Assembly: GCF_015354315.1 (NCBI RefSeq)
Contig: NZ_JADKYY010000007.1
Location: forward strand, 1-64,000
Source of the DNA: Planobacterium oryzisoli
GTDB taxonomy: Bacteria; Bacteroidota; Bacteroidia; Flavobacteriales; Weeksellaceae
DNA: 64,000 bases
Direction: 5' to 3'
Positions 1 to 64,000 of the stretch are shown here, in pieces (the stretch's first letter is position 1; each line of letters starts with the position of its first letter). The translations under genes and the position numbers were made by a program. The notes below the pieces were generated by a model, which worked only from the letters and a program-made list of their open reading frames with translations, was not told the DNA's origin and did not search any database.

Positions 1-129
1 TCAAGAAAAGGACGGCATAAACCGTCCTTCTGCTTGGGCTAAAAACCCAAAATCTACTTTTTTAACCCCAATTGGCTAAAAACAAAAGACTGTCCTCATT
101 TTTAGTTATGGGGACAGCCTCTTGTTTTT
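1..129. terminator. Intergenic hairpins; bidirectional terminator after the peroxiredoxin gene
   Basis: Three stem-loops are visible. AAGGACGG at 8-15 pairs with CCGTCCTT at 22-29. TTGGG near 34-38 pairs with CCCAA about 8 bases later. CTGTCCTC at 90-97 pairs with GGGGACAG at 110-117 with one GU pair. The last is followed by a T run at 124-130 on the plus strand, and on the minus strand by the complement of the A-rich stretch before base 88, so it can stop transcription both ways. It lies directly downstream of the minus-strand peroxiredoxin gene. Confidence 0.6.
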
Positions 130-585
130 TTACTGTGGTAAGGAGAGGATCTGCTCGGAGGCTTCTTTGGAGCGCACTTTTTCAATGATGTGCGTACAGA
201 TTCCTTTGGAGTCAAAGAGAAATGTCTTTCGTACAATCCCCATATATTCCCTGCCAAAGGTTTTTTTCTGCTGCCATACCCCAAATGCTTCCAGTACCTC
301 GTGGCTGGTATCACTTAATAAATCAAACGGCAGAGTGTTTTTACTGTGGAATTTTTTCTGCTTGCTTACCGGGTCGGCGGAAATACCCACCAACCGGTAC
401 CCTTTCTTCTCAAGCTCCTTAAAATGGTCCCGCAGATTACATACCTCTACCGTGCAGGTAGGCGTACTGGCCTGGGGGTAAAAGAACACCACCAGGGGAC
501 GGCCTGCAAAATCGGCAGATTCTACCCACACCCCTTCCTGATTTTCCAACTTGAACTCCGGCAATGAAGATCCTATTGTCACCAT
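130..585 (-). CDS. bcp: Thioredoxin-dependent thiol peroxidase (Bcp/PrxQ peroxiredoxin)
   Basis: Peroxiredoxin of the Bcp/PrxQ type, which reduces hydrogen peroxide and organic hydroperoxides using thioredoxin. At 151 aa it is the usual family length. The active site reads TPTC with peroxidatic Cys44 and a resolving Cys49 five residues later, the arrangement of atypical two-cysteine PrxQ enzymes. The preceding FFYP strand and the later conserved Arg of the LRD segment fit the fold. There is no signal peptide, so it is cytoplasmic. It is divergent from the endonuclease III gene 33 bases away, so the two may share a control region. The family call is firm; the in vivo substrate is not visible. 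Confidence 0.92.
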   Translation of the reverse strand: MVTIGSSLPEFKLENQEGVWVESADFAGRPLVVFFYPQASTPTCTVEVCNLRDHFKELEKKGYRLVGISADPVSKQKKFHSKNTLPFDLLSDTSHEVLEAFGVWQQKKTFGREYMGIVRKTFLFDSKGICTHIIEKVRSKEASEQILSLPQ

Positions 586-592
586 ATTAGAT

Positions 593-600
593 TATTTTTG
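593..600 (+). promoter_or_regulatory. Candidate -7 promoter box for nth
   Basis: TATTTTTG matches the Bacteroidota -7 consensus TAnnTTTG and sits 19 bases before the nth start codon. The nearest upstream TTG is at 576-578 with a 14-base spacer, shorter than the usual 17-23, so only the -7 box is well supported. Confidence 0.4.
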
Positions 601-618
601 CACTAAAGTACATCTCTT

Positions 619-1248
619 ATGACAAAAAAGCAAAGAGCCCAGATTGTCCAGCAGGAGCTGGAAAAACTCTACCCCGTAACGCCTATTCCTCTGGACCACA
701 GCGATCCCTTCACGCTTCTGGTCGCCGTAGCCCTCTCGGCGCAGACCACCGACAAAAAGGTTAATCAAATTACTCCTGCTCTTTTTCAAAAAGCGCCGGA
801 CGCACTGTCTCTTTCGCGCTTAGAAGTACACGAAATAAAAGAGCTAATCAAGGAAATCGGCCTTTCCAACACCAAGGCCAAGAATCTGAAAGCCATGGCC
901 CAAATGCTCGTGGAGAAACACGGGGGGATTGTGCCCCAAACCTACGAGGAACTCGAAGCGCTTCCCGGAGTAGGACATAAAACGGCCTCGGTGGTGATGA
1001 GTCAGGCCTACGGAATTCCAGCCTTTCCGGTGGATACGCATATTCACCGGCTCATGAAGCAGTGGAAACTAACGAAGGGTAAAAACGTTGTGGAAACAGA
1101 GCGCGACGCCAAAAGCCTTTTCCCAAAAGAGAAATGGAACACACTGCACCTACAAATTATTTACTACGGAAGGGAATATTCCCCTGCCAGAGGTTCGCGC
1201 GCCGGGGATTATATTACGCGCATGCTCTTTGAAAAACCTACGACATAA
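619..1248 (+). CDS. nth: Endonuclease III-like DNA glycosylase/AP lyase without Fe-S cysteines
   Basis: HhH-GPD base-excision glycosylase that removes oxidised pyrimidines and cuts at the abasic site. The helix-hairpin-helix reads LPGVGHKTA (residues 115-123) with catalytic Lys121, followed by VDTHIHR with Asp139. At 209 aa it has normal family length. The protein contains no cysteine at all: the C-terminal region where E. coli Nth has its four Fe-S ligands reads GREYSPARGSRAGDYIT. This is a cluster-free Nth, as seen in some Bacteroidota. The 3' end overlaps the convergent receiver gene by 11 bases. Confidence 0.93.
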   Translation: MTKKQRAQIVQQELEKLYPVTPIPLDHSDPFTLLVAVALSAQTTDKKVNQITPALFQKAPDALSLSRLEVHEIKELIKEIGLSNTKAKNLKAMAQMLVEKHGGIVPQTYEELEALPGVGHKTASVVMSQAYGIPAFPVDTHIHRLMKQWKLTKGKNVVETERDAKSLFPKEKWNTLHLQIIYYGREYSPARGSRAGDYITRMLFEKPTT

Positions 1249-1591
1249 GGGCGCGTACGCGGTCGGTGAGATCCGAAATCTCAAACGGTTTGGAAAGGTG
1301 CGCGTCGGCCCCTACATCCGAGCTGATCGGTCCCGCATGGGGATGGGCAGAAATTAAAAGGACCTTTATATCGCTGGTGGAATCGTCCCCCTTCAACTGC
1401 TTGACAATTTCGCGGCCGTCGATTCCAGACATAAGCATATCCGTTACGATAAGTCGGGGCTTTTGCTGCTTGATCATTTCAAATACAATGATGGGATTCG
1501 TACAGCTCCGGCACTTAAATCCTTCCGAGGTGAGCACATCTTCTATCAAAGTGCAGATCTCTACGTTGTCATCGATTATAATTATACTCAT
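1238..1591 (-). CDS. Stand-alone response-regulator receiver domain
   Basis: A single CheY-like receiver of 117 aa with no output domain. The acidic pair Asp7-Asp8, phospho-acceptor Asp51 (in VTDMLMSG), Ser81 and Lys101 (in LSKPF) are all present, so it should be phosphorylatable. Such proteins act as phosphate sinks or bind partner proteins. No histidine kinase lies nearby, so partner and output are unknown. The 149-base gap between it and the DUF885 gene shows nothing notable. Confidence 0.85.
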   Translation of the reverse strand: MSIIIIDDNVEICTLIEDVLTSEGFKCRSCTNPIIVFEMIKQQKPRLIVTDMLMSGIDGREIVKQLKGDDSTSDIKVLLISAHPHAGPISSDVGADAHLSKPFEISDLTDRVRALMS

Positions 1592-1740
1592 AAACCCCTA
1601 ACTAATTTTCCGTTAGTGCCTTAATTGGCGCATTCAAAAATAAACATTTTTAAAACAGATACCAATTTTTAATTAATACCCGAAAATATTTGGCAAATTC
1701 CGTTCCACATTTTACATCAAATCACCGAGCGCATTTAAAA

Positions 1741-3555
1741 TTATCCATTCGAGGACTCCCGCTCCGCTTTTGCCCACTGCTTTAATTTACGTTCCAAAAC
1801 TCCGAGCGGAAGACTGCCACTATTTAAGACCTCTTCATGAAATTCCGGTAGGGAAAAGCGCTCACCCATCTGTTTTTCAAGTGTTTTACGAAGCTCCATA
1901 ATCTTCATTGCGCCGATCTTATAGCTTAATGCCTGCCCCGGTAGTGCCATATAGCGTTCAATTTCTGCAATGGCCGCGGACTTTTCGTAGGCAATCTTGC
2001 TTAAAAAGTAATTCACGGCCTCTTCGCGTTTCATTTTTCCGGTATGCAGACCGGTATCTACCACCAGACGCACGGCGCGCAGCATTTCATCGCTTAAAGC
2101 GCCCATTTTCTGGTAGGGATCCGAGTAGAGGCCCAGTTCCGGTCCCAGCGATTCGGTATAAAGCGCCCAGCCTTCTCCGTACGCCCCGATCCAAGAAAAC
2201 CGCATAAAGGCAGGGAGCTTTTCGTTTTCCTGCTGCAGGGAAACCTGATAATGGTGCCCGGGAATGGCCTCGTGCAGAAATAAAGACTCCATCCCGGAGG
2301 TCACATTAAACGTGGCAGGGCTCGGAAGTGGGATATAAAAAATACCGGGGCGCTCGCCATCCGGAGTTCCGGGCCGGTATTCGGCGCTTGCCGATTTTTC
2401 GCGGAAAGCTTCCGTTTGTCTGATTTCAAAGCCCGATTTGGGGGTGCTGCTAAACATGGTTTTAAGCTTGGGCTTAATTTTATTATGTATCTTCTCAAAA
2501 GCAGAGAGTACCTCCTCGGCATTTTCATACGGCATGGCCTTGGGATCGGTCTTGATGTATTCCAGAAACGCAGGGAGGGAGCCTCCAATGCTCAGCTGCT
2601 TTTGAACCGCCTGCATTTCTTTTTCGATCCGCGCCACTTCGCTGAGTCCTATCTGATGGATCTCCTCCGGCGTCAGATCGGTGGTAGTCCAGCTCTTCAC
2701 GTAAAATGCGTAGGCCTCCTCACCCTTGGCGTTGGCATTATAGCCATGGGTATCGCGTGCTTTGGGAAGGTATTCTTTCTCTAGAAATTCCGCCAGTTTC
2801 TTATAGGAAGGGATTATTCGCGTGTTGATGGTTTGCTGGTACTCCCGGGTAAAACGTACTTTAGCGTTATCGCCAAACGACTCGGGGAAATCCATAAGGG
2901 GCTTGTAAAAAATATTCTTCTGCAAATCCGAAGAAGTGATTTCATCGGCTAAGAGTTGGGGGATCATCTTAATTACCAAAACCTTGGGAAGCACCACGCC
3001 GCTTTGCATCCCTTTTCTGAAGTTCTCTATAGCGGTGTCTGCCCAATTGGGAAACTGGTTCATCCGCTTGAGCCAGTTCTCATAGTCTTTTTCGGTTTGG
3101 AAAGGCTGTGCGCCCTGACCGCTTCCCAGTACCGGAAAATCCAGCGGAAGGCCGGAAAACTGCGTGAAAGGAATATACTCGGGATGGTAGGCGTAGCGCT
3201 CTATTTTTTCTTTCAAGGTATAATCCAGAACATCGTAGATGATCTTTTTTTCTTCCGAGAGGTTCTTGTACTCGATCTGCTTCATCTGACTGAGCACCTC
3301 ATTATAGAAGGCAATTTCCCCCGATATGAATTCCTCGTCGATATCCACCGGAAGTAAATCGTTGTAGCGGTTGTCCCCCTGCATGGTGGCCTCCAGGGGA
3401 TACATCTTCAGGTACTGCTCGTAGTAATTCTTGGCGATGGAGTCAATTTCCACAGGAGTCACGCGCGTTAATGGTGAATCCTTACGCTTACACCCTACAA
3501 GGGAAAACAGTAAAATTCCTAGCAGAATTGAAACCTTTAAAGAGTGGTGCCACAT
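1741..3555 (-). CDS. DUF885 family lipoprotein, putative zinc metallopeptidase
   Basis: Predicted outer-envelope lipoprotein of 604 aa. A hydrophobic signal ends in the lipobox LVGC with Cys22 as the lipidated residue, followed by a basic stretch. The hallmark of DUF885 is HEAIPGHHYQ (His428-Glu429 ... His434-His435), with a downstream GEGWALYTE motif near residue 460 that supplies a third acidic ligand; together they form a gluzincin-like zinc site. The family is generally treated as putative peptidases or carboxypeptidases, but the substrate is not established. It is monocistronic, with no clear functional neighbour. Confidence 0.85.
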   Translation of the reverse strand: MWHHSLKVSILLGILLFSLVGCKRKDSPLTRVTPVEIDSIAKNYYEQYLKMYPLEATMQGDNRYNDLLPVDIDEEFISGEIAFYNEVLSQMKQIEYKNLSEEKKIIYDVLDYTLKEKIERYAYHPEYIPFTQFSGLPLDFPVLGSGQGAQPFQTEKDYENWLKRMNQFPNWADTAIENFRKGMQSGVVLPKVLVIKMIPQLLADEITSSDLQKNIFYKPLMDFPESFGDNAKVRFTREYQQTINTRIIPSYKKLAEFLEKEYLPKARDTHGYNANAKGEEAYAFYVKSWTTTDLTPEEIHQIGLSEVARIEKEMQAVQKQLSIGGSLPAFLEYIKTDPKAMPYENAEEVLSAFEKIHNKIKPKLKTMFSSTPKSGFEIRQTEAFREKSASAEYRPGTPDGERPGIFYIPLPSPATFNVTSGMESLFLHEAIPGHHYQVSLQQENEKLPAFMRFSWIGAYGEGWALYTESLGPELGLYSDPYQKMGALSDEMLRAVRLVVDTGLHTGKMKREEAVNYFLSKIAYEKSAAIAEIERYMALPGQALSYKIGAMKIMELRKTLEKQMGERFSLPEFHEEVLNSGSLPLGVLERKLKQWAKAERESSNG

Positions 3556-3669
3556 AACTTCTATATTTTACGCTAAAATAGCAATTTATGCCTACATGGG
3601 GCAATCGGGAATTGCCGCCTACTTTTAGAGAAAAACAGGTTCAGTCGCGCGCACTTTACGACAATTTTC

Positions 3670-3677
3670 TATCTTTG
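3670..3677 (+). promoter_or_regulatory. Candidate -7 promoter box
   Basis: TATCTTTG matches TAnnTTTG about 50 bases before the start of the acidic hypothetical gene. No good TTG lies 17-23 bases upstream, so support is the -7 box and its position only. Confidence 0.35.
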
Positions 3678-3726
3678 TTTGCATATTTACAGCACCTATT
3701 AACACTAACAATGAACTTGTAGTTTC

Positions 3727-4188
3727 ATGAAAGGGATTTTAAAAATTTACCATCCGGAAGAAACACTCAAATACCATCTTCAGCACACCTATTGCAAGGC
3801 GGTTTTCAGTAATATGGAACACCTTTTAGAACTGGATATTGTAACCGACGATTCCCTGGATCATGTGGAGGACGATTCGCTTCAGTACCACTTCCCCCAG
3901 TTGGCATTTAAAATATCGGATTTTCCGGTGCCTGGTGAAGAGCTTTCGGGCCTTACTCTTGAACTGCCGGAGAACGCTGAGGAAAGCTTTTGCGAGGTGG
4001 ACCTGTACGACGATGAAGACGCCTTTGTTACGGAGAATACACTTTCTTTTCAAAACAATTCAGAGGGCGTATTAACCCTTCACTGGCAAGGCCAGATCTC
4101 GGATTTTCTCACCGGCTCCACAGATCCCCTGAACTTTAAACTGAAATGCGATTTTTCGCCGGAAACCCTCGATATTGAGGAAGATTAA
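3727..4188 (+). CDS. Acidic hypothetical protein upstream of exbB
   Basis: A 153-aa cytoplasmic-looking protein with no signal peptide or membrane segment. I do not recognise a family. It is very acidic, with runs such as DLYDDEDAF and a C-terminal EED, and looks mostly beta-stranded in its second half. It begins MKGILKIYHPEETLKYHL. The reading frame is well sized and preceded by a -7 box, and codon use resembles the neighbours, so it is likely real. It ends 60 bases before exbB in the same direction and may be cotranscribed with the ExbB-ExbD-TonB genes. Confidence 0.7.
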   Translation: MKGILKIYHPEETLKYHLQHTYCKAVFSNMEHLLELDIVTDDSLDHVEDDSLQYHFPQLAFKISDFPVPGEELSGLTLELPENAEESFCEVDLYDDEDAFVTENTLSFQNNSEGVLTLHWQGQISDFLTGSTDPLNFKLKCDFSPETLDIEED

Positions 4189-4248
4189 TTTCGATTATTA
4201 TATATTAGCCCCTTATTTTAGACAAAACGGTATTAAAAAATAAATAAA

Positions 4249-4941
4249 ATGCAGGAAAATTCTACGCCCATACAGAACATTACCCTACCCGCAGGCCAGC
4301 CCTCACAACAAATATTCTCTCTTTGGGATATTCTTACCAGTGGCGGAGTGGTCGGAAATATCATCATGGTGCTCATTTTCCTTCTAGGCCTGCTCGCGCT
4401 TTATGTTTTTATTGAGCGCTATCTGTTTCTCTCCAGGGCCTCGGTGCAGACACCGGATTTCCTGGAAAATATTGATGATTTTGTCCAGCAGGGCAAAATA
4501 GAGGCCGCCGTAGATTACTGCCAGAGCGTTAACTCGCCCGAGGCGCGGATGATCGAAAAGGGACTGACCCGGATCGGGCGCCCCATTGCCGATATATCCA
4601 ACGCGATGCAAAACCAGGGGCAACTCGAGGTATCGCGCTTTGAAAAGAATTTGAACCTGCTGGCCTCTGCCGCCGGAGCGGCGCCCATGCTGGGATTCTT
4701 AGGTACGGTAATAGGAATGATCATGGCCTTTTTTGAGATCTCCAATGTTACCGGTGCGGTGAGTCCCAAGCTTCTTGCCTCGGGAATCTATACGGCGATG
4801 GCTACCACCGCAGCGGGACTTGCAGTGGGCATCCCGGCCTACTTCTTTTACAATATCCTGGTGACCAAAGTAGACCGCATGGTGCTTAAGATCCAGACGC
4901 ACGTGAATGAATTTCTAGACACCTTAAACAAACCTATCTAA
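4249..4941 (+). CDS. exbB: ExbB/TolQ/MotA-family proton channel protein
   Basis: Inner-membrane motor subunit (230 aa) that uses the proton gradient, with ExbD, to energise TonB-dependent uptake or envelope maintenance. One membrane helix lies near residues 30-60 (IIMVLIFLLGLLALYVFIERY). The family core follows in the second half: LASAAGAAPMLGFLGTVIGM, then GIYTAMATTAAGLAVGIPAYF, the two channel helices with the conserved small and Thr residues. Its last base is the first base of the exbD start codon, so the pair is translationally coupled. ExbB and TolQ cannot be told apart with certainty, but the TonB-like gene two positions downstream favours ExbB. Confidence 0.92.
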   Translation: MQENSTPIQNITLPAGQPSQQIFSLWDILTSGGVVGNIIMVLIFLLGLLALYVFIERYLFLSRASVQTPDFLENIDDFVQQGKIEAAVDYCQSVNSPEARMIEKGLTRIGRPIADISNAMQNQGQLEVSRFEKNLNLLASAAGAAPMLGFLGTVIGMIMAFFEISNVTGAVSPKLLASGIYTAMATTAAGLAVGIPAYFFYNILVTKVDRMVLKIQTHVNEFLDTLNKPI

Positions 4942-5339
4942 TGGAGCTGAAACGAAGAAACCGAATAAGCGCGGAATTCAGTATGGCCTCCATGACGGAC
5001 ATCATTTTCCTGCTGCTTATCTTTTTTATGATCACCAGCTCTGCCATCAGCCAGAGCGCCATTGATGTGAAACTTCCGGAAGTCTCCACCGAGGCGGTAC
5101 CGGCGCAGGACCCCACCACCATATCCATAACGAAGGAAGGGGCCTTTTACCTAAACGACGAGTCTATAGAGCGCACGCTGTTGGAACAGAAATTGGTAGC
5201 AGTACTTAGCGGGCAGCAAGACAAAACATTTACCATTCGAGCCGATAAGCAGACCCCGCACGGAGACGTGGTATTTGTGATGGAAATTGCCGAGAAACAC
5301 CAGTATAACCTTGCAATTGCAACACTACAGAATAATTAA
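4941..5339 (+). CDS. exbD: ExbD/TolR-family transport energiser
   Basis: Partner of ExbB in the proton-driven motor, 132 aa. A single N-terminal membrane helix (MASMTDIIFLLLIFFMITSSA) carries the essential membrane Asp in the SMTDIIFLLL segment. The periplasmic domain contains the family features IRADKQTPHGDVVFVMEIA. The gene overlaps exbB and the TonB-like gene by one base each, so the three form one unit. The TolR alternative is less likely because a TonB-type protein follows. Confidence 0.93.
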   Translation: MELKRRNRISAEFSMASMTDIIFLLLIFFMITSSAISQSAIDVKLPEVSTEAVPAQDPTTISITKEGAFYLNDESIERTLLEQKLVAVLSGQQDKTFTIRADKQTPHGDVVFVMEIAEKHQYNLAIATLQNN

Positions 5340-6175
5340 TGGCCACTAGAACTACCAGAACACTGCAGGAAACAAGGGACCGAAGGCTGAGCGCTTTTTT
5401 AACGGCCCTGTTCGCTGTTTTGCTTCTGATTTTCCTTTACTACTACAATTTTTCCCGTAGCGTGGAAAGCGCACCCTCCGTTACCACCATGCTCCTGAAC
5501 TTTGGAGATAATACCGACGGAAACGGCGAGATAGAACCCGCTAACCAGCTGGGATCGGCCTCCTCTATGGAGCAGACTACCACTACAGAGACTGCCGCCC
5601 AGGCGCAGATACAAACTGTGGAAAAAGTGCTTGTAGGCACAAGTAAGACCGCGGCCGTGCAAAAGGCCAGCACAGAGCCCAGAAAGACTACGAAGCCATC
5701 CAACACACAGAATACCACGCAGCGAAAAACCGTCTCTACCTCTAAAAGCTCGACCACCTCACAGACCAAATCCCAGGGCGATGCCCGGGGGACGGCCGCC
5801 GTAGGAAACCTTCTTAAAGGGAAAGGGGCCACTACCGGATCCCAGGGAAGTTCCACTACCAGTGGCAATGCAGGCGATCCTGTGGGCGGCAGCGGAAACG
5901 GGGACAGTAGAATTGGGGTGGACCGCAAGCTCATAGGGTTTATCCCCGGAACCATGGGGCGGGGCGGCTCCCAGCCAAGCCACGACTGCGATGCTTCAGG
6001 AACCATCACTATCAACTATACGGTCGATCAGGCCGGAAATGTAACCTCTGCGCGCCGCGCCTCGGGACTTTCCGACCCGTGCATTACTGCCGTTACCGTA
6101 GAATGGGTGAAACGCTATGTAAAGGCCGAACGCAGTACAACTACCTCTACCGGTTCGTACCGAATTACTTTTTAA
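5339..6175 (+). CDS. TonB-like energy transducer
   Basis: A 278-aa protein anchored by one N-terminal membrane helix (ALFAVLLLIFLYYYNFSR, near residues 22-40). A long low-complexity periplasmic linker follows, rich in Thr, Ser, Gln, Lys and Gly. The C-terminal domain resembles TonB_C: GTITINYTVDQAGNVTSARR followed by a short CIT..TVEWVK helix and a final strand. The linker lacks the Pro-Lys repeats of E. coli TonB, as is common in Bacteroidota. It presumably couples ExbB-ExbD to outer-membrane TonB-dependent transporters. It overlaps exbD by one base and ends one base before folC. Confidence 0.82.
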   Translation: MATRTTRTLQETRDRRLSAFLTALFAVLLLIFLYYYNFSRSVESAPSVTTMLLNFGDNTDGNGEIEPANQLGSASSMEQTTTTETAAQAQIQTVEKVLVGTSKTAAVQKASTEPRKTTKPSNTQNTTQRKTVSTSKSSTTSQTKSQGDARGTAAVGNLLKGKGATTGSQGSSTTSGNAGDPVGGSGNGDSRIGVDRKLIGFIPGTMGRGGSQPSHDCDASGTITINYTVDQAGNVTSARRASGLSDPCITAVTVEWVKRYVKAERSTTTSTGSYRITF

Positions 6176-6176
6176 T

Positions 6177-7427
6177 ATGGAAGACACCAGGGACCTTTTC
6201 CGCTACAAACAGGCAGTGGACTGGCTCTTTGCTCAAATCCCCAACTACCAGCAGCAGGGCGCTTCGGCCTACAAGCCGGGTCTAGAAAACATCAGCGCTC
6301 TTTGTGCGCACTTTGGAAATCCACAACTTGCCTTCCCTACCGTGCATATCGCAGGGACCAATGGAAAGGGATCTACTTCCAGTATGGTGGCCTCCATGCT
6401 CCAACGCGCGGGATACAAAGTGGGGCTCTACACCTCACCGCATTTAATCGATTTTACCGAGCGCATTAAGGTAAACGGGGCTCCGGCCGATAAAGAATTT
6501 GTAACCGATTTTATTGAGCAGCTGCAAGCTATTGCTGGGCGCGTTTCGCCGTCCTTTTTTGAATTTACTACTGTAATGGCCTTTGCGTATTTTAAGCACA
6601 GCAAAGTGGATATTGCAGTAATCGAGACGGGCTTGGGAGGACGCCTGGACGCCACCAACATAATAACCCCACTGGTGGGCGCCATAACCAATGTAGATTT
6701 TGACCACACCGATTTACTGGGTTCTACCTTGGAGGAAATAGCAACGGAGAAAGCGGGAATAATAAAGCCGGACGTTCCCATCGTCTGTGGGGATGAGAAT
6801 CCCATCGTGCGCGAAGTGATTCAGAAAAGAGCCTCTATGCTTAATGCTCGATTTGTGGACGCTACTTCAGTGTCTACTACAATGCAGTCGGATCTAGAAG
6901 GCAAGTACCAGCAAAAGAACATAAAAGTAGCTATTGCTATCGTCGAGCAGCTTACAGGACTGGGCTTTGAAGTTTCCACGGAGGACCAAAAAGAAGGCCT
7001 GCTTACGGTTAGTGCATCCACGGGGCTAATGGGTCGCTGGCAGATTTTCTCCACAGATCCTCTCATTATCTGCGATACGGCGCACAATCCCGCAGGCCTC
7101 AACTACGTATTTAGGCAACTTCAGGCGTTAGAGCGACCGCTCCACCTTGTTTTAGGCTTTGTAAAGGATAAAGATGTACAGGAAATTATTTCCCTACTTC
7201 CAAAAGAAGCGCACTATTATTTTGCTGCTCCTTCCGTAGCAAGAGGACGTGATCCCAAAACCTATGAAGAATTATTAAAAAAAGAAGATTTACGCTATAA
7301 TTTTTTTCCAAGTATTCAGCAGGCCTATTTATCTGCATTAAAGCGGCTTAAGAAATCCGACGTTCTATTTATCGGCGGCAGCAACTTTGTAGTAGGCGAA
7401 TTTCTTGAAAAAAATTTGGAGAAATAA
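6177..7427 (+). CDS. folC: Folylpolyglutamate synthase / dihydrofolate synthase
   Basis: Mur-ligase-family enzyme that adds glutamate to dihydropteroate and to reduced folates; 416 aa, typical length. The ATP-binding loop GTNGKGS starts at Gly60. TNVDFDHTDLLG and IICDTAHNPAG are the expected central-domain and C-terminal-domain signatures. The start is taken at 6177, one base after the TonB-like stop, so it appears to be read from the exbBD-tonB transcript although the functions are unrelated. Its last codons overlap the -33 element of the tRNA promoter. Confidence 0.94.
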   Translation: MEDTRDLFRYKQAVDWLFAQIPNYQQQGASAYKPGLENISALCAHFGNPQLAFPTVHIAGTNGKGSTSSMVASMLQRAGYKVGLYTSPHLIDFTERIKVNGAPADKEFVTDFIEQLQAIAGRVSPSFFEFTTVMAFAYFKHSKVDIAVIETGLGGRLDATNIITPLVGAITNVDFDHTDLLGSTLEEIATEKAGIIKPDVPIVCGDENPIVREVIQKRASMLNARFVDATSVSTTMQSDLEGKYQQKNIKVAIAIVEQLTGLGFEVSTEDQKEGLLTVSASTGLMGRWQIFSTDPLIICDTAHNPAGLNYVFRQLQALERPLHLVLGFVKDKDVQEIISLLPKEAHYYFAAPSVARGRDPKTYEELLKKEDLRYNFFPSIQQAYLSALKRLKKSDVLFIGGSNFVVGEFLEKNLEK

Positions 7428-7445
7428 AAAATCGTCGTATATTTG
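7415..7445 (+). promoter_or_regulatory. Promoter of the tRNA-Val pair
   Basis: TTTG at 7415-7418, a 19-base spacer and TATATTTG at 7438-7445 match the Bacteroidota vegetative promoter at both boxes. Transcription would begin near 7451, about 10 bases before the first tRNA. The -33 box lies inside the last codons of folC. Confidence 0.65.
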
Positions 7446-7460
7446 CCGAACCAAAAATAA

Positions 7461-7535
7461 GGGTTCTTAGCTCAGTTGGTTCAGAGCATCTGGTTTACAC
7501 CCAGAGGGTCGGGGGTTCGAATCCCTCAGGACCCA
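7461..7535 (+). tRNA. tRNA-Val (anticodon TAC)
   Basis: Complete cloverleaf. Acceptor GGGTTCT (7461-7467) pairs with AGGACCC (7528-7534), with discriminator A7535. The D arm contains GCTCAGTTGGTTCAGAGC. The anticodon stem TCTGG/CCAGA encloses loop TTTACAC, giving anticodon TAC (valine). The T arm is GGGGG-TTCGAAT-CCCTC. CCA is not encoded. It is followed by an intrinsic terminator-like hairpin and a second tRNA-Val. Confidence 0.96.
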
Positions 7536-7549
7536 CTTATTTAACAAAA

Positions 7550-7578
7550 AATCCCGCTTTTTTTAGTGGGATTTTTTC
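7550..7578 (+). terminator. Terminator-like hairpin between the two tRNAs
   Basis: AATCCCGCT (7550-7558) pairs with AGTGGGATT (7565-7573) with one GU pair, followed by TTTTTCTT. It fits an intrinsic terminator. If it is efficient, the second tRNA needs its own promoter; otherwise it acts as a processing or attenuation structure. Confidence 0.7.
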
Positions 7579-7588
7579 TTGCCGCAAG

Positions 7589-7663
7589 GGGCGGTTAGCT
7601 CAGTTGGTTCAGAGCGTTGCGTTGACATCGCAGAGGTCGCTGGTTCGAGCCCAGTACCGCCCA
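7589..7663 (+). tRNA. tRNA-Val (anticodon GAC)
   Basis: Complete cloverleaf. Acceptor GGGCGGT (7589-7595) pairs with ACCGCCC (7656-7662), discriminator A7663. The anticodon stem TTGCG/CGCAG encloses TTGACAT, giving anticodon GAC (valine). The D arm is the same as in the TAC gene and the T loop is TTCGAGC. CCA is not encoded. Together the two tRNAs read all four valine codons. Confidence 0.96.
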
Positions 7664-7673
7664 CATTAATTAG

Positions 7674-7702
7674 AATCTCCCAGAAATGAGGAGATTTATT
7701 TA
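7674..7702 (+). terminator. Weak terminator-like hairpin after tRNA-Val(GAC)
   Basis: AATCTCC (7674-7680) pairs with GGAGATT (7690-7696), followed by the T-rich but interrupted tract TATTTATT. It may end the tRNA transcript. Confidence 0.45.
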
Positions 7703-7808
7703 TTCTAAACATTTTTTCTGCCAAATTAAACGTGGACGATAATTTGCATTATCAAAAAGTTTTAATATCGCCAGTACGCCTTAAAATTCATTAATTTAAA
7801 GAATATAA

Positions 7809-7833
7809 TAGGGTTCTAATCCCTCCAACTCCA
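7809..7833 (+). pseudogene. Orphan 3' end of a tRNA gene (possible attachment-site scar)
   Basis: The stretch reads as a T arm plus 3' acceptor strand with no 5' half. TAGGG, loop TTCTAAT and CCCTC form a T arm with one mismatch; CAACTCC is the acceptor 3' strand and A7833 the discriminator. Its 5' partner would be GGAGTTG, which is absent just upstream. It resembles but does not equal the 3' end of tRNA-Val(TAC). A strong terminator follows at once, as after a real tRNA. This is the kind of scar left when an element integrates into a tRNA 3' end and the junction later decays. It opens the AT-rich accessory strip. Confidence 0.6.
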
Positions 7834-7844
7834 CTTTTAAAATT

Positions 7845-7876
7845 ATAACCACTTGTCTTGCAGGTGGTTATTTTTA
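7845..7876 (+). terminator. Strong intrinsic terminator after the tRNA remnant
   Basis: An 11-bp stem pairs 7845-7855 with 7861-7871 (one GU pair) around a 5-base loop and is followed by a T-rich tract. It is well formed although the gene it served is only a remnant. Confidence 0.75.
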
Positions 7877-8348
7877 TTCAATCATTTTGTTCTCCACGCT
7901 GTCCCCACCATGAGATATTACTTCAAAATTTTTATACGTAAATCCTAATTTTCCACGTAATAAATTTTTGATTTACCAAGTAGGGGGCACCCTCAAAATC
8001 AACCATTGGACGGGGGGATGTTCTGCATATCGGTACACTTAGTACCTATATACTACTTTTTAACCTGCAATACGAAAACGGATATTTTCTTATTTTCACC
8101 TATCGTTCGACAACTATCTTTTTTTGCTGGGCTCATTTCCTATTTATACCCACCTAAAAATCTAATTTACTACTACCTTACGGCAGCGACAACTTTAAAT
8201 TCACAAAAAAGCTAGGATTATTCGCAAAAGTACGCAGCCAGTATTACTGACATACTGCTAGTTCAGCAACCCCTTCACGATTCATGAAAGAATAAATAAA
8301 AAATCCAGTCTTCCCACGGTAAGGTTTATTACATAACATACGCAATAA

Positions 8349-8364
8349 TTGTAAGTACTTACAA
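8349..8364. promoter_or_regulatory. Perfect 16-bp palindrome, possible operator
   Basis: TTGTAAGTACTTACAA is identical to its reverse complement. It lies 80 bases before the -7 box and 118 bases before the start codon of the two-gene cassette. It has the size of a dimeric repressor site, but no regulator gene is encoded next to it. Confidence 0.45.
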
Positions 8365-8443
8365 ATGCTTAATATGTTTGTAGGCCTTTAATAACAGGTC
8401 TTTGGGAGAATATTTTTAATGAATCTTGTAAAGCGCAATTGCG

Positions 8444-8451
8444 TATATTTG
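8444..8451 (+). promoter_or_regulatory. Candidate -7 promoter box for the nuclease cassette
   Basis: TATATTTG fits TAnnTTTG, with TTG at 8426-8428 separated by 15 bases, slightly short of the usual 17-23. It is 31 bases before the first start codon of the cassette. Confidence 0.45.
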
Positions 8452-8482
8452 GAGTTATATGCCACTTTAAGACCGAACATCG

Positions 8483-8926
8483 ATGATACATTTGTTCACA
8501 GAAAATCTACCATACAAATTAAGCGAGCAAATGAGGTTTGAGTATAATCGAAGACTTAGCGACATCAATTACTTTATTTCTGGTAGATACGATTATTATG
8601 CTCATCTAAAAAAAGACATTGAGACAATTCAACTTCTTTTGGCGTTATCGATTTTCTACAAGCGTGTTCTCTCGAACTTTGACTCTGCAACGAAATTTAC
8701 TTCTCGTGTTGTTTTCAAAAGTGAAGCTGTTTCCGTGCAGTTGGGAACATACGATTTGTCTGCTAATGAAATTTTCAAACTGAACAAAACTGTATTGACC
8801 TTCAAGAAACTTATGGAAGAATATTCAATCCCGTTGGGACTTTTTGAGTATTTAGAAACAAAGGAACTTCTTCGAAAAATCAAAGTTTATAAAGACGGAT
8901 TAGACAGAAATAAAGACAATGGCTAA
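8483..8926 (+). CDS. Unknown protein, first gene of AT-rich two-gene cassette
   Basis: A 147-aa protein I do not recognise. It has no signal peptide or membrane segment. It is rich in Lys, Glu, Leu and aromatics and looks mainly helical, with a probable beta stretch near residues 73-92 (SRVVFKSEAVSVQLGTYDLS). The C-terminal half (FKKLMEEYSIPLGLFEYLETKELLRKIKVYKDGL) looks like packed amphipathic helices. Its end overlaps the next gene by 8 bases, so the two are coupled and probably act together, for example as a partner or inhibitor of the nuclease-like protein; that is inference. Base composition is far more AT-rich than the flanking core genome. Confidence 0.7.
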   Translation: MIHLFTENLPYKLSEQMRFEYNRRLSDINYFISGRYDYYAHLKKDIETIQLLLALSIFYKRVLSNFDSATKFTSRVVFKSEAVSVQLGTYDLSANEIFKLNKTVLTFKKLMEEYSIPLGLFEYLETKELLRKIKVYKDGLDRNKDNG

Positions 8927-9641
8927 TCCATTTAAAGATATAAAAGAGCTAACAAGAGATGTGGAAACGTATTTGCGAAAAAATCGGTCTGCAATCTACA
9001 ACAATTCGAAGAGGATAAGTGACTTTTTCGAAATGGCTTGTTATAACAACATTGTACGTTTTTATGAAAACAACGGCTACGAAGTTGAAATAAAAAATCT
9101 CCAAAAAACCAAATTCAACTATAAATGCACAACAGCAGGCAATCCTTCGAAGTACTCTTATTTTGAAGTAAAGAGAAAAAAGGGAAACTTGGAATTAATT
9201 TTTGAAATAAGACACAATATTAACGTTCAATCCTATCATAGTAATGACACTTATACAACGCCAGACATATGCATAATAAAACCTAATTCGATTTTAGATA
9301 GTGATGATTTTTATGATAGTAAAATGAAATATTATTACATAGAAAATAAAGCATTAATATCTTTTTGTGAGGTAAAGAATTTTAATCCCTATCCTGAGTT
9401 ATTGTTTAATTTTATTGGAGTAGTAAATGAGTTAAGACCTCACTTACTGAGACAGGTTAGAAGTAGTGGTAATTCTCATATTGCGACAACTTTAATGGTG
9501 TCTGGAAAGTCTAATAAGCACGCTGATAGAATAATAGCAAATTTGCAAAGTAGATACCACATCAACGTCTTATCTGACTTGTTTAATATCGGAGGAATAA
9601 CTTTTGGAAGACACGCAATAAATAGGATTAAACGAGTATAA
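8919..9641 (+). CDS. Putative PD-(D/E)XK-fold nuclease, second gene of AT-rich cassette
   Basis: A 240-aa protein with the residue pattern of the PD-(D/E)XK nuclease fold: Glu39 in an N-terminal helix (SDFFEMACYNNIV), Glu96 at the end of a beta strand (LELIFEIRHN), Asp116 in TPDICII, and Glu151-Val-Lys153 in ISFCEVKNF, followed by a helix (PELLFNFIGVVNEL). I do not recognise the precise family. The C-terminal third (SHIATTLMVSGKSNKHADRII) may be an additional alpha/beta part. It overlaps the preceding gene by 8 bases. One 60-base line of the gene (9241-9300) is 18/60 G+C against 36/60 in a sampled exbB line, which points to acquired DNA. A role in defence or element biology is plausible but unproven. 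Confidence 0.7.
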   Translation: MANPFKDIKELTRDVETYLRKNRSAIYNNSKRISDFFEMACYNNIVRFYENNGYEVEIKNLQKTKFNYKCTTAGNPSKYSYFEVKRKKGNLELIFEIRHNINVQSYHSNDTYTTPDICIIKPNSILDSDDFYDSKMKYYYIENKALISFCEVKNFNPYPELLFNFIGVVNELRPHLLRQVRSSGNSHIATTLMVSGKSNKHADRIIANLQSRYHINVLSDLFNIGGITFGRHAINRIKRV

Positions 9642-9696
9642 AAAACGGCAAATAACTAAGCTTTCGTCTTGTCCGCAGGGCATGAGATGAAAGTCC

Positions 9697-9722
9697 GTTG
9701 AACGGAACCTTCGGTAGCTTTT
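9697..9722 (+). repeat. Left copy of 26-bp inverted repeat around the IS91 remnant
   Basis: Read on the minus strand this copy matches the sequence at 10796-10821 at 23 of 26 positions, sharing blocks AAAAGCTACCG, AGGTT and GTTCAAC. Similarity stops at both edges of the 26 bases. Confidence 0.6.
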
Positions 9723-9763
9723 TGGCAGTCTATGGAGTTATCGTTTTTAGAATTTAGATACAG

Positions 9764-9795
9764 AAAGCAGTTTTTTAGAATGACTGCTTTTTTTT
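9764..9795 (+). terminator. Intrinsic terminator downstream of the nuclease cassette
   Basis: AAAGCAGT (9764-9771) pairs with ACTGCTTT (9783-9790) and is followed by a T run. It is 120 bases after the nuclease-like gene and in the right orientation to end its transcript. Confidence 0.7.
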
Positions 9796-9875
9796 GTGGC
9801 ATTTGGTAGCCTTTTATGAGTGTTTTCTGCGGAGTTTTCTTCGCTGTAGAACACAGATTCCCTTACCCACAAAGT

Positions 9876-10688
9876 TTAGTTTGCAGACAAAGGTTGGGTG
9901 ACGAAAAGATATTCCTGCGGCGGACCACGCTGACCGAAAACAGTAATGGTGATCAGGTTTCCTTCCTTGCAGCATCGGCATTTATTGAGCAGCGTTGTGG
10001 GTGTTACCGCCAGGATCTTGATCTTTAAATCGGATTGCAGTGCCTGGATTTTCCCGCTTTTCCAGCTGCTGCTCAGGATCCCGTAATGCCGGATTCGTAC
10101 AAACCTTCTCGGTAGAATATGAAGACTGAAGCGCCGAATAAACTCCTGGTTGCTCAGGGTCATTTCCTTTTTCTCCCCGCCTTTCCGGTAATCCTTGTAG
10201 CCAAAGCGGACCTGCTGATCCGTTACCTCTTTGATCCGATGGTTGCTGATGGCGACTTTGTGGGTGTATCGCCCCAGGTATTTGATCACCTGTTTCGGTC
10301 CGCCAAAAGGTCTTTTGGCATAGACGACAAAGTTTTTGGTGAAGAGTTTCTCCATTAAATCCCGGTCAGTAATTCCACAAGCTCTTATAAATGCCACAAA
10401 CTTCGCACGGAACACTTTGCTCATCGCTTTCACCGGAAACAGGTATTTGTCGGTTCGTACTTTCTTTCTCCATTTTCCCTGCCTGTTGATACCACCCCCC
10501 GGAACAATGCAATGTAAATGAAGATGAAGGCTTAGGTTTTGTCCCCACGTGTGCAAAACACCAATCATTCCCAATTCCAACCCTTCGGTTATGCCGAATT
10601 GGTTTAAAGTACCCCAGGCGGCTTCAAACAAGATCCAGTAAATGATTTGTGGTTGAGAGATTGCCAGAGCGTTCAACCTTCTAAACAA
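9876..10688 (-). pseudogene. 5'-truncated IS91-family transposase (HUH, Y2_Tnp type)
   Basis: The 270 readable codons correspond to the C-terminal two-thirds of an IS91/IS801-type transposase. The HUH metal site is HLHLHCIVPGGG, and the catalytic-Tyr helix is IKYLGRYTHKVAISNHRI. A C-terminal CRCC pair remains. The N-terminal zinc-finger domain of the usual roughly 370-400 aa protein is missing. In frame upstream there are only seven more codons (KWISKFH) before a stop at 10710-10712, and the junction seems to have lost the residues normally between FH and LNALA. The apparent TTG start is therefore an artefact of truncation. It should not be active on its own. Confidence 0.85.
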
Positions 10689-10795
10689 ATGGAATTTGGA
10701 TATCCACTTCTAATTCCGTTTATAATCTTGATTTTCATAAACTCAAAAAAACAAAATAATAAATTTGAACTTACTTTTAAATAAGCAGAAACCTG

Positions 10796-10821
10796 AAAAG
10801 CTACCGGAGGTTTAGTTCAAC
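10796..10821 (+). repeat. Right copy of 26-bp inverted repeat around the IS91 remnant
   Basis: Inverted partner of 9697-9722 (23 of 26 identical). The two copies bracket about 1.1 kb holding the transposase remnant. IS91 elements normally lack terminal inverted repeats, so these may belong to another, non-autonomous element. Confidence 0.6.
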
Positions 10822-10822
10822 A

Positions 10823-10934
10823 GCGGTTTTGCGTTATGGGGGCTGACGTGCTTCGCAGAAACTTTTGTGCAAAATTCAACATTTGTGCTTCGTGTGAACA
10901 GTAGTGCTAAAAATGCCCCACAACGCAAAGCCGC
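10823..10934. repeat. Imperfect inverted repeat with 20-base arms
   Basis: Arm 10823-10842 (GCGGTTTTGCGTTATGGGGG) and the reverse complement of 10915-10934 agree at 17 of 20 positions, with one of the differences a possible GU pair in RNA. The arms enclose 72 bases. Within the gap between the transposase remnant and the DUF1003 gene (10689-10994) this and the 26-bp repeat are the only structures I see. Confidence 0.55.
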
Positions 10935-10994
10935 AACCCGTTATCGATAGTAGGGGATAAATTTTAATTTTCACGTTTATCAAATCTAGGCATT

Positions 10995-11551
10995 TTAAAT
11001 TCCTCGATTCTTTTTTAATTTTTCATTTATCTCTTCCAGCATTTCTAACTGCTTCTGCTGTATGTGGCAAAGGTGCTTGTATTGGTCTATAATGGAGATG
11101 TCCAGCTTTTCATGAAGATTTCGAATTTCAATCTCGGATTTTAGATTAACCATATAGTCTTGAATTGCCCGTGTTTTATCCTTAGCTTCCTGTCGGTTCT
11201 GACTCATCATAATTACAGGAGCCTGGAGTGCTGCAAGACACGAGAGCACCAAGTTAAGAAGTATAAATGGGTAGGGATCGAAAGCACTTGCTTTAAACAG
11301 CGCATTGGCACTTATCCACCCCAGGAGAACAATACCAAAGAGTAAAATGAATTTCCAACTGCCACCAAAGGAAGCGATCCGGTCTGCCCACACTTCTCCC
11401 GGCGTTGGCTATCCTTCTCCACTTCGGAAATCTTCTGCGTAACTAAGGAGTCCTCACTCAAAGATTTGTGTATGATTCGGTGAATTTTATCCAGATGTTC
11501 ATCCTTGCTGGCAAGAAGCTCACTGACGTAACGGTTGGAAGAAGTAGCCAT
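10995..11551 (-). pseudogene. DUF1003 family membrane protein gene with a frameshift
   Basis: Two overlapping minus-strand frames make up one DUF1003 protein. The N-terminal part begins MATSSNRYVSELLA at 11551 and runs through KISEVEKDSQRRE. The C-terminal part continues VWADRIASFGGSWKFILL, with two membrane helices, FDPYPFILLNLVLSCLAALQAP and a coiled C-terminal tail. Near 11392-11400 the frame shifts, consistent with loss of one base in a GAG-GAA stretch. The intact protein would be about 185 aa. Either the gene is broken, next to the accessory strip, or there is a sequencing error. DUF1003 function is unknown. Confidence 0.8.
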
Positions 11552-11641
11552 GGGAAAAATATTTGCGGTTCTTCTCAAAATTAGTCAATATTTAGTTTGC
11601 GCCGCTTAAAGATTTGTACCTTAGCCTTATAACCCAATCCT

Positions 11642-12253
11642 ATGTGCTACTACGTATCTTCGCAGCTCTCCAGAAAAGAAATCAAGACCGTATTTGGTGC
11701 CGATACTGTAGAAGAAAATTTTACGCGCTCGGGTTTTATAAATGGTTTTTCGCATCCTCTTCTACCCTTAATTTATGATGAGAATCCCACAGAGTGCAAA
11801 GCAGGTAGGTGGGGACTCATTCCTTCCTGGGCAAAGGATACTTCAATAGCACGATCCACCCTTAATGCACGTATTGAAACCCTGGAAGAAAAACCCAGCT
11901 TTAAAAATTCGGTTTCCAATCGCTGCCTCGTATTAGTAAATGGTTTTTACGAATGGAAATGGCAGGATACCCTGGGAAAAGAAAAAGTAAAACACCTTAT
12001 TCAGCTCGATAACGGTAATATGCCGTTTGCTCTGGCAGGACTCTATTCAGAATCTCCGCATGCCACTTGTCCCACTTTCTCTATAGTGACAACCTCGGCA
12101 AACGAACTTATGGCCACTATCCACAACACGAAATACCGTATGCCTGTAGTACTTAACGAAACCATGCAATCCCAATGGCTACAGGGAGCGAAGATGGAAA
12201 ATTTCTCGTTTCCACACTATGATCCCAGTTTGAAGGCATTTCCCCTTCTTTGA
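11642..12253 (+). CDS. SOS response-associated peptidase (SRAP/YedK/HMCES family)
   Basis: SRAP proteins form a covalent thiazolidine link with abasic sites in single-stranded DNA and so shield them. Catalytic Cys2 follows the initiator Met (MCYYVSS), which must be removed. Asn75 (NARIET), Glu104 (GFYEWKW) and His161 (ATIHNTKYRMP) complete the active site. Length 203 aa is typical. The gene converges on the ligase-associated operon with only 4 bases between the stop codons, placing another abasic-site protein beside a repair cluster. The start is fixed because Cys must be residue 2. Confidence 0.94.
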   Translation: MCYYVSSQLSRKEIKTVFGADTVEENFTRSGFINGFSHPLLPLIYDENPTECKAGRWGLIPSWAKDTSIARSTLNARIETLEEKPSFKNSVSNRCLVLVNGFYEWKWQDTLGKEKVKHLIQLDNGNMPFALAGLYSESPHATCPTFSIVTTSANELMATIHNTKYRMPVVLNETMQSQWLQGAKMENFSFPHYDPSLKAFPLL

Positions 12254-12257
12254 TGGG

Positions 12258-12899
12258 CTAGATAGTGAATATCGAATCCTCGTCGAAGCAGTACACATCC
12301 CCTTTGGGGGTTCTGGTGGTATCCAGGCCCGTGAAGGTGCTGAATGCGGGAAGCAGTAAACTTCCTGGATTATGAAGAAAACAGGGAAGGCGAAGGCGGC
12401 CAGTTTTACTTTGCAAAACTACGCCCGGATGGACATGGCCGTTTATTTGAAAACCAGTGAAATCCGCCTTAAATTCGTGCACTACCGTAACTGGGCCTCT
12501 GGTTAGTTCAGGCAAAACCGCTCCTATCCCAATTTCTATCCAGCGCTTTTTGGAAATTCGGTCGTGGTTTCCTTCTACTAAAATGATCTCTATACCTTGT
12601 AATTCTTCAAGCCACTGAGAAAAATACGCCACATCACTGTTTTCACTGGCATGAAGTAAATCTCCTGCGACAACGATTTCCTTGGCATCGAAAAATTCGC
12701 AAAGTCCCTTAAGTCGGTCCAGGTCTTTGTGCATCACGCTAGAGGGAACCGCAATTCCGTTTCTCCGGAAATGGGCCGCTTTTCCTACATGCAGATCCGA
12801 GAGCACCAAGGAGCGGTACCTTGGCCAGTACAATGCGCGCTGGTTGGTCAGTACAAAGTGTTCACCCCTCAAATGGATGTCCTTTTCAGCTACTTGCAT
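12258..12899 (-). CDS. pdeM: Ligase-associated DNA damage response metallophosphoesterase (PdeM type)
   Basis: Calcineurin-like phosphoesterase of 213 aa. The metal-binding motifs appear in order: LSDLHVGKAAHF, AGDLLHASENS, VEGNHDR, then HEF and INGHVHPG. This subfamily is known from clusters with an Lhr-type helicase, an ATP-dependent ligase and a beta-CASP exonuclease, all present upstream here. It probably processes DNA 3' ends or nucleotide intermediates; the exact reaction is not established. It begins 3 bases after the stop of the PD-(D/E)XK gene, so it is the last gene of a six-gene minus-strand operon. Confidence 0.92.
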   Translation of the reverse strand: MQVAEKDIHLRGEHFVLTNQRALYWPRYRSLVLSDLHVGKAAHFRRNGIAVPSSVMHKDLDRLKGLCEFFDAKEIVVAGDLLHASENSDVAYFSQWLEELQGIEIILVEGNHDRISKKRWIEIGIGAVLPELTRGPVTVVHEFKADFTGFQINGHVHPGVVLQSKTGRLRLPCFLHNPGSLLLPAFSTFTGLDTTRTPKGDVYCFDEDSIFTI

Positions 12900-12902
12900 A
12901 CG

Positions 12903-13433
12903 TTAATAGGAAGATTTTAAAATGAGCTCACTGTCCTGACCTTTTAGCTGGAGCTTTTTATGTAATAAGTTTAAAGCCATCTTGCGCATAAAACTGTCCT
13001 TATCCACCAGATCCCAATACGGAATGGAATGCACCTTTTCTGCAGGACGTACTACCGTAAATTCCGTTTCCCACCGGTCCTGGTCGTGGTAAAATTCTAT
13101 AATGCCGCAGTGCTTGGGGATGTCCTCGTAGGGGACCATACCCATAGGAACTAAAAAGCTGAAGGAATTAAAAGCGTAGTCACCACAGCTTATTTTCTCA
13201 TGCTTTAGAAAACGCTCCCCGGTCTGGGAATGTGTATAGAGCTTTTTAAAATCGTTTTTGAAATCCGCCTTGGAGAGTTTGATCTCAATTTCATGCGTGT
13301 ATCCCATCGCATCAATGAGCAGTATATCGGCTTCCCAGTCGGCCTGAAAGTAATTGGTTAGGATGATTTGATTTTCCGTATCACAGCATTTCTGCAGAAA
13401 ATTATACGAAAGCTCTTCCGGTTTTATTTTCAC
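12903..13433 (-). CDS. MmcB-like PD-(D/E)XK nuclease-fold protein in the ligase-associated operon
   Basis: A 176-aa protein with a compact restriction-nuclease-like core: ADILLIDAMG (Asp36), EIEIKLSKADFKNDFKK (Glu50-Ile-Lys52), then FSFLVPMGM. The order Asp, E-x-K, a following DF..D.K helix and an F-x-x-VP strand resembles MmcB-type DNA-repair proteins. The last third (residues 120-176) is not recognised. It lies between the helicase (30-base gap) and the metallophosphoesterase (3-base gap), so it is cotranscribed with both. It is not one of the four standard ligase-associated families. A role as a nuclease in the same pathway is inferred from fold and position. Confidence 0.78.
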   Translation of the reverse strand: MKIKPEELSYNFLQKCCDTENQIILTNYFQADWEADILLIDAMGYTHEIEIKLSKADFKNDFKKLYTHSQTGERFLKHEKISCGDYAFNSFSFLVPMGMVPYEDIPKHCGIIEFYHDQDRWETEFTVVRPAEKVHSIPYWDLVDKDSFMRKMALNLLHKKLQLKGQDSELILKSSY

Positions 13434-13463
13434 GCTCCAAAATTACAAAAAGATAACCACACG

Positions 13464-15938
13464 TTATCTCTTGCTGCTTCGCGAGCCTTTCTTCTTTAAG
13501 GCAGCCAATTGCATCCTGTGGATACGTTCTTTGAGGGTCTCACTGGAAATCATAGAGCGAAGGCTGTCCACCTTGATTGGAAAACTAAGTGGGGTGAAGG
13601 TCGGGGATTGAACCACGATTATTTTCGAGCTGTTGATGCGCTCAAAGGCTTGAGTTAATCGAACCTCCTCGAGCTGTTGGTTGAACACCTCATTATACGC
13701 CTGACGGATCAGTATGTGGCTCGGATTATGCTCTTCCAGCACACTGAATATCAGACCGGCAGACGCCTGCAGGGATTTGTTGTTACGCTGCTTTCCGTAT
13801 AGGTTTTGAAGCACCAGTCCGGAAATCACTGCAATATCCCGAAATTTCCTGCGCGCCATTTCCGCCGCATTGATACTGGCCTCCACATCGCGCATAAGTC
13901 CCTCCGAGCGGAGCAGCTCTGCTATATTCTCCTGCGATACGGGAATCGGCTTGTCGCTGTAGAGTTCAAACCCGTAGTCGTTCATAGCCATAGAGAGCGA
14001 AATGTTAGATATCCGGGATATCCTAAGACCGATGAGCGTGGCCATTACTTCATGGACGGCGCGCCCTTCAAAAGGATACATGAACACATGGTGTCCGTCG
14101 CGGTTTTCAATTACCTCCACTAAAAACTCATCGTTTTGGGGCAGATGCGAGGATTCCAATTGCTTTTGCATTACAGGATGAAGAAATTTAAGTTCCTTTT
14201 CAGAAATCTTCGGCGAAAGGCTGCCCGATAGCTTTTCCCGCAAATACCTTCCCAGATCCGAGCTTAAGGGAAGCCTTCCTCCCAGATAACTCGGCGCTAC
14301 GGCCTGGCCCTTGGAGCTTCGTACGTACGCCGTCATCTCTTTTATCATCACCAGTTCCAGAACTCTTCCCGCAAGAATAAATTTCTCGTCCTTTCTAAGT
14401 CGTGATAAGAAGTACTCTTCGACCATTCCGATATAGCCTCCGGAAATGAATTTGACCTTCATCATAGCATCACTTACAATCACCCCCATGTTCATGCGGT
14501 GCAGCATGGCAATTTTCCGCAACTGCACTTTGAAAAGTCCGTCCGAAAGTATTTCTATCTTTTTAAATTCGCTGTAGTTTTTAAGTGCCCCTCCGCCAGT
14601 AACCAAGAAATCGACAATTTCATGAAATTCACTCTCGCTCATATACGAAAACGCATGGGTCCGCTGAACCTTTGTCCATAAATCCTCCTTGTAAAAGCCT
14701 TCGCCAACCGCAAGGGAGACCGTAAACTGTGCAAGTACGTCAAAAGTCAGTACCATAGGATCCCGCCGCTCCACAACTCCATCCCTAACAGCCTGTTTTA
14801 CCGCCGCTACTTCAATAAGTTCCAGCGAGTGCGTCGGTACGCAGTAAATTTTGGACACTTCAAATGGGGAATGGCCGCTACGGCCCGCGCGCTGCATAAA
14901 GCGCGCAACGCCTTTGACCGATCCGATCTGAATCACGGTATCGACCGGCTTAAAATCTACTCCCAGATCCAGAGAGGAAGTGGAAACCACGGCCTTAAGC
15001 TTTCCACTGGAAAGGCTCTCTTCAATCCATGTCCTGAGTTCTGCATCAATAGAGCTGTGGTGAATAGCAATCTGACCGGCAAAATCCGGATAAGCGTCCA
15101 GCAGAAGCTGGTACCACATCTCACTCTGGCTGCGGGTGTTGGTAAAAACGATGGTGGAGCGTGACCCCAGAATAATATCCACTACTTTTCCGGCCATTTT
15201 CGCCCCTAAGTGCCCCGCCCAGGGAAGCACCTCCACCTCATCGGGAAGCACCGGAATAATCTGCGTCTTCTTTTTTTCTTTAGCAACTATCTGGCAGGTG
15301 TTACGCTGCTGGTAAAGCAGCACCTCCTGGGCCTCCTGTAAATTACCGATCGTAGCCGTAATACCCCAAACCTGCAGTGCTATATTATAGGAGCGCACAT
15401 GGGCTATACAGAGTTCGGTAAGCACCCCTCGCTTGGTTCCCAAAAGTTCGTGCCACTCGTCCACTACCACGCAGCGTAGGGACTTAAAATAGCTGGATGA
15501 ATTTTTATGTGTAAAGAGAAGCTGAAAGCTTTCCGGGGTAACCAAAAGAATGTCCGGCATAGAACGCAGCTGCTTCTGCCGCACCTTAATATCGGTATCT
15601 CCATTGCGCACTCCTACCGTCCAGTCGAGCCCAATTTCATCGATGGCGCTTTGCATGGCTAGTCCTATATCCTTTGCAAGGGAGCGCAGGGGCGTGACCC
15701 AAACCATCTTTAGCCCCTTGCCATAATTTTCGGGACGGTTCATAAAATCAATGAGTATGCCCAAGAATACCGAGTAGGTTTTTCCAAAACCGGTTGGGGC
15801 CACCACCATACCGGAAAGACCCTCTGAGTAGGCGTGCCAGGTATTTTTCTGAAACGAGAAGGGAGTGCGGCCGGCCTTTTCCATCCACTCCGAAACAATC
15901 GTAAAACCTACAGACTGAAAGTACTTTTTTTTGGTCAT
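13464..15938 (-). CDS. Ligase-associated DEXH-box helicase (Lhr-core type)
   Basis: Superfamily 2 helicase of 824 aa. Walker A APTGFGKT is at residues 47-54, the Walker B box is DEWH (160-163), motif III-like ITATIG follows, and the second RecA domain has STSSLDLGVDFKP and RAGRSGH. The winged-helix and Lhr-type C-terminal domains follow. The family translocates 3' to 5' on single-stranded DNA and is linked to repair. Its start overlaps the ligase stop by 4 bases (ATGA), so translation is coupled. The length fits the bacterial ligase-associated subfamily rather than the roughly 1500-aa long Lhr. Confidence 0.94.
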   Translation of the reverse strand: MTKKKYFQSVGFTIVSEWMEKAGRTPFSFQKNTWHAYSEGLSGMVVAPTGFGKTYSVFLGILIDFMNRPENYGKGLKMVWVTPLRSLAKDIGLAMQSAIDEIGLDWTVGVRNGDTDIKVRQKQLRSMPDILLVTPESFQLLFTHKNSSSYFKSLRCVVVDEWHELLGTKRGVLTELCIAHVRSYNIALQVWGITATIGNLQEAQEVLLYQQRNTCQIVAKEKKKTQIIPVLPDEVEVLPWAGHLGAKMAGKVVDIILGSRSTIVFTNTRSQSEMWYQLLLDAYPDFAGQIAIHHSSIDAELRTWIEESLSSGKLKAVVSTSSLDLGVDFKPVDTVIQIGSVKGVARFMQRAGRSGHSPFEVSKIYCVPTHSLELIEVAAVKQAVRDGVVERRDPMVLTFDVLAQFTVSLAVGEGFYKEDLWTKVQRTHAFSYMSESEFHEIVDFLVTGGGALKNYSEFKKIEILSDGLFKVQLRKIAMLHRMNMGVIVSDAMMKVKFISGGYIGMVEEYFLSRLRKDEKFILAGRVLELVMIKEMTAYVRSSKGQAVAPSYLGGRLPLSSDLGRYLREKLSGSLSPKISEKELKFLHPVMQKQLESSHLPQNDEFLVEVIENRDGHHVFMYPFEGRAVHEVMATLIGLRISRISNISLSMAMNDYGFELYSDKPIPVSQENIAELLRSEGLMRDVEASINAAEMARRKFRDIAVISGLVLQNLYGKQRNNKSLQASAGLIFSVLEEHNPSHILIRQAYNEVFNQQLEEVRLTQAFERINSSKIIVVQSPTFTPLSFPIKVDSLRSMISSETLKERIHRMQLAALKKKGSRSSKR

Positions 15939-17515
15939 GAAATCAGCTGTTTTATATCTTCAAGAGAATCTATCTCCTCCACTGATTTATCCCTTCTCCA
16001 GCGTACAATCCTTGGGAAACGAAGCGCCACCCCACTTTTATGTCGGGAACTGAAAGCAATTCCCTCAAATGCAATTTCAAATACCAGTTCGGGCTTTACG
16101 GTGCGGACCGGGCCAAACTTTTCCAGCGCATTCTTACTTACAAATCGGCTGACTTCCATAATCTCTTTATCGGTCAGCCCGCTGTAGGCCTTGGCAATGG
16201 TTACGAGCCGGTCCTGATCTCTCACGGCAAAGGTATAATCCGTGTAGTATCCGCTTCGTCTTCCACTTCCTTTCTGCGCGTAGATCAGTACAGCATCAAT
16301 GGTAAGGGGAGCTGTTTTCCATTTCCACCAAATCCCCTTTTTTCTTCCCGACTCATAGGGAGCTGCTAAAGCCTTAAGCATCACTCCCTCGGCGTTGATT
16401 TCCCTTGAATTAGTGCGGATTAGGTCCAGATGCTCCCACGATTCAGGGCGGATGACTTGAGAAAGGGCAAGTGGCGATGGACCTAAGGAAGCCATAAAAT
16501 CCTCCAGCACAGCGCGGCGGTGCTCTAGAGGTCGCTCCCGCAGATCCTCTCCGTCTTTTTCCAACAGATCGTACACAAAGCTAAAGACCGGTAACTCCTC
16601 TAAGAGTTTTTTGGTGACACTCTTTCGGTTAAGCCTTTTCTGCAGATCACTAAAGTCCCGGACCTGCTGCGGATCGCCCACCAGTAGTTCCCCGTCCAGT
16701 ACAAAATCACCCTCCAGAGTAAGCACCGCATCGCGGATCTCCGGAAACTGGTCGGTGATTAGCTCTTCGCCCCGGGACCAGATAAAGACTTCCGCACTGC
16801 GCCTTATGATCTGGGCGCGTATTCCGTCCCACTTATACTCCACTAAAAACCTGTTATCCTCCCACTGCTCCTCTACTATTTTATCCACGGGATAAGCCAG
16901 ACAGAACGGATACGGTCTTGAATTTCCCGGTGTTATATGGTTTCCCTCCAAAAGGCCCTGCAAAGATTCCGTAGTAGGGTCCCATTCCCCCATTAGGGCA
17001 TGCATTAAATGGTTCACCTCTTTTCCGCTGTACTGCGCAAGGGCGGTGGTGAGCATCTTGGAAGAGACGCCCATGCGGAAACTTCCTCCCAAAAGCTTAT
17101 TGAAGATAAAGCGCTGGACTCCTCCCAGAGAATCCCAGGCCGCTAAAATAAATTCCTTTTTTTCCTCTTCCGTCTTGTCCTTGAGATCGATTACTGCGCG
17201 CATCCAGTAATCCAAACTAAAACTCTCGCCCGTTTCCGACTCTGGAAGGATTAGGGCAATCGTCTCTCCTAAATCACCGACCGAGCTGTAGGATTCCTGA
17301 AACAGCCACTCCGGAATCTGCGCAGTCTCCATGGCGTACTTTTTAAGAAGCGTGGTCGTGATGGGACGCTTGGGCCGGCGTCCCAAAAAAAGCGCAATGA
17401 CCCACAGCACATCGCGCTCGGGTGCACTGGAGAAATACTCCACCAAGGCAGCGATCTTTGCGCTGGTCTTGTTGGAACTTTCAAGTACCATAAACAGCTC
17501 CGTGAATCTATCCAT
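15935..17515 (-). CDS. ATP-dependent DNA ligase (bacterial ligase-associated type)
   Basis: Seals nicks in duplex DNA through an enzyme-AMP intermediate. Motif I EYKWDGIR carries the adenylated Lys228, and WSRGEE, DGELL, the GVMLKAL region and WWKWK are the remaining nucleotidyltransferase motifs. The roughly 200-residue helical N-terminal domain is a DNA-binding domain like that of archaeal and eukaryotic ligases. The C-terminal OB domain ends RFPRIVRWRRDK. It has 526 aa. It supplements the essential NAD-dependent LigA and is thought to work in repair with its cluster partners. It overlaps the helicase gene by 4 bases and starts 5 bases after the exonuclease gene. Confidence 0.95.
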   Translation of the reverse strand: MDRFTELFMVLESSNKTSAKIAALVEYFSSAPERDVLWVIALFLGRRPKRPITTTLLKKYAMETAQIPEWLFQESYSSVGDLGETIALILPESETGESFSLDYWMRAVIDLKDKTEEEKKEFILAAWDSLGGVQRFIFNKLLGGSFRMGVSSKMLTTALAQYSGKEVNHLMHALMGEWDPTTESLQGLLEGNHITPGNSRPYPFCLAYPVDKIVEEQWEDNRFLVEYKWDGIRAQIIRRSAEVFIWSRGEELITDQFPEIRDAVLTLEGDFVLDGELLVGDPQQVRDFSDLQKRLNRKSVTKKLLEELPVFSFVYDLLEKDGEDLRERPLEHRRAVLEDFMASLGPSPLALSQVIRPESWEHLDLIRTNSREINAEGVMLKALAAPYESGRKKGIWWKWKTAPLTIDAVLIYAQKGSGRRSGYYTDYTFAVRDQDRLVTIAKAYSGLTDKEIMEVSRFVSKNALEKFGPVRTVKPELVFEIAFEGIAFSSRHKSGVALRFPRIVRWRRDKSVEEIDSLEDIKQLIS

Positions 17516-17520
17516 CCTCC

Positions 17521-18558
17521 TTAAAAATTTTCAGTCTGTTCGTCGTCATCCCGTTTCTCACTGTACCCCGGTACCGGTACCGCAGAGGCCGATATTCCCT
17601 GCTCCCGTAGATACCGTGCAAATACTTCGGTTTGCCCGTGGGTGACATGCACATGCTCGGCCTCTGTGAGCTTAACGGCTTTAAGTAGCCCCTGCCAATC
17701 GGCATGATCGCTTATTGCAAAGCCCCGGTCGGCACTTCGCCACCTTCTTGAGCCCCGCACACGCATCCATCCGCTGCAAAGGCCGATTGCCGCATCGGGA
17801 ATTTTTTTAATCACATTGCTGTCCATTAGTGCCGGAGGGACAAGTACTACTCCGCCCTTAAGATGTTTTACATCGGCAAAGAAGTCCTGCTCTATATAGG
17901 TAGGAAGCCCAACGCCTGCCTCAGTAAAGGCCTCATTTAGTTTTCCAATGGAACGGTGTACATACAATGGTCCTTTGCCTTCCAGCATTTTCATAAGGCG
18001 CTGGGCCTTTCCAAGGGAATAGCCCACAAAGACAGAGGTTTTACCCTGCGCCTGGTTTAGTTCTACCCAGTCGCTCAGCTCCTTGGATTGGGCTTGCTGC
18101 GTTTCCCAGCGGTAAATGGGAAGTCCAAAGGTGGACTCCGTTACAAACTCGTGGCAGCGTACAGGCTCAAACGGAGCGGAAATCCCGTCGTCCTCCAGTT
18201 TATAATCCCCAGAGACTACCGCTACATAGCCGCGGTGCTCGAGTCGGATCTGTGCAGATCCAATCACATGGCCCGCGGGATGAAACGATACTTTAACTCC
18301 GTTAATAGTAAGCGGAGTATTATACTCCACACCCTGCACCTCCACCGGGTCGGGAAGCCGGGAATGCAGGATCGACTTGGTATAGTGGTGTGCGATATAT
18401 TGCTTCATCCCCCAGCGCGCATGGTCGGCATGGGCGTGCGTGATGAGGGCCTTTTTCACCGGGCGCAAGGGGTCCACATAAAAATCTCCCTCAGGACAGT
18501 AGATGCCTTCGGGAGTAAATTCCAGGAGGGGCTGCCTTTTTTTATAGTTCATAGTCAT
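17521..18558 (-). CDS. Ligase-associated beta-CASP DNA exonuclease
   Basis: Metallo-beta-lactamase/beta-CASP nuclease, 345 aa. The zinc motif HAHADH is at residues 41-46 (LITHAHADHARWG), followed by FHPAGHVIGS, VVSGDYK and the late SDHADW and VTHGQTE motifs. The fold is that of Artemis/SNM1-like nucleases. It is a defining member of the bacterial ligase-associated repair cluster and presumably trims ends before ligation. A second Met at residue 3 is an alternative start. The start region overlaps the stop of the catalase-like gene (ATGA), so the two are coupled. Confidence 0.93.
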   Translation of the reverse strand: MTMNYKKRQPLLEFTPEGIYCPEGDFYVDPLRPVKKALITHAHADHARWGMKQYIAHHYTKSILHSRLPDPVEVQGVEYNTPLTINGVKVSFHPAGHVIGSAQIRLEHRGYVAVVSGDYKLEDDGISAPFEPVRCHEFVTESTFGLPIYRWETQQAQSKELSDWVELNQAQGKTSVFVGYSLGKAQRLMKMLEGKGPLYVHRSIGKLNEAFTEAGVGLPTYIEQDFFADVKHLKGGVVLVPPALMDSNVIKKIPDAAIGLCSGWMRVRGSRRWRSADRGFAISDHADWQGLLKAVKLTEAEHVHVTHGQTEVFARYLREQGISASAVPVPGYSEKRDDDEQTENF

Positions 18559-19550
18559 TCTTCCGCTCTTCTGGTGGAGATGGATGCATCGTACACATCT
18601 TTGCGCAGATACTGGATCTGTCCCACCGGCTGAAGCTCCTGCGGATTTTCAAAAGGATTAAAACTGGTTTTATGTGCAGGAATGAGCGAGCTGTCCTTGA
18701 GAGAGCCTTTTGTAAACTGAATTCTTCCCAGAGTGAACTCCGGAGCATTCTTCCATTCAACGCTAAGGTCGTTTACCGGCTGATTCTGCAAATCTGCGCA
18801 CAGCTGCACGGTAAGGTCAAAATGTACATCGCCACTGCTTAGTGCCTGTTCTATCGAGCTTTGGTGGTCGCCTGTGTTCGTTAAAGGAACTTTCTTACTT
18901 GGGGTAGCTTTTAGCTTCATCATATAGGAGCCCATCCGGTACACACCTACGGAGTAATACGGAAATCCAATCGCACTCTGATTTTTTCTAAAAAGCAGTT
19001 TCACCGTGTTTTTAAGCATACTCCAAGAAAGAGCCGACGGTACCACACTCACTATATTTTTCAGCAGCCATGCCAGAGAGAAGGTGCGCTTGGTTTTTGT
19101 AGCGCTACTAACGGCAGCGTTGAAATTTGTAAATATCTGAAGTACTTTCTTAACGGATTTGATTGGAAAAATGGGAAAATTCACTAGTGGGAAGGACCAC
19201 TCCTCTCCGTCGGAATAAATCTTAATGGCCATTCCGTAGGCGGGTAGAAATTGGTTAACCGGGCGAATCAAAGGATTACCGTGGGAATACCGAACCAGTA
19301 CCTTATAATTTTCCTTATCAAAGATGCTACGTACCTGGGCAGGTAAATTATCGTTTGTAAAAAGATAACCCCTAAGTACCGAGAACGTTTGGGCGTGCGC
19401 ATTGCGCGTAGCGAAAGGCTGCTTATTGATCGCGCGCGATTTTTTAACGAACTGCTCGACAGACTCTACCGTGCGACGCAGCCACTGCACCTCACTAGAG
19501 CTTAGGGTATTATACGAGCGGTCAAAGCGTACCAGAGTGTCAAAGTTCAT
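18555..19550 (-). CDS. Catalase-fold protein heading the ligase-associated operon
   Basis: A 331-aa protein resembling the catalase-related heme domain family. An N-terminal helical section leads to NAHAQTFSVLRGYLF (candidate distal His52), then VLVRYSHGNPLIRP and AYGMAIKIYSDGEEWSF, which parallel the catalase VRFS and GFAVKFYT elements. The C-terminal PVGQIQYLRKDVYDASISTRR also fits the family. It is shorter than true catalases (about 480 aa or more), so catalase activity is uncertain; peroxidase or lipid-hydroperoxide chemistry are alternatives. No signal peptide is visible. It overlaps the exonuclease gene by 4 bases and is therefore the first gene of the repair operon. Confidence 0.8.
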   Translation of the reverse strand: MNFDTLVRFDRSYNTLSSSEVQWLRRTVESVEQFVKKSRAINKQPFATRNAHAQTFSVLRGYLFTNDNLPAQVRSIFDKENYKVLVRYSHGNPLIRPVNQFLPAYGMAIKIYSDGEEWSFPLVNFPIFPIKSVKKVLQIFTNFNAAVSSATKTKRTFSLAWLLKNIVSVVPSALSWSMLKNTVKLLFRKNQSAIGFPYYSVGVYRMGSYMMKLKATPSKKVPLTNTGDHQSSIEQALSSGDVHFDLTVQLCADLQNQPVNDLSVEWKNAPEFTLGRIQFTKGSLKDSSLIPAHKTSFNPFENPQELQPVGQIQYLRKDVYDASISTRRAEE

Positions 19551-19700
19551 AATTAGTATAGGCTAGGAAATCTTTATAACCTACTCATTTCCACTGCCAA
19601 AATCAGACCAGAGCGCAGCATAGCACGCTTTGGCGGGAAATTTTGAAAGGCTGGACCATTTAAATGAAACCCAAAACCGCTGGTAAAACCCTACTATTGT

Positions 19701-20462
19701 ATGATGCGCATCTACTCCTTTAATATAAACAGTGTCAATGCCCGCCTTCCTTTGCTGCTGCGATTCCTGGAAACCTACAGTCCGGATATACTCTGCCTTC
19801 AGGAACTTAAGTGCACCAGCGCGCAGTTCCCTTTTCAAGAAGTAGAAAAAGCAGGATACAAAGCTCTGGTTAACGGGCAAAAGTCCTGGAATGGAGTAGC
19901 TGTACTTTCCAAGAACCACGATCTGGAATTGCGTAGCGATACCCTGGAAGGCGACTCCAGCGACACGCAAAGCCGCTACCTGGAACTACTAACCGGTCAG
20001 CTCATTCTCTGCTGCATATATGTACCCAACGGTAATCCTGTGGATTCCGATAAATATACCTATAAGCTCCAGTGGCTCCAAAGGCTTGCTGCGCGGATGG
20101 AAGCGCTCATTACCATGGAGCGACCCGTACTTGTAGTGGGCGATTATAATATTATCCCTACCGAAAAGGATGTGTACAAACCGGAGAAATACCTAAAAAA
20201 TGCCCTTTTTACTGAAGAAGTGCGGGAGAAATTTCAGGAAATACTCCAGCAGGGATGGACCGATGCGCTTACGGACTCCGGGGAGTATACCTTCTGGGAT
20301 TACTTTCGAAACGCCTACGGGCGCGACGCCGGAATGCGCATCGACCATATACTTTTTAACGAGCAGCTGAAAGAACGCGTACTATCGGCTGGAGTACTTA
20401 AGGAAGTTCGCGGATGGGACCGGCCCAGCGACCATGCACCCGTATGGATAGAATTAAAATAA
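19701..20462 (+). CDS. xth: Exodeoxyribonuclease III (AP endonuclease)
   Basis: EEP-superfamily nuclease of 253 aa that cuts 5' to abasic sites and acts as a 3'-5' exonuclease. Expected motifs are SFNINSVNA, LCLQELKC with the metal-binding Glu, VYVPNG (here IYVPNG), VGDYNIIP and the C-terminal IDHIL ... SDHAPVWIEL with the catalytic Asp-His pair. It begins 150 bases from, and divergent to, the catalase-like gene, so it borders the repair operon. The 150-base gap holds no clear promoter box. MM is the first residue pair; the second Met could also be the start. Confidence 0.95.
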   Translation: MMRIYSFNINSVNARLPLLLRFLETYSPDILCLQELKCTSAQFPFQEVEKAGYKALVNGQKSWNGVAVLSKNHDLELRSDTLEGDSSDTQSRYLELLTGQLILCCIYVPNGNPVDSDKYTYKLQWLQRLAARMEALITMERPVLVVGDYNIIPTEKDVYKPEKYLKNALFTEEVREKFQEILQQGWTDALTDSGEYTFWDYFRNAYGRDAGMRIDHILFNEQLKERVLSAGVLKEVRGWDRPSDHAPVWIELK

Positions 20463-20526
20463 TTAATGAAGAGGACCGATAAATTATTGAAAATTAATTA
20501 TTTTCTGCTATTTATTTATTTTTTTA

Positions 20527-20702
20527 TATCTTTGCACTATAATTTTTAAATAAGGATCCTGTCCTGCTATTTCTGTCGGATATTTCAATATCACTAACAC
20601 CAGTTCTACGCTCCCATCAGCACCCTCTTTTAATAAAGTATAAAAACCGCATCTGAAGGTACAGATGCAACCCAACCACACCTAAAAAATTTATTATAAT
20701 AT
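20527..20702 (+). promoter_or_regulatory. Promoter box and long structured leader of the cold-shock genes
   Basis: TATCTTTG (20527-20534) fits the -7 consensus, which implies a start near 20541 and an untranslated leader of about 160 bases. The leader contains a hairpin with stem GCATCTG/CAGATGC (20649-20655 and 20662-20668) and a 6-base loop. Long structured leaders are typical of cold-shock mRNAs, where they sense temperature; that role is inferred here. The rest of the gap after xth is AT-rich with nothing notable. Confidence 0.45.
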
Positions 20703-21140
20703 ATGTCAGATTCTTTCTCTAAAAAAGAAAACCTAAAGAAAAAAATACAGAAGCAAAAAGAAAAAGCGGCCAAGCGTGAAGAACGTAAGACGCAAAACAA
20801 CAAAGGAAAAGCGATCGAGGATATGTTTCTCTATGTGGACGCCAACGGACAGTTAACTTCAGTGAAACCCGATGAGCAGGAGAAACTGGAGATCAATGCA
20901 GAGGATATTCAGCTAGGCGCTGCTCCAATTATCGCAGAGGACCCACAGAAAACCGGGATTGTAACCTTCCTGAGCGACAAGGGCTACGGATTTATTACCG
21001 AAAATAATACGAAGGAAAATGTATTCTTCCATATAAATAATGTTTCCGGGGAAGTAAAAAAAGGAAACAAAGTCAAATACGAAAAAGAAAGATCACCTAA
21101 AGGATATTCCGCAATTAATATCCAGATCGTCAAGCAATAA
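20703..21140 (+). CDS. Cold-shock-domain protein with basic N-terminal extension
   Basis: A 145-aa RNA- or single-stranded-DNA-binding protein. Residues about 1-35 are a highly charged, Lys-rich helix (KKKIQKQKEKAAKREERK), followed by a linker. The C-terminal cold-shock domain reads GIVTFLSDKGYGFITENN and NVFFHINNVSG, carrying the RNP1- and RNP2-like motifs with aromatic residues. It probably acts as an RNA chaperone. It is 24 bases upstream of a minimal cold-shock protein gene, likely in one transcript with a long leader. Confidence 0.88.
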   Translation: MSDSFSKKENLKKKIQKQKEKAAKREERKTQNNKGKAIEDMFLYVDANGQLTSVKPDEQEKLEINAEDIQLGAAPIIAEDPQKTGIVTFLSDKGYGFITENNTKENVFFHINNVSGEVKKGNKVKYEKERSPKGYSAINIQIVKQ

Positions 21141-21164
21141 ATACAATTTTTAATTTTTAATACC

Positions 21165-21356
21165 ATGCAAGAAGGCACAGTAAAATTCTTCAATGAAACG
21201 AAAGGTTTCGGATTTATAACTCCATCAAACGGTGGTGAGGACATTTTTGTTCACACTTCTGGACTGAACGGTAGAATCCGTGAAAACGACAAAGTAACTT
21301 TCGACGTGAAACAAGGAAACAAAGGATTGAACGCAATCAACGTAACACTAGCGTAA
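21165..21356 (+). CDS. CspA-family cold-shock protein
   Basis: Minimal 63-aa cold-shock protein made of one OB-fold domain. RNP1 reads KGFGFITP and RNP2 reads DIFVHTSGL. It should bind single-stranded RNA or DNA and melt secondary structures. It follows a larger cold-shock-domain gene and is followed by a near-perfect terminator. Confidence 0.95.
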   Translation: MQEGTVKFFNETKGFGFITPSNGGEDIFVHTSGLNGRIRENDKVTFDVKQGNKGLNAINVTLA

Positions 21357-21387
21357 CAATCAACCGAATAATTTATTATTTGATCAG

Positions 21388-21410
21388 GCTGCCTTCGGGC
21401 AGCTTTTTTT
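21388..21410 (+). terminator. Intrinsic terminator with TTCG loop after cspA
   Basis: GCTGCC (21388-21393), loop TTCG and GGCAGC (21398-21403) are followed by seven T. The stable tetraloop and T run make it a textbook terminator. The stop codon of the convergent glycosyltransferase gene lies in its T run. Confidence 0.92.
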
Positions 21411-22386
21411 ATAGCGTGCGGTCCAGGTGCGCTACAATAGATTCCACGCTGATCTCCTCCAAACAGGCGTAGTCTTCCCTGAAACAGGGCTTGTCGCCAA
21501 AAACCGAGCAGGGGCGGCAGGTAAGTTCTTTTATTTCAAGGACATCACTTTCGCTTTGGCCATAGCCCAAAAAACCTGCATAATGGTGGGTGCTGCCCCA
21601 AATCGAGATGCAGCGGGTACCTACCAGACTTGCCAGATGCATATTGGCCGAGTCCATGGAAATCATCACCTTTAGCCCAGATATTCGTTCGAGCTCCTCT
21701 TTTAACGTTAACTTTCCCGCAAGCGAAGTGCATCCCGGAATAAGCGATTCCCACTCTTCAAGCTGCTGCTGCTCCAGGCCTTTGGCTCCGAAAAGATAAA
21801 TGTGCTCGCTCGTTGAGAGCCGGCGCGCCAGCTCAAAGGTTTTTTCCAAAGGCAGCATCTTACCCTTATGCTGGGCAAAGGGCGCAAGACCTATACCTTG
21901 CCGACTGAGCACTGTACTTTCCAAGTTATGGGAAAGTGAAAAGTCAAAGCCCAGCGCCCGAAATACATCCGCATAACGCTCGGTAGTAGGCTTTAAGGGG
22001 CGAAACTTCTTATCCCACAACCGAATAAGTTCTTTCTTTTCTTCTTTGCCTTTATCTAAAATACTGGTCTTATACCCCTTAAAACTGAAAAGCGTGGTAA
22101 TGGTTTTGGTGCGGATCACATCGTGCAGGTCGGCAATAAAGTCCGGCTTGAACTGCGATTCCAGAAGGGAGAAAAGAGTTAAGAGTCCCTTAGGGCCTTT
22201 GTAGTGGTCCAGGTTCACGCCATGAAACTCCAGCCCGCCTATACCCTCAAACAAAGGAGCAAACTGCCTACGGGACACCATAACAATCTGGCAGTCGGGA
22301 TGCTGCGCTAGAAACGCTTTTACTACCGGAACGATCATTGCCACATCGCCAAAGGCAGAAAATCGGTATGCTAGAATTCGTTTCAA
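21409..22386 (-). CDS. Glycosyltransferase family 9 (heptosyltransferase-like)
   Basis: A 325-aa GT-B fold enzyme. It starts with MKRILAYRFSAFGDVAMIVPVVKAF, the usual N-terminal strand and loop of ADP-heptose:LPS heptosyltransferases. The C-terminal donor-site region includes MISMDSANMHLASLVGTRCISIWGSTHHYAGFLGYGQ. It probably adds a sugar to the lipopolysaccharide core on the cytoplasmic face. Donor and acceptor cannot be read from sequence. Its start overlaps the sufE stop by 4 bases, so the two are cotranscribed. Confidence 0.88.
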   Translation of the reverse strand: MKRILAYRFSAFGDVAMIVPVVKAFLAQHPDCQIVMVSRRQFAPLFEGIGGLEFHGVNLDHYKGPKGLLTLFSLLESQFKPDFIADLHDVIRTKTITTLFSFKGYKTSILDKGKEEKKELIRLWDKKFRPLKPTTERYADVFRALGFDFSLSHNLESTVLSRQGIGLAPFAQHKGKMLPLEKTFELARRLSTSEHIYLFGAKGLEQQQLEEWESLIPGCTSLAGKLTLKEELERISGLKVMISMDSANMHLASLVGTRCISIWGSTHHYAGFLGYGQSESDVLEIKELTCRPCSVFGDKPCFREDYACLEEISVESIVAHLDRTL

Positions 22387-22802
22387 GACTTAATCTGGTA
22401 TGCCACCGCGTAAAACTTAATCTGCTTGGTCATGGCCATCAGCCCGTTGGCGCGGGAGGGGGAGAGAAATTCCTGGAGACCGATTTTGGAGATAAAATCA
22501 AAATCCGAACTAAGTATTTCCTCTGTGGTATGTCCGCTGTACAGGGAAACAAGCATCGAGACGATTCCTTTGGGCAAGATGCCGTCGCTGTCGGCATTAA
22601 AAAAAAGCTTGCCGTCCTTAAATTCTGCGTCGATCCACACCTTGGACTGGCAACCCTTGATTAAGTTGGCATCGGACTTCTTCTCAGCCGGCATCCCTGC
22701 AAGGGATTTGCCTAAATCAATTATGTATTCGTATTTAGCCTCCCAGTCTTCCATAAAACTGAAGTCTTCAATTAGCTGCTGCTGCTTTTCTTTTATAGTC
22801 AT
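22383..22802 (-). CDS. sufE: SufE family cysteine-desulfurase activator
   Basis: A 139-aa sulfur-acceptor protein that takes persulfide from the desulfurase SufS for Fe-S cluster assembly. The active cysteine is in LIKGCQSKVWIDAEF, the family signature, and FLSPSRANGLMAMTKQIK is the usual C-terminal helix motif. The other suf genes are not in this window. It overlaps the glycosyltransferase gene by 4 bases. Confidence 0.94.
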   Translation of the reverse strand: MTIKEKQQQLIEDFSFMEDWEAKYEYIIDLGKSLAGMPAEKKSDANLIKGCQSKVWIDAEFKDGKLFFNADSDGILPKGIVSMLVSLYSGHTTEEILSSDFDFISKIGLQEFLSPSRANGLMAMTKQIKFYAVAYQIKS

Positions 22803-22833
22803 AATACTTGGGGGTTACGGACCTTTTCCTGGA

Positions 22834-23070
22834 TTATTTTTTCAGTAAGTGGTATCCCTGGATCACGCAAAGTAATGCATTGGGTATGATGATGGGCCAC
22901 AGCCATCCGCTAAAGATGCCATACACTACAAAACAGATACAGCCGATCATATTGACCAGTCGGATTTTCTGTAAATCTTTCAGTACAAAACTTAGGACAA
23001 TAAATACTGAGGCAGCATACCCAAAATAACTGGCGGTTTCAGGGCTCATAAGATAAAAATTAAAGCGCAA
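22834..23070 (-). CDS. Small three-helix membrane protein (YgjV/SemiSWEET-like)
   Basis: A 78-aa hydrophobic protein with three predicted membrane helices: SYFGYAASVFIVLSFVL, VNMIGCICFVVYGIFSG and LWPIIIPNALLCVIQGYHLL. The pattern of a helix, a short basic loop (KDLQKIRLVN), a helix and a third helix ending in a YHLL tail resembles half-size SWEET or YgjV-type proteins. Transport of a small solute is possible but not shown. The upstream Met in MRFNFYLMSPE allows a shorter start at residue 8. It ends 32 bases before sufE on the same strand. Confidence 0.75.
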   Translation of the reverse strand: MRFNFYLMSPETASYFGYAASVFIVLSFVLKDLQKIRLVNMIGCICFVVYGIFSGWLWPIIIPNALLCVIQGYHLLKK

Positions 23071-23145
23071 AGGTAAACATTTACAACAGGATATAGAAAA
23101 TTGGTGTGACAGAAAGTCATCACAGGGATTTTGGTAAAGTATTTG

Positions 23146-23153
23146 TAACTTTG
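23146..23153 (+). promoter_or_regulatory. Candidate -7 promoter box for clpC
   Basis: TAACTTTG fits TAnnTTTG and lies 46 bases before the clpC start. No TTG at standard distance is seen. Confidence 0.35.
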
Positions 23154-23198
23154 AGTATACCGCGGTTGCTTTTGACCGCGCTAATATGCTAAAAGATT

Positions 23199-25727
23199 AT
23201 GGATTATAAATTTTCAGAAGGCCTGGACCGGGTCTTCAAACAAAGCAAAAGCGAAGTACGGCGGTTGAAAAGCGAATTTTTAAACACCGAACATTTACTG
23301 CTTGGTATTATCAAGACCGATAATTCGGCGCGTGATATACTTCAAAATTTAAATGCGGACCTTACCCAGGTGCGCCGGAAGATTGAGACCATGAGCGCCA
23401 GCTCCTTAAGTGCTCTACAGGATGCACCAACCAGCATTTCTTTTACTAAAATGGCAGATCAGGCCCTGCGCCGTGCAGAACTCGAGTGCCGCCAGTATAA
23501 AAGCTCCGAAATCAATACCGTGCATCTCTTGCTCGGCATTCTCTATAAATACGAAGACCCTACGTCCAATATTCTAAGCGCCTACGATGTAGATTACGAA
23601 AAGGTAAGCAAGGAATATCTGACTATGCTCAAAAACTCGGGCGAGTCTCCACGTATGAGCGCCTACGACGATGACGAAGAGAAAGAAGAATACGGACAGA
23701 TGCGTAAGCCTGCAGGCGCGCTGGGTACCGGAAAAAGCAAGACCCCTACGCTGGATAATTTCGGAAGGGACCTCACGGCCCTGGCCCGCGACGGAAAACT
23801 CGATCCGGTCATTGGACGTGAAAAGGAAATCGAGCGGGTCTCGCAGATTCTTTCCAGAAGAAAGAAAAACAATCCCTTACTGATCGGAGAGCCCGGTGTG
23901 GGAAAATCCGCCATCGCGGAAGGCCTTGCCCTTAGAATACACCAGAAGAAAGTTTCCCGCGTCCTCTACGGCAAACGGGTAATTACGCTGGATTTGGCCA
24001 GTCTTGTGGCGGGCACCAAATACCGCGGACAGTTTGAAGAGCGCATGAAGGCTATTATGACCGAGCTTGAAAAAAACCGCGACGTCATTCTCTTTATTGA
24101 CGAGCTGCACACAATCGTGGGTGCAGGAAGCTCCACCGGTAGTCTGGATGCCTCCAATATGTTCAAACCTGCACTGGCCCGTGGGGAGATCCAATGCATT
24201 GGAGCCACCACCCTGGACGAATACCGACAGTATATAGAAAAAGACGGCGCTTTGGAACGGCGTTTTCAAAAGGTGATGGTAGAACCTACCACCATTGAGG
24301 AGACCGTTTTGATTTTGAACCAAATTAAAGACAAATACGAAGACCACCATAACGTCACCTATACCGACGAGGCTATTCAGGCCTGCGTAAATCTGACCTC
24401 GCGCTATATTACCGACAGGTTTCTTCCCGACAAAGCGATTGATGCAATGGACGAGGCCGGGTCCCGCGTATACATTAAGAATATGAAGGTTCCGGTGGAG
24501 ATCATCGAAAATGAGAAAAAGATTGAGGAGATAAAAGAGCTTAAACAGAAAGCGGTAAAAGCGCAGGACTATCTGGAAGCCCGTAAATTGAAAGACGAGG
24601 AAGAGCGCCTCTCTATGGAGCTGGCCTCCGCGCAGGAGCAGTGGGATAAAGATGTGAAGGAAAAAAAAGAAGTGGTTACGGAAGAAAACGTAGCCGAAGT
24701 AGTTTCCATGATGAGTGGTATTCCTGTTACAAAAGTAGGTAAAAATGAGCTGGACAAACTGGCCCATATGGACGAGAAGCTAAACGGTAAAGTAATTGGG
24801 CAACAGGAAGCCGTAAAGAAAGTAGTTAAAGCCATCCAGCGAAACCGTGCTGGACTGAAAGATCCCAACCGCCCGATTGGAACCTTCATATTTTTAGGGA
24901 CCACAGGGGTCGGAAAGACCGAACTTGCCAAGGTAATGGCCCGGGAATTATTTGATTCCGATGAGGCGCTCATTAGAATCGATATGAGCGAGTATATGGA
25001 AAAATTCGCGGTGTCGCGTTTGGTGGGTGCGCCTCCAGGATACGTAGGATACGAAGAAGGGGGACAGCTTACCGAAGCAGTGCGCAGAAAACCCTATGCG
25101 GTGGTGCTTCTCGATGAGATCGAAAAAGCACACCCGGATGTCTTCAATATCCTGCTGCAGATCCTCGATGAGGGCCACGTTACGGACAGTTTGGGAAGAA
25201 AGATTGATTTCCGCAATACCATTATTATTCTAACCTCCAATATTGGAACAAGAGATCTTAAGGATTTTGGGGACGGGGTAGGTTTTGGAACCACCGCCAA
25301 GAAATCCACCAGCGATGCCCGGGCACGCGCCACGATCGAAAGCGCACTTAAAAAGGCGTTCGCTCCGGAATTTTTAAACCGTATCGACGATATTGTGATA
25401 TTCAACGCCCTCGAACAGGCCGACATCCGTAGGATCATTGACCTGGAGCTTAGTAAGCTCTATGCCCGCATAGAAAAACTGGGATATAAGATCGAGCTCA
25501 CCGATGAAGCCAAGGATTTCATTGCAGAGAAAGGCTGGGACAAGGATTTCGGAGCCCGTCCACTGAAACGCGCCGTGCAGAAGTACATTGAAGACCTTAT
25601 CGCAGAAATGCTTGTCAATAAGCAAATCAAAGAGAAGGAAACCATCGTGCTTAAGGTGAATGAAACCCAGGACGGTCTGGAGAAACTTGCCGCTCCGGGG
25701 AAAACCAAAAAAGAAAAAACAACCTAA
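23199..25727 (+). CDS. clpC: ClpC-type ATP-dependent protease unfoldase
   Basis: AAA+ chaperone of 842 aa that unfolds substrates for the ClpP peptidase. Domains in order: Clp N-terminal repeats (residues 1-150), a first AAA module with GEPGVGKS at 230-237, a middle region with a UVR-like motif ([17 protein letters not shown]) typical of ClpC, a second AAA module with GTTGVGKT at 567-574, and the C-terminal D2-small domain. A hydrophobic tripeptide before NIG or similar ClpP loop is expected in the second module. It is monocistronic and ends at a strong terminator. Confidence 0.96.
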
Positions 25728-25731
25728 TGCC

Positions 25732-25765
25732 AACCACCTGCCTACCTGGGCAGGTGGTTTTTTAC
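25732..25765 (+). terminator. Intrinsic terminator after clpC
   Basis: AACCACCTGCC (25732-25742) pairs perfectly with GGCAGGTGGTT (25749-25759) around a 6-base loop and is followed by a T run. It separates clpC from the radical SAM gene, whose start codon lies 3 bases beyond. Confidence 0.93.
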
Positions 25766-25767
25766 TA

Positions 25768-26808
25768 ATGAACGATAAGTCCAAGGGTCGGGGAAGTCTT
25801 TTCAATACCGTAAATCCCTACAGCACCTACCACTTGGAAGAGGAAGCGGCTGAGTGGGAACCGGTACAGACCAAATACCATCCTGTAGAGGCAAAAACCA
25901 TTGTCAATCAGGTTTCGAGCCCCGATCTTAATTTCGAGTACTCGCTGAATCCCTACCAAGGGTGTGAGCACGGCTGCGCCTACTGTTTTGCGCGGCCTAC
26001 GCACGAATACTGGGGCTATTCCGCTGGTCTGGACTTTGAAAGCACCATACTGGTAAAGGAAAATGCCCCCTCTCTGCTTGAGGCCCTATTTACGAAAAAG
26101 TCCTACGTTCCGAAAACAATCATGCTCTCCGGTAACACGGACTGCTACCAGCCTATTGAACGCAAGTTGGGACTGACGCGCGCACTGCTGGAACTTGCCC
26201 TTCGCTACAAGAATCCGGTGTCCATCATTACAAAAAATGCCCTAGTGCTGCGGGATCTGGATATTCTCTCAGAGCTTGCAAAGCACAATTTAACCTACGT
26301 GACCTTAAGCATCCCCACGCTCGATGAGCCGCTACGGCGGGTAATGGAGCCGCGGACCTCCACGGCGAGCAATAAGATCAAAACCATTCAGACCCTCTCC
26401 GCCCACGGCATACCCGTGCACGTGATGGTTGCTCCCATCATTCCAGGCCTTACCAGCCACGAATGCTTGTCCATTCTGAAAGCTTCCTCGCAGGCCGGCG
26501 CACGTTCGGCAGGTTATGCGTTATTAAGACTTAATGATACGGTAGAGCCGGTCTTTTCCCGGTGGATCGAGACGCACTTTCCTGATAAGGCCCGCAAAGT
26601 ACGTAACCTGCTAAAAGACTGCCGCGAAGGGGAAGTCTCTGAAAAACGCTTCTTTATACGCACAAGAGGATCGGGTCCCGTAGCAGAGGCCATTGCGCAG
26701 AGTTTTGCACTGGGAAGGAAAAAGTACTTCCAGGACCGAAAAAGACCTCAGCTCACTACCACCCTGTTCGATCCCTCAGGAGGCACCCAGCTGCGTTTAT
26801 TTCCTTAA
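25768..26808 (+). CDS. PA0069-type radical SAM protein (SplB-like)
   Basis: Radical SAM enzyme of 346 aa. The cluster motif CEHGCAYC (Cys66, Cys70, Cys73) follows NPYQG, and FARPTHEYWGYSAGLDFE continues the signature of this family. The TIM-barrel part includes MLSGNTDCYQPIE and SIITKNALVLRD. It is related to spore photoproduct lyase-like proteins, but the substrate is unknown. The start ATG at 25768 follows directly after the clpC terminator; the frame is open further upstream but that part is clpC sequence. With only 3 bases between terminator and ATG, the promoter must lie inside the terminator or clpC. Confidence 0.88.
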   Translation: MNDKSKGRGSLFNTVNPYSTYHLEEEAAEWEPVQTKYHPVEAKTIVNQVSSPDLNFEYSLNPYQGCEHGCAYCFARPTHEYWGYSAGLDFESTILVKENAPSLLEALFTKKSYVPKTIMLSGNTDCYQPIERKLGLTRALLELALRYKNPVSIITKNALVLRDLDILSELAKHNLTYVTLSIPTLDEPLRRVMEPRTSTASNKIKTIQTLSAHGIPVHVMVAPIIPGLTSHECLSILKASSQAGARSAGYALLRLNDTVEPVFSRWIETHFPDKARKVRNLLKDCREGEVSEKRFFIRTRGSGPVAEAIAQSFALGRKKYFQDRKRPQLTTTLFDPSGGTQLRLFP

Positions 26809-26810
26809 AG

Positions 26811-26846
26811 AAATAGCCCCCGGGAGTACTTTCCCAGGGGCTATTT
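26811..26846. terminator. Bidirectional terminator between convergent genes
   Basis: AAATAGCCCC (26811-26820) pairs with GGGGCTATTT (26837-26846). It serves the radical SAM gene and the convergent oxygenase gene. Confidence 0.75.
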
Positions 26847-26864
26847 AGTGTATAAGGCTCTGTT

Positions 26865-27812
26865 TTACTTAATGAGACCTAACTCCACGAGCCTTTCGTG
26901 AAGGAACTCCCCTGCGGTGGTATCTTCATAAAGCTTAGGGTGGTCCGCATCCACACAATTCTCCAAAGCATCCAGTTTCATTTCACTTACCGGGTGCATG
27001 AAAAAAGGAATGGAGTAGCGTGAAGTGGACCATAGCTCCCTGGGTGGATTCACCACTCGGTGGATCGTGGATTTAAGCTTATTGTTGGTATGCCGCGAGA
27101 GCATGTCCCCTACATTGATCATAAGCTCATCGTCCTGAGCAATGGCATCGATCCATTCTCCTTTATGATTCTGTACCTGAAGACCTTTACCCTGCGCTCC
27201 CATCAGAAGCGTAATGAGATTGATATCTCCGTGGGCAGCGGCACGTACCGCGTCGTCCGGCTCCTGGGTTATAGGAGGGTAATGGATTGGGCGCAAAATC
27301 GAGTTGCCCTCATGAATATAGCCATCGAAGTAGGTTTCCTCCAGGCCCAGGTACAGTGCCAGAGCCCGAAGTACATACTTACCCGTCTTTTCCAGATTTT
27401 TATACGCAGCCTCGCCCACGGTATTGAACTCCGGAAGCTCCGAAACATATACATTGTCCGGATATACCTCGCGGTACTTGGAATCTTTCTCCAGGTACTG
27501 GCCAAAATGCCAGAATTCTTTCAGGTCTGCCCTTTTGAACCCTTTGGCTGTTTCTTTACCAAATCCCACGTATCCGCGCTGTCCGCCGATTCCTTCAATT
27601 TCGTATTTTTTCTTGGTCTCCTCCGGAAGGTCAAAGAACCTCTTCACCTCCTGGTACAGGTCACCGACGAGCTTCTCGTCTAAAAAGTGTCCTTTCAATG
27701 CAACAAATCCTATTTCTTCGTAGGCTTTTCCGATTTCATTTACAAATTTTTGCTTGCGTGCCGGGTCGTCCGACAGGAAATCACGCAGATCCACACTTGG
27801 AATTTTGTTCAT
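26865..27812 (-). CDS. Isopenicillin-N-synthase-like 2OG-Fe(II) oxygenase
   Basis: Non-heme iron oxygenase of 315 aa. The N-terminal DIOX_N half begins NKIPSVDLRDFL and includes GFVALKGH. The catalytic jelly roll has the HxD pair in AAHGDINLITLL, the distal His in STIHRVVNPP and the RxS co-substrate motif in SRYSIPFFM. The substrate is unknown; relatives act on small molecules. The start is set at 27812 (MNKIPSV), since the preceding in-frame residues do not resemble the family. It is divergent from menD with 85 bases between. Confidence 0.88.
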   Translation of the reverse strand: MNKIPSVDLRDFLSDDPARKQKFVNEIGKAYEEIGFVALKGHFLDEKLVGDLYQEVKRFFDLPEETKKKYEIEGIGGQRGYVGFGKETAKGFKRADLKEFWHFGQYLEKDSKYREVYPDNVYVSELPEFNTVGEAAYKNLEKTGKYVLRALALYLGLEETYFDGYIHEGNSILRPIHYPPITQEPDDAVRAAAHGDINLITLLMGAQGKGLQVQNHKGEWIDAIAQDDELMINVGDMLSRHTNNKLKSTIHRVVNPPRELWSTSRYSIPFFMHPVSEMKLDALENCVDADHPKLYEDTTAGEFLHERLVELGLIK

Positions 27813-27885
27813 TTTGCGAGTATTAAAAGAGCAAAGATATGTTTTTTTGCAGGAGTCCACTGGACCTGCAAATCCTAAAAACCCC

Positions 27886-27893
27886 TACCTTTG
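27886..27893 (+). promoter_or_regulatory. Candidate -7 promoter box immediately before menD
   Basis: TACCTTTG fits TAnnTTTG and ends only 4 bases before the menD ATG at 27898. If functional, transcription would start at or next to the start codon, giving a leaderless mRNA. No TTG at a standard spacing is present. Confidence 0.35.
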
Positions 27894-27897
27894 TAAA

Positions 27898-29565
27898 ATG
27901 AAAAAATACTCATCCAAACGGAGTATACAAATCCTCTCCCACCTACTTCAGCAGTACGGCATTTCCAATATTGTGCTCTCTCCCGGATCACGCAACGCAC
28001 CCTTATCTATTCATTTCGGTGAAAACGACTTCTTTAAGAGCTATTCTATAGTAGATGAGCGAAGCGCCGCATTTGTAGCACTGGGTATGGCGCAAAGCTG
28101 CGGTGTGCCCACCGCAATATGCTGCACCTCGGGTTCGGCAGCCGCAAACTACTATCCCGCGGTAACGGAAGCATTTTATCAGAACATTCCTCTATTGATT
28201 TTAACGGCGGACCGGCCCACCGAATACATAGATATTTTTGACGGACAGACCATCCGCCAGCGGGAGTTGTTTCAGCAGCACTCCTACGGGGACTTTCAGC
28301 TCCTGGAAGACTCTGATCCGGATGCCCACGAGCACAACTGGCAGACAGTGCGCAGCGCCATTGAGCTCTGTCTGGAAAAGAGTGGCCCGGTGCACATCAA
28401 TATCCCCCTTTCCGAGCCCCTATACGAGCTCACCACGGAACTTCCCGTGTTCCCAACCATTGAGCCGCAGACCAAAAAACCGTTCCATGAACTAAGCTCC
28501 ACACTTACCGCCCAGTGGAATACCTCCCGGCGTATCCTTATTCTTGTCGGGTCGCAGGCGCCCAATAAGGATTTGGAAGCACAACTTGCGCAGCTTGTGA
28601 AGAACCATTCCGCAGTGGTTCTCTCCGAAGTCCACTCCAATCTTTCGCACCCTAAGTTCTTTAGGCATATAGACCGGTATATCTATAATTTTACGCCCCA
28701 GGAGTACGCTTTGTACGCACCAGACCTACTGATCACCGTGGGACAGAATGTGGTATCAAAGAAAGTCAAGCAATTCCTTAGAAAATCAAATATATCCCAG
28801 CATTGGCATGTGGATCCGTACTGGCACCCGGACACCTATTTTGCTCTTACCGAGCGCATAAAAATGGCGCCCGAACTGTTCTTCAACAAGCTTCTTTCTA
28901 CAATCAATCTGGAGCCCTCTCCCTATTTTACCCTATGGGACACGCTTCGCACGTTCAAGGATGCGCTCCATGAGAACTTCACTAAGAACGTAGAATTCAG
29001 CGATCTTTATCTTTTCAGAGAATTGGCCAAAAGTATCCCCCAAGACTATGTCATTCATTTTTCAAACAGTTCTGCCATTCGCTACGCACAGCTCTTTGAA
29101 TACCCCCAAAAGGTGTATTGCAATCGAGGAACCAGCGGAATTGATGGATCCACCTCCACCGCAATGGGCTTTGCCTGTAAAAGTGCGCATCCGGTCCTAC
29201 TTATAACGGGCGACATTGGTTTTTTCTACGATATTAATGGTCTGTGGAATAATTATATCCCACCCTATACCCGTATTATTATCTTCAACAACTCGGAAGG
29301 CAATATCTTTAAAATCATCCCGGGTCCCGACCAGGCCAACAGCAATATTCTGGACGAATTCATAGCCACGCGGCACCAGCTTAATGCGGAGCTGCTTGCT
29401 AGGCACTACGGCTTTGGATACGTACGCGTGGAAGAGGAAAATTCCCTGGAAAGAGTACTGGGCAGCTTTTTTAATCCCTCAGAGAAACCCCAGATATTAG
29501 AAGTAGACACCGCAGAAGCACCCAACGCGGAAATTCTAAGGTCTTATTTTAAGACTCTGGGATAA
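27898..29565 (+). CDS. menD: 2-succinyl-5-enolpyruvyl-6-hydroxy-3-cyclohexene-1-carboxylate synthase
   Basis: Thiamine-diphosphate enzyme of menaquinone synthesis that joins isochorismate and 2-oxoglutarate; 555 aa. The N-terminal domain shows IVLSPGSRNAPLSI and CTSGSAAANYYPAV. The ThDP domain shows NRGTSGIDGSTSTAMGFA and the GDIGFFYDINGLWNN cofactor loop. The start at 27898 (MKKYSSKRSIQIL) matches family N-termini; the longer open frame upstream is not used. It faces the chorismate-using pabBC genes, ending 3 bases from pabC. Confidence 0.95.
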   Translation: MKKYSSKRSIQILSHLLQQYGISNIVLSPGSRNAPLSIHFGENDFFKSYSIVDERSAAFVALGMAQSCGVPTAICCTSGSAAANYYPAVTEAFYQNIPLLILTADRPTEYIDIFDGQTIRQRELFQQHSYGDFQLLEDSDPDAHEHNWQTVRSAIELCLEKSGPVHINIPLSEPLYELTTELPVFPTIEPQTKKPFHELSSTLTAQWNTSRRILILVGSQAPNKDLEAQLAQLVKNHSAVVLSEVHSNLSHPKFFRHIDRYIYNFTPQEYALYAPDLLITVGQNVVSKKVKQFLRKSNISQHWHVDPYWHPDTYFALTERIKMAPELFFNKLLSTINLEPSPYFTLWDTLRTFKDALHENFTKNVEFSDLYLFRELAKSIPQDYVIHFSNSSAIRYAQLFEYPQKVYCNRGTSGIDGSTSTAMGFACKSAHPVLLITGDIGFFYDINGLWNNYIPPYTRIIIFNNSEGNIFKIIPGPDQANSNILDEFIATRHQLNAELLARHYGFGYVRVEEENSLERVLGSFFNPSEKPQILEVDTAEAPNAEILRSYFKTLG

Positions 29566-29568
29566 AAG

Positions 29569-30162
29569 CTATCCAAGAAGCATCTCTACGGGATACCGAA
29601 GTGGAGAATCCATTCCGTTAAGTGCATTGATCAGCCTAAAGTGCGTGAAGCCCTTAAGATCATTAAGGTGAATGCTCTGCGTTGCAACGGCTCCATCCAA
29701 GAGTAATCTTCTGCGCATCACCCCCCCGAGTAGGTAGCGGCTGGGGGTAAACCAGCCGGTTCCGTCAAAGAATACCACATTGGAAAAGATAGAATCAGTC
29801 ACAAAACCCTCTTGTGTGAACAGTACCTGCGTTTGGATATCCGGCTGGAAGGACTCCAGCTCCCTGCGGTCCAAAAATTTGTGCGGGTAGGAAAGCTCCG
29901 GAACTTCGCGCACGATAAACTTCTCAAAAGTAGGGGGCGCGTAGGGCGCTACAGTATAGGAGGTTTTAATCTCTTTACCGTACACCAGGCGCAGTTTGAA
30001 AAGTCCCTGGGAAGGAAGAATCACCTCCTTAAGAACTTCCTCCAGCAGCACTTTACGCCCCGGCATAAAAGCGCGTACTGCCCGATCCACTCGCTGTTGA
30101 TGCAGTTCGAGATTGTGGACCACGCCGCCCTCTACTCGTATACTTTCAAGAAATTGGTACAT
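29569..30162 (-). CDS. pabC: Class IV aminotransferase-fold protein, probable aminodeoxychorismate lyase
   Basis: A 197-aa PLP fold-type IV protein. Recognisable parts are the start FLESIRVEGGVVHNLELHQQRV, the KLRLVYGKEI strand region, FTQEGFVTDSIFSNVVF and the C-terminal LLGGVMRRRLL. It follows and overlaps pabB by 17 bases, which fits a 4-amino-4-deoxychorismate lyase making p-aminobenzoate for folate. It is shorter than E. coli PabC (about 270 aa), a form common next to pabB in Bacteroidota. An aminotransferase role is less likely in this context. Confidence 0.85.
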   Translation of the reverse strand: MYQFLESIRVEGGVVHNLELHQQRVDRAVRAFMPGRKVLLEEVLKEVILPSQGLFKLRLVYGKEIKTSYTVAPYAPPTFEKFIVREVPELSYPHKFLDRRELESFQPDIQTQVLFTQEGFVTDSIFSNVVFFDGTGWFTPSRYLLGGVMRRRLLLDGAVATQSIHLNDLKGFTHFRLINALNGMDSPLRYPVEMLLG

Positions 30163-31120
30163 AAATCTTATTTATCATTTCCTGGTACTCGGAGGCCGCC
30201 GTACTCATTCCGGTAATACCCCCTCCGCTCTTGAAATAGAGTGCTCCGTGGTGCTGCTCCATAAAGCGTATCATTACGCAGGAATCGAGATTTTCTCCGT
30301 CAAAATAGCCGCAAACTCCCGTATAAAAACCCCGCGCGTAGTTTTCCGCCTCCTTTATGATCTCCAGGGTCTTGTCTTTGGGCGCACCCAGAATGGATCC
30401 TGCAGGCAGCAGTCTTGCAATCAGCGCGCCGATACGCTTGTCGTATTCCGGCTTGACTCTACCTACAATTTCAGAGCTCATGGCATAGAGGTTCTTGCGG
30501 TTGGTTTTTATAAGGTCTATCTTCTGAAAATGAGCTACTTCCACCTCGTTTGCTACCATACTCAAATCGTTTCGAAGAAGGTCTACTACTGTGTAATGCT
30601 CTGCTTTTTCCTTTTCGTCGCCCCGCAGCAGCTCCATTGCATTAGGCAGCGCCGCGTCTATGGTTCCTTTCATCGGATAGGTGGAAATACGGCCGCCTTC
30701 CACCTGAACAAACGGTTCAGGGGAGAAAAAAAGAAAATCGTCTTTATACCGGACTTTATAGGTGGCCTCGGCAAGGGAAAAAAGCTCCTTAAAATCCAGC
30801 GTGCACTGAATGGGAGTGCAGCAGGTATAGTTTACCAGGTAGGAGTTGCCCTTCTGTATATGGTTATGGATCGAAGTAAAACCTTTTTCGTATTGAGTAA
30901 AGGACTGTGGAAAGGACTGTAAATCAAGTGATTTGCCACTTGGAGCGGGGGTGTTTTCGGGGTAAGAAAATCCCGGAAACCGAACCCATATATCTTCCCC
31001 CACAAGCGCTTCACGGGGATACACAAGGACTTGCTCCAAAAGAAAATCTACAAAAAAAAGAAAGGGACGTCCCGCCAGGGAAAGCTCGTCCATTCTTGAA
31101 AATTGCGTAGTAGGGTCCAT
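30146..31120 (-). CDS. pabB: Aminodeoxychorismate synthase component I
   Basis: Chorismate-binding enzyme of 324 aa that makes 4-amino-4-deoxychorismate for folate synthesis. Conserved motifs are FVQVEGGRISTYPMKGTID, VVDLLRNDLSMVA, LPAGSILGAPKDKTLEII and YARGFYTGVCGYF. The Lys of YPMKGTI is the nucleophile typical of PabB rather than TrpE. The start is set at 31120 (MDPTTQFSRMDEL) because upstream in-frame residues look non-coding and would run into the divergent gene. It is cotranscribed with pabC. Confidence 0.92.
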   Translation of the reverse strand: MDPTTQFSRMDELSLAGRPFLFFVDFLLEQVLVYPREALVGEDIWVRFPGFSYPENTPAPSGKSLDLQSFPQSFTQYEKGFTSIHNHIQKGNSYLVNYTCCTPIQCTLDFKELFSLAEATYKVRYKDDFLFFSPEPFVQVEGGRISTYPMKGTIDAALPNAMELLRGDEKEKAEHYTVVDLLRNDLSMVANEVEVAHFQKIDLIKTNRKNLYAMSSEIVGRVKPEYDKRIGALIARLLPAGSILGAPKDKTLEIIKEAENYARGFYTGVCGYFDGENLDSCVMIRFMEQHHGALYFKSGGGITGMSTAASEYQEMINKIYVPIS

Positions 31121-31178
31121 ACTCACCTGGCAAAAATATATATTTAAAGCGTACTTTTGCACAAAATCAATCCAATAC

Positions 31179-31904
31179 ATGCATACCGGAAGTTCCACTC
31201 CTGTAAAAACACACCAGATTCTCAAAAAAGCATTTACCTACTGGGGCAGAACCATAGTCTACCAGCTCCTGTTCAGTCTTATTAGCCTGTCAGTATTTCT
31301 AAGCATTGGCTACTACGCGGCATTGCGCTACGGAGTACTTGATCTTTATTTAGGTCTGTCTGAGAAGCTTCAGCAGGGCATCGAGCAGTACCAGCAGGGC
31401 GTGCAGGAGATGATGAGCCAGCCGGGATTTATGAATTTTTACTGGATTATGGTAGCCACTGCCGTATTTCTCTACCCTTTAAACCTAGGCCTTTTTGCAG
31501 TGTACCGTAAACTCGACACCCAGGAGCGTCCGAAGGTAAGTGATCTGTTTTTGGGCTATGCCGGTAAGAACTTCTTCATTTTTGCCAGCTTCTACCTCTT
31601 CTGGCTTCTGATTTATATCTACACCGTCCCTACCATAATCCTTGCGGTAGTATGGGTCCTTATCACCTTGTTCTCCGCGCCCCTAATGTTCTTCTTGGAC
31701 AAGAAGATGCTGGAAACCCTCTCGCTCAATTACAAAGCACTGAAACGTTTTCCCATGGAGATACTGCTGTGCTGCATGGTGGCCGTCCTTTTCAAATACG
31801 GGGGCATATTTACTATTGTGGGGGCGCTCTTTACCTATCCGTTCTGGAACGCTATTATCTATTCCCTGTACAGCAGCCTATTTAACGAAAAGCCGGAAAA
31901 TTAA
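31179..31904 (+). CDS. Multipass membrane protein, first of a paralogous pair
   Basis: A 241-aa integral membrane protein with about five hydrophobic helices: an N-terminal pair (TIVYQLLFSLISLSVFL), FYWIMVATAVFLYPLNLGLF, FFIFASFYLFWLLIYIY, ILAVVWVLITLFSAPL and a C-terminal pair. A loop rich in Gln and Glu (LQQGIEQYQQGVQEMMSQ) separates the first two. The motif VSDLFLGYAGKNFFIF parallels TSDLFYGYRHNTLNIL in the next gene, so the two are paralogues. It resembles DUF975-like proteins of unknown function. It is divergent from pabB. Confidence 0.75.
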   Translation: MHTGSSTPVKTHQILKKAFTYWGRTIVYQLLFSLISLSVFLSIGYYAALRYGVLDLYLGLSEKLQQGIEQYQQGVQEMMSQPGFMNFYWIMVATAVFLYPLNLGLFAVYRKLDTQERPKVSDLFLGYAGKNFFIFASFYLFWLLIYIYTVPTIILAVVWVLITLFSAPLMFFLDKKMLETLSLNYKALKRFPMEILLCCMVAVLFKYGGIFTIVGALFTYPFWNAIIYSLYSSLFNEKPEN

Positions 31905-31951
31905 TCCCTGCGTTACGATTTTATAATTAAATTTGTTTAAAACTCGTAACT

Positions 31952-32674
31952 ATGGAAATACTCAATCAACCAAACCCTATCCAAAGACCGGAGCGAAACT
32001 TTGGAAGTGTGCTCTCCCACTCGTTTGAAATCTACAAGGGAATCTTCCTGTACGCTCTTCTTGCGATGGTGCTTTATGTGGTGGCCAGCTTTGCCATTCA
32101 ACTGCTTTTTGGAATCGATTCCCAGTCGCTTGTAGAGCAAATGGGTGAAGACCCTGAAAGCATCACCCTGGAGCGTATTTTAGAGATTGAGGGTGTAGGA
32201 TTATACTACGGAGCTTCCGGATTAATGGGTATACTCATCGCGCCCCTCTTTGCAGGTCTTATTTATATGGCCGATAAATACCAGCGTGGAGCAGCCCTTA
32301 CCACCAGTGATCTCTTTTACGGATACCGGCACAACACGTTAAATATCCTTATCTACTCGCTGCTCTCCACGGTACTTATATCCATAGGTTTTGCCCTTTG
32401 CTTTTTTCCAGGGATTCTGATTGCGCCTCTTTTTATGTTGGGGTATCCCTTACTGGTCCTTAAAAATGCCAACGCTATGGAAGCACTGCAGCATTCCTTT
32501 ACCATTGCAAAGCAAAACTACGGGTCGTTTCTTGCCATTACAGTGGTAGGCTTTCTGATCAGTATGGCGGGTCTGTTATTCTGCCTTATAGGAATTTTAG
32601 CCTCGTTCCCATTCCTTTATGCGGCAATGTATTCCTCGTATCTGGCCTTTGCCAGGGATCCTAGGAGCGTATAG
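31952..32674 (+). CDS. Multipass membrane protein, second of a paralogous pair
   Basis: A 240-aa integral membrane protein with the same organisation as its upstream neighbour: an N-terminal cytoplasmic segment (FGSVLSHSFEIYKG), a helix (IFLYALLAMVLYVVASFAI), an amphipathic loop, and then about five further helices. A cytoplasmic segment, ALQHSFTIAKQNYGSFL, is typical of DUF975-like or glycerophosphodiester-phosphodiesterase-associated membrane domains. Function is unknown. It lies 47 bases after its paralogue, likely in one transcript. Confidence 0.75.
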   Translation: MEILNQPNPIQRPERNFGSVLSHSFEIYKGIFLYALLAMVLYVVASFAIQLLFGIDSQSLVEQMGEDPESITLERILEIEGVGLYYGASGLMGILIAPLFAGLIYMADKYQRGAALTTSDLFYGYRHNTLNILIYSLLSTVLISIGFALCFFPGILIAPLFMLGYPLLVLKNANAMEALQHSFTIAKQNYGSFLAITVVGFLISMAGLLFCLIGILASFPFLYAAMYSSYLAFARDPRSV

Positions 32675-32763
32675 AAATAACAATTTAGTTTAAATATGTA
32701 AATATCAGGCGCTAAGGTTGGCTATATTTGCCTGCAGTAACCTTAGTGCCTTAATATATTCTT

Positions 32764-33846
32764 ATGCCTAATAGATACCAGCAAATCAGTGCAGTGAAAA
32801 TAAAGCAGGTATTTCTGCTTTTGCTGATATGTTCCCTGATTGCCTTAATCGTATATAATCTAGCCTTATTTATTCCCTCTGTACTGGGCGCCCTTACCCT
32901 TTATGTGGTATGCCGCAATCTTAATTTTTATCTGCAGGAAGAAAGGGAGTGGAAAAGCCCATGGGCGGCCGCTGCGATAATTATACTCTGTCTGATTGTT
33001 TTGATAATTCCAGTGTATCTGCTTGGTGACATGATTGTAGAGCGGTTGGGCGATTCCAAATCGTATATGGAGAAATTCAATGTCTTTCTCAATAAGATCC
33101 ACGATTATGTGTTCTCCAAAACACGAATCGATTTACTGAGTAAAGACAACCTGGAGGGCATTAAAAACAGCGCCGCCAAATTCTCCACTTCAGCCCTGAG
33201 CGGCACCTTCAATACGCTGTCCGTTGTAGCCTCCATGTTTTTTATGCTGTATTTCATGCTGGAGAAACCGCGCGTCTTCGAACGTGTGGTGGCCAATGCA
33301 GCGCCTCTGAAAAGAGCCAATATAAATTTAATCGGCGAGAAGTTCCGCAAGCTTGTCATGGCCAACGCGGTGGGGATTCCTGTAGTAGCCCTCGGGCAGG
33401 GGATTGTGGCATTGATTGGCTACCTTATCTTTGGTGCGCCCAGCCCAATGCTTCTTTTTGCACTCACTGCAGTAGCCTCCATGATTCCTATTGTGGGGGC
33501 CGCCATTGTATACGTTCCGGTAGGGATATTTATGATTGCAGAAGGAAGTACCGGGCAGGGAGTGGGCGTTTTAATCTACTGCCTCATAGCCGTAGGACTT
33601 ACCGACAATGTTCTGCGCTTCACGCTTCTTAAAAAACTCGAGAATATTCATCCGCTCAACACCGTATTTGGAATTATCATGGGAATGAACCTCTTTGGAT
33701 TTATGGGACTGATTTTCGGCCCCATCCTGGTCTCCATGACCGTTCTTTTGATTCAGGTATACCGCGACGAATTCAGTACGGACGAAAATGAACTCATTCT
33801 GCCTGAGCCTAAAGAAATCGAGGAAAAAATTGACCTTTCCATATGA
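32764..33846 (+). CDS. AI-2E family transporter (PF01594 type)
   Basis: A 360-aa inner-membrane protein with about eight helices. N-terminal IKQVFLLLLICSLIALIVY and FIPSVLGALTLYVVCR, a central soluble stretch around residues 95-145 and the family core ALTAVASMIPIVGAAIVYVPVGIFMI followed by HPLNTVFGIIMGMNLFGFMGLIFGPILVS are typical. Members transport varied solutes including ions; the name refers to one member and does not imply quorum sensing here. The end overlaps the DUF3820 gene by 4 bases. Confidence 0.88.
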   Translation: MPNRYQQISAVKIKQVFLLLLICSLIALIVYNLALFIPSVLGALTLYVVCRNLNFYLQEEREWKSPWAAAAIIILCLIVLIIPVYLLGDMIVERLGDSKSYMEKFNVFLNKIHDYVFSKTRIDLLSKDNLEGIKNSAAKFSTSALSGTFNTLSVVASMFFMLYFMLEKPRVFERVVANAAPLKRANINLIGEKFRKLVMANAVGIPVVALGQGIVALIGYLIFGAPSPMLLFALTAVASMIPIVGAAIVYVPVGIFMIAEGSTGQGVGVLIYCLIAVGLTDNVLRFTLLKKLENIHPLNTVFGIIMGMNLFGFMGLIFGPILVSMTVLLIQVYRDEFSTDENELILPEPKEIEEKIDLSI

Positions 33847-34076
33847 AACAGGAAAAACCCCACATCCTGATGCGTTTGTGCCAGGAATATATGCCCTACG
33901 GCAAATACAAAGGAACCATGTACTGCGATTTACCGATCTCCTATCTGGAATGGTTTTCGCGTAAGGGAATGCCCCAAGGGGAGCTTGGTATGCTGCTCTC
34001 CACCATGTACGAGATAAAGCTCAATGGACTGGACTCCCTACTAAGACCTCTTCGTAAAAGCGCCTCGCACAATTAG
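33843..34076 (+). CDS. DUF3820 family protein
   Basis: A 77-aa protein with the DUF3820 pattern MPYGKYKGTMYCDLPISYLEWFSRKGMPQGELG, followed by EIKLNGLDSLLRPL. The GKYKG-x-LP-x-YL-x-WF layout recalls parts of exonuclease and recombination-related proteins, but function is unknown. It is coupled to the AI-2E gene by a 4-base overlap and overlaps the convergent uvrB stop by 4 bases. Confidence 0.9.
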   Translation: MKQEKPHILMRLCQEYMPYGKYKGTMYCDLPISYLEWFSRKGMPQGELGMLLSTMYEIKLNGLDSLLRPLRKSASHN

Positions 34077-36070
34077 TCGACCCCGCGCAGAGTCTGAATC
34101 TCATCACGTAGTCTTGCGGCCTGTATAAAGTCCAGATTTTTGGCCGCTTTCTCCATCTCCTTCTGCTTCTGCTCAATGATTTTTAAAACCTCTTCCCCGG
34201 AAAGATCGGAAACCAGCTGCTGCTTTTCCTTTACGACCTCTCGCTGGGTATAACGCGCGTCCGGAAAATCCTTCGTGCGACCTACAAGGCTCTCCGAAAT
34301 CTTTTTGTTTATCTGTTTGGGCACAATACCGTGCTTCGCGTTATACTGCATCTGTTTTTCCCTGCGGTAGTTGGTCTCGTCGATAGTAGCCTGCATACTG
34401 CGGGTTATCTGGTCGGCATAGAGTATGGCTTTACCGTTTAAATTCCGGGCGGCACGCCCTACTGTTTGGATCATGGCGCGGCGGGAGCGGAGCATACCCT
34501 CTTTATCGGCATCCAGAATGGCCACCAGCGATACTTCCGGTAAATCCAATCCCTCCCGTAAGAGATTGACCCCAATCAGTACATCAAAAAGCCCGGTACG
34601 AAGATCCTGCATGATCTGAATGCGCTCGAGGGTTTCCACATCGGAGTGAATATAGCGGCTTCGTATCCCTACCCTGGTGAAGTACTTGGTAAGTTCTTCG
34701 GCCATCTTCTTGGTAAGTGTGGTTACAAGCACCCTTTCGTCTATTTCTGCGCGCTGCTGTATTTCTTCCATTAGGTCGTCGATCTGATTCAGGGTTGGAC
34801 GCACCTCAATGATGGGATCTAACAGACCTGTAGGCCGTATAATCTGCTCGATATATTCCCCACCGGTCTTCTCCAGTTCGTAGTCTGCGGGCGTGGCAGA
34901 GACGTACACCACCTGGTTCTGCATCTGCTCGAATTCCTCAAACTTCAGTGGACGGTTGTCCATGGCAGCAGGAAGTCGGAACCCGTATTCCACCAGCGCC
35001 TCTTTTCGGCTTCGATCGCCCCCAAACATGGCATGCACCTGCGGTACCGTTGCGTGGCTCTCATCAATTACCATCAGATAGTCCTTTGGAAAGTAATCCA
35101 ATAGGCAGAAAGGACGCGACCCAGGGAGGCGTCCGTCCAGGTAGCGGGAATAATTTTCAATACCGGAACAGTAGCCCAGTTCCTTAATCATCTCCAGGTC
35201 CAGCTCGGTTCTTTCTTCCAGCCGCTTGGCTTCCAGAGGTTTCTCAATACTCTGAAAGAACGCCACCTGCTCCACCAGATCGTCCTGGATTTGACGTATG
35301 GCCCCTTGCAGGGTTTCTTTCGAGGTCACAAAAAGGTTGGCCGGATAAATCTGAATCTTATCAAAATTAGATATAACCGTCCCGGTTACAGGATCGAAAG
35401 ACTGGATCTTTTCAATCTGATCACCGAAAAACTGTATTCTGATGCCGTTATCCGCATAAGCAGGATACACATCCACCACATCGCCTTTGACCCGGAAAGT
35501 TCCCCTTTGAAACTCATTAAGTGTGCGGGCGTACAATGCGCTCACCAGGGAGTGCAGCAGCTGTGTCCGGGTAATATTCTCTCCGAGCTCCAGCGTTATG
35601 AGTGACTTGTGAAACTCGTGCGGGTTTCCAATACCGTAGATACACGAGACGGAAGCCACAATAAGAACATCCCGGCGCCCGGAAAGCAGACTTGCCGTTG
35701 CCGATAGCCTAAGTTTCTCTACCTCCTCATTGATACTTAGGTCTTTCTCAATATAGGTTCCCGTGGTAGCTATATAGGCTTCGGGTTGGTAGTAATCGTA
35801 GTAGGACACAAAATATTCCACCGCATTGTTGGGAAAGAACTCCTTGAACTCCATATAAAGTTGCGCTGCAAGAGTCTTATTATGGGCAAGAACGATTGTG
35901 GGTCTTTGGATATTATTGACCAGGTTAGCAATCGTAAAAGTCTTACCCGATCCGGTAACGCCCAGCAGGGTTTGGTATTTTTCACCCGATAGTATCCCTT
36001 GGGTCAGCTTTTCAATCGCCTGTGGCTGATCGCCCGTGGGCTTGAATTCGGAGTGGATCTGGAATTCCAT
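34073..36070 (-). CDS. uvrB: Excinuclease ABC subunit B
   Basis: Damage-verification helicase of nucleotide excision repair, 665 aa. Walker A GVTGSGKT is at residues 37-44. The beta-hairpin shows YYDYYQPEAYI, Walker B VIDESH, and the helicase motifs LREGLDLPEVSLVAI and QTVGRAARN follow. The C-terminal UVR domain ends EKAAKNLDFIQAARLRDEI and binds UvrC. The start is placed at 36070 (MEFQIHSEFKPTGDQP), the normal family start. It is monocistronic and bounded upstream by a terminator. Confidence 0.97.
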   Translation of the reverse strand: MEFQIHSEFKPTGDQPQAIEKLTQGILSGEKYQTLLGVTGSGKTFTIANLVNNIQRPTIVLAHNKTLAAQLYMEFKEFFPNNAVEYFVSYYDYYQPEAYIATTGTYIEKDLSINEEVEKLRLSATASLLSGRRDVLIVASVSCIYGIGNPHEFHKSLITLELGENITRTQLLHSLVSALYARTLNEFQRGTFRVKGDVVDVYPAYADNGIRIQFFGDQIEKIQSFDPVTGTVISNFDKIQIYPANLFVTSKETLQGAIRQIQDDLVEQVAFFQSIEKPLEAKRLEERTELDLEMIKELGYCSGIENYSRYLDGRLPGSRPFCLLDYFPKDYLMVIDESHATVPQVHAMFGGDRSRKEALVEYGFRLPAAMDNRPLKFEEFEQMQNQVVYVSATPADYELEKTGGEYIEQIIRPTGLLDPIIEVRPTLNQIDDLMEEIQQRAEIDERVLVTTLTKKMAEELTKYFTRVGIRSRYIHSDVETLERIQIMQDLRTGLFDVLIGVNLLREGLDLPEVSLVAILDADKEGMLRSRRAMIQTVGRAARNLNGKAILYADQITRSMQATIDETNYRREKQMQYNAKHGIVPKQINKKISESLVGRTKDFPDARYTQREVVKEKQQLVSDLSGEEVLKIIEQKQKEMEKAAKNLDFIQAARLRDEIQTLRGVD

Positions 36071-36116
36071 ACGCGTGTTAGAGTTTGTGGTAACAGTGCA
36101 CAAAAATACAAAAACA

Positions 36117-36145
36117 AAATCCGCTTTTTCAGAGCGGATTTTTTA
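36117..36145. terminator. Bidirectional hairpin between uvrB and the S41 peptidase gene
   Basis: AAATCCGCT (36117-36125) pairs with AGCGGATTT (36133-36141), with T residues after it and A residues before it. In the minus direction it stops the S41 peptidase transcript, which ends 5 bases upstream of it, before uvrB. Confidence 0.8.
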
Positions 36146-36149
36146 GTTA

Positions 36150-37715
36150 TTAATCTTTTATAAATTCCCGCATGTCTGGGATAAAGAGGCCCTTTGCTGG
36201 GTTCATCGGCTTGGAAAGTACCTTAAGGCGGTCCACCTGAAGCACCGAACGCTTGGTGGAGGCAAAAGTACTTTGTCCCGTGATCAGTTCCAGTGCTCTT
36301 TTAAGCTCCGGGTCCGTAGTCACTCCAAACTCTCCTATTTTACCTATCCATTCGTAGGGATGTACCCGGTTACCCTCTGAAGGTAAGATGCCGGGAACCA
36401 CGTCCCCATTGGTGTACCTTACCGTTGGGTGCGGATCCTTGTCCTTGTTGTAGTAGGCGAAGGTAATGGGCTGTAGTTTCCAGTTGTGGTTCTTATTGCG
36501 GTTCTCGTAACTCAAATAATCCTGCGCCGGAGAGTCGTACAGCGTATTGGATCCTACAAATTTCCCAACCGTGGCGTACCCAATGGTAGTTACGGGAATG
36601 TATTTGTTTAAGCTGACCACAGTTAGTTCACTTGCCGAAGCGGTTTGGAACGATACCAGGGTGTAAAGACGTGGCAGGTTCAAACTGTTTATGGTCTGCG
36701 TCTCTCCGGTACGCTCTTGATTACCATTGTTTATCCGGTAAATGTCAATAGTGGCTTTAAGATTGTCAAAGTCGTCGTAGGCATTGTGTTTGGAGTTGAA
36801 ATCCAAAAACACGTAGGGCTGACCGGTGTATCCTCCCGTTACCATTTGCCCCAGACCTAATGCGGTAGTAAGCGAGCCTCCGCCGTTGTAGCGAAGATCC
36901 AGGATTAAATCCTGCACCCCGTCGGTTTTCATTTTGCCAAATACTGCGTTGAGCTCATCATTGAAATCAATTTTAAACCCATTGTATACCAAGTAGCCAA
37001 TTTTACGGCCCGAAATGTTAAACACCTGATAGTGCGCTATGGGATTTTCTTCAATACTGGTTTTGGAAATTGCAATATTTTCCGCTTTGTCGGTGGTTGT
37101 TACAACATAAGCATTGTTAACAGTAGCCACCGCAACAGTCTCTGCCCGGGTGACGGTAAAGGAACCGGAAAACAAAGATCCGTAGTTACTGGCAGTAAGA
37201 TACGAACCGTTTACTTTCGTGATTACATCTCCGCGTTTAATGCCCTTCTGGTCCGCACTGGAGTTAGGCACCACGTAGTTCACTAAGGCAACATACAGAT
37301 TGGAGCCTCCGCCTTTTGGGAAAAGCGACACCTCAAGCCCTGTTAAATCTTCAACCTCTGCCACGCGGGCGGAAGAGTTGATAATTTCATTGTTGTTCTC
37401 TATCCAGGAAAACTGATCGGTGTTTCCGTAATCGTACAGAAGCTCGTAAAATAACTTGTCCGGCGTCTTGCCGTTGATAAACATGGCATAGTCGTTGGGC
37501 GTCTTGAAATAATTATCCGCAAGAACCGGCACTTTATCCTGCCAGTAGTACCAGGAATTCATAGCCTTGTACACGAAATTATTAATGGGATCCGGGGTGA
37601 TTGTTGCTACCGGAGGAGGGGGCGTAGGCGCGGGAGTGGGATCATCATCTCTTGAACACGAAACGGCCATCAGAAGTACTGTAAAGGACAGTAACCCGAA
37701 TTTTTTTATCTTCAT
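36150..37715 (-). CDS. S41 family peptidase lipoprotein (C-terminal processing type)
   Basis: A 521-aa exported protease. The signal ends at a lipobox (LMAVSCSRDDD, Cys20) followed by a proline-rich linker. A PDZ domain includes SADQKGIKRGDVITKVNG. The S41 catalytic domain has DLILDLRYNGGGSL, the nucleophile Ser in QTASASELTVV, and GYATVGKFVGS supplying the Lys. It probably works in the periplasm or at the outer membrane. It is a separate subfamily from the Prc-type protease encoded at about 41-43 kb. It is divergent from the small lipoprotein gene. Confidence 0.9.
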   Translation of the reverse strand: MKIKKFGLLSFTVLLMAVSCSRDDDPTPAPTPPPPVATITPDPINNFVYKAMNSWYYWQDKVPVLADNYFKTPNDYAMFINGKTPDKLFYELLYDYGNTDQFSWIENNNEIINSSARVAEVEDLTGLEVSLFPKGGGSNLYVALVNYVVPNSSADQKGIKRGDVITKVNGSYLTASNYGSLFSGSFTVTRAETVAVATVNNAYVVTTTDKAENIAISKTSIEENPIAHYQVFNISGRKIGYLVYNGFKIDFNDELNAVFGKMKTDGVQDLILDLRYNGGGSLTTALGLGQMVTGGYTGQPYVFLDFNSKHNAYDDFDNLKATIDIYRINNGNQERTGETQTINSLNLPRLYTLVSFQTASASELTVVSLNKYIPVTTIGYATVGKFVGSNTLYDSPAQDYLSYENRNKNHNWKLQPITFAYYNKDKDPHPTVRYTNGDVVPGILPSEGNRVHPYEWIGKIGEFGVTTDPELKRALELITGQSTFASTKRSVLQVDRLKVLSKPMNPAKGLFIPDMREFIKD

Positions 37716-37723
37716 TTTTTTGT

Positions 37724-37731
37724 TAGCTTTG
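37724..37731 (+). promoter_or_regulatory. Candidate -7 promoter box for the small lipoprotein gene
   Basis: TAGCTTTG fits TAnnTTTG, 29 bases before the start codon at 37761. Confidence 0.4.
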
Positions 37732-37760
37732 TAAGTATATTCCCAATTTTTCGTAAAAAT

Positions 37761-38138
37761 ATGAAATTCAATCTTATAAAAAACGGATTTTTATTAGCAA
37801 TTACTTTTGCTCTAATTTCCTCATGCACAACAAAAGGTCTACCAAAAATAAAAAACGCCCAGTACACTACCTACAATTTTGATCAGGAGCGAGGCTACCA
37901 CGTAGAATTTGACTTATCCCATGATTCAATTCTGCCGCAGAGTGTGGTACTGAACCGTATCAAACAGCCCGTTCCTCCGGAAGCCAAAGAGGGCCTTCAT
38001 TATAAAGTGAATGTGATTTCGCAAAGCAGAAAAATCTTCGGATTTAAACCTACTGTGGTAGATGAAGAAAATGGAATTTACTTTAAAACCGACACGGCCG
38101 AAGTATTCAAGAAGGTAGAGTTTAAACCTGCTAAATAG
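37761..38138 (+). CDS. Small lipoprotein of unknown function
   Basis: A 125-aa exported protein. The signal peptide ends in a lipobox-like LISSCTTKG with Cys22. The mature part is beta-rich (YTTYNFDQERGYHVEFDLSHDS, VVLNRIKQPVPP, YKVNVISQSRKIFGFKP). I do not recognise a family. It is 20 bases upstream of the sugar dehydrogenase gene in the same orientation and may be cotranscribed. Confidence 0.75.
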   Translation: MKFNLIKNGFLLAITFALISSCTTKGLPKIKNAQYTTYNFDQERGYHVEFDLSHDSILPQSVVLNRIKQPVPPEAKEGLHYKVNVISQSRKIFGFKPTVVDEENGIYFKTDTAEVFKKVEFKPAK

Positions 38139-38158
38139 TAAAATGTAAAAACGCACAT

Positions 38159-39382
38159 ATGAAAAGTATAATTTTAATACCTGCCCTACTGCTCTCTTTT
38201 CTGCAATTAGGGTGCAAGAACGGAACTGCGACAACCGATACGGGGAAAATTCCGGATCTGGAATCCAGTGGCCCCGAAACAGCTTCCCGAAACACCGACT
38301 TTGCGCCTGCTTTTGATGGCCAAACGCGCGTAAAGGGAATCAAAACCAGCACTGCATTTGAAGTAGATATCCTGGCCCAAGACCTGGGGCGTCCGTGGGC
38401 GGTGGTGAATCTGCCCGACAACCGTCTGCTAATTTCAGAGAAATCGGGGCACCTACTAATTGTTTCTACCGACGGTAAATCAAAGAAAAAAATAACGGGA
38501 ATGCCCCAAGTGGACGCTAATGCGCAGGGCGGACTGCTGGATGTGGCACTGGACCCGTCCTTTGCTACCAACCGTATCCTTTATTTCTCGTATTCAGAGC
38601 CCTACGGAGGTGTGAACCATACTGCTATCGCAAAAGCCAGGCTCTCCACAGATGAGTCGCGGGTTGAAGACGTACAGGTTATATTCCGAGCTACGCCGTC
38701 CTACGCCGGAAGGCTCCATTACGGTTCAAGACTGGCGTTTGATAAACAGGGCGCTCTGTATGCCACTATAGGCGAACGCTCCGACAAGCCGATGCGGGTG
38801 CTGGCACAAGATCAAAGCACCTATCTGGGAAAAGTACTGAAGCTTACCCAAGATGGAAAAGCCTATCCGGGTAATCCGCAAATCAGCGGCTGGAAACCGG
38901 AAATCTACTCCACCGGGCACAGAAATCCGCAGGGGCTCGCTATACATCCTGCAGACGGCAGTATTTGGGAATCCGAAATGGGTCCTCGCGGAGGGGATGA
39001 AATAAACCGAATTCAGCCGGGAATGAACTACGGCTGGCCTACTATTACCTACGGTGAAGAGTACAGCGGACTTACCATTGGAGACGGTATTAGCCAGAAG
39101 GAAGGACTAGAGCAGCCGGTTTACTTCTGGGACCCTTCAGTATCGCCAAGTGGAATGGATTTTTACACAGGTTCAATCGCTGAATGGAAAAATAATCTCA
39201 TGGTGGGGTGCCTTAGCGGCGAAAAAATAATCCGACTGAAAATTGAGAACAATAAAGTCGTTGGCGAAGAATGGCTTCTTGAAAATTACGGTGAGCGTTT
39301 CCGCGATGTATTAAGCGGCAGGGACGGACATCTCTACGCAGTGACGGACAGTGGTAAACTCTTCCGCGTACGCGCAAAGTAA
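38159..39382 (+). CDS. PQQ-dependent soluble-type sugar dehydrogenase lipoprotein
   Basis: A 407-aa beta-propeller protein of the GSDH/aldose sugar dehydrogenase family. A signal peptide ends in LQLGC (lipidated Cys19). Family features include GRPWAVVNLPDNRLLISEKSG, GGLLDVALDPSF, YTGHRNPQGLAI in the form STGHRNPQGLAIHP, and WESEMGPRGGDEINRI. It would oxidise aldoses at the cell surface if PQQ or another quinone cofactor is available; no pqq genes are seen here. It ends at a terminator. Confidence 0.92.
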   Translation: MKSIILIPALLLSFLQLGCKNGTATTDTGKIPDLESSGPETASRNTDFAPAFDGQTRVKGIKTSTAFEVDILAQDLGRPWAVVNLPDNRLLISEKSGHLLIVSTDGKSKKKITGMPQVDANAQGGLLDVALDPSFATNRILYFSYSEPYGGVNHTAIAKARLSTDESRVEDVQVIFRATPSYAGRLHYGSRLAFDKQGALYATIGERSDKPMRVLAQDQSTYLGKVLKLTQDGKAYPGNPQISGWKPEIYSTGHRNPQGLAIHPADGSIWESEMGPRGGDEINRIQPGMNYGWPTITYGEEYSGLTIGDGISQKEGLEQPVYFWDPSVSPSGMDFYTGSIAEWKNNLMVGCLSGEKIIRLKIENNKVVGEEWLLENYGERFRDVLSGRDGHLYAVTDSGKLFRVRAK

Positions 39383-39398
39383 ATGAGAATTATTAGCA

Positions 39399-39421
39399 AA
39401 ACGCCTCCAAGTGAGGCGTTT
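39399..39421. terminator. Bidirectional terminator between convergent genes
   Basis: AAACGCCTC (39399-39407) pairs perfectly with GAGGCGTTT (39413-39421) around a 5-base loop, between the sugar dehydrogenase gene and tsaB. Confidence 0.8.
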
Positions 39422-39422
39422 G

Positions 39423-40094
39423 TTATTTTGTTTTCTTTACTCCGTGGAAATCCTTCAGATAAAACGGTTCGAAGTACGCTACATCTTCAAACTGCTGCAG
39501 AGTAATTCGCTCTACGGCAGGGTCCACCAAATATCTGGAGCTTGGATAAACCTCGGATAGAAATGTGCTGTCCTGCTGCACTAGCAGTTCCTGCGCTTTT
39601 TTAGCGCCGTCCCCAACAAACAGAATCTTTTTACCCTGGTACTTTTCAAAAGTGTTTTCGCTGAGAATCTTATTGGTTGTGGGCTCCAGGACCTTGCCCG
39701 TAGCGCCATCGTACGCTGCAGTGTAGACTTCCATCCGGCGGGCGTCAATTAAGGGAATAACCACATCGTACTCCTTTCCTAGGAACGGATGGGCCAAGGT
39801 GGCTATGGATTCACTGGCAACCAAAGGAAGTTCCAATCCAAAGCAAAAACCCTTCGCTGCAGAGGCTCCTATACGCAGTCCCGTATACGATCCTGGGCCT
39901 TTTCCCAAACTGATAACATCCAGGTCTCTAAGGGTTAAAGATGCGCCCTCTAAAGCCCACTCCACAAAACGGTGGAGTTTTTCACTCTGGTTTAAACTCT
40001 CAGAGATTTCTTCGCATGTAGAAAGCAGTGTTTTGCCCTCGGATATGCTCACAGAGCAATTGCGCGACGAAGTCTCAAGATGCAATATTTTCAT
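39423..40094 (-). CDS. tsaB: tRNA threonylcarbamoyladenosine biosynthesis protein TsaB
   Basis: ASKHA-fold protein of 223 aa that partners TsaD in t6A37 modification of ANN-decoding tRNAs. The N-terminus MKILHLETSSRNCSVSISEG, the central SLGKGPGSYTGLRIGASAAKGF and VPLIDARRMEVY (as VIPLIDARRMEVYTA) are the usual TsaB motifs. The metal-binding His motif of TsaD is absent, as expected. It starts 9 bases after the SDR gene stop, in a minus-strand run with the Prc protease. Confidence 0.95.
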   Translation of the reverse strand: MKILHLETSSRNCSVSISEGKTLLSTCEEISESLNQSEKLHRFVEWALEGASLTLRDLDVISLGKGPGSYTGLRIGASAAKGFCFGLELPLVASESIATLAHPFLGKEYDVVIPLIDARRMEVYTAAYDGATGKVLEPTTNKILSENTFEKYQGKKILFVGDGAKKAQELLVQQDSTFLSEVYPSSRYLVDPAVERITLQQFEDVAYFEPFYLKDFHGVKKTK

Positions 40095-40103
40095 ACTGCA
40101 AAT

Positions 40104-40859
40104 TTACATATTTCGAAATAAGGTTCGGGGTTCGCTCTGCGCTTTGGGATAAATGGTCAGATCCGAAATCGTGACATGCTCCGGGGCATTTACACAGTAG
40201 GAAATAGCATCCGCCACATCCTGGGCAAGCAGCGGTTGGTAGCCTTGATAAACAGCCTCTGCACGTGCTAAATCGCCCTTAAACCGCACATTGGAGAAAT
40301 CCGTCTGTACCGCGCCCGGCTGAATATTTGTTACCTTCACGCCGAATTCGGTAAGCTCCAGACGCATTCCTTCAGAAATGACATCTACGGCGCGCTTGGA
40401 AGCGCAGTACACTACCCCGCCCGCGTAGGTCTGCCGGGCAGCAACGGAACTTAAGTTCACAATATGTCCTTGTTTTTTTTTCTTCAATACAGGAATTACC
40501 TGCTGGGAAACATAGAGTAGTCCTTTCACATTACCGTCCAGCATGGCGTCCCAATCCTGGGCATCCCCAGATTCGAGTGGGTCGAGCCCGTGGGCATTCC
40601 CCGCGTTGTTTATAAGAACATCGATGGAGTGCTTTAAATTCCCTAAGCGGTCAAATGCCTGGACAACCTGATGCCGGTCCCTGACATCAAAAAGAAGGGT
40701 TTCCACCTGGGTTTGCGAAGAAAGGCGCTGGGCAATAGCTCCTAAACGTGCACTGTTTCTTCCGCAAAGAATGAGCCTGTCCCCAAGGGAGGCAAACGTT
40801 TCCGCGCATGCCAGCCCAATTCCCGAGCTAGCACCCGTTATTACAATGGTACGTTGCAT
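40104..40859 (-). CDS. SDR family NADP-type oxidoreductase (YdfG-like)
   Basis: Classical short-chain dehydrogenase of 251 aa. The cofactor motif is TGASSGIG, followed by NNAGNA, then catalytic Ser in NLSSVAARQ and Tyr-x-x-x-Lys in YCASKRAV. PGAVQTDFSN follows. It resembles 3-hydroxy acid/serine 3-dehydrogenases such as YdfG. Substrate is not deducible. It lies 10 bases downstream of the Prc gene. Confidence 0.92.
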   Translation of the reverse strand: MQRTIVITGASSGIGLACAETFASLGDRLILCGRNSARLGAIAQRLSSQTQVETLLFDVRDRHQVVQAFDRLGNLKHSIDVLINNAGNAHGLDPLESGDAQDWDAMLDGNVKGLLYVSQQVIPVLKKKKQGHIVNLSSVAARQTYAGGVVYCASKRAVDVISEGMRLELTEFGVKVTNIQPGAVQTDFSNVRFKGDLARAEAVYQGYQPLLAQDVADAISYCVNAPEHVTISDLTIYPKAQSEPRTLFRNM

Positions 40860-40869
40860 ATATACTGGA

Positions 40870-42996
40870 TTACGGTTTTATCTCACGAACCACATTGACA
40901 GCCTCCCGGATAAAGATGTCCCTCTGCAGGTTTTTCAGCCAGTTCTCCGTTTTTTTCTTGAATGCCTCATCTGTTTTCTCACGCTGCAGTTCGTCTTGGT
41001 ACCTACTGAAATTAAATCCGTTGTCCACTTTTTCCAGCACTTCAAATTTCTTTATCTGTGCTTTTCGCTGCTCCATCAAAGCGTTAAATTTATCCTGCTG
41101 CAACGTTATAGACTCTTCTTTATCCAGGGCCTCCTTCCATTTGGCCGATTCCTGCATGAGCTGGTAGTATTTGTTGCTGGAAAGGCGCTGCGCACTTCTG
41201 TTTTTAAGCTCCTCTAGATTAAAGTAGGTTAACTTGTTAATGGTACTCGCCGGGGGGATCTTATCCCAAGCCAGTGCGAAATCGTCATACTGTTCCCCAA
41301 TCTCTGCGTGGGTGAAAAAATCGTTCATCTTGATATCCGACTCGATACCTTTTTTCTGCGTCGACTCACCCGTTACCCTATAGAACTTTTGAATAGTAAG
41401 CTTTAGCGACCCAAAGTCATCATTGGTACTTAGAAAGCGGTTCAAGTCAACGAACGTCTGTACGGTTCCTTTCCCGAAACTTTGCGGTGAGCCTATAACT
41501 ACTGCCCTTCCGTAATCCTGCATAACCCCTGCAAGAATTTCGGAAGCCGAGGCGGAGAGTTCGTTCTGCATTATCACCAGCGGTCCTGTCCACAGCGGGT
41601 TATTGGTCTTACTGCGCAGGGTCTGAATCTTGCCATTCCCGTCTTTCACCTGTACATACGGTCCTTCATTCATAAAAAGACTCATAATATCCCCCACTTC
41701 CGTTAGAGATCCTCCACCGTTGTTACGCAGATCCAGGATAATCCCGTCAATACCTTCTGCCTTAAGTTTTATAAGTTCGGCCTTTATATCGTCGGAAGCG
41801 TTTCTTCCTTTTTCATCTTCAAAATCCGCATTAAAACTAGGCAAGGTGATAAAGCCGAATTTTTTTCCGTTTTCGTCGTTTATTATTACACTGCGTGCAA
41901 AAGTGTCCTCAATGGCTACCTCTTCGCGCACCATAGTGACCTCCTTCACGGTCTTGTCTTTTTTCTCTACGGTCAATGTGACTTTAGTGCCCTTTTCGCC
42001 TCGGATTAGCCGTACAGCCTCATCAGCGAGCATACCTACGACATTGACGGGTTCCTGGTCCGGAAGGGACCTGACTTTAAGAATTTTATCCCCTTCGCTA
42101 AGCTGTTTAGACTTCCATGCAGGAGCACCGATGGTAAGCTGCCCGAGATACAAGTAGCCTTTCTTTTCCTGAATCAGTGCTCCAATACCAATGACTTTAC
42201 CTTTGAACAACGTATCGAATTCGTCTTTGTCTTTCGGCGAGAAGTAGTTGGTGTGCGGATCAAAGATTTCGGTATGGGCGTTCATATAAATCGTGAACCA
42301 GTCCATTTTCTTACGTTTCTTGATACGCTTGAAGGATTCGGTGACCAGGTCCTTAACCTCCTCGGTAGCCTTGATTTTTTTCTGCTCCGGAGTGAGGATT
42401 TCCAGTTTAATCGTATCCTTGAGGTTGTTGCGCTGCACAGAATCTTTCTTCTTTCTCTGCGTCTGCTCCTTGGTGTTGAGGGTTTCCATTTCCTGAAGGA
42501 TATTGTACTTTATGAACTTTCTCCATTCCTCGTACTGCTCCTGTTCGCTTTTTGGATACGGTTTATTCTTAGGCTCTAAAACAAGCGTCTCGTCTTTGGT
42601 AAGATCAATAGGTTGTTTAAAGATTTCCTGAGTGGCTTTGTCAAGTTTGTCCATACGGTCGTAGAGTCGTTGGTACGTTAGATTAAAGAATGTCAGATCG
42701 CCTTTATTAAGGTAATCGTCCAGCTTTAATTTATGGTTTTCAAATTCCTGCACATCACTTGCCAGTAAATAGCGTTTTGCAGGGTCAATCATTTCCAGGT
42801 ATTTGGTATACACATCCTGACTGAAAGCATCATTTATAGGTTTTGGGCTGTAATGAAGATAACTTAGCGTATTCTTGACGCTTACCATAATGGTCTGCAT
42901 CTTCTCGTCGTCGTTTTTCGGCGCATTGAAACAGAACATTAAAGTGGTTAGAGGAATAAAAAGAAGAAAGGTATTGAGTTTAAATTTTTTAAACAT
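40870..42996 (-). CDS. prc: Carboxy-terminal processing (tail-specific) protease
   Basis: A 708-aa S41 protease of the Prc/Tsp type. It has an N-terminal hydrophobic signal (FLLFIPLTTLMFCF), a long helical N-domain (SPKPINDAFSQDVYTKYLEMIDPAKRYL), a PDZ domain (GAPAWKSKQLSEGDKILKV) and the catalytic domain with GIILDLRNNGGGSLTEV, the nucleophile Ser in ELSASASEILAGVMQDYGRAVVIG and the Lys in SFGKGTVQ. A C-terminal DUF3340-like part follows. It degrades or trims periplasmic proteins. It is the first gene of a minus-strand run with SDR and tsaB. Confidence 0.93.
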   Translation of the reverse strand: MFKKFKLNTFLLFIPLTTLMFCFNAPKNDDEKMQTIMVSVKNTLSYLHYSPKPINDAFSQDVYTKYLEMIDPAKRYLLASDVQEFENHKLKLDDYLNKGDLTFFNLTYQRLYDRMDKLDKATQEIFKQPIDLTKDETLVLEPKNKPYPKSEQEQYEEWRKFIKYNILQEMETLNTKEQTQRKKKDSVQRNNLKDTIKLEILTPEQKKIKATEEVKDLVTESFKRIKKRKKMDWFTIYMNAHTEIFDPHTNYFSPKDKDEFDTLFKGKVIGIGALIQEKKGYLYLGQLTIGAPAWKSKQLSEGDKILKVRSLPDQEPVNVVGMLADEAVRLIRGEKGTKVTLTVEKKDKTVKEVTMVREEVAIEDTFARSVIINDENGKKFGFITLPSFNADFEDEKGRNASDDIKAELIKLKAEGIDGIILDLRNNGGGSLTEVGDIMSLFMNEGPYVQVKDGNGKIQTLRSKTNNPLWTGPLVIMQNELSASASEILAGVMQDYGRAVVIGSPQSFGKGTVQTFVDLNRFLSTNDDFGSLKLTIQKFYRVTGESTQKKGIESDIKMNDFFTHAEIGEQYDDFALAWDKIPPASTINKLTYFNLEELKNRSAQRLSSNKYYQLMQESAKWKEALDKEESITLQQDKFNALMEQRKAQIKKFEVLEKVDNGFNFSRYQDELQREKTDEAFKKKTENWLKNLQRDIFIREAVNVVREIKP

Positions 42997-43104
42997 AGGT
43001 AAAGATCGTATTATATAATAAGTTAGCGCACTCTTAACGCGCAGTGCGCATGCAACAAAGAATCAAATTTAATACCTTATTTAGAAACTCCCCCATATTT
43101 TCTC

Positions 43105-43112
43105 TATTTTTG
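43105..43112 (+). promoter_or_regulatory. Candidate -7 promoter box for surE
   Basis: TATTTTTG fits TAnnTTTG and lies 18 bases before the start at 43131. Its place supports that start over the in-frame codons further upstream. Confidence 0.45.
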
Positions 43113-43130
43113 TTAAAATTGAACAACTCT

Positions 43131-43898
43131 ATGCAAAGACCTTTAATACTGGTTACCAACGACGATGGGATTACAGCACCTGGAATACGCCATTTGGTGG
43201 AATTTATGAATGAAATCGGCGACGTGGTGGTGGTGGCGCCAAATTCCCCGCAAAGTGGTAAAGGTCATGCGATTACCATTAATTCCACCCTTACTTTCGA
43301 AGAAATATCGCTAGAGGGTCCACAGCACGATTATTCGCTAAGTGGCACGCCGGTAGACTGCGTAAAATTCGCTCTGGATAAGATCCTGGACCGTAAGCCC
43401 GATCTGGTAGTCTCCGGGATCAACCACGGAGCCAATTCCTCGATAAACGTCATCTACTCCGGTACCATGTCCGCTGCCGTAGAGGCCGGTGTGGAAGGCC
43501 TGCAGGCCATCGGCTTTTCCCTGCTAGATTTCAGTTGGGATGCCGATTTTAGCCAAAGCAAAGAATTTATTCAGGAAATCGTTCTAAAGACGCTTAAAAA
43601 TCCTCTTCCCAAAGGCATCGTTCTGAATGTCAATATCCCTAAACTTCCAAAAGAGGAGATAAAAGGCATTAAAGTGTGCAGGCAGGCCAATGCCAAATGG
43701 GAGGAGAGCTTTGATGAGCGGATAAACCCACACGGCAAACGCTACTACTGGCTCACCGGTTATTTCAATAATATGGATGAGAGTCCGGACGCGGACGAAA
43801 CGGCACTGGGCGAAGGGTACATTTCGGTAGTGCCCGTAAAGTTTGATCTCACCGCGCACGAACATATCGATTCCCTTAAAGAATTACTAAACAGATAA
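43131..43898 (+). CDS. surE: 5'/3'-nucleotidase SurE
   Basis: Metal-dependent nucleotidase of 255 aa that dephosphorylates nucleoside monophosphates. [14 protein letters not shown] carries metal ligands Asp11-Asp12, [15 protein letters not shown] contains the conserved Ser, and [18 protein letters not shown] gives the Asn ligand and the SGTM loop. The start at 43131 places the DD motif at the usual distance; an in-frame extension to 43044 would cross the promoter box. It is followed after 2 bases by guaC. Confidence 0.95.
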
Positions 43899-43900
43899 TT

Positions 43901-44947
43901 ATGAGAATAGAGTCGGATTTAAAGCTGGGTTTTGATGATGTAATGTTCCGGCCCAAGCGCTCCACCCTACAGTCCCGTTCCCAGGTAAGTCTACCGCGCG
44001 AATTCCGTTTTTTACACACGGGACATTTGTGGAAGGGTATTCCCATTATTGCCGCTAATATGGACACGGTAGGAACCTTTGAGATGGCAAACGTTCTGTC
44101 TGAAAACCAGATGTTTACGGCGGTCCACAAGCACTATACACCCGGGGAGTGGAGCAGCTTCCTCTCTAAAGCGCCGGACTCGGTATATAATTCCCTGGCA
44201 ATCAGCACAGGCATAAGCTCTCAGGATGAAGAGAAGATGGATAGGATACTTCAGTCGCATCCGCAAATTCAGTTTATCTGCATCGATGTTGCCAATGGGT
44301 ATTCCGAACATTTCGTGCATTTTGTGCAGCGGATCCGAACCAAGTACCCCTCCAAAGTTCTCATAGCAGGAAACGTAGTAACTGGTGAAATGGTTGAAGA
44401 GCTGCTTCTCGCTGGCGCCGACATTATTAAGGTAGGCATTGGACCTGGTTCGGTATGTACCACCCGGGTGAAAACAGGGGTGGGGTATCCTCAGCTCTCC
44501 GCTATAATAGAGTGCGCGGATGCGGCGCACGGCCTCAAAGGCCATATAATAGCCGACGGGGGATGCAGAACCCCTGGAGATGTAGCAAAGGCGTTTGGAG
44601 CCGGCGCTGATTTCGTGATGTTGGGCGGCATGCTGGCCGGTCATACAGAGAGTGGCGGTACGGTTGTGGAGGAGAATGGTAAGCAATACCGCTTATTTTA
44701 CGGAATGAGCTCACAAACTGCCATGGAAAAGCACGCCGGAGGGGTTGCCGAATACAGAGCATCGGAAGGAAAAACGGTAAAAGTTCTCCATAAGGGGAGC
44801 GTGCAGAACACCATCACGGATATCCTTGGAGGCATCCGCTCCACCTGTACCTACGTGGGCGCTTCAGAGCTCCGGGAACTATCCAAAAGAACTACTTTTA
44901 TCCGAGTGAGCGAACAGGAAAACCGAATTTTTGGACCGCAGGACTAA
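43901..44947 (+). CDS. guaC: GMP reductase
   Basis: IMPDH-family (beta/alpha)8 enzyme of 348 aa, converting GMP to IMP with NADPH and ammonia release. The start [26 protein letters not shown] is the GMPR N-terminus, and the active Cys lies in [19 protein letters not shown] two-CBS insert typical of IMP dehydrogenase is absent. [15 protein letters not shown] and YGMSS follow. It is paired with surE, another nucleotide-salvage gene, and converges on a nucleosidase gene 4 bases away. Confidence 0.95.
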
Positions 44948-44951
44948 GACC

Positions 44952-45545
44952 TCAACTACTACGCAACGTATTTAGTACCCGTGCGAGTTCCTCCGAGGCG
45001 CTGGGAAGCTTTGTATTCCACTCTGCAGCTGCCTCTTGGTCTGCACCGTCCGAAATATACTTTAGCGACAGGAATGGTGTTTTTTTGCGGTGGCATACCA
45101 GTGCCAGTGCATAGGCCTCCATGTCTACCAACTGGTAGTCCTTTGGATACCTATCCGAGACAAAACTGTCTCCCGTACCACATACCCCACTAGGAAGACC
45201 GCGCACAAGCAGTCCTTTTATCAGATGCTCCGAGGGATCGGAAAAAGGCGTCTGGTAGGGCTTAAACCCCAAGGCCTCCACATTCATGTCCCTTTCCAGA
45301 AATCCTTCGCAGCACACAACCCTGCCGCGGGAAAAGTTCTTACTTCCTGCAGTGCCCAGGTTTATCACTATATCATGCGCGGACTGCGCCAGGGCCTGCT
45401 GTAAGGAAAGGGCTGCATTTAGCTTACCCAAACCCGTAAAAAGAACGTTAAAGGAAGAAAAGTAAGTACCTGCCTCCTGCTCCAGGGCAAAGACCAGGAG
45501 GGGGTTTTTAAAATCCTTCCACGAAAAATACCTAGCGGGCTCCAT
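44952..45545 (-). CDS. Nucleoside phosphorylase-fold nucleosidase (MTA/SAH nucleosidase-like)
   Basis: A 197-aa protein of the PNP/UDP superfamily. VFALEQEAG starts the fold, FTGLGKLNAA and VINLGTAGS form the purine pocket region, CGTGDSFV and LVDMEAYALA carry the conserved Glu that binds ribose, and KYISDGAD gives the catalytic Asp. This resembles 5'-methylthioadenosine/S-adenosylhomocysteine nucleosidase, but is shorter than E. coli Mtn (232 aa). The start is set at 45545, 7 bases after fabG. Confidence 0.82.
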   Translation of the reverse strand: MEPARYFSWKDFKNPLLVFALEQEAGTYFSSFNVLFTGLGKLNAALSLQQALAQSAHDIVINLGTAGSKNFSRGRVVCCEGFLERDMNVEALGFKPYQTPFSDPSEHLIKGLLVRGLPSGVCGTGDSFVSDRYPKDYQLVDMEAYALALVCHRKKTPFLSLKYISDGADQEAAAEWNTKLPSASEELARVLNTLRSS

Positions 45546-45552
45546 CTTTGTT

Positions 45553-46296
45553 TTAGGTATGCATTCCTCCATCCACACTCAGCACCTGACCGGTGATGTA
45601 GGAAGCCATATCGCTGGCAAGAAAAACGCACGCATTGGCCACATCCGACGGCTGTCCACCCCGCTTTAAAGGAATGGCATCTCTCCACCCCTCTACCGTC
45701 TTTTCATCAAGCGCCGCGGTCATTTCCGTTTCAATGAACCCTGGAGCAATGGCATTACAGCGTATGTTTCTTGACCCTAATTCCAATGCAAGAGATTTAG
45801 TAAAACCAATCACGCCGGCCTTCGATGCGGCATAGTTTGCCTGCCCGGCATTTCCTTTAATTCCCACTACAGACGTCATATTGATAATGGATCCGGCGCG
45901 TGCCTTCATCATAGGTTTTATTACCGCTTTAGAGAGGTTGAACACCGAGTCAAGATTTACTTTTATTATTTGGTCCCAGTCCTCCTTGGACATGCGCAGC
46001 ATTAGATTATCCTTGGTTATTCCCGCGTTGTTGATTAGAATATCAATTTTTCCAAAATCACTAAGTACCTGATCCACTAAGTCTTGGGCCGCCTGAAAGT
46101 CGGAGGCATCGGACTGGTAGGCCTTAATTTTGGAAGCGTCCTGAAATTCTGCTACCAGGCTCTGTGCTTTTTCCTTGGAACCTGCATAAGTGAAGGCCAC
46201 TTCAGCGCCCTGCGACACAAACATCTCAACTATACCTTTTCCTATACCTCGGGTTCCGCCCGTTATCAGCGCTACTTTACCTTCTAATAATTTCAT
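45553..46296 (-). CDS. fabG: 3-oxoacyl-ACP reductase
   Basis: SDR enzyme of 247 aa for the first reduction in fatty-acid elongation. MKLLEGKVALITGGTRGIG gives the cofactor motif; NNAGIT, catalytic Ser in NMTSVVGIKGNAGQANY and Tyr-x-x-x-Lys in YAASKAGV follow; IAPGFIETEMTAAL and the C-terminal GQVLSVDGGMHT are typical FabG. The start is at 46296; five more in-frame codons upstream are less likely. It sits between rsmI and the nucleosidase gene in a five-gene operon. Confidence 0.95.
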   Translation of the reverse strand: MKLLEGKVALITGGTRGIGKGIVEMFVSQGAEVAFTYAGSKEKAQSLVAEFQDASKIKAYQSDASDFQAAQDLVDQVLSDFGKIDILINNAGITKDNLMLRMSKEDWDQIIKVNLDSVFNLSKAVIKPMMKARAGSIINMTSVVGIKGNAGQANYAASKAGVIGFTKSLALELGSRNIRCNAIAPGFIETEMTAALDEKTVEGWRDAIPLKRGGQPSDVANACVFLASDMASYITGQVLSVDGGMHT

Positions 46297-46300
46297 ATGC

Positions 46301-46981
46301 TTATTTTTCAATTTCTTTATTAATGATTAAAACCATTTCTCCTTTGAGGGTTCTGTCTTTTATTTTTTCCCGCACCTCCTGAACGGTTCCAAATATTCTT
46401 TCTTCAAATTTCTTGGAAATTTCTCTGCTTAGACTGACCCTGGTTTCAGGGCCAAAAAACTCCTGTATCTGTTCGAGTGTTTTTACAATTTTATGTGGGC
46501 TTTCGTAAAGGACCACCGTACGTTTTTCCTGAGCGAGTTCCAGCAGTTTACTTTGCCTCCCCTTTTTGGCCGGAAGAAAACCCGCAAACACAAATTCATT
46601 GTTAGGGAGGCCGGAGACGACAAGAGCCGGTACAAAGGCGGTCGCCCCAGGCAAACAGGTCATCGGTATCTTCGCATCCGACGCCGCCTTGGCAAGTAAA
46701 TAACCGGGGTCGGAAATGCCTGGAGTACCTGCATCGGTAATGATGGCCACATTTTGCCCCTCGAGTAAATCCTTTTTAATGCGCTCGGTGGTATGGTGCT
46801 CGTTATGCAGGTGGTACGAGCGCAGCGGTTTGGAAATACCGTAGTGTTTAAGCAGTACGCCGGAAGTTCGGGTATCTTCGCACAAGATATAGTCCACTTC
46901 TTTAAGAACGTTTAGAGCGCGCAGAGTGATATCTTCAAGATTTCCTATGGGTGTGGGGACAAAATACAAAACTCCACTCAT
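46301..46981 (-). CDS. rsmI: 16S rRNA (cytidine1402-2'-O)-methyltransferase
   Basis: SAM-dependent tetrapyrrole-methylase-fold enzyme, 226 aa. It begins SGVLYFVPTPIGNLEDITLRALNVL, with CEDTRTSGVLLKHYGI, ITDAGTPGISDPG and LPGATAFVPALVVSGLP, all RsmI landmarks. It methylates the ribose of C1402 in the ribosomal P site. The start overlaps the Mur ligase stop by 4 bases. Confidence 0.95.
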   Translation of the reverse strand: MSGVLYFVPTPIGNLEDITLRALNVLKEVDYILCEDTRTSGVLLKHYGISKPLRSYHLHNEHHTTERIKKDLLEGQNVAIITDAGTPGISDPGYLLAKAASDAKIPMTCLPGATAFVPALVVSGLPNNEFVFAGFLPAKKGRQSKLLELAQEKRTVVLYESPHKIVKTLEQIQEFFGPETRVSLSREISKKFEERIFGTVQEVREKIKDRTLKGEMVLIINKEIEK

Positions 46982-48366
46982 AGCACCGATTTAACTACGT
47001 GTTTACCAAACTCTTCCAGGCTAGGGTCCCGGGCTCCCATAAGCAGAAGCACATCGGCATTTTCCAGCGAAGGGCGCATGGCTTCTAGGAGTTCCTGGCG
47101 GTCTTCAACAAAGAACGCCTTTTTGCCCAACCTCTTAATTCCTTCCACCAGATCTTTAGCAGAAATATCTTTTACGACGGTTCCTCCGGCGTAGAATATC
47201 TCACTCATCCATATTTCGTCCTCTGGGCGTAATGCATGGGCAATCTCGTGGATAAAATCGTCTTTAAGAAAACGGGTAGGACCATACCCATGGGGTTGAA
47301 ACCAGCCAACAAGCTTTTTGCCCAGTGGTTGGCATGCCCTTAAGGATGCGGCGCATTTTGCCGGATTGTGTGCATAGTCATCGATGACTACCATCCCCTC
47401 CTTCTCTCCTATAATCTGATGACGCCGGTAAATACCCCGGTAGTTATACAGACTTGAGGCTATCGCCGAAAGCGGCATTCCAATCTGATGGGCCACTGCA
47501 ATAGCTGCTGAGGCATTTTCCACATTGTGTCTGCCCACGGTTTTAAGCCGAAAGTTCTCTCCAAGCATCTGAAAGTGAATTATAAAACCCTCTTGCCGGA
47601 AATGTTCCGCGTTATAGCCTACAGAGCTTTCCTCAAAGGCAAAATCGAACTTCGGATCCACGGAAAATGCTGCAGATAGAGCATTGGCATGATTCGTAAT
47701 AAACCGGTACGAAGTGTTTGCTTTAAAAACCGAAAAAAGCGTCTGTAATTCATCTATCTCCTGGTGGTCCTTATCAATGTTTAAAAGAACAGAAATATAA
47801 GGACGGTACCCCACAATGGATCCGTCGCTCTCATCGGCTTCTATTATCAGCCAATCGCTTTTCCCTACATGCGCATTCCCAATCAGTCCATTTTCAATCA
47901 GACTGGTAAGGCCTGCTCCCGTGATGACGCTGGGATCAAGTCCCCCATCACTTAGAATCTGAAACAGCATTCCTGCCGTAGAGCTTTTTCCGGAAGTTCC
48001 GGCTATAGCAATAGTTTTCTTTGAGCAGCAAATTAAAGCGAGCAGTTCACTGCGTCGCATTAAAGGAATACTACGTTCTTTGGCAGCCTGCACTTCCGGA
48101 ACGCTGTTTTCAATGGCAGTAGAGACCACCACCAAATCGCACGTAGTTCCTAACTGTGAAGCGCCCTGCGGGTAACATACGATACCCTGCGCTTCGAGCT
48201 GCTTTTCAATTAAACTGTTGGGGTTTTGGTTAAAAAACCGGTCACTCCCGGAAACCTGCACACCCGTACCCTGTAAATACTGCGCTAAGGCACTCATCCC
48301 TGCGCCGGCAATACCTACAAAAAAAACATTCTGATAGGCACTTAAATTTTTATCCTCGTGGGCCAT
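46978..48366 (-). CDS. MurC/Mpl-type Mur ligase
   Basis: UDP-N-acetylmuramate ligase family protein of 462 aa. Gly-rich VFFVGIAGAGMSALA is the N-terminal UDP-binding site, ATP loop GTSGKSST lies at residues 123-130, and VVIDDYAHNPAKCAASL closes the C-terminal domain. It adds L-alanine (MurC) or a recycled peptide (Mpl) to UDP-MurNAc. The operon lacks other mur-synthesis genes, so a second, recycling-type MurC paralogue is more likely than the essential MurC; this is inference. Its stop and start are fused tightly with rsmI and the upstream hypothetical gene. Confidence 0.85.
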   Translation of the reverse strand: MAHEDKNLSAYQNVFFVGIAGAGMSALAQYLQGTGVQVSGSDRFFNQNPNSLIEKQLEAQGIVCYPQGASQLGTTCDLVVVSTAIENSVPEVQAAKERSIPLMRRSELLALICCSKKTIAIAGTSGKSSTAGMLFQILSDGGLDPSVITGAGLTSLIENGLIGNAHVGKSDWLIIEADESDGSIVGYRPYISVLLNIDKDHQEIDELQTLFSVFKANTSYRFITNHANALSAAFSVDPKFDFAFEESSVGYNAEHFRQEGFIIHFQMLGENFRLKTVGRHNVENASAAIAVAHQIGMPLSAIASSLYNYRGIYRRHQIIGEKEGMVVIDDYAHNPAKCAASLRACQPLGKKLVGWFQPHGYGPTRFLKDDFIHEIAHALRPEDEIWMSEIFYAGGTVVKDISAKDLVEGIKRLGKKAFFVEDRQELLEAMRPSLENADVLLLMGARDPSLEEFGKHVVKSVL

Positions 48367-49308
48367 TTAGTAAAATTTGTTTTCCACCAGACTCCACAGC
48401 CTCTGCGCGTACTCATCGGACTTTCCCCAATCCAACTCATAGTAAAGCTCACTGAGGTATTCCTTGGCTTCTTCAAGCGTCTGAAATGTGTTTAACTTGC
48501 TCACTGCTTCATTAAGGGACGACTGGCTTCCATCAAAAAGTATTTTCGTAAAGGCTATTCTGTCGTTTAAGTCCAGCTTAAACGCCGAGCGCTGTACTTT
48601 ATTAGGTACTTCTACTTTGTAGGTGTTTCCTTCTGGGGAGCTCTGGGCTACGGACACTTCCTCTGTCGTCTGTAGAGGGTCAAAGAGGGAGGGCACCGAT
48701 TTAAGTGCTTTAATATGCGCAAGCTTTAGTTTTTTTTCTTGGTGGGCCTTAAGGTGGGCCTCGGTTGTCTGGTGTTCCTGCGTTGCATCGTCCCCATCAG
48801 CCAGTGCCGCTTCCAGCGCCGGACTCTCTTCAATAATTGCAAAGTTTTCCTCTTGAGCAGCTAATTCCTGGGCGTGTAGTGAATCCCTATCCCACTCGGA
48901 AGGGATGGCTGCTTCCAGTGTAGTTTCTGCCACTGTAACATCCTCATTATTAGTATCTAGACCCGAATTAACCTCCGTTGTTTCTTCTGAGGAAACTTCT
49001 TGGGAACGGGCAAATTCAAAGCGGGATTCGGTTGGCAGCTCATAGCTGGTTTTGTCATCGGCCAATTCAACGGGATCTTCTTCCTTATCTTGCACCTCCT
49101 CAATTGAGGTAAACTCTTCAGTACCAGCGCCTAAAAACCTGTTTTTGTTCTCTGACAGTGTTTTGAGCACGGCCACGCATTCCACTAATCGTTCCACTTT
49201 AAACTTATGGGAAATTAAGCTCTCCGCATTATCAATGCCTTGGAGCTCAGAAATAAGTAACTGACATTCCGAGAAATGTTGCTGGAGAATATCGTCAACA
49301 ATGTGCAT
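48367..49308 (-). CDS. Acidic hypothetical protein upstream of the Mur ligase
   Basis: A 313-aa soluble protein with no recognised family. The N-terminus (residues 1-65, MHIVDDILQQHFSECQLLIS) looks helical. A long acidic, low-complexity Glu/Thr/Ser/Ala middle follows (about residues 70-200). The C-terminal block (KLDLNDRIAFTKILFDGSQSSLNEAVSKL through ELYYELDWG) appears folded and conserved in style. The stop is directly followed by the Mur ligase start, so both are cotranscribed at the head of the five-gene operon. A scaffold or regulator of cell-envelope work is a guess from context only. Confidence 0.75.
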   Translation of the reverse strand: MHIVDDILQQHFSECQLLISELQGIDNAESLISHKFKVERLVECVAVLKTLSENKNRFLGAGTEEFTSIEEVQDKEEDPVELADDKTSYELPTESRFEFARSQEVSSEETTEVNSGLDTNNEDVTVAETTLEAAIPSEWDRDSLHAQELAAQEENFAIIEESPALEAALADGDDATQEHQTTEAHLKAHQEKKLKLAHIKALKSVPSLFDPLQTTEEVSVAQSSPEGNTYKVEVPNKVQRSAFKLDLNDRIAFTKILFDGSQSSLNEAVSKLNTFQTLEEAKEYLSELYYELDWGKSDEYAQRLWSLVENKFY

Positions 49309-49331
49309 GGGGAATCTTATTATATTTTCAG

Positions 49332-49339
49332 TAATTTTG
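49332..49339 (+). promoter_or_regulatory. Candidate -7 promoter box for tdk operon
   Basis: TAATTTTG fits TAnnTTTG, 29 bases before the tdk start. It probably drives the whole plus-strand run up to 57.7 kb. Confidence 0.4.
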
Positions 49340-49368
49340 GAAGGTCAAACTTACGGCTAATTTAACAA

Positions 49369-49953
49369 ATGTTTTTAGAAAATACAATTAACCACGCCAA
49401 GCAGAGTGGATGGATGGAAGTGATTTGTGGCTCTATGTTTTCAGGCAAAACAGAAGAATTGATCCGTCGCCTTCGCAGGGCAGAAATGGCCGGGCAGACC
49501 GTGGAAATTTTTAAGCCTAAGATTGACGTGCGCTACGATGAAAAGGAAGTGGTATCGCATAACTACAACCGAATCCCAAGTACGCCGGTGGAGACTTCCT
49601 CCGAAATTTTGCTTCTGGGCTCTACCTGTGACGTGGTGGGAATTGACGAAGCGCAGTTCTTCGACCACGGTATTGTGGAGGTAGCCAATGAGCTGGCAAA
49701 TAACGGAATACGTGTGGTAATTGCAGGCTTGGATATGGACTTCCTAGGCCGTCCTTTTGGTCCGATTCCGTACCTAATGGCTACGGCCGAATATGTTACA
49801 AAGGTGCATGCTATCTGCCGCAGGACCGGGAATCTAGCCAACTACTCCATGCGGATTTCAAGCAATCAGAATTTGGTGGAACTGGGCGAGACGGAGAGTT
49901 ACGAAGCCGTAAGCCGGAAAATATTTGTAGAGTATCTCAAAGACAAAACCTAA
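49369..49953 (+). CDS. tdk: Thymidine kinase
   Basis: TK1-type enzyme of 194 aa that phosphorylates thymidine in salvage. Walker A is GSMFSGKT (residues 21-28), the Asp-Glu pair is in GIDEAQFF (93-96), and the lasso region [17 protein letters not shown] binds the base. Of the four zinc-ligand positions of typical TK1 enzymes only Cys150 is present; the others read Thr153, Ser182 and Ile185. The zinc lobe is therefore probably metal-free. The gene begins a plus-strand operon with murF-alr 9 bases on. Confidence 0.94.
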
Positions 49954-49962
49954 GGGGCAGTT

Positions 49963-52410
49963 ATGAATTATACTACTGGAGAATTAGCATCCATTACCAA
50001 TTCGGAGCTTTTTGGAAACGAACAACTTCCTGTCGAAAACATTGCCTTCGATACCCGAAATATTTTTTCAAGTACCCGCGTTGCGTTCATCGCATTAACT
50101 ACGGAAAAAAGCAGCGGCGAGCGTTTTATAACCGAGGCTTTGGAAAAAGGGGTACAAGTCATTATTGCCAAATCGCTGCCCGTAGAAAGAACCGACTTTA
50201 CCTGGATAAAAACTACGGATCCTTTGCGCTTTCTCCAGATTTTAGCAAAGTGGCATTTTTCCCAGTTTGCAGAGTTGAAAACGATCGGAATTACCGGGAG
50301 CAACGGCAAGACCGTTTTAAAAGAATGGCTGTACCAGAGTTTATGTAATGAGCATCGGGTGGTAAAGAGTCCTAAGAGTTATAATTCACTGCTTGGGCTG
50401 CCGCTTTCCTTACTAAAAATCGAAAAGGCCCACGAGATTGGTATCTTTGAGGTCGGAATATCCAAACCAAAGGAAATGGACATCCAGTCCGGGCTATTTC
50501 TTCCGCAAATTGGCATATTAACGCACATCGGTACGGCGCACCTTTCTAATTTTGCTTCACAAGAAGAGCAAGTACGTGAAAAATTAAAGTTATTTACGCA
50601 TTGTTCCACACTTATCTACAACGGCGACAACCTTCTTGTACACCAGTTGGTACAAGAACTCTACCCAAGTACGAAAAAAGTAAGTTTTGGCTTAGCACCC
50701 CACAACACCCTGCATTTCGCTGCCTTACCCGAGCGGCCAGGACTTGATGCACTGGTAAAGGACGGGTCCCTAGAATACTATTTACCCATTAAAACCCGAG
50801 ACCACGCTACTTTATCCAATGCACTCTGTGTAATGGCCACTTTAAAAGAACTCGGCTATCCGCCAAGTGCCATTAGGGAAAAAATCAGTGCTCTGAAATC
50901 CATCGAAATGCGACTGGAGAGTGTAGTAGGACTACGCGACAATATCATTGTAAACGATTCTTTTAATCTGGACTTTGATTCATTAACCATCGCCTTTCAG
51001 TTTATAAACGAATACACTAAAGAACGCAAATGCCTGGTTCTGACAGACTTTGTGGAATCCAAAGACAAAGAGCAACTCTACCGCAAAGTGACCGAACTCA
51101 CCAACCAGCAAAATTTTCAAACCGTGTTTTTGGTAGGAAATGAGATTACCCATCCTAAATATCGTTTTAATGCGGAATGCTACCGCTTTCCCACCACGCA
51201 GCATCTAATCGATAGCGGTAAGTTAAATACCATAGATAAATCCGTCATTTTACTCAAAGGTGCCCGTATTTTCGAAATTGACAAGTTAAAAAACACCCTC
51301 GAGCTGCAAAAGCACGACACTGTACTGGAAGTAAATCTTAACCACTTGCTGCATAATATAAACATGCACCGGACCTATATTAAGCGGACCACGAAAATGA
51401 TGGCGATGGTAAAAGCTAACTCCTACGGTATGGGGGGATATCCTGTGGCAGAATTTCTTCAGCACCACCACATTGATTACCTGGGCGTGGCCTATGCGGA
51501 TGAAGGGGTGGAACTGCGCAAAAAAGGCATTACCACCCCCATAATGGTGATGAATCCAGAGCAAAGCAGCTACGACAGTATCATTGAATACGGTCTGGAG
51601 CCGGAAATTTACAGTTTCCGCGTGTTGGATCTTTTTATCGATAAGTTGCGGGCGCACAGCAAGGAAGGCAATTATCCAATACACTTAAAACTGGAGACAG
51701 GCATGAACCGGCTGGGCTTTAGAAAAGACGATTTGCCCGCGTTGGCATTAAAACTAAATTCGCTCGATGTTCGCGTGCAGTCGGCCTTCAGTCATCTTTC
51801 CACTTCGGACCTCCCTTCGGAGAAGAATTTTGTACACCAGCAAGCCGCACGCTTTAACGAAATGACCTCGTTTCTGGAGAAGCAACTTTCCTATCCCTTT
51901 CTAAAACATATTTTAAATTCGGCAGGTATTACCAACTATCCCGAGTACCAATTTGATATGGTTCGCATCGGGATCGGTATGCTGGGAATAAGCCCTGATA
52001 ACACTTTGCAAGACAAGCTTTTAAGTGTGGTGCGTTTCCAGACCGTCATATCTCAGATTTCTGAGATAGAAGAAGGCGAATCCGTCGGGTATAACCGTTC
52101 TTTTAAAGCCTCCAGTCCACGAAGAATCGCAACAATTCCTGTAGGGTATGCCGACGGTATTCCACGTCTATTGGGAAACGGTGTAGGCAGCTTTGCTATA
52201 GAGGGACACAGGGTACCTATTGTGGGTAATATTTGCATGGATATGCTGATGCTGGACGTTACTGGCATAGAATGCAAGGAAGGAGACGAAGTGGTTGTCT
52301 TCAATGCCAGTCCTACCCTTACTGAGTTTGCCAGGGACTGCAATACTATTCCCTACGAGGCCCTTACCTCGATCTCCCCTAGGGTCAAACGAATCTACAT
52401 TAAAACATGA
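49963..52410 (+). CDS. Bifunctional MurF ligase / alanine racemase fusion
   Basis: An 815-aa fusion typical of Bacteroidota. The N-terminal half is UDP-MurNAc-tripeptide:D-Ala-D-Ala ligase, with ATP loop GSNGKT at residues 112-117, THIGTAHLSNF and later NDSFNLDFDSL. The C-terminal half (from about residue 445) is alanine racemase, with the PLP Lys484 in MAMVKANSYGMG, HLKLETGMNRLGF, and catalytic Tyr in VGYNRSFK. The fusion couples making D-alanine with using D-Ala-D-Ala. It overlaps the patatin gene by 4 bases. Confidence 0.95.
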   Translation: MNYTTGELASITNSELFGNEQLPVENIAFDTRNIFSSTRVAFIALTTEKSSGERFITEALEKGVQVIIAKSLPVERTDFTWIKTTDPLRFLQILAKWHFSQFAELKTIGITGSNGKTVLKEWLYQSLCNEHRVVKSPKSYNSLLGLPLSLLKIEKAHEIGIFEVGISKPKEMDIQSGLFLPQIGILTHIGTAHLSNFASQEEQVREKLKLFTHCSTLIYNGDNLLVHQLVQELYPSTKKVSFGLAPHNTLHFAALPERPGLDALVKDGSLEYYLPIKTRDHATLSNALCVMATLKELGYPPSAIREKISALKSIEMRLESVVGLRDNIIVNDSFNLDFDSLTIAFQFINEYTKERKCLVLTDFVESKDKEQLYRKVTELTNQQNFQTVFLVGNEITHPKYRFNAECYRFPTTQHLIDSGKLNTIDKSVILLKGARIFEIDKLKNTLELQKHDTVLEVNLNHLLHNINMHRTYIKRTTKMMAMVKANSYGMGGYPVAEFLQHHHIDYLGVAYADEGVELRKKGITTPIMVMNPEQSSYDSIIEYGLEPEIYSFRVLDLFIDKLRAHSKEGNYPIHLKLETGMNRLGFRKDDLPALALKLNSLDVRVQSAFSHLSTSDLPSEKNFVHQQAARFNEMTSFLEKQLSYPFLKHILNSAGITNYPEYQFDMVRIGIGMLGISPDNTLQDKLLSVVRFQTVISQISEIEEGESVGYNRSFKASSPRRIATIPVGYADGIPRLLGNGVGSFAIEGHRVPIVGNICMDMLMLDVTGIECKEGDEVVVFNASPTLTEFARDCNTIPYEALTSISPRVKRIYIKT

Positions 52411-54566
52411 GAACTACGGTACTGGTCATCTTACTTACTTTGTTTCTTCACCCTACCCTCAGAGCGCAGAAAAGTCCCCCTGCCGACCCTAACGGTAAGC
52501 CCTCCATTGGACTTTCTCTTTCAGGTGGCGGCGCTAAAGGATTTGCGCATATTGGAGTGCTGAGAGTACTGGACAGTCTGGGAGTTAAAGTGGATTATAT
52601 CGCAGGCACCTCAATGGGAGCCATTGTGGGGGGTCTCTATGCCGCGGGGTATTCCGCCCGTGATATTGAACATATTGTTTTAGAAACGGATTTCTACGAC
52701 CTTATCGCCAACGAAAAATCCCGCCAATCAAGCTCCTTTTTTAATAAGTCCGTAGACAAATACCTCATAAGCATTCCCGTTAAGGACGGAAAAATAAATG
52801 TGTTGCCTACAGCAATTTCCTCCGGGCAGAAAAATATTTACATGCTTAAAGAGCTATTCAAAAATGTTTCTTCCCAAAAAGATTTCTCTCTGCTGCCCAT
52901 TCCCTTTATGTCGGTTGCAACCAATCTGGAGTCCGGTAAAATAAAGATATTTGAAGAAGGCGATCTAGTGACTGCAATTATGGCCAGTTCCGCGTTCCCT
53001 TCCCTTATGGACCCGGTGGAAATAAACGATTCACTCTATATTGACGGTGCTTTAACCATGAACTTCCCCTCACAGCCATTAAAACAGAAGGGTATGGATA
53101 TTGTGATTGGTGTGGATCTGAACCAAGGTCTTGCGCAGCGTAGTAAGCTTAATTCAGTGATTGAAATACTAAATCAAGTTACCGACTACAGTATCATCAA
53201 AGAGACCGAAAATCAGTACCAATACACCGACATTAGGATAAAACCAGATTTAGAAGAAATTACCGCAACTAGTTACGATCAAAAAGAAAGCATCATAGAG
53301 TCGGGATACCAGGCTGCACTGGCCATGGTTCCTTCTCTTTCAAAGCTGCCAAAGAAGGAAATTCCCGTCTTGCGCGCGCCGGTAAATCCCGTTTTTTCCA
53401 ATGTGTACAAGATAGACCGATTGGAAGTTACTAACAACCGCATTTTTTCTGCCAGTTATCTGCAGGGTAAGATGAACCTGAAACTACCTTCACTTCATAC
53501 CTATGGGTCCATCAATAAAATGATTGAAAACCTGTATTCTACAAATAATTTCAAAATCATCAATTACGATTTAGTGCCCTCTTCGAGCGGCACGGTACTG
53601 CGTATGAATGTATTAGAAGACGATGCACGTATATTTCTAAAATTCGGTTTACACTACGACGAAGTGTTTAAGACGGGCCTTTTGGTAAATTTTACGGCGC
53701 GGCGCTTTCTGTTTCAAAATTCCACCACTTCACTGGATGTAATTGTGGGGGACTTCCCGCGTTTTATATTCAACTATTCGGTGGATAATGGGTACATCCC
53801 AGGTTTTGGACTGTATGCTTCGGGAACACAGTTTGAATTTCTAGATGGTGCATCCGAAGCTTTGCAGCGCTATGGATGGTTGCGAAATGAAGCCTTCATT
53901 CAGTCCATCTGGAAAGACCGCTTTGCCGTTGGAGGGGGACTGAGTCATGACTATATTGCAACGGAATCAGCGCAGGATAAAACGTATAATAACTACATAA
54001 ATCCTTACTTATTTATTAAAACCGATTCACAGAACGACAAAAATTTTCCTACCCGGGGTATTTTACTTAATGCAGAGGGTAAGGTACTGGATGTATTTAA
54101 AGACAGCGAGTTCAACACGGTGCAAACGAAATTGGATTTTACGCTAAATACGCCTGTCACATCTTTTCTAAGCAACCGCTTGAACCTTTTTGCAGGATTT
54201 AGCATTGGTGAAGATGTGCCCTTGGAGTATCAGTACTATCTCGGGGGAATTTTTAAGCAGCCAATTCTTAATTTTGTCACTTTCCCTGGGTACAAAATAG
54301 GAAGCCGCAGTAACCGAAATATTCTTACCGCTTCCAACCATTTTCAATTTAATGTGTACCGAAATCTTTACTTTACACCAGGTGTATCAATAGCTGCTTT
54401 ATTTGACGACTATTCTTTACGAAATGCCACCACTATTCAATACATATCCACCGATTTTGGTTTGGGGTACCGGTCCCCTTTTGGACCTATAAGTCTTAAT
54501 TTTAGCAAATCTCTAAATACCGACCAAAAAGGAATCTTTAGTGTAGTCCTTGGTCACTGGTTCTAA
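52407..54566 (+). CDS. Patatin-like phospholipase with outer-membrane barrel (PlpD type)
   Basis: A 719-aa exported protein. The signal peptide spans about residues 1-20 (MRTTVLVILLTLFLHPTLRA). The patatin domain has the oxyanion loop SGGGAKG, nucleophile Ser69 in GTSMG and the catalytic Asp in YIDGALTMNFP. A POTRA-like region (DRLEVTNNRIFSASYL) follows near residue 335, then a BamA/TpsB-type beta-barrel ending in an aromatic residue (VVLGHWF). The layout is that of PlpD-like type Vd proteins or outer-membrane lipases. It overlaps ybeY by one base. Confidence 0.92.
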   Translation: MRTTVLVILLTLFLHPTLRAQKSPPADPNGKPSIGLSLSGGGAKGFAHIGVLRVLDSLGVKVDYIAGTSMGAIVGGLYAAGYSARDIEHIVLETDFYDLIANEKSRQSSSFFNKSVDKYLISIPVKDGKINVLPTAISSGQKNIYMLKELFKNVSSQKDFSLLPIPFMSVATNLESGKIKIFEEGDLVTAIMASSAFPSLMDPVEINDSLYIDGALTMNFPSQPLKQKGMDIVIGVDLNQGLAQRSKLNSVIEILNQVTDYSIIKETENQYQYTDIRIKPDLEEITATSYDQKESIIESGYQAALAMVPSLSKLPKKEIPVLRAPVNPVFSNVYKIDRLEVTNNRIFSASYLQGKMNLKLPSLHTYGSINKMIENLYSTNNFKIINYDLVPSSSGTVLRMNVLEDDARIFLKFGLHYDEVFKTGLLVNFTARRFLFQNSTTSLDVIVGDFPRFIFNYSVDNGYIPGFGLYASGTQFEFLDGASEALQRYGWLRNEAFIQSIWKDRFAVGGGLSHDYIATESAQDKTYNNYINPYLFIKTDSQNDKNFPTRGILLNAEGKVLDVFKDSEFNTVQTKLDFTLNTPVTSFLSNRLNLFAGFSIGEDVPLEYQYYLGGIFKQPILNFVTFPGYKIGSRSNRNILTASNHFQFNVYRNLYFTPGVSIAALFDDYSLRNATTIQYISTDFGLGYRSPFGPISLNFSKSLNTDQKGIFSVVLGHWF

Positions 54567-54985
54567 TGATAACATTCCATTTTGAAGAAATTACACCAAT
54601 TGCCCTTCCCACAAATGTAGATGAGTGGCTGCAGTCCATTTTACAATCAGAAGGCAAAAAAGAAGGGGAAATAAACTACATCCTTTGTGATGATTCGTAT
54701 TTACTCCAGATCAACAGAACGTATTTAAACCACGATGATTACACAGATATTATCACATTTGATACGGTCCGAGGGAAAGTTATAAGCGGTGATATTTTCG
54801 TATCTTTGCCGCGCATTAAGGAAAATGCAGTTGTACACGCGGTTTCATTTAACTCTGAACTTTTGCGCGTCCTTGCTCATGGGGTATACCACCTCTGCGG
54901 CTATAAGGACAAAACGCCTGAGCAGGCCGCTCTAATGCGAAGCAAAGAGGAATTTGCAATTGGTAGGTACGCTGATTTTGCTTAA
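54566..54985 (+). CDS. ybeY: Endoribonuclease YbeY
   Basis: Zinc-dependent RNase for 16S rRNA 3' end maturation and ribosome quality control, 139 aa. NRTYLNHDDYTDIITFD is the family strand-turn motif. The metal site reads HGVYHLCGYKDKTPEQ: His105 and His109 are present, but the third His of the usual H-x3-H-x5-H pattern is Asp115. The same change is, as I recall, usual in Bacteroidota. A parS palindrome follows one base after its stop codon. Confidence 0.94.
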   Translation: MITFHFEEITPIALPTNVDEWLQSILQSEGKKEGEINYILCDDSYLLQINRTYLNHDDYTDIITFDTVRGKVISGDIFVSLPRIKENAVVHAVSFNSELLRVLAHGVYHLCGYKDKTPEQAALMRSKEEFAIGRYADFA

Positions 54986-54986
54986 A

Positions 54987-55002
54987 TGTTTCACGTGAAA
55001 CA
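54987..55002. promoter_or_regulatory. parS site (left)
   Basis: TGTTTCACGTGAAACA is a perfect 16-bp palindrome and matches the widely conserved bacterial parS motif TGTTNCACGTGAAACA bound by ParB. It fills most of the 26-base spacer between ybeY and mnmG. An identical copy lies after mnmG. ParB loads at such sites near the origin to organise and segregate the chromosome. Confidence 0.93.
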
Positions 55003-55011
55003 TGAACACTT

Positions 55012-56874
55012 ATGATTACAAAAAAATACGACGTTATAGTAGTAGGCGCCGGTCATGCGGGTTGTGAAGCTGCGGCGGCGGCTGCCAATCTGGGATCCTC
55101 CACTCTACTTATTACAATGAATATGCAGACCATTGGGCAAATGAGCTGCAACCCTGCCATGGGAGGAATTGCCAAAGGGCAAATTGTGCGGGAAATCGAC
55201 GCATTGGGAGGTTTATCCGGAATAATAGCAGATAAATCAGCTATACAATTCAAGATGCTAAACCTTTCAAAAGGCCCTGCGATGTGGTCACCACGCACGC
55301 AGAACGACCGCATGTTATTCGCACACGAATGGCGGATGGCCTTAGAATCCATCGCAAACTTGGATTTCTTTCAGGATATGGTCAAGGAGCTGATCATTGA
55401 GAACAATACCGTCAAGGGCGTTGTAACTGCAATGGGAATCCGTATTGAAGCAGACTCTGTGGTACTAACCAACGGTACCTTCTTGAATGGACTTATCCAT
55501 ATTGGAGAAAAGCAGTTCGGTGGAGGCCGCATGGGAGAACCACGGGCTTTCGGAATTACTGAACAATTAACATCCATCGGTTTCGACGCAGGAAGAATGA
55601 AAACCGGTACGCCACCCAGAGTAGACGGTAGGAGTTTGGACTACTCAAAAATGGAGGAACAAAAAGGAGATGAGATTCCTGGTAAGTTTTCCTATTTACA
55701 TACAAAACCCCTTACTAAGCAGCGCAGTTGCCACATTACCTATACCAATGAGACGGTTCACGAAATACTTAAGGAAGGATTTGACCGCAGTCCCATGTTT
55801 AATGGAACCATACAAAGTTTAGGACCCCGGTACTGTCCTAGTATTGAAGATAAGATCAACCGCTTCGCAGAACGCACCCGACACCAACTGTTCGTCGAAC
55901 CTGAAGGGTGGGACACAATTGAAATATACGTGAATGGCTTTAGTTCTTCCCTGCCAGAGGAGGTACAATTAAAGGCAATGCGCCATATTCCGGGCTTTGA
56001 AAACGTCAAATTTTTCCGCCCTGGATATGCAATTGAATACGACTACTTCCCTCCTACCCAACTATCCCACACTCTGGAAACTAAACTTGTATCCAATCTC
56101 TTTTTCGCAGGACAGATTAACGGAACTACCGGGTACGAGGAAGCTGCAGGACAGGGTATTATGGCTGGGATAAATGCCCATTTAAAAGTACACGGTAAAG
56201 AACCTTTTCAGCTTACTCGCGACCAAGCATATATTGGAGTTCTTATTGATGATCTGATAACAAAAGGTACAGAGGAGCCCTACCGGATGTTTACTTCGAG
56301 AGCCGAATACCGCCTGCTATTAAGGCAAGACAACGCCGATATTCGCCTCACGCAACTCTCCTACAACTTAGGTTTAGCTTCCGCCGAGCGCATGCAGCAA
56401 ACAGAGAACAAACTGAGACTATCTAACGAGCTGGAAAATTATCTTCGGGAAACCTCCCTAAAACCTGGAACAATTAACCCAATTTTAGAGAGTATTGAAT
56501 CTTCTCCTGTGGATCAGGCCTACCGCGCGTCGCATTTTCTTACCAGACCGTTTATGAAACTCTCAATCCTCGAAGCCATTCCCCAAATAAGAGAAGTGAC
56601 TTCACAATACAGCAAGGAGATACAGGAACAGGCGGAAATAAACATAAAATACAAAGGATATATTGATAAAGAACGCGAGAACGTTGCTAAACTCCAGCGT
56701 ATGGAAAGCATTAAAATTCCCGCCGATTTTGATTTTCAGAAAATCACTTCTTTATCCTCTGAAGCCAAGACAAAACTCTCACAAATTAAACCAGAAACAA
56801 TAGCTCAAGCTGCACGTGTTAGCGGTGTATCTCCTGCCGATATTAATGTTCTTTTAATTTATTTAGGTAGGTAA
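55012..56874 (+). CDS. mnmG: tRNA uridine-5-carboxymethylaminomethyl modification enzyme MnmG (GidA)
   Basis: FAD-dependent enzyme of 620 aa that works with MnmE to modify U34 of certain tRNAs. The dinucleotide motif is VVGAGHAGCEAA (glycines at 12, 14 and 17), with CNPAMGGIAKGQIVREIDALGG, GGGRMGEP and TRPFMKLSILEAIPQI typical. GidA was named for its position next to the origin in many bacteria. Here it is bracketed by two parS sites, one 9 bases before its start and one directly after its stop. Confidence 0.97.
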   Translation: MITKKYDVIVVGAGHAGCEAAAAAANLGSSTLLITMNMQTIGQMSCNPAMGGIAKGQIVREIDALGGLSGIIADKSAIQFKMLNLSKGPAMWSPRTQNDRMLFAHEWRMALESIANLDFFQDMVKELIIENNTVKGVVTAMGIRIEADSVVLTNGTFLNGLIHIGEKQFGGGRMGEPRAFGITEQLTSIGFDAGRMKTGTPPRVDGRSLDYSKMEEQKGDEIPGKFSYLHTKPLTKQRSCHITYTNETVHEILKEGFDRSPMFNGTIQSLGPRYCPSIEDKINRFAERTRHQLFVEPEGWDTIEIYVNGFSSSLPEEVQLKAMRHIPGFENVKFFRPGYAIEYDYFPPTQLSHTLETKLVSNLFFAGQINGTTGYEEAAGQGIMAGINAHLKVHGKEPFQLTRDQAYIGVLIDDLITKGTEEPYRMFTSRAEYRLLLRQDNADIRLTQLSYNLGLASAERMQQTENKLRLSNELENYLRETSLKPGTINPILESIESSPVDQAYRASHFLTRPFMKLSILEAIPQIREVTSQYSKEIQEQAEINIKYKGYIDKERENVAKLQRMESIKIPADFDFQKITSLSSEAKTKLSQIKPETIAQAARVSGVSPADINVLLIYLGR

Positions 56875-56890
56875 TGTTTCACGTGAAACA
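56875..56890. promoter_or_regulatory. parS site (right)
   Basis: Second perfect copy of TGTTTCACGTGAAACA, beginning directly after the mnmG stop codon and lying 7 bases before the methyltransferase start. Two identical 16-bp palindromes 1.9 kb apart are very unlikely by chance. Confidence 0.93.
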
Positions 56891-56897
56891 ATAATCA

Positions 56898-57713
56898 ATG
56901 AAGGTTCAAGACCACTTTTTAACCAAGGAAATTTTCAGTTTAGAATCTACTGGTATAGAAGGCATTTTAAAGACCTCCCCTATTCCAGAAGATTTAGCTA
57001 AATACTACGACAGTACCGAGTACATCTCGCACCATCAAGACGATAGTTCTCTAACAACAAAAATTTATAAATTTTTTCAGTCTTTTAACTTACGTTTTAA
57101 AGCAAATATTGTCGCATCTGTTACTGCAAAATACAGCACCGTTCTGGACTACGGTTGTGGCGCGGGCGAGTTTCTTAAATACATAGAAGGCGATTACAAT
57201 ACTGTTGGGTTTGAACCAAATCCTCAGGGAGTGAATTTTACCAGCAAAAAAACAAGTGCTACGATCATCCATTCACTGGAGGAAATAAAGGACGGCTCAA
57301 TACATACAATAACGATGTGGCATGTACTGGAACATATTCCCAATACAGAAGAAATCCTCGAAAAGCTTTATAAAAAATTAAAAACCGGGGGGCATCTGAT
57401 TGTAGCCGTACCGAATCATGGAAGCTATGATGCAAAATACTACGGACCGTATTGGGCAGCGTACGATGTGCCACGGCATGTACATCATTATACAATTAAA
57501 GGTTTGAAAAATAGATTTGATTCGAATTCATGGAAAATCAAAAAATGGAAGCCCTTGCTACTGGACGCATTTTATATTTCCATTATAAGCGAAAAATACC
57601 AAAAAAATCCATTCCGTTGGTTTAAGGGTGGTATTGTTGGAGCCATTTCGAACATAAAGGCATTAAAAAATAACGAATTTTCTAGCGTGGTACTTGTAGT
57701 CGAAAAAAATTAG
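56898..57713 (+). CDS. Class I SAM-dependent methyltransferase
   Basis: A 271-aa methyltransferase. The SAM-binding motif is VLDYGCGAGEF (residues 82-92), followed by VGFEPNP as the acidic ribose-binding loop and a post-I block ITMWHVLEHIPNTEEIL typical of Methyltransf_11/23 proteins. The substrate is unknown; relatives act on ubiquinone-like rings, lipids or sugars. The N-terminal part (FLTKEIFSLESTGIEGILKT) recalls a group with a methyltransferase of surface-sugar clusters. It ends the plus-strand run and is followed by a terminator. Confidence 0.88.
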   Translation: MKVQDHFLTKEIFSLESTGIEGILKTSPIPEDLAKYYDSTEYISHHQDDSSLTTKIYKFFQSFNLRFKANIVASVTAKYSTVLDYGCGAGEFLKYIEGDYNTVGFEPNPQGVNFTSKKTSATIIHSLEEIKDGSIHTITMWHVLEHIPNTEEILEKLYKKLKTGGHLIVAVPNHGSYDAKYYGPYWAAYDVPRHVHHYTIKGLKNRFDSNSWKIKKWKPLLLDAFYISIISEKYQKNPFRWFKGGIVGAISNIKALKNNEFSSVVLVVEKN

Positions 57714-57725
57714 ATAATAGATTTT

Positions 57726-57751
57726 TGACCCTATTCTGGAGGTCATTTTTT
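57726..57751 (+). terminator. Terminator after the methyltransferase gene
   Basis: TGACC (57726-57730) and GGTCA (57741-57745) form a short stem with a 10-base loop, followed by a T run up to 57751. Confidence 0.6.
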
Positions 57752-57768
57752 CAGCATACGAATAAAAA

Positions 57769-57793
57769 AAACCCGAATTTCACATTCGGGTTT
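57769..57793. terminator. Terminator downstream of pgk
   Basis: AAACCCGAAT (57769-57778) pairs perfectly with ATTCGGGTTT (57784-57793) around a 5-base loop. The A-rich stretch before it gives a U run on the minus strand, so it terminates pgk. Confidence 0.85.
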
Positions 57794-57812
57794 GTTGCTA
57801 TAAAAGAAAAAA

Positions 57813-59003
57813 TTAATTGTTAATGGCAGCAACGCCAGGAAGCTCTATACCTTCCAAGCTCTCAAGCATTGCACCTCCTCCTGTAGAAACATACGATACT
57901 TTATCTTCGTAACCGTTCTGTTTCACAAAAGCAACACTGTCTCCTCCTCCTACAAGTGAAAAGGCCCCTAAGTTTGTCGCTTCTGCAATGCTGTTACCTA
58001 CAGATACAGTTCCCTCTGCAAACGTTGGCATTTCAAAAACACCCACTGGCCCATTCCAAAGTAAGGTGCGTGAATTCATAATGGCATCGTGGAAAAGTGC
58101 GCGGGTACGCGGTCCTGCATCAAGTCCCATCCATCCTTCAGGTATTTCGTAAATATCAACCGTTTGTGTTTCCGCATCGTTTGCAAAGCGGTCCGCTACA
58201 ATTACATCAACCGGTAATAATACCTCAACATTCTTCGCCTTCGCTTTATTTAGTATATCGAGAGCAAGATCCATCTTATCTTCTTCCACTATCGAATCTC
58301 CAATACTTCCTCCTAAGGCACGGATAAAAGTGAAAGCCATACCACCGCCTATAATTAGATTGTCAATTGCTTCCAGCATATTCTCAATAATAGTAATCTT
58401 TGAGGAAACTTTAGAACCTCCAATGATGGCCGTAACTGGACGCTCACCAGAACCAAGCACCTTATCTATAGCATCCAGCTCGGAAGCCATAAGTAAACCG
58501 AAAAATTTAGTTGAAGGGAAAAACTCGGCGATTACAGCAGTGGAAGCATGCGCTCTATGGGCTGTTCCAAATGCATCATTGACGTACACCTCCCCTAACC
58601 TACTAAGCTTCTCTGCAAATTCTCTATCACCCTTTTCTTCCTGAGAATAGAAACGTAAATTCTCAAGTAAGAGAATTTCTCCAGGCTTTAAATCATTTGC
58701 TAATTTCTCTACCTCTTCCCCTATAGAATCCGCAACAAAATGAACCGGATAACCCAATCCACTTTCCACCTCTTTAACTATATGCGCTAAAGAATATTTG
58801 CTGTTCTTCTCTCCTTTGGGTCTTCCCAAATGGGTCATAATAACTACCGAACCACCGTCCTTAATAATTTTATCTATAGTAGGTTTAACAGCCAGTATTC
58901 GGGTTGTATCCGTGACCTGAAATTTCTCATTTAAAGGAACATTAAAATCCACCCGTACCAGAGCTCTCTTTCCGCTAAAGTTATAATCGGCAACTGTTTT
59001 CAT
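57813..59003 (-). CDS. pgk: Phosphoglycerate kinase
   Basis: Glycolytic kinase of 396 aa making ATP from 1,3-bisphosphoglycerate. Family signatures are KRALVRVDFNVPLN, VIMTHLGRPKGEKNSKYSL, LLENLRFY, AIIGGSKVSSKI, LLWNGPVGVFEM and GGGDSVAFV. It is monocistronic, with its own promoter in the intergenic region proposed as oriC and a terminator downstream. Confidence 0.97.
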   Translation of the reverse strand: MKTVADYNFSGKRALVRVDFNVPLNEKFQVTDTTRILAVKPTIDKIIKDGGSVVIMTHLGRPKGEKNSKYSLAHIVKEVESGLGYPVHFVADSIGEEVEKLANDLKPGEILLLENLRFYSQEEKGDREFAEKLSRLGEVYVNDAFGTAHRAHASTAVIAEFFPSTKFFGLLMASELDAIDKVLGSGERPVTAIIGGSKVSSKITIIENMLEAIDNLIIGGGMAFTFIRALGGSIGDSIVEEDKMDLALDILNKAKAKNVEVLLPVDVIVADRFANDAETQTVDIYEIPEGWMGLDAGPRTRALFHDAIMNSRTLLWNGPVGVFEMPTFAEGTVSVGNSIAEATNLGAFSLVGGGDSVAFVKQNGYEDKVSYVSTGGGAMLESLEGIELPGVAAINN

Positions 59004-59028
59004 ATTTATCTATTTCTATTGATCAGAA

Positions 59029-59036
59029 CAAATTTA
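59029..59036 (-). promoter_or_regulatory. Candidate -7 promoter box for pgk
   Basis: On the minus strand TAAATTTG fits TAnnTTTG, 25 bases before the pgk start. TTG on the same strand (59060-59062) is 23 bases further up, at the long end of the accepted spacing. Confidence 0.45.
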
Positions 59037-59596
59037 AGTAATAAAAAATGCCCCCGTAACAATTCGCGCATTAAATAAATCACATTACACTGATCACAAT
59101 AGTTATACATAATTTATCTTTTTTAAAAAAAGTATTGTTGCTTGTTGTTATGTGTTGTTAGTAATGTGGATAAAATTTTTTTATTAAAGAACTATTAAAA
59201 AGGGCAAAGAGTTTCGAAGAAGATATATATCTGTTAATTGATTGAAGGTTAATTAGTTAATTCAATTCAGTACGGAACACCGAGTGCGTGGGAAGAACCT
59301 TTCCTGATTTCAAAAATTCATAGCATTGCATGTGGTATAACTTTTCTTAAATTCTTTATAAAACAGGGAACTAATGCATTTACTAAATTTCCATACATAA
59401 TGTTTCCTTATTGCGCAATAAATAATTGAAAGTACTTATCCACAGGAATTTATTTAAATATTAACAATTATTAACCAATTTTATAAGGTGTTGTAAACGT
59501 AGTAGATACTAAAGTATAAATTTTGTATTTATTTGACTGTCAGATAGAATAAGCTTAGTAAAGTATATAATTATTGATATAGCCTTGTGGAAAACA

Positions 59597-59625
59597 TTGC
59601 TTCTGTATTTTTAACACTAAATTTG
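59597..59625 (+). promoter_or_regulatory. Promoter for rpiB
   Basis: TTG at 59597-59599, an 18-base spacer and TAAATTTG at 59618-59625 match the Bacteroidota promoter at both boxes, 18 bases before the rpiB start. The -33 box is just beyond the last DnaA-box-like site. Confidence 0.55.
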
Positions 59626-59643
59626 TCTAAATAAATAAGCAGT

Positions 59644-60072
59644 ATGAAAAAAATAGCAATTGCAGCAGACCATGCAGGTTTTGAATATAAAGAGTATTTA
59701 AAGGAACAATTGGGTAAGGATTATATAATAGAAGACTTTGGTACGCACAGTAGCGAAAGTGTTGACTACCCTGACTTTGTACATCCTGCGGCAGAATCTG
59801 TGGAAAATAAAAAGAATGAACTGGGTATTCTAATCTGCGGAAGCGGCCAGGGCGTACAGCTTACTGCAAACAAACATAAAGAAATTAGATGTGCACTTGC
59901 ATGGATGCCCCAGATAGCGGAACTTTCAAGACAGCACAATAATTGCAATATGATTGCTGTCCCTGCGCGTTTTCTCGCTAAAGAGTTTGTATTGGAAATT
60001 GTTCTAGCATTCCTCAATGCTTCATTCGAGGGAGGTAGACACCAGCAACGGGTACAAAAAATAAGCTGCTAA
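59644..60072 (+). CDS. rpiB: Ribose-5-phosphate isomerase B
   Basis: Sugar isomerase of the RpiB/LacAB family, 142 aa, interconverting ribose-5-phosphate and ribulose-5-phosphate. The start MKKIAIAADHAGFEYKEYL has the conserved AADHAG motif, and GILICGSGQGVQLTANKHKEIRCAL gives the active-site Cys and the phosphate-binding loop. It is the first gene right of the candidate oriC and is followed after 15 bases by rnr. Confidence 0.95.
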   Translation: MKKIAIAADHAGFEYKEYLKEQLGKDYIIEDFGTHSSESVDYPDFVHPAAESVENKKNELGILICGSGQGVQLTANKHKEIRCALAWMPQIAELSRQHNNCNMIAVPARFLAKEFVLEIVLAFLNASFEGGRHQQRVQKISC

Positions 60073-60087
60073 TTAAAAGACCTACAG

Positions 60088-62241
60088 ATGGCAAAAAAAT
60101 CCAAATTTATCAGTCATAAGAATAATCATAAGCTTCAAGATATAGGAAGAAAGATTATTGACTTTATGAACAAAAACAGTACCCGGGTATTTAACTATAA
60201 ACAACTATCTGAAGGTATTGGATATACAAACCCGAGGCAACGGGAACAGGTCATACAGTCGCTTCACAAATTACAGTCGGAAGACCGGATTAAAGAAGTA
60301 GAGAAGGGAAAGTATGCAGTAAATCTTAAAATTAAGGGTACCCATACCGGAACAATTGATTTTAATCAGGCCGGCAACGCATATATTAGTGTGGAGGGAT
60401 TGGAGGACGACATATTTGTACACTCAAAGAATGTGAAGGATGCAATGCAGGGAGATAAAGTCCTGGTGGTAACCTACAACTTTAAGGGAAAAAAAATGGA
60501 AGGTTCCGTTCTGGAAGTGCTGGAGAGAAAGAAAACCGAGTTTGTAGGTACCCTACAGTATATTGAACATAAGGATTTTGGCTTTGTAGTTTCGGATAGA
60601 AAAAGTTTCAGCACGGATATTTTTGTGAAAAAACCAAATTTCAATGGTGCCGTGCATGGGGATAAAGTAGTAGTTAAAATGACGGGTTGGTACGAAGGAG
60701 AAAAAAATCCGGAAGGAGAGATTGTCACCGTGCTGGGAACCCCTGGGGAGCATGAAACAGAAATCCATTCCATTCTTGCCGATTATGGACTTCCGTACCA
60801 TTTTCCTGAGGAAGTGCAGCATGCCGCAGACGGTATAGACCGAACAATTCAGGAAGCTGAAGTACAGAAACGCTGGGATATGCGCGACGTACTTACTTTT
60901 ACTATTGATCCGCACGATGCGAAAGATTTTGATGATGCGCTTTCTATAAGACAGCTTGAAAACGGCAATTGGGAAGTGGGGGTTCATATAGCCGATGTAT
61001 CGTACTACGTAACACCGGATTCCATTATTGATAAGGAAGCCTACCAACGGGCCACATCTGTGTATTTAGTGGACCGCGTTGTTCCAATGCTACCTGAAAT
61101 ATTAAGTAATGATGTATGCTCTCTGAGACCCAATGAGGATAAGTTTACCTTCTCAGCAGTATTTGAGTTATCCGATGAAGCACAGGTAGTAAAGCAGTGG
61201 TTTGGACGTACTGTTATCCATTCCGATCGAAGGTTCAGTTATGAAGAAGCGCAGGAACGAATTGAGACTAAAGAAGGGGATCTTGCGCAGGAAATTAACA
61301 CTTTGGACCGATTGGCAAAAATTCTTCGGGCAGAACGGATAAGAAACGGCGCCATCACTTTTGACCGGAGTGAAGTGCGGTTTAACCTGGATGAAAATAA
61401 CGAACCGATTGGAGTTTACTTCAAAGTCAGTAAAGACAGTAACCATTTAATAGAAGAATTTATGCTTCTTGCCAACCGTAAGGTCTCGGAGTTTATTTCT
61501 CTTACCCGAAAATTTGAGCCTACGAGAAACACCTTTATTTACAGAATTCATGATGATCCAGATCCTGCAAAACTTGAGGCATTAAAAGAGTTTGTAGGCA
61601 CCTTTGGATACAAAATGAACTTGGCCAACTCCAAGAAAACCACAGAAAGTATGAATTCCCTGCTTAAAAGTGTGCAAGGAAAACCGGAGGAAAATATGAT
61701 TGAAACGCTTGCCATGCGTTCCATGAGCAAGGCAGTTTATTCTACAGATCCCATAGGACACTACGGACTGGGGTTTGAGTACTATACCCATTTTACCTCT
61801 CCTATTCGAAGGTACCCGGATCTCATTGCCCACCGCTTGCTTCAACACTACTTGGATGGAGGAAAATCACCCAATAAAAACGAGGTAGAAGAAAAGGCAA
61901 AACACTGCTCGGCAATGGAGCGTCTTGCTGCAGATGCGGAGCGGGACAGCATAAAATTCATGCAGGTTAAATTTATGGAGAAGCACTTAGGCGAGGTATT
62001 CCACGGGGTCATTTCCGGTGTTGCAGAATTTGGGTTTTGGGTACAAATACCTGAAAACGGTGCAGAGGGATTAATAAAACTGCGTGATTTGACCGATGAC
62101 AGTTATATGTACGAGGCAAAAAGCCACTCGGTATACGGTACCCGTCATGGTAAAGTGTTTCAGTTAGGAGATAAAGTCCAGATTAAAGTTATGAAAGCCA
62201 ATCTCATTCAAAAGCAGTTGGATTTCAAAATTGTGGAATAG
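60088..62241 (+). CDS. rnr: Ribonuclease R
   Basis: Processive 3'-5' exoribonuclease of 717 aa. An N-terminal helix-turn-helix region (YKQLSEGIGYTNPRQREQVIQSL) is followed by cold-shock OB domains, then the RNB catalytic domain with IDPHDAKDFDDALS near residue 273 and HFTSPIRRYPDL as YTHFTSPIRRYPDLIAHRLL. A C-terminal S1 domain (GVISGVAEFGFWVQIPENGAEGLI) completes it. It degrades structured RNA. It forms a short operon with rpiB and probably the next two genes. Confidence 0.96.
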   Translation: MAKKSKFISHKNNHKLQDIGRKIIDFMNKNSTRVFNYKQLSEGIGYTNPRQREQVIQSLHKLQSEDRIKEVEKGKYAVNLKIKGTHTGTIDFNQAGNAYISVEGLEDDIFVHSKNVKDAMQGDKVLVVTYNFKGKKMEGSVLEVLERKKTEFVGTLQYIEHKDFGFVVSDRKSFSTDIFVKKPNFNGAVHGDKVVVKMTGWYEGEKNPEGEIVTVLGTPGEHETEIHSILADYGLPYHFPEEVQHAADGIDRTIQEAEVQKRWDMRDVLTFTIDPHDAKDFDDALSIRQLENGNWEVGVHIADVSYYVTPDSIIDKEAYQRATSVYLVDRVVPMLPEILSNDVCSLRPNEDKFTFSAVFELSDEAQVVKQWFGRTVIHSDRRFSYEEAQERIETKEGDLAQEINTLDRLAKILRAERIRNGAITFDRSEVRFNLDENNEPIGVYFKVSKDSNHLIEEFMLLANRKVSEFISLTRKFEPTRNTFIYRIHDDPDPAKLEALKEFVGTFGYKMNLANSKKTTESMNSLLKSVQGKPEENMIETLAMRSMSKAVYSTDPIGHYGLGFEYYTHFTSPIRRYPDLIAHRLLQHYLDGGKSPNKNEVEEKAKHCSAMERLAADAERDSIKFMQVKFMEKHLGEVFHGVISGVAEFGFWVQIPENGAEGLIKLRDLTDDSYMYEAKSHSVYGTRHGKVFQLGDKVQIKVMKANLIQKQLDFKIVE

Positions 62242-62262
62242 TACTTGAGGGCATAGAACACT

Positions 62263-62949
62263 ATGGAACTATTTTTCTCTGCAGTAGGTCTAGGCATTAT
62301 GCTAAGCTTTGTGTTTATAGGACCTATTTTTTTCTTACTGATAGAGACCAGCTTCTCCAGAAGTCCCCGACATGCTGCAGTACTTGATCTGGGTGTTATA
62401 TTAGCCGATATTGTATGTATAGTGGCAGCGTACTATGCCAGCAGCGATATAGTGCATTTAATCGACTCGCATCCTAGTTTTTACCGAATTACTGCCCTTC
62501 TGGTATTTGTTTATGGAATTATTATGGTAGTGACCAAAACAAAGATGCATGTAAAAAATGAAGAAAAAATTATTTCGCAGAGCTACCTTCGTACCTTTAT
62601 CAATGGCTTTTTATTCAATATTCTCAATATTGGAGTGGTATTGTTTTGGATTGTAACGGTAATTTCTGTTCGAAGTTCCTACCCGGAACCTGCGGAGTTT
62701 ATTTTGTATATTTCTATAGTTTTAAGTACCTATCTTCTTTTGGATCTACTGAAGATTCTGTTGGCAAAGCAATTTCATTACAAGCTCACTCAGAAGGCTG
62801 CCAACACGTTACGTCGGGGTGTAGGAATTGTACTTATGCTATTTGGAATTTTTATATTTCTTCAGAGTTTCAAGAATTTTAACCAATTTGAGCGCCAGTT
62901 AGAACAAGTTCAAAAATCGGGAATTTCCCAATCCGTTCATTTATTTTAA
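62263..62949 (+). CDS. LysE/RhtB family transporter
   Basis: A 228-aa inner-membrane protein with about six helices. The start ELFFSAVGLGIMLSFVFIGPIFFLLIETSFSRSPRHAAVLDLGVILADIVCI follows the LysE-family pattern G-P-x-x-x ... G-x-x-x-AD. It probably exports an amino acid or similar small molecule. The C-terminus ends in a Gln-rich tail. It is 21 bases after rnr and 4 bases before the LD-carboxypeptidase gene. Confidence 0.85.
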   Translation: MELFFSAVGLGIMLSFVFIGPIFFLLIETSFSRSPRHAAVLDLGVILADIVCIVAAYYASSDIVHLIDSHPSFYRITALLVFVYGIIMVVTKTKMHVKNEEKIISQSYLRTFINGFLFNILNIGVVLFWIVTVISVRSSYPEPAEFILYISIVLSTYLLLDLLKILLAKQFHYKLTQKAANTLRRGVGIVLMLFGIFIFLQSFKNFNQFERQLEQVQKSGISQSVHLF

Positions 62950-62953
62950 ACTT

Positions 62954-63880
62954 ATGGTATTTCCTCCCGCACTACATCCCGGATCGAAAATTGCTGTTAT
63001 TTCTCCTGCAGGATATGTAGAAAATGAGCAAATTAGCAAAACACTGGATCTAATCCGTTCCGAGAATTTTACGCCTGTTTTGGGAAGCTATGTTACCGGA
63101 AAACGGGATCATGGCTACTTGTACTCAGGATCAGAAAAGGAGCGGATAGAAGATCTAAACTGGGCGTTAAACGATCCCTCTATAGAGGCTATATGGGCCA
63201 GCAGAGGAGGATACGGATGCCAACACCTGTTACAGGAGTTTGATTCCACTGCAATGCTACAAAATCCTAAATGGTATATTGGATATTCAGACAATACGGT
63301 ACTTCAAAGTAAAATGTACCAGTTGGGTGTAGCTTCAATTCACGGCCAGACTCTGAAGACTTCCTCATTTGGTGTATCGCCTTCATCGTACAGTTCCATC
63401 TTTAGTATTTTACGCGGCGCACAGCCTTCATATTCTTTTTCAGTTCATCCTAGCAACAAGCCTGGAGAGGTATCGGGCAGAATAGTGGGTGGAAATCTTG
63501 CGCTGGTGTATGCCCTACTGGGGACGCCCTACTCTATTGATTTTGAAGGAAATTTACTTTTTATTGAAGAAATCGGTGAGGAATTTTATGCATTGGACCG
63601 AATGCTGATGTCTTTGGAACATGCGGGGGTATTTAACCAAATAAGTGGACTTATTGTAGGAGGTATGATCAACATGGGTAAAGAAAATACCAATCCTTAC
63701 TATGAAGCATCGTTTGATCCTTTTGCCTATACCCTTATAAGTGAACGACTGGAAAAATATTCTTTTCCAGTCGCTTACCAGTTCCCAAATGGGCATATAT
63801 TTGATAATAGACCCCTAATTGTAGGTGCTCGGTACCGTTTGGACAGTACCCATGGTACACTTTCTCCTGAAGATTTATAG
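62954..63880 (+). CDS. LD-carboxypeptidase (peptidase family S66)
   Basis: Muramoyl-tetrapeptide carboxypeptidase-type enzyme of 308 aa that removes the terminal D-Ala from murein tetrapeptides during recycling. The nucleophile Ser112 is in IGYSDNTVL, preceded by ASRGGYG. The catalytic Glu is in LLFIEEIGEEFYALDRML and the His in FPNGHIFDN. There is no signal peptide, consistent with a cytoplasmic LdcA-type protein. It follows the LysE-type gene by 4 bases. Confidence 0.93.
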   Translation: MVFPPALHPGSKIAVISPAGYVENEQISKTLDLIRSENFTPVLGSYVTGKRDHGYLYSGSEKERIEDLNWALNDPSIEAIWASRGGYGCQHLLQEFDSTAMLQNPKWYIGYSDNTVLQSKMYQLGVASIHGQTLKTSSFGVSPSSYSSIFSILRGAQPSYSFSVHPSNKPGEVSGRIVGGNLALVYALLGTPYSIDFEGNLLFIEEIGEEFYALDRMLMSLEHAGVFNQISGLIVGGMINMGKENTNPYYEASFDPFAYTLISERLEKYSFPVAYQFPNGHIFDNRPLIVGARYRLDSTHGTLSPEDL

Positions 63881-63914
63881 AAAGCATTACCGTACCAATG
63901 GGCCTGTTACCCAT

Positions 63915-64000
63915 TTATTTGATTTCCACGCACCCGATTCTTCCCCCTGCGTTTCCTGTCGGCTGCGTCTTAAAATCATCCTCCTTGGCATGTACAATAA
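63915..64000 (-). CDS. sodC: Cu/Zn superoxide dismutase, C-terminal end (partial)
   Basis: The last 28 or so codons of a minus-strand gene are visible, cut off by the window end. Read from the edge they give VHAKEDDFKTQPTGNAGGRI and then GCVEIK plus a TAA stop at 63915-63917. The VHA His is a copper ligand, the Asp pair and TQPxGNAGxRI with its Arg are the SodC active-site signature, and the Cys closes the conserved disulfide. The rest of the gene, with signal peptide and remaining ligands, lies outside. It converges on the LD-carboxypeptidase gene. Confidence 0.9.
   Translation of the reverse strand, partial: IVHAKEDDFKTQPTGNAGGRIGCVEIK

Follow-up and report, generated by a model that had tools for sequence, protein, structure and literature searches.

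The pgk-rpiB intergenic region as the probable chromosomal replication origin of Planobacterium oryzisoli

Where does replication of this chromosome start, if not beside dnaA? The window analyzed here, i.e., the whole 64-kb stretch at the start of the 147,451-bp contig C18 in a 20-contig draft genome of 2.11 Mb, contains a long noncoding gap between the divergent genes pgk and rpiB, which the original prediction proposed as oriC. We consider it about 95% probable that this gap is the chromosomal origin. The composing features are collected in Table 1.

Table 1. Features of the candidate origin and its surroundings (positions in the window; a point in the strand column means that no strand applies).
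Feature	Position	Strand	Remark
oriC candidate	59004..59643	.	AT-rich (74%), noncoding, 640 bp; between divergent pgk and rpiB
pgk (phosphoglycerate kinase)	57813..59003	-	left neighbour, start 59003; named by protein reading, homologues via sequence
rpiB (ribose 5-phosphate isomerase B)	59644..60072	+	right neighbour, start 59644
perfect DnaA box TTATCCACA	59165..59173	-	pointing at the AT element
perfect DnaA box TTATCCACA	59436..59444	+	
one-mismatch DnaA box TTTTCCACA	59586..59594	-	sole one-mismatch box within the gap
palindrome TTTTTTAAAAAA (T6A6, 12 bases)	59119..59130	.	presumed core of DNA-unwinding element; T-run/A-run kept in family origins
TTG/TGT/GTT triplet tract	59134..59164	+	between AT element and 59165 box, at the site of DnaA-trios in other bacteria; conserved
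-7 element TAnnTTTG for pgk	59029..59036	-	kept in 19/24 relatives
-7 element TAnnTTTG for rpiB	59618..59625	+	kept in 15/19 relatives
parS TGTTTCACGTGAAACA, exact	54987..55002	.	just before mnmG start
parS TGTTTCACGTGAAACA, exact	56875..56890	.	just after mnmG stop

Architecture of the gap

The gap is AT-rich over its 640 bases, and its two perfect DnaA boxes lie on opposite strands, both as predicted. Together with one near box, they form the DnaA-box cluster expected of an intergenic bacterial oriC, albeit a sparse one compared to E. coli. The claim of at least two one-mismatch boxes is slightly overstated: one lies in the gap and the next one, at 59799, is located within rpiB. The predicted 12-base AT palindrome at 59119 is joined by a second one, AGATATATATCT, at 59221. 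In a stability scan, the window's least stable 60-mers include those starting at 59515 and 59070. The T6A6 palindrome, the AT content and these unstable 60-mers provide a candidate AT-rich DNA-unwinding element. The -7 element of Bacteroidetes-type promoters has the consensus TAnnTTTG. A single copy faces each flanking gene, while shuffling predicts 1.2 copies in all, and both copies are conserved in relatives, in agreement with the divergent promoters that were presumed at the gap edges.

Genome-wide, 33 perfect DnaA boxes are present. Four pairs of them lie within 300 bp of each other, compared to about 0.15 expected by chance; apart from the pair in the gap, these are one hairpin upstream of parAB and two pairs that lie within or border coding sequence. 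We therefore rejected the notion that a dense box pair by itself proves an origin. It is the coincidence of the box pair with parS, the skew minimum and conservation that gives the proof that the pair alone cannot give.

GC skew, parS and the position of dnaA

Cumulative GC skew, calculated for contig C18 in full and for the other contigs by samples, has its minimum over the whole 147-kb contig at 59118, inside the gap. The chance of a minimum falling in 640 bp out of 147 kb is about 0.4%. The own dnaA is located on contig C1, i.e., the origin is distant from dnaA as in other Bacteroidetes-type origins. The 10-kb C1 samples are positive on both sides of dnaA and the dnaA sample alone is negative; hence, dnaA does not lie at a skew switch. 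The same picture emerges from a single-contig genome of 3.07 Mb from another family of the same order (G027), sampled in 20-kb pieces. Skew is negative in all 10 samples up to 1.40 Mb and positive in each of the nine taken from 1.50 Mb onwards. Its minimum in the locus sample (1457211) lies 16 bp from the pgk-rpiB gap (1457227-1457806), and its dnaA (280888) is found mid-arm on the negative side, about 1.2 Mb from the gap. A skew minimum as expected of a bacterial oriC is thus present at the gap in both the own contig and the G027 chromosome, as the original prediction had anticipated. A minimum beside dnaA, named there as evidence to the contrary, was not seen in G027, and the own dnaA is flanked by positive skew. 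In a third genome (G009; one contig, 3.94 Mb), dnaA starts at base 439 and the pgk-rpiB locus lies at 2.867 Mb; its skew is noisier, but around the locus negative values give way to mostly positive ones, which is a coarse agreement. The locus is also away from dnaA in G022. Note that G009, G022 and G065 are numbered from dnaA (dnaA near base 1), which hides the origin in such single-contig relatives. The local skew minimum falls off the gap in the stretches of L040, L041, G002, G009 and G016, and a gene-strand bias left of the gap was nil.

Allowing up to one mismatch, the genome contains no parS besides the two exact sites, which lie 2.1 and 4.0 kb from the gap, within the roughly 4 kb that had been claimed and in the vicinity where parS is found for bacterial origins. 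In 12 out of 14 searched family relatives having parS, one site occurs within about 5 kb of pgk. The pair flanks mnmG exactly, a layout that recurs in the named Chryseobacterium and Kaistella loci.

Could the gap be a mere DnaA-controlled divergent promoter region, with the origin elsewhere, e.g., near dnaA? We regard this as very improbable. The promoters at both edges would suit such a role, and the parAB pair is an example, in the same genome, of a box pair outside an origin, but the skew minimum and parS sit at the gap, the C1 samples on either side of dnaA are positive, dnaA is off the skew minimum in G027 and G009, and the gap remains with pgk after rpiB departs. Least probable of all is an origin at or beside mnmG and parS, 2-4 kb to the left, with an incidental pgk-rpiB gap: parS flank mnmG here and Ori-Finder annotated an origin at mnmG in Algorimicrobium, another flavobacterium (PMC12843772), an annotation that fits the same neighbourhood as the pgk-rpiB gap, but around mnmG there is no perfect DnaA box and no long AT gap, and the closest boxes with one mismatch (55493 and 56508) fall within the gene itself. 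It is the pgk-rpiB gap that holds the skew minimum and the conserved boxes.

The prediction of oriC in the pgk-rpiB gap is thus supported by the skew minimum, the only two parS sites, the conserved boxes and the chromosome minimum of G027. The sequences show the parts and how they are conserved, the neighbouring parS sites, and a skew switch both here and in a relative; from these, a course of binding, melting and firing can be proposed. DnaA would bind both conserved boxes (59165 and 59436) and, starting from the 59165 box, would oligomerise along the triplet tract until it reaches the T6A6 element. This element would melt, helicases would be loaded and two forks would depart in opposite directions. 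ParB, bound to both parS sites at a distance of 2-4 kb, would segregate the new origins.

The remark that a pgk-rpiB location is not the usual dnaA-linked one holds in comparison to E. coli or Bacillus. It does not hold within Bacteroidetes, for which PMC4755523 describes an oriC distant from dnaA as common. The kind of origin is therefore already known. Prevotella intermedia chromosome 1 and the DoriC entries treated in that text likewise have boxes at the skew switch and dnaA elsewhere; a pgk/rpiB neighbourhood is not named in the available part, whereas here the neighbours and the parS linkage are traced across families. The E. coli-type oriC (gidA/mnmG-mioC) is similarly near mnmG and not beside dnaA, but the gap described here has far fewer boxes and is neighboured by pgk and rpiB. 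A published pgk/rpiB origin was not found in the open-access literature, a scope that does not include DoriC and in which absence is not proof. The exact pgk-rpiB address is new, and the mode of opening is possibly new as well. Chryseobacterium-like bacteria hereby obtain a concrete, checkable origin address.

Conservation across relatives

Judged by RpiB, the genome has its nearest named relatives in Chryseobacterium and Kaistella, which places it in the Flavobacteriales, in or near their family. Divergent pgk and rpiB separated by a gap of 510-1095 bp with 67-84% AT and DnaA-like boxes occur in 20 out of 30 rpiB loci (own genome included). All five named Chryseobacterium/Kaistella genomes share this arrangement, each with two exact parS sites around mnmG, 3-7 kb away. 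In five other genomes (G002, G003, G004, G016 and G017), rpiB has moved away and the box-bearing AT gap stays upstream of pgk. An alignment of 24 gaps was built without reference to DnaA boxes, such that a coincidence with boxes is not built in. Its top two conserved 20-base stretches (59156-59175 and 59426-59445) are the two perfect DnaA boxes, and the third most informative stretch (59023-59046) is the pgk promoter element. Some family origins (e.g., L012 and L024) have an extra inverted DnaA-box pair in the middle of the gap, 3 bases apart (L024: TTATCCACAGTCTGTGGATAA), which is not recognisable in the window's own origin.

We rejected rpiB as a universal origin marker, as no long box-bearing gap precedes it in G041, G054, G069 and G073 and as pgk and rpiB are apart in G035 and G037, although the gap upstream of rpiB in G037 has boxes and the local skew minimum. 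In four Flavobacteriaceae loci (L099, L103, L104 and L084), the gap upstream of rpiB bears the local skew minimum to within about 100 bp; in most loci of this family, rnr is on the other side of this gap. For two Bacteroidales loci (L062 and L109), the minimum lies just upstream of rpiB. Four genomes belonging to the same order or class (G026, G061, G065 and G077) have parS 5-19 kb from rpiB, away from dnaA, whereas several genomes from the phylum's other classes (G040, G042, G055, G066 and G075) have parS within about 65 kb of dnaA, the distance in G042 being counted allowing for a circular chromosome. This difference suggests that the origin relocated, i.e., that origin and dnaA were separated around the time the class arose, as judged from a small sample in which the rpiB linkage is not universal.

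Triplet tract, DnaA pocket and other loci

The order of box, short spacer, triplet tract and AT-rich element resembles the basal unwinding system (BUS) of B. subtilis (PMC6669920, PMC8287927, PMC10721633). The trios of that system read 3'-GAT-5', while the triplets here are mostly TTG/TGT, with two consecutive 3'-NAN-5' at the 59165 box. Across 24 origins, the 36 nt left of this box contain 232 TTG/TGT/GTT triplets versus 101 (sd 9) after shuffling, and G-G pairs beside it are in excess at lag 3 (z 6.5) and also at lag 7, scores that are inflated since the shuffles ignore shared ancestry. With the box-to-trio polarity of the DnaA-trio test, canonical trios (at least three consecutive 3'-NAN-5' within 16 bp, toward the AT element) were not found at the perfect boxes, which have two triplets each (59165 and 59436). 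Three or four consecutive triplets occur solely at the weaker boxes 59586 and 59103. A canonical-trio BUS at the perfect boxes was consequently rejected, the published search rule being at least three 3'-NAN-5' (PMC8287927).

In B. subtilis, the central adenine of the trio can be replaced by cytosine only (PMC6669920, PMC10721633), and DnaA holds the trio guanine by R202 and E228 and the adenine by N187 (PMC10721633). At the positions of N187, I193, R202 and E228, the own DnaA has Q, A, Q and S, respectively (alignment to 8btg). Of the 28 Bacteroidia DnaA proteins in the comparison, every one has both R202 and E228 replaced. In other classes of the phylum, R202 is absent in 30 out of 30 DnaA sequences and E228 is kept in many; the loss of R202 is thus not specific to the Bacteroidia class. 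Judged by sequence, the altered pocket and the altered triplets appear to fit together, and a deviant unwinding module in the pgk-rpiB origin is plausible. A tentative and rather doubtful extension is that origins of the family, perhaps of the class Bacteroidia, might be opened through a modified DnaA-trio mechanism, in which a conserved TTG-type tract would substitute for 3'-GAT-5' and DnaA would lack the guanine-holding arginine and glutamate. If true, this would be the case of deviant trios whose existence was suspected in PMC8287927. The aligned origins form a compact set for a direct in vitro test of such trios.

The hairpin upstream of parAB consists of an inverted pair of perfect boxes, TTATCCACA-N13-TGTGGATAA, followed by a T-run (G000:C2:22482-22512; L228:7482-7512). 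It is located between a purA-like gene and parAB (parA at 22565). The pair recurs in the same place in 10 out of 13 readable family relatives (L307-L318; one with a mismatch in one box), and other families lack it. Its outer 9 bases are invariant, unlike the inner stem, which varies. It may serve as a DnaA operator for parAB, as a terminator of the preceding gene, or as both. Finally, a transposase-like reading frame (IS91-like, by eye) is present at 9876-10688 of the window, in a low-GC patch around 8-11 kb.
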